Source of the DNA: Candidatus Zixiibacteriota bacterium | GTDB taxonomy: Bacteria; RBG-13-66-14; B26-G2; WVWN01 | NCBI GenBank assembly: GCA_030613505.1 | Contig: JAUWLW010000070.1 | Location: forward strand, 1-10,141 | Direction of reading: 5' to 3' | DNA length: 10,141 bases | In this document: one piece after another, positions 1 through 10,141 of the stretch | Layout of the letters: each line of letters opens with the position of its first letter | Numbering within the stretch: position 1 is the stretch's first letter | Program-made: the position numbers and the translations under genes | The notes under the pieces: generated by a model | Seen by the model: the letters and a program-made list of their open reading frames with translations, nothing else | Told to the model about the DNA's origin: nothing | Databases searched by the model: none

Positions 1-761
1 GTCCGCGCCACCCAGGCGTCGAGGTGCTTGAGCTTAATCGAAAGGACCGTAGCCTGCAGGCCGTCCAAGCGGCTCTTGGGGCCTTTTTCCTCCGGGTAGT
101 TCTTGGTCGCCGCGCCGTGGACGCGGAGGCGCCGCGCGCGCCCCGCCAGTTCGGCGTCGTCCGTGCCCACCAGGCCCCCGTCGCCGAAGGCGCCCAGCTT
201 CTTGGTGGGGAAGAAAGAAAACGCCGCCGCGGCCCCCAGGCTGCCCACTTTGCCTTCCCCCAAAGCGCCGCCGATGGCCTGCGCCGCGTCCTCCAAAATG
301 GGGATGCCCGGCGCCGCCGCGGCCAACGCCGGCACTTCCGCCGGCAAGCCGTAGAGGTGCACCGGCATGACGACTTTCGTTCGCTCGGTTACGGCCTCCG
401 CTACGGCCGCCGGGGATATGTTGAGGGTTCGCGGGTCCACGTCCGCGAACACCGGCCGCGCCCGCAGCCGAACGACGACGTCCGCGCTGGCGACGAACGA
501 GAAGGGCGTCGTTACGACCTCGTCGCCCTCGCCGACGCCCAGCACGCGGAGCGCGATGAGCAGCGCGTCCGTCCCGGAACCCACGCCTACGCAGTAGCCC
601 ACGCCGAGGTACGCCGCGGCCTCGCGCTCGAAGGCCTCCACCGCCGGCCCGAGCACGTACTGGCCCGAGGCGAGGAACTGCTTGATGGCGGGCGCGAGCT
701 CACCCTCCAGCGCCCGGTACTGCGCCGCCAGGTCCTTGAGGGGTATCTTGATTTCGGCCAT
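1..761 (-). CDS. DegT/DnrJ/EryC1/StrS-family PLP aminotransferase (WbpE-like), C-terminus cut by window edge
   Basis: About 253 N-terminal residues are present, out of roughly 360 usual for the family; the 3' end lies beyond base 1. ATG start at 761-759, with GAGGA upstream overlapping the stop of the preceding gene (13-bp gap). Seen: N-terminal IPLKDLAAQY; GSGTDALLIAL (61-71), the PLP-phosphate-binding stretch; TPFSFVASADVV (85-96); ILEDAAQAIGG (155-165), whose Asp158 should contact the PLP pyridine nitrogen; and FSFFPTKKLGAFGDGG (181-196), in which Lys187 aligns with the Schiff-base lysine. Family knowledge: these enzymes transfer an amino group, usually from glutamate, to keto-sugar nucleotides. 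Inference from the two genes just upstream: it acts as WbpE does, aminating C3 of UDP-3-keto-GlcNAcA before acetylation. The exact sugar is not provable from sequence alone. It is probably the fourth gene of the glycan operon, which may continue to the left. Confidence 0.93.
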   Translation of the reverse strand, partial: MAEIKIPLKDLAAQYRALEGELAPAIKQFLASGQYVLGPAVEAFEREAAAYLGVGYCVGVGSGTDALLIALRVLGVGEGDEVVTTPFSFVASADVVVRLRARPVFADVDPRTLNISPAAVAEAVTERTKVVMPVHLYGLPAEVPALAAAAPGIPILEDAAQAIGGALGEGKVGSLGAAAAFSFFPTKKLGAFGDGGLVGTDDAELAGRARRLRVHGAATKNYPEEKGPKSRLDGLQATVLSIKLKHLDAWVAR

Positions 762-774
762 AAAAACTAAGTCC

Positions 775-1368
775 TCAAAGCGCGGGCTGCAAGCCTTCCG
801 GGTCGCACGCGTACTCCCGGCCGCAGCGGCCGCACGCCCGCCGGTCGCCGGGGACCAGCATCCCCAACCGCTCCCCGCACGCGCACGCGTAACCCAAAAC
901 GCGCGCCGGCACGCCGCCCACCACCGCGTGCGGCGGCACGTCCTTCGTTACCACCGCGCCCGCGGCCACGAAGGCATGCTCGCCCACCGTCGCGCCGCAC
1001 ACTATCGTGCAGTTCGCCCCCAGCGTAGCGCCCCGCCGCACGAGTGTCTTCTCGTACTCCGCGCTCGAGCCCCGCGGGAACGCCGACCGCGGGTCCCGCA
1101 CGTTCGTGAATACCGTCGACGGCCCGCAGAAGACGTCGTCCTCCAACGTCACGCCCTCGTAGACGCTGACGTTGTTCTGGACGTGGACGTTGTCGCCTAT
1201 GGCGACGTTGGCGCCCACGAAGACGTTCTGCCCCAGGACGCAGCGCTCGCCGACGACCGCGCTGCCCGTGACGTGGCAGAAGTGCCATATCTTGGTGCCG
1301 GCGCCCACCGACGCGCCGGCGTCGACGACGGCCGTGGGGTGGACGAAATAATCGCTCGCTTCGCTCAT
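775..1368 (-). CDS. WbpD/WlbB-type UDP-sugar N-acetyltransferase (left-handed beta-helix)
   Basis: 197 residues from the ATG at 1368-1366. An upstream TTG at 1407 would add 13 residues but overlaps the preceding gene; the ATG places YFVHPTAVV near the N-terminus, as in the family. Seen: hexapeptide repeats across about residues 10-155 (imperfect [LIV]G-x4 turns), with family-diagnostic stretches TKIWHFCHV (25-33), LGQNVFVG (45-52), VQNNVSVYEGVTLEDDVFCG (63-82), GATLGANCTIVCG (113-125) and AAGAVVTKDVP (135-145). A small C-terminal element has Cys162, Cys164, Cys179 and Cys182 (CxC...CxxC), consistent with a zinc ribbon; similar tails occur in this family. Known role: acetyl-CoA-dependent N-acetylation of the 3-amino group of UDP-GlcNAc3NA, giving UDP-2,3-diacetamido-2,3-dideoxy-glucuronate, in the cytoplasm. 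The flanking dehydrogenase and aminotransferase genes fit this pathway well. The gap to the upstream gene is 28 bp. Confidence 0.93.
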   Translation of the reverse strand: MSEASDYFVHPTAVVDAGASVGAGTKIWHFCHVTGSAVVGERCVLGQNVFVGANVAIGDNVHVQNNVSVYEGVTLEDDVFCGPSTVFTNVRDPRSAFPRGSSAEYEKTLVRRGATLGANCTIVCGATVGEHAFVAAGAVVTKDVPPHAVVGGVPARVLGYACACGERLGMLVPGDRRACGRCGREYACDPEGLQPAL

Positions 1369-1396
1369 CTTTAATTCAATGCCAACAAGGCCGGCG

Positions 1397-2398
1397 TCAG
1401 TTCTCAAGACGCAGCGGCGCGCCGCCGGCCGCGGCCGACTTCTGCGCCGCCGCTAAAACCTTTACGACCTCGAGCCCCTGGCGGCCGTCGGCCCGCGGCG
1501 GCGCCCTCGTCGCGACGCACGATAGGAAATGCTCGAGCTCGGCCGTCAACAGGTCGACGGCCGGGACGTCCGCCACGCTCGAGCCGTCGTCGTAGACCTC
1601 GGCGCCGCCGCCCCGCGCGCCCATACGGTAAACGGTAAGCTCGCCGCGGCCTCCCTGCTCCTGTATTACCGCGGCCATCGCCTCGTCGCCCACGACCACG
1701 AAACGCCGCGTCTCGAGCGGATATAACCACGACGCCCAGACGTGGGCCGTAACGCCATTGGGAAATGAGAGGTTGAGAAAGGCCGCGTCCGCAACGCCCG
1801 CGCCGCGCGCGTCCACCGCCACCGCGGACGCCACCGCCGGCTCTTCCTCCAAAAGCCAGAGCGCCAGCGCGACGTCGTGCGCCGCGAGGCTGAAAGTCAC
1901 GTCTTCCTCGAGGCGGATGGTCCCGAGCTTGGCCCGGGCCGCCGTAATAAATTTTATATCGCCCAGCTCGCCGGCGGCGACCACCTCCTTCAGCGCCTCG
2001 AACGCCGGGTCGAAGAGTAATATGTGCCCCACCATCAACACGGCTTTTTTATCTTCCGCCAGGCGAACCAGCGCCGCGGCGTCGGCCGGCGCGAGTGCCA
2101 GCGGCTTCTCGACCAGCAGGTCCTTGCCGGCGGCGAGCGCGGTTTGCGCCAGCTCGGCGTGGCGGGCCGCCGGCGCGGCGATTACGGCAGCTCTATACTC
2201 ACCCGCGAGGAACTCCTCCCAGGAGCGCAGCGCCGCAACGTCGGGATAACGTTCCTCGGCGGCGCGCGTCCTCTCGGCGTCGGCGTCGTAGAAGGCGACG
2301 CGCTCGGGGCCCAGGAGCGCGACCAGCTTCGCCAGGTGGTTTAAGCCCCACCGGCCTACGCCCACTACCGCAACCTTGACGTCGTCGCCGCGGGTCAC
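1397..2398 (-). CDS. Gfo/Idh/MocA-family oxidoreductase (WbpB/WlbA-like sugar-nucleotide 3-dehydrogenase)
   Basis: 333 residues, close to the roughly 315-350 of the family. GTG start at 2398-2396, overlapping the previous stop by 4 bp (GTGA), with AAGGGAG about 7 nt upstream as ribosome binding site. Seen: N-terminal Rossmann fold starting VKVAVVGVGRWGLNH (Gly13, Gly15, Gly18); the EKP signature LLVEKPLAL (94-102) with Lys98; GHILLFDPAF (124-133); AAGELGDIKF (141-150); and the second-domain motif with His174-Asp175 (AAHDVALALWLL), at the usual catalytic His position. Family knowledge: NAD-dependent oxidation of a sugar hydroxyl. Inference from neighbours: it oxidises C3 of UDP-GlcNAcA, supplying the 3-keto substrate of the aminotransferase. 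The matching UDP-GlcNAc 6-dehydrogenase (WbpA) is not in the window. The general family is certain; the substrate assignment rests on context. Confidence 0.92.
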   Translation of the reverse strand: MTRGDDVKVAVVGVGRWGLNHLAKLVALLGPERVAFYDADAERTRAAEERYPDVAALRSWEEFLAGEYRAAVIAAPAARHAELAQTALAAGKDLLVEKPLALAPADAAALVRLAEDKKAVLMVGHILLFDPAFEALKEVVAAGELGDIKFITAARAKLGTIRLEEDVTFSLAAHDVALALWLLEEEPAVASAVAVDARGAGVADAAFLNLSFPNGVTAHVWASWLYPLETRRFVVVGDEAMAAVIQEQGGRGELTVYRMGARGGGAEVYDDGSSVADVPAVDLLTAELEHFLSCVATRAPPRADGRQGLEVVKVLAAAQKSAAAGGAPLRLEN

Positions 2399-3546
2399 GC
2401 CTCGGCTCCCTTCTTTCGCAGTAGCTCCTCGTACAACCCGGCGTAGCGGTCCGCCATCTTGTCGGCCGTAAAATCGAGCGTGACGCGTGACCGCGCCGCG
2501 CGGCCCATGGCCTTACGCTTACCGGGGTCGCGGGCCAGCACCCGCAACGCCCCGGCCAGCGCGGCGACGTCGCCCACGGGAATCAAGTAACCCGTGCGCC
2601 CCGGTTCTACCAGCTCCGCGTTGCCGCCTACCGCGGTCGCCACCACCGGCAGGGCCGCCGCCATGGCCTCCATAATCGCTATCGACAACCCCTCAGACGG
2701 CGTCGGCAGCACGAACACGTCCGAACCGGCGAGCACCCGCGGGACGTCGTCGCGGAAGCCGAGGAGATGGACGCGGTCGGCGATGCCCAGCTCGGCCGCG
2801 GCCTTACCGATTACCGGGCGACCCCAATGCCCCTCGCCGGCGATCACGAGTATCAGGTCGACGCCGTCGGCGACCAACTCGGCGACGGCCGCCAAGAGGT
2901 CGCCGTGCCCCTTGGAATCGAGCGACGCCACCACCGTCGCGACCACCGTCCAGCGCCGCGCGCCTATCTTACGCCGGAAGGCAAAGCGCTCGCCGCCTGC
3001 CTCGACGAAGGGCGCCGCATCCAGGCCATTCGGTATATGGGTAACTTTGGCCGCCGGTACGCGACACCTGCTTCGGAGTTCATCCGCTATCTCGGCCGAG
3101 ACCCCGACGTGTTTATCGAAAAAGTTCCTCAGGCAAAAACAGTAGAAACGCGCCGCGAGGTCCCGCTTCTCCTGCAGCGTATGGCGGTCGAGGTTTATTT
3201 GGCCGTGCTGCGTGGAAACGGTGACCGCGCCCGCCAGCCGGCCGCCCAGCGCCGCGACGAAGTCGGCCCGTCGCGTATGGGTGTGCACTACGCCGAAACC
3301 CTCCCCCTTAACCAGTTCGGAATAACGACGATAGCTCCGTACGTCGTATTTGTTCTTGACTTCGGCGTCGAAGGTGGGGACGCCGGCGTCCTTAAACCGC
3401 GCCACGTACGGTTGGCTGCTCGGCGCCGCGAGGGCGACGTCGAAGCCGCGCGCCGGCAAGCGCTCGCACAACGCCAACACCGTCGCGAGGTTCCCTCCCC
3501 ACGACGAGTAGTTGTGAACCATTAGGACCTTGGCCCGGGCGACCAC
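2395..3546 (-). CDS. GT4-family glycosyltransferase
   Basis: 383 residues, GT-B fold. Seen: first Rossmann domain beginning AKVLMVHNYSSWGGNL (5-20), with the nucleotide-sugar-donor glycosyltransferase Gly-Gly loop; VVHTHTRRAD (86-95); linker VTHIPNGLD (168-176), the classic start of the C-terminal domain; SLDSKGHGDLL (208-218) with Lys212; VLPTPSEGLSIAIMEAM (279-295), holding the E-x7-E pair Glu285/Glu293; and VATAVGGNAELVEPGRTGYL. Known role of the family: retaining transfer of a sugar from a nucleotide donor to a lipid-linked or oligosaccharide acceptor at the cytoplasmic face. Start: GTG at 3546 retains the whole first beta-strand; ATG at 3522 (residue 9), with AAGG five bases upstream, is a credible alternative. 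It overlaps the dehydrogenase gene by 4 bp, so the two are probably co-transcribed and may act on the same surface polysaccharide. Donor and acceptor cannot be read from the sequence. Confidence 0.93.
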   Translation of the reverse strand: MVARAKVLMVHNYSSWGGNLATVLALCERLPARGFDVALAAPSSQPYVARFKDAGVPTFDAEVKNKYDVRSYRRYSELVKGEGFGVVHTHTRRADFVAALGGRLAGAVTVSTQHGQINLDRHTLQEKRDLAARFYCFCLRNFFDKHVGVSAEIADELRSRCRVPAAKVTHIPNGLDAAPFVEAGGERFAFRRKIGARRWTVVATVVASLDSKGHGDLLAAVAELVADGVDLILVIAGEGHWGRPVIGKAAAELGIADRVHLLGFRDDVPRVLAGSDVFVLPTPSEGLSIAIMEAMAAALPVVATAVGGNAELVEPGRTGYLIPVGDVAALAGALRVLARDPGKRKAMGRAARSRVTLDFTADKMADRYAGLYEELLRKKGAEA

Positions 3547-3576
3547 GACCAGTCGCTAACCTGCCGCTGCGTTAAA

Positions 3577-3601
3577 GGCACGGCGTAATTATTACCGTGC
3601 C
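3577..3601 (-). repeat. Inverted repeat in the gap before the glycan genes (weak terminator or operator)
   Basis: A perfect 7-bp inverted repeat GGCACGG/CCGTGCC is separated by 11 AT-rich bases. Its centre contains a second, one-base-offset palindrome GTAAT-A-ATTAC. On the minus strand it is followed by TTTAAC, so it could be a weak intrinsic terminator for the upstream small-protein/MEMO operon. It also sits just downstream of a weak promoter-like pair, so it could equally be an operator or a 5' hairpin of the glycosyltransferase transcript. The symmetry is seen; the function is a guess. Confidence 0.4.
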
Positions 3602-3606
3602 GTAAA

Positions 3607-3635
3607 ATTAAAAATGGGACGCGCAATTCCCGCAA
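3607..3635 (-). promoter_or_regulatory. Weak candidate promoter for the glycan operon
   Basis: On the minus strand TTGCGG (3635-3630) and TTTAAT (3612-3607) are 17 bases apart, in an AT-rich island between two genes. The -35 matches consensus at three of six bases and the -10 at five of six, lacking the conserved A at position 2. It is much weaker than the other two promoters here, so internal transcription from this point is only a possibility. Confidence 0.25.
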
Positions 3636-3636
3636 C

Positions 3637-4044
3637 TCAATTCGCCGGCCCGCCTTTATCGGAGCCGTGAAAGAGGCGGTACCAGAAGCTCTTCTGCTTC
3701 TCGGCGCGGATCTCGCCCAGACGGTCGACAAAGTATACCCGGTAGTAATCCGCCATATCCGCGGGCGAGAAGACCGGCGTGAGCTCCTCGTCCTGCAGCG
3801 CCTCGTACCGCTCCTTGAACCCGGCGTCGGACTCGAGCCGCTCTTTAATCATTTCGGCGCAGGCGGCGTCCTCGCCGGCGTCGAACTCCGCCCGGATATC
3901 GGCGGGGAGCACCTCGCGCCACTTGGCGAGCCTTTGGGCAAGGTTCTCCTCCTCGGTCTCCTTGAGCGCGCCGAAGACCAGGATAAGGACCGCCGCCGCA
4001 ACCGTTATCGGCAGTACTATCTTCTCAACTCTCCAAGCCGACAT
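3637..4044 (-). CDS. Small single-pass membrane-anchored protein of unknown function
   Basis: 135 residues. ATG start at 4044-4042 with a good GAGAGG ribosome binding site 8 nt upstream, overlapping the stop of the MEMO gene (12-bp gap), which supports translation in the same operon. Seen: short N-terminus with Arg5 and Lys8, a hydrophobic segment at about residues 9-27 (VLPITVAAAVLILVFGALK), then a charged, largely helical region rich in Glu, Lys and Arg (EETEEENLAQRLAKWREVL and ADIRAEFDAGEDAACAEMI), and an aromatic tail (DYYRVYFVDRLGEI, SFWYRLFHG). The probable topology is one membrane helix with a soluble domain of about 105 residues; which side it faces is not clear. I recognise no catalytic motif and no family. 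The position directly after the MEMO gene is the only functional hint. Confidence 0.75.
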   Translation of the reverse strand: MSAWRVEKIVLPITVAAAVLILVFGALKETEEENLAQRLAKWREVLPADIRAEFDAGEDAACAEMIKERLESDAGFKERYEALQDEELTPVFSPADMADYYRVYFVDRLGEIRAEKQKSFWYRLFHGSDKGGPAN

Positions 4045-4056
4045 AATCCCAACCTC

Positions 4057-4869
4057 TCACGCGAAGGAAAGCGCCGCGTAGCCGACGACGTGGCCGTAGT
4101 CGCCGGAAGCCTCGGCCGACGTGGCGTACCGGATCAGCGTCCCGCCCGAAGCGCCCAGCGCCCGCAGCGCCGCCAGCGCCACCGCCGCGGGCCAGACGCC
4201 GCACATCGAGATGTCGTGCGCCGCCACGACCTCCAACAGCCCCTCGGCGTCCAGCTCCTTCAGGCGCTCGATGGCGAGCGCGTCCTTGCGCTCTGCGGAG
4301 GCCGCGGACTCGTAATGGGTCATGTCGCTCGAGACGACGACGACAGCGCTCTCCTTAAAAGGTTCGAGCGCGGCCGCTACCCCAGCGCCGGTATCGCGGA
4401 CGGCCGCCGCCGCCATCGGCCCCAGCGCGACGGGGACGATCGCCGCTTCGGGATTGACGTACTGTATAAAGGGGACGACCACCTCGAGCGAGTGTTCCGG
4501 CCGGTGGGCGGCTTCGTCCGCTTCCAGAAGCGGGCATTTTTCGAGCAGCGCCGCGGCCACCTCTTCGTTCACCGGCACGTCACCCAGCGGCGTCCGCCAC
4601 GCCCCCGCGGGCCACACCGCGTACGGCGCGCCCGCGGCGTGATGCTTGGGTCCCAGCAGCACGGCGACCGCCGGGACGTCGAGGCGCGCGAACAGCTCGC
4701 CCGCGGTGGGCCCGGAATAGACGTAGCCGGCATGGGGACACAGGCCCCCCGGGTACCGCTCGCGCTCCGCGGCGACGACGTACGACGCCAGCTCGCGGCG
4801 GAGCGACCCCTCGTCCGCGGGGTAGAATTGCCCCGCTACGACGGGCAATCTAAGGTTTGGCGTTGCCAT
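4057..4869 (-). CDS. MEMO1-family protein (AmmeMemoRadiSam system protein B)
   Basis: 270 residues from the ATG at 4869-4867; an ATG at 4917 would add 16 residues of poor family fit. It overlaps the preceding gene by 20 bp. Seen: PVVAGQFYPAD near the N-terminus; CPHAGYVYSG (44-53) with His46; LLGPKHH (71-77); WRTPLGDVPVN; HRPEHSLEVVVPFIQY; VVSSDMTHYE; AHDISMCGVWP with Cys223; and the C-terminal TSAEASGDYGHVVGYA. These are the conserved blocks of the MEMO1 family. Human MEMO1 has His49, His81 and Cys244 as metal ligands, which correspond to His46, one of His76/His77, and Cys223 here. The fold resembles class III extradiol dioxygenases. In bacteria and archaea members often sit near AMMECR1 and a radical SAM gene, neither of which is in this window. 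The precise reaction is not established, so I give no enzymatic function. Flanked on both sides by small membrane proteins in one operon. Confidence 0.94.
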   Translation of the reverse strand: MATPNLRLPVVAGQFYPADEGSLRRELASYVVAAERERYPGGLCPHAGYVYSGPTAGELFARLDVPAVAVLLGPKHHAAGAPYAVWPAGAWRTPLGDVPVNEEVAAALLEKCPLLEADEAAHRPEHSLEVVVPFIQYVNPEAAIVPVALGPMAAAAVRDTGAGVAAALEPFKESAVVVVSSDMTHYESAASAERKDALAIERLKELDAEGLLEVVAAHDISMCGVWPAAVALAALRALGASGGTLIRYATSAEASGDYGHVVGYAALSFA

Positions 4870-5281
4870 CTCGCGCCGACCGGTAGCTGTATGAACGGAT
4901 GGCCGCGAGCTCGTCATCGGTCACCCGGCCGTCCTCGACCGCCCCGCGTATGAGCGTAGCGAGCTTCTCCTTCTCGCCCTCCGACAGGCGCGGAAGGTCC
5001 TTCGAAATGGGTCCCATCTCGCGCTTAAGCGCCGCGACCTCGTCCGGCGGTACGCCGGCCTTCTTCGCCATCCGCTCGATTATCGCTTCCGTTATAAATA
5101 CCTCGGCCGGCGTTTCGCCCCGGATAACCCGCAACAGCCCGTAGCCGGCGCTCGTCGGGTCGTCCACGGCGCGGCCGAACCATATCAACGCCGCCGCGAT
5201 CAAAGCCAGTTCGGCGCCCGCCAAGACAAGCGCGCCGACGAGGCAACCGCGCCGGCGGCGGCCGGTGTCATCTATCGCCAT
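4850..5281 (-). CDS. Small membrane-anchored protein, first gene of the MEMO operon, function unknown
   Basis: 143 residues, ATG at 5281-5279, about 20 nt downstream of the transcription start predicted from the strong promoter at 5308-5336. Seen: basic N-terminus Arg8-Arg11, then a hydrophobic helix at about residues 13-35 (GCLVGALVLAGAELALIAAA), predicted N-in. The remaining ~105 residues are soluble and helical, with ITEAIIERMAKKAGV, PPDEVAALKREMG and LSEGEKEKLATLI. A short acidic loop VEDGRVTDDEL (115-125) resembles an EF-hand loop but is too short to call one. No obvious ribosome binding site stands out (only GGGGAC), unusual beside its neighbours. The 3' end overlaps the MEMO gene by 20 bp, suggesting translational coupling. 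I do not recognise a family; it is not an evident paralogue of the 135-residue protein at the other end of this operon. Confidence 0.75.
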   Translation of the reverse strand: MAIDDTGRRRRGCLVGALVLAGAELALIAAALIWFGRAVDDPTSAGYGLLRVIRGETPAEVFITEAIIERMAKKAGVPPDEVAALKREMGPISKDLPRLSEGEKEKLATLIRGAVEDGRVTDDELAAIRSYSYRSARDGNAKP

Positions 5282-5307
5282 AAAGATGGGTACGGTCCCC
5301 GGCGACC

Positions 5308-5336
5308 ATTATAAGAGGCCGGCCCGAACGCGTCAA
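5308..5336 (-). promoter_or_regulatory. Strong sigma-70-type promoter for the MEMO operon
   Basis: On the minus strand TTGACG (5336-5331) and a perfect TATAAT (5313-5308) are separated by exactly 17 bases. Predicted transcription start near 5301, giving a leader of about 20 nt before the ATG at 5281. It lies in the short gap between valS and the small membrane protein gene, so the MEMO operon, and possibly the glycan genes beyond it, has its own constitutive-looking promoter. Confidence 0.85.
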
Positions 5337-5343
5337 GCGGAAA

Positions 5344-5355
5344 GGGGCCCGCCCC
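5344..5355 (-). terminator. Short GC hairpin at the valS stop codon, possible weak terminator
   Basis: On the minus strand GGGG-CGGG-CCCC begins on the last base of the valS TAG stop and is followed by TTTCC. The stem is only four base pairs and the T-run short, so termination here would be inefficient on its own. It is the only hairpin between valS and the next promoter. Confidence 0.3.
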
Positions 5356-7997
5356 TACTGCAACGCCTTCAGGTTGTCCTCGACGCGCGCCAACGTGGCC
5401 TTGAGGGATTCGAGGCGTTCGGCGTCCGCCGCGACGACGTCCGCCGGCGCCTTCTTGAGAAAGTTCTCGTCACTCAGCTTGAGGCCCAGCGTCGCGACGT
5501 CGCTCTCCAGCTTCTCCTTGGCCCGCTTCAGGCGTTTTACCTCGACGTCGAAATCTATCACGCCTTCCAGCGGGACGAAGACCGTCAATTCGCCCGCCAC
5601 CGCGGCCGCGGCGTGGCCGGGCCGCTTGCCGGCGGCGAGCGGCGCCGCGCTCGCCACGTGCGCCAACGCGAAGAACGGCGCCAGCTCCTCGGCCGCGGCG
5701 GCCGCGACCGCCGCGTCTTCGGAGGAAAGCATCACGTCGACTTCGCTGGACGGCGGGACGTTCATCTCGGCCCGGATATTCCGCACCGCGCGCACGACGT
5801 CGAACAGCAGCTCGAGCCTCGCCTCCGCCTCCTCGTCCACCGCGCCGACGTCGGCCTCGGGCCAGGGCGCCTGCGCGCAAAAACCCCGCCCCGGCGCTAA
5901 CAGGTGGTAAAGTTCCTCCGTAATGTACGGCATCACCGGGTGGAAGAGGCGGAGCAGGACGTCGAATACGTGCCGGGCGACGCGGGCCGCGGCGTCGCCG
6001 GCCGGGCCATGGCCGTACAGGCGCGGCTTTATAGCCTCCAGGTACCAGTCGCAGTACTCTCCCCAGAAGAACTGGTAGAGGGTGTGCACGTAGTCGTTGA
6101 ACCGCATCTCGTCGAACTCCCGCTGGGCCTCGGCGCGCGCCCGGGCGAGGCGCGACAATACCCAACGGTCCACCAGCTTCAGCTCGGCCGCCGCGGGGAG
6201 CGACGCGTCGCCCGACGCCTCGACGTAGGGGAGCAGGAACCGCGCCGCGTTCCATATCTTGTTCGTGAGGTTGCGACCCAGCGCGAACCTCTCCTCCCAC
6301 AGCCGGAAGGACTGCGACTGCGTGCAGAGAGCGGTCAGCGTATATCGCGTCGCGTCGGCGCCGTGGCGGTCGACCAGCGACAACGGGTCCACCCCCGTCC
6401 CCAACGACTTCGACATCCGTTTCCCCTCGGCGGTCTGGATCATGGGGTGGAAGTAGACGGTATGGAAGGGCACGCGTCCGGTGAACCTGAGCCCCGAGAA
6501 GATCATCCGCGCCACCCACAGGAAGATGATATCCGCGGCCGTACAGAGGAGGTCGGTGGGATAGTAAAACTTCATGTCGGCCGTTTCGTCGGGCCAACCC
6601 ATGGTGGAGAAAGGCCAGAGCGCCGAGCTGAACCAGGTGTCGAGAACGTCCTCGTCGCGGCGGAGCTTCGCCGAGCCACAGCCGCACCGCGTCGGCTCCT
6701 CGCGCGCGACTATAATCCCGTCGCAGTCGTCGCAGTACCAGGCCGGGATGCGGTGCCCCCACCACAGCTGCCGCGAGACGCACCAGTCGTGGACGTTGTC
6801 CATCCAATCGTAGTACACCTTGACCCAGCGCTCGGGCACGAATTTAACGTCGCCGCGCGCCACGGCCTCCCGCGCCGGCTTGGCGAGTTCGGCCTGCTTG
6901 ACGAACCACTGCAGCGAGAGGTACGGCTCGACCACCGTCTTGCAGCGATCGCATATCGCCAACGGTACTTTGTAGGGCTTCGTGGTCTCCAGGAGCCCTT
7001 CCACCTGGAGGTCTTTGAGGACCGCCTCGCGGCACTCTTCGCGCGTAAGGCCGCGGTAATTGGCCGGGACCTCGTCCGTCATGCGGCCCCCTTCGTCGAT
7101 GGCCACCACCTTGGGAAGGCCGTGCCGCTGCGCCACGTCGTAGTCGTCGGCGTCGTGGGCGGGCGTTATCTTGACGGCGCCCGTTCCGAACGAGGGGTCG
7201 ACCGCCTCGTCGGCGACGACCGGTATCTCGCGGCCGGTCAGCGGCAACACGACCGCGGCGCCGACCAGGTCCTTGTACCGCACGTCCTTGGGGTTCACCG
7301 CCACCGCGGTATCGCCCAACATGGTCTCGGGCCGGGTGGTGGCGACGACTACGCCCTCGCCGCCCCCCGCGCCGGGGTAGCGGATGTACCACAGCATGCC
7401 GTCCGTCTCCTCGTGGCGAACCTCGAGGTCGGAGAGGGCGGTCCGGCAGCGCGGACACCACGTGACCATGCGTAGGTCCCGGTACAGCAGGCCGTCCTCC
7501 CAATACCGTACGAACGCCTCCACCACCGCCCGCGAGAGCGTGGGGTCCATCGTGAAGCGGAGCCGCGTCCAGTCGCAGCTGCAGCCGAGTCTCTTTAGCT
7601 GGTTGACGATGGTATCGCCGCACTGCTCCTTCCAGGCCCAGGCGCGGCGGAGGAACTCCTCCCGGCCGAGGTCGCGCCGGCCCAACCCCTCCTTGGCAAG
7701 CTCGCGCTCGATGACGGTGTGGGTCGCTATAGACGCGTGGTCGGTCCCCGGCAGCCACAGCGTGTCGAACCCCGCCATCCGCCGTTGGCGCACGACGACG
7801 TCCTGAATGGTGTTGTTGAGGGCGTGGCCCATGTGGAGCGAGCCCGTCACGTTGGGCGGCGGAATCACGACGACGAAGGTCCCGCGCGCCGACGCCGGCT
7901 CGGGCGGCGGCGTGAAGACGCCCGCGGCCTCCCACTCGCGGTACCATCGCGCTTCGAGTTCGGACGCTTCGTATCGGGGGACGAGTTCCTTAGGCAC
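5355..7997 (-). CDS. valS: Valyl-tRNA synthetase
   Basis: 880 residues, the usual length for bacterial class Ia ValRS; it charges tRNA-Val with valine in the cytoplasm. Seen: IPPPNVTGSLHMGHALNNTI with the HIGH motif as HMGH (55-58); WCPRCRTALSDLEV (180-193); the CP1 editing-domain motif TTRPETMLGD (220-229) and later FGTGAVKITPAHDADDYDV; CVSRQLWWGHRIPAW followed by a CxxC...CxC zinc-like cluster; DTWFSSALWPFSTMGWP; KMSKS as RMSKS (527-531, GKRMSKSLGTGVDP), a conservative Lys-to-Arg change; the anticodon-binding domain; and a C-terminal coiled-coil arm of about 65 residues (EVKRLKRAKEKLESDVATL), typical of ValRS. Start: GTG at 7997-7995, preceded at 5 nt by GAGGTGA, a seven-base match to the anti-Shine-Dalgarno complement. 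A GTG at 8006 lies inside that site and would add three residues. It is preceded by what appears to be a valine-specific attenuator (8076-8192) and has its own promoter. Confidence 0.98.
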   Translation of the reverse strand: MPKELVPRYEASELEARWYREWEAAGVFTPPPEPASARGTFVVVIPPPNVTGSLHMGHALNNTIQDVVVRQRRMAGFDTLWLPGTDHASIATHTVIERELAKEGLGRRDLGREEFLRRAWAWKEQCGDTIVNQLKRLGCSCDWTRLRFTMDPTLSRAVVEAFVRYWEDGLLYRDLRMVTWCPRCRTALSDLEVRHEETDGMLWYIRYPGAGGGEGVVVATTRPETMLGDTAVAVNPKDVRYKDLVGAAVVLPLTGREIPVVADEAVDPSFGTGAVKITPAHDADDYDVAQRHGLPKVVAIDEGGRMTDEVPANYRGLTREECREAVLKDLQVEGLLETTKPYKVPLAICDRCKTVVEPYLSLQWFVKQAELAKPAREAVARGDVKFVPERWVKVYYDWMDNVHDWCVSRQLWWGHRIPAWYCDDCDGIIVAREEPTRCGCGSAKLRRDEDVLDTWFSSALWPFSTMGWPDETADMKFYYPTDLLCTAADIIFLWVARMIFSGLRFTGRVPFHTVYFHPMIQTAEGKRMSKSLGTGVDPLSLVDRHGADATRYTLTALCTQSQSFRLWEERFALGRNLTNKIWNAARFLLPYVEASGDASLPAAAELKLVDRWVLSRLARARAEAQREFDEMRFNDYVHTLYQFFWGEYCDWYLEAIKPRLYGHGPAGDAAARVARHVFDVLLRLFHPVMPYITEELYHLLAPGRGFCAQAPWPEADVGAVDEEAEARLELLFDVVRAVRNIRAEMNVPPSSEVDVMLSSEDAAVAAAAAEELAPFFALAHVASAAPLAAGKRPGHAAAAVAGELTVFVPLEGVIDFDVEVKRLKRAKEKLESDVATLGLKLSDENFLKKAPADVVAADAERLESLKATLARVEDNLKALQ

Positions 7998-8075
7998 AAC
8001 GTTCACCTCGTTCTCGAAAGCGGCGTTAACCCTTCGGCACGCTTATCGGCTTTAGCGGAGCCACGTCGGAACGTC

Positions 8076-8104
8076 AATAAGAAAGCCGGCTCTTGGGCCG
8101 GCCC
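8076..8104 (-). terminator. Intrinsic terminator in the valS leader (attenuator, arms 3:4)
   Basis: On the minus strand GCCGGC (8102-8097), loop CCAAGA, GCCGGC (8090-8085), then TTTCTTATT. Two extra G-U pairs (8103/8084 and 8104/8083) can lengthen the six GC pairs to eight. It lies between the leader-peptide stop and the valS start, so transcripts from the promoter at 8217-8244 must pass it to reach valS. Its 5' arm is shared with the antiterminator, the expected geometry for attenuation. Confidence 0.8.
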
Positions 8105-8152
8105 GCTGGAGCGTAACGAACGTACGTCACCGAGGGCGGGCCGGCGCCCCGC
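8097..8152 (-). promoter_or_regulatory. Antiterminator (2:3) and anti-antiterminator (1:2) of the valS attenuator
   Basis: Minus-strand arm 2, GCCGGCCCGC (8145-8136), is the exact reverse complement of arm 3, GCGGGCCGGC (8106-8097): ten uninterrupted GC pairs. Pairing 2:3 consumes the 5' half of the terminator hairpin. Arm 1, GCGGG (8152-8148), directly after the valine codons, can instead pair with the CCCGC of arm 2 (8140-8136). Inferred mechanism: a ribosome stalled at uncharged-tRNA valine codons covers arm 1, frees arm 2, 2:3 forms and transcription continues into valS. A ribosome that reaches the leader stop, eight bases after arm 2, covers arm 2 and lets the terminator form. The base pairing is seen; the mechanism is inferred by analogy with amino-acid operon attenuators. 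Confidence 0.78.
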
Positions 8153-8192
8153 TTACAACTACGACTACCGCTACTTTTAGTACTTCCGGCAT
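8127..8192 (-). CDS. Valine-rich leader peptide of valS
   Basis: A 21-codon reading frame, ATG at 8192-8190 and TGA at 8129-8127, starting about 17 nt after the predicted transcription start; an AAGGG stretch upstream can serve as ribosome binding site. It begins MPEVLKVA, continues with five consecutive valines (residues 9-13, codons GTA GTC GTA GTT GTA), then SGAPARPR. Seven of 21 residues are Val (4, 7, 9-13). Such a run just ahead of mutually exclusive hairpins and upstream of the valine-tRNA synthetase gene is the hallmark of a regulatory leader peptide, as in the ilv, leu and pheST attenuators. The peptide probably has no function beyond letting the ribosome sense charged tRNA-Val. I do not know a standard gene name for it. 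Confidence 0.82.
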   Translation of the reverse strand: MPEVLKVAVVVVVSGAPARPR

Positions 8193-8216
8193 CGCTCTCG
8201 GCCCTTCTTAGCCGAA

Positions 8217-8244
8217 ATTATATACGAAAAACATAAAAAGTCAA
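8217..8244 (-). promoter_or_regulatory. Strong sigma-70-type promoter for the valS leader
   Basis: On the minus strand TTGACT (8244-8239) and a perfect TATAAT (8222-8217) are 16 bases apart, in a T-rich stretch of an otherwise GC-rich sequence. Predicted transcription start is near 8209, giving a leader RNA of about 210 nt before the valS GTG. The start lies 17 nt before the leader-peptide ATG, which makes promoter, peptide and attenuator one coherent unit. The stretch 8245-8274, between this promoter and the stop of the upstream gene, shows no convincing terminator. Confidence 0.87.
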
Positions 8245-8274
8245 GGATGATTATTTGCTTTTGCCGCCGCCGAT

Positions 8275-10141
8275 TTAGTTGACGTAACCCAACGCCCGCA
8301 GCGACTTCTCGAGGCGCGGCGGAACGTGCCCGCGGGAGGGGGTGAGCGCCCGCGCCCGGGCTTCGGCCTTGAGAAGCCCCGTCATGTCGCGCCGCTCCGC
8401 CAGCGGCGCGTCGACGCCCCCCGGCTCGCCCACCAGGTTATCGAGCTGGAGCGGGTCCGACTCGCGGTAATAAAAGTACTCGCGCCCCGTATTATCATCT
8501 TTGAGGTAATAATAACCGCCCGCCACCAACGCGTCCAGCTCGATGCTGCGCTGCGGCGGCTCGAGGTCGGGAACGTAAAAATCCTGTATCCCCTCCAAAA
8601 GGAGGTCCCTGGGCGGGACGGGCCGGTCGCCGGCCATATGCGGCTTTAAATCCAACCCCTCCCACTCCGCCGGAATAGTGCCGCCCACCAACGAGACCAG
8701 CGTCGGCGCGAGGTCCGTCAGCGTTACCGGCCCGTCGACCACCGCGGCCGGGTAGCCCGGCGCCTTAAACATCAGCGGGATCTCGGCCACCTCGCGGTGC
8801 AAGCTGGCGCCGTGGAGCCAGCGGCCGTGCTCCAGGAACTCCTCGCCGTGGTCCGCCACGATTATTATAATCGGCTCGATTTCTTCGCCGAAGGCGGGAA
8901 TGACTTTTTCGAGCACGTCCTTGATTACGACGTCCATCCGCCGGATATCCGCGTCGTACAGCGCCTTCGCCAACGCGATCTCGTCGTCGTCGTAATCGGG
9001 CAGGAAAGTGGGGTCCCTAATGAGGTCCTGGAAGAAATATCTACCCTCGGCGAGCTCGCGCGCCCGGGCCGGTTTGACGCGGTCCAGGAAGGGCTTCAAT
9101 TCCGCCATATACTCCGGCCTCGGCGGATTGGGCGTGTGGGGCTCCCAATAATGCACGTAGACGAACCGGGCGGGCCCCCGCGTAAAACGCATCCAGAGCT
9201 CGAGCCTTCGGTTCAAATCCATGCCGTCGCGGGTAGGCCGCCATAAAGAGCCGAAGATACCCGGCGACTTGTTGTACTTCGTCAAAACACGCGCCACGGA
9301 CGTCGGCGGCCCCGCGGCCTCCAGGATGCTCCCGCCGCAGGCGTTGTCCATCACGTCGAAGCCGTCGCCCATACCGGCCAGTCGGTTTATGTTGGGGTTC
9401 GCCGATATCGCCAGCGTGCGGTACCCCACCTTCCGCAAGTACTCCGTGAGCGTCAACGCGTCCTCGGGCAACCCGGTAAAACGCGCCGTGACGCCGTGGG
9501 TGCCGGGCAGCGTTGAGGTAAGGGCCGTCGCGATGGCGGGCTTGGTCCAAGACGAGACGGTATACGCTTCTCGAAAGAGGACGCTCTCGCCGGCGAAAGC
9601 TTCGATTGTAGGCGCCAGCCGACGCGTCGCGCCGTACGGCTGGAGGCGGTCCGCCCGGAACGCGTCCATCACCAAGAAGAATACGTCCGGCTTATGGGGC
9701 CTGGGCTTTTGCGCCTGCCAAAGGCCGGCAAGCTCGACGGCCACGAACGGGAGGAGTAAGGCCAGCGCGAACACGCGTAGGGCTACGACGGCGGCCGACG
9801 ACCTCGCCCCCGCGGGCCGGGGCGCCTTCTGTAGGAGCCGGTATATCCCGGCGGCGAGGCCGACCCAAACTACCGCGGCCCCGACGAATACCGCCGCGAT
9901 AATCAGTAACGTTGAAAAGCCCGAGCCGTGGAAAGCGGTGTGGTCGACCGTGGCCCAGAAGCGCGCCGCGCCCGCGCCGCCCAACGCGGCCATAAGCACG
10001 AAAAGCGCGGGCGACGCCAACCGGACCGTCCCCCGCCGCGACGCCCACCAAAAATACGCCGTAGCGGCCACCGCGAAGAAGGCCGTCGCCAAAAGCGCCA
10101 ACCACAAGGCTTCGACGCCGAATAATATTTGAAAAAAATAC
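8275..10141 (-). CDS. Membrane-bound sulfatase/phosphatase-superfamily protein, probably 5'-partial at window edge
   Basis: Numbered from a TTG at 10107 (610 residues). That TTG has no ribosome binding site, and the frame stays open through hydrophobic codons (FFQILFGVEA) to the edge, so the true start probably lies outside the window. Seen: about four membrane helices (near 2-21, 32-52, 64-88 and 106-130), then an alkaline-phosphatase-fold domain: DVFFLVMDAFRADRLQPYGA (141-160) with metal-ligand Asp148; SSWTKPAIATALTS (185-198); HYWEPHTPNPP (319-329); IIIVADHGEEFLEHGRWLHG (414-433) with Asp419, His420, His427 and His432. The CxPSR of true sulfatases is replaced by TKPAIA with Thr188 at the nucleophile position, so formylglycine cannot form. 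Thr is the nucleophile in phosphoglycerol and phosphoethanolamine transferases, so a phospho-group hydrolase or transferase on a lipid or glycan is more likely than a sulfatase. The catalytic domain probably faces the periplasm. The substrate is unknown. Confidence 0.88.
   Translation of the reverse strand, partial: YFFQILFGVEALWLALLATAFFAVAATAYFWWASRRGTVRLASPALFVLMAALGGAGAARFWATVDHTAFHGSGFSTLLIIAAVFVGAAVVWVGLAAGIYRLLQKAPRPAGARSSAAVVALRVFALALLLPFVAVELAGLWQAQKPRPHKPDVFFLVMDAFRADRLQPYGATRRLAPTIEAFAGESVLFREAYTVSSWTKPAIATALTSTLPGTHGVTARFTGLPEDALTLTEYLRKVGYRTLAISANPNINRLAGMGDGFDVMDNACGGSILEAAGPPTSVARVLTKYNKSPGIFGSLWRPTRDGMDLNRRLELWMRFTRGPARFVYVHYWEPHTPNPPRPEYMAELKPFLDRVKPARARELAEGRYFFQDLIRDPTFLPDYDDDEIALAKALYDADIRRMDVVIKDVLEKVIPAFGEEIEPIIIIVADHGEEFLEHGRWLHGASLHREVAEIPLMFKAPGYPAAVVDGPVTLTDLAPTLVSLVGGTIPAEWEGLDLKPHMAGDRPVPPRDLLLEGIQDFYVPDLEPPQRSIELDALVAGGYYYLKDDNTGREYFYYRESDPLQLDNLVGEPGGVDAPLAERRDMTGLLKAEARARALTPSRGHVPPRLEKSLRALGYVN

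Follow-up and report, generated by a model that had tools for sequence, protein, structure and literature searches.

The window, the whole stretch of DNA analysed here, spans 10,141 nt of contig JAUWLW010000070.1 from a Candidatus Zixiibacteriota bacterium with a 2.86 Mb genome that is 93% complete (G000). It carries valS, coding for valyl-tRNA synthetase, on the minus strand. This assignment, already made in the first-pass annotation of this DNA, is borne out by the NCBIfam models PRK05729 and TIGR00422, both above cut-off. The listed valS frame starts at GTG 8006, but GTG 7997, located behind the Shine-Dalgarno sequence GAGGTGA, is likelier and is probably the true start. A sulfatase-like gene lies upstream on the same strand, its stop at 8275 being about 30 nt before the -35 box of the promoter listed below. 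The features relevant for the following are, in the direction of transcription:

8217-8244, minus strand: sigma-70-type promoter, TTGACT-16 nt-TATAAT, recognised by consensus only and aligned in relatives
8127-8192, minus strand: valine leader peptide of 21 codons, MPEVLKVAVVVVVSGAPARPR and a stop codon, with counterparts in all four relatives from the order
8154-8168, minus strand: control codons GTA GTC GTA GTT GTA (Val9-13), as read in the sequence
8136-8145, minus strand: predicted antiterminator arm A, GCCGGCCCGC, within leader codons 16-19, forming 10 bp with arm B
8097-8106, minus strand: predicted antiterminator arm B, GCGGGCCGGC, which holds the terminator 5' arm (8102-8097)
8076-8102, minus strand: intrinsic terminator GCCGGC-CCAAGA-GCCGGC with the T-rich tail TTTCTTATT, between the leader frame and valS
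8003-8009, minus strand: valS Shine-Dalgarno sequence GAGGTGA, conserved in relatives
5355-7997, minus strand: valS

The leader frame extends from ATG at 8192 to TGA at 8129-8127. Seven of its 21 codons specify valine and five of these are consecutive (codons 9-13), just as the first-pass annotation had described; it is the minus strand that carries this frame. The promoter (-35 box at 8244-8239, -10 box at 8222-8217) matches the consensus at 11 of 12 positions with a 16-nt spacer, and a promoter search of the region returned 2 sites versus a mean of 0.2 in shuffled sequences. The earlier figure of about 17 nt between promoter and leader is true if counted from the expected start site (17-18 nt), the distance from the -10 box to the ATG being 24 nt. 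The hairpin reported shortly after the frame is also there: its stem (8102-8097 / 8090-8085) begins 24 nt past the leader stop codon, which is itself about 130 nt away from the valS start. The Shine-Dalgarno sequence of the leader is weak (AGAAGG about 11 nt 5' of the ATG, with no strong site at the ideal distance). The valine run had been called very unlikely to arise by chance, and indeed, when 8215-8061 was shuffled 20,000 times with dinucleotides preserved, no short frame with a Val5 run arose, while 56 of the shuffled sequences contained a five-residue run of any kind.

Arms A and B are fully complementary across 10 bp (predicted dG -29.3 kcal/mol, p = 0.008 versus shuffles). Arm B is common to the antiterminator and terminator helices, and the two predicted structures are mutually exclusive. 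For each ribosome position we folded only the RNA downstream of the ribosome, at equilibrium and neglecting kinetics and pausing. The terminator is predicted with a probability of 0.00-0.02 while one of the codons Val9-13 occupies the A site, of 0.72 for Ser14 and of 0.95-0.98 for all positions from Gly15 onwards, with 0.98 at the stop codon. Since the probability jumps past Val13, the modelled switch point coincides with the end of the valine run. The result is robust: an assumed ribosome footprint three bases larger or smaller displaces the switch by roughly one codon. When the leader of the window is folded with no ribosome, read-through is predicted, in which it differs from trpL.

The arrangement was compared with that in three congeners and one relative of another family from the same order, giving a conservation set of five genomes (G000-G004), four of them in one genus. 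A Val-run leader accompanied by a promoter-like sequence and a terminator is located before valS or its operon in 5/5 genomes. The leaders are VEIIKVAVVVVVRGAPARPW in G001, where a GTG start is required, MIRSQEVVVVVVVRGARARPR in G002, where no obvious Shine-Dalgarno sequence is seen, MIETASVVVVVVDGASARPR in G003 and MSHDVKKVVVDVVVKGPPVATR in G004, the valS of which is just 64% identical. The first-pass annotation had named loss of the short frame or of its valine codons in relatives as evidence against its reading; both are kept in all five genomes. The codons vary synonymously among the species while the peptide remains Val-rich. The folding model gives the same switch for the G002, G003 and G004 leaders; in G001 it is found only for the last three of the five Val codons (from the third onward).

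In single genomes the pairing of the arms exceeds that of shuffles only moderately (p = 0.005-0.07), as the antiterminator arm is G+C-rich; in four genomes, 1-18% of shuffled arms were about as effective in abolishing the terminator. In the alignment A2 of the five species, the predicted antiterminator is paired in 89.6% of its cells and three of its pairs have changed on both sides; if one strand is shifted by one base, pairing falls to below 47%. All six terminator pairs form in all five genomes. One nucleotide of arm B, column 171, has column 133 as its antiterminator partner and column 188 as its terminator partner. All three columns have changed jointly in G004 (C/G/C to U/A/U), so that both rival helices are preserved. 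It is difficult to account for such a triple change unless selection acts on both helices. The set is a small one: five sequences, of which four belong to one genus.

The surroundings of the attenuator differ between the genomes. In G004 the gene upstream of it is another one, yet the whole arrangement is retained; the attenuator is therefore separable from the terminator of the upstream gene. G002 and G003 have an inserted gene, GNAT-like as judged by eye from its sequence, that parts the attenuator from valS. The leader is thus more than 1.2 kb 5' of valS, yet it heads the transcription unit, and the attenuator remains beside the operon promoter. This GNAT-like acetyltransferase gene, located between the Val leader and valS at L004 (G003) and L005 (G002), should be co-regulated with valS, as it lies downstream of the attenuator.

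Taken together, the anatomy of the locus, its relatives and the folding model make it highly probable that valS is controlled by a ribosome-mediated transcription attenuator sensing charged tRNA-Val, and they support the leader-peptide attenuation proposed in the first-pass annotation. From these data we infer the following course of transcription start, leader translation, ribosome stalling and effect on valS. RNA polymerase would start about 18 nt 5' of the leader, with a ribosome trailing it on the leader frame. With ample Val-tRNA the ribosome would clear the valine run, reach the stop codon and cover arm A; arm B would then pair with its downstream arm, the terminator would form and transcription would stop before valS. 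If Val-tRNA is short, the ribosome would stall on the Val codons, mostly rare GTA, leaving arm A free to capture arm B; no terminator would form and valS would be transcribed. Attenuation of this kind at a synthetase gene would raise the level of the tRNA-charging enzyme exactly when the cognate charged tRNA is short.

The codons used are peculiar. In the valS leaders of the five genomes GTA accounts for 23 of the 34 Val codons, versus 25/237 in a reference set made up of five genes of the window rather than the whole genome (p = 2e-12), and CTA for 10 of the 26 Leu codons in the leuS leaders considered below versus 7/263 (p = 7e-8). Rare control codons suit sensitive attenuation.

Similar leaders precede two more synthetase genes in the same order. 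Ile-run leaders were found before ileS in 4/4 readable genomes (MTYPKLASAIIIIIDLPRSGRLRMP, MYSRQPANAIIIIIDLPRSGRLRMP, MNHHEPASIIIIIIDLPGSGRLSMP and MNTFVIIIGNT), the ileS upstream region of G002 being left out for a run of N, and Leu-run leaders before leuS in 5/5 genomes (MYLKNSRQLALLLREA, MYLKSSRQLVLLLREA, MLKGCRQLALLLLQEA, MRNEGCRQLALLLEEA and MTVTGLNIGLLVLLLPDR). Each of these leaders comes with a terminator behind it and usually also with an arm complementary to the 5' side of that terminator. Across 56 upstream regions scored in one uniform matrix, a run of the cognate residue before a terminator was present for valS in 5/5, ileS in 4/4 and leuS in 5/5 cases, and in 0/42 upstream regions of thrS, serS, proS, hisS, pheS, tyrS, trpS, alaS and metG. 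No cognate leader was found in the upstream regions of aspS, lysS and asnS either. For the leuS leaders of G002 and G004 the equilibrium model favours the terminator at every ribosome position. The antiterminator, the ileS and leuS leaders and the operon variant with the GNAT-like gene were all absent from the first-pass annotation.

Two side observations concern these upstream regions. In G004 (L225, about 2720-3310) an opposite-strand frame separates the Leu leader and its terminator from leuS, which is about 650 nt further downstream; this is an unusual interruption of the leader transcript and a caveat to the leuS series. Directly upstream of tyrS in G000-G004 (L164-L168), between the preceding gene and tyrS, there is a hairpin GGCATAGG...CCTATGCC followed by TTTTTTAT, which is kept in 5/5 genomes and varies slightly in G004. 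It is probably a terminator, though an unusually well conserved one.

Branched-chain amino acid synthesis was considered as well. ilvC is present in four of the five genomes; it has no leader in the 1.5 kb read upstream and is preceded by another gene on the same strand. Acetolactate synthase (TIGR00118) scored under cut-off in all five genomes, which would fit branched-chain auxotrophy, but this idea was dropped in view of ilvC.

Several other readings of the valS leader have to be weighed. The leader could act via translation or reinitiation, coupled to valS, and not via transcription termination. Leader frames are able to boost downstream translation by reinitiation (PMC4833913), and the sequence alone is also compatible with a Rho-dependent or translational variant. 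valS, however, starts far downstream of the leader stop codon behind a strong Shine-Dalgarno sequence of its own, in G002 and G003 a whole gene intervenes, and the T-tailed terminator is retained in all five genomes, so we regard a translational mechanism as improbable.

It is still less probable that the hairpin simply terminates transcription of the sulfatase-like gene and that the frame with the Val run is due to chance or low complexity. As an intrinsic terminator the hairpin is a good one, and the sulfatase-like gene does end close by on the same strand, but a near-consensus promoter lies between the two. The arrangement remains intact behind a different gene in G004, synonymous changes of the Val codons leave the peptide Val-rich, Ile and Leu runs sit exactly before ileS and leuS, and the shuffles yielded no Val5 frame.

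A functional small peptide with a role of its own could be suspected from the similarity of the C-terminal part between species (GAPARPR / GARARPR / GPPVATR). Since this part reflects the coding content of arm A, its conservation is accounted for by the RNA pairing; the N-terminal residues, in turn, vary freely, which makes a role for the peptide itself very hard to credit.

In other bacteria, valS is known to be among the genes under T-box control. PMC2494555, which deals with T-box-regulated genes, mentions valS, but control of the present valS by a T-box or another riboswitch, with the Val frame being incidental, has next to no probability: at gathering score no Rfam family (T-box and amino-acid leader families included) matched the window and only a 5S rRNA was found in eight related loci, a permissive scan of 7980-8280 gave chance-level matches with no T-box among them, and the approximately 130 nt from the start site to the terminator are occupied by the leader frame and arms A and B.

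With attenuation by the leader peptide as the preferred reading, we looked at valS outside the order. The sample comprised 107 valS upstream regions from many phyla and 28 relatives of one of these genomes, G020 (about 135 in total). G020 alone outside the order passed the Val filter among the 107 regions, with MILQNTIVVVVLSD and a terminator. Among its 28 relatives a Val-rich leader with a terminator was found in G061 only, a member of the same family with valS 73% identical (MSPIGSVSVGKVAVVVPPM). For neither leader did the folding model give an equilibrium switch, and the pairing of their putative antiterminator arms lacks significance (p = 0.06 and 0.30). These weaker Val leaders at valS in a second, unrelated family therefore do no more than hint at a second origin.

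Among relatives from the same class or phylum outside the order, no Val leader was found at valS of G005, G006, G007 and G009, the four genomes in which the sequence ahead of valS was readable, and no leader at ileS of the same four genomes or at leuS of G005, G007 and G009; G012, in which the contigs end at these genes, was left out of the ileS and leuS comparison. G007 and G009 (L009 and L010; family f5) share a different 5' element within about 250 nt upstream of valS, consisting of a promoter-like TTGACA..TAAACTT along with hairpins rich in G+C and a short frame starting with MPRTV. It has no Val run and no Rfam match at gathering score, and may represent another type of valS control.

Overall, we lean towards a broader view, held with less assurance than the attenuator itself, that among the 15 synthetase genes examined valS, ileS and leuS alone form a coordinated regulon with cognate attenuators in two families, that at least one further lineage (G020/G061) acquired valS leader attenuators independently, and that these systems belong to an overlooked general class of synthetase control distinct from the T-box.

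The first-pass annotation knew of no described leader peptide for valS, and none was found in the open-access literature, which was the scope of our search. The Val/valS pair thus appears new as a combination of amino acid and gene, as far as could be checked. Since leader attenuators of pheST, leuS, trpS and hisS are known, the system is of a known kind and valS is a further case of it. The pheST operon of gamma-proteobacteria, given in PMC1262725 as a known case of a classical ribosome-mediated attenuator, is likewise a synthetase operon preceded by a leader peptide in which the cognate residue is abundant; it differs in the amino acid and gene (Phe/pheST) and in the phylum, and the likeness is one of description.

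Candidate attenuators were proposed for leuS and trpS of Streptomyces (Seliverstov et al., 2005, PMC1262725), and leaders were reported for leuS, trpS, alaS and thrS of S. lividans (PMC8079986). These are likewise cognate leader peptides of synthetase genes and share leuS with the order studied here, but there is no valS or ileS leader among those given. Streptomyces leuL2 is located on a leaderless transcript and has three Leu, whereas in our order the leaders extend to the Val, Ile and Leu synthetases alike and have runs of 3-7 residues. ileS leaders are not unprecedented, as a short leader frame of ileS, along with one of trpS, is mentioned in Caulobacter crescentus (PMC4117421); the passages concerned give neither composition nor mechanism.

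In bacilli, hisS paralogs were described in which the T-box is replaced by a His leader peptide (Naville and Gautheret, 2010, PMC2965389). This is also a synthetase leader peptide outside Proteobacteria and Actinobacteria, but the residue is histidine, and valS is absent from the main text of that paper. The leaders of ilv/leu operons, such as ilvL, ilvBN and the S. aureus ilvD leader (PMC5794164), have branched-chain control codons and alternative terminator and antiterminator structures in common with the leaders described here. They control biosynthesis, whereas in our order it is the synthetase genes that carry the leaders and ilvC has none upstream. The valS attenuator is recognisable from sequence alone and can serve as a template for general scans of valS upstream regions. 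The occurrence of all three systems, Val, Ile and Leu, in an uncultured phylum suggests that control of this kind extends well beyond Proteobacteria, Actinobacteria and Firmicutes.
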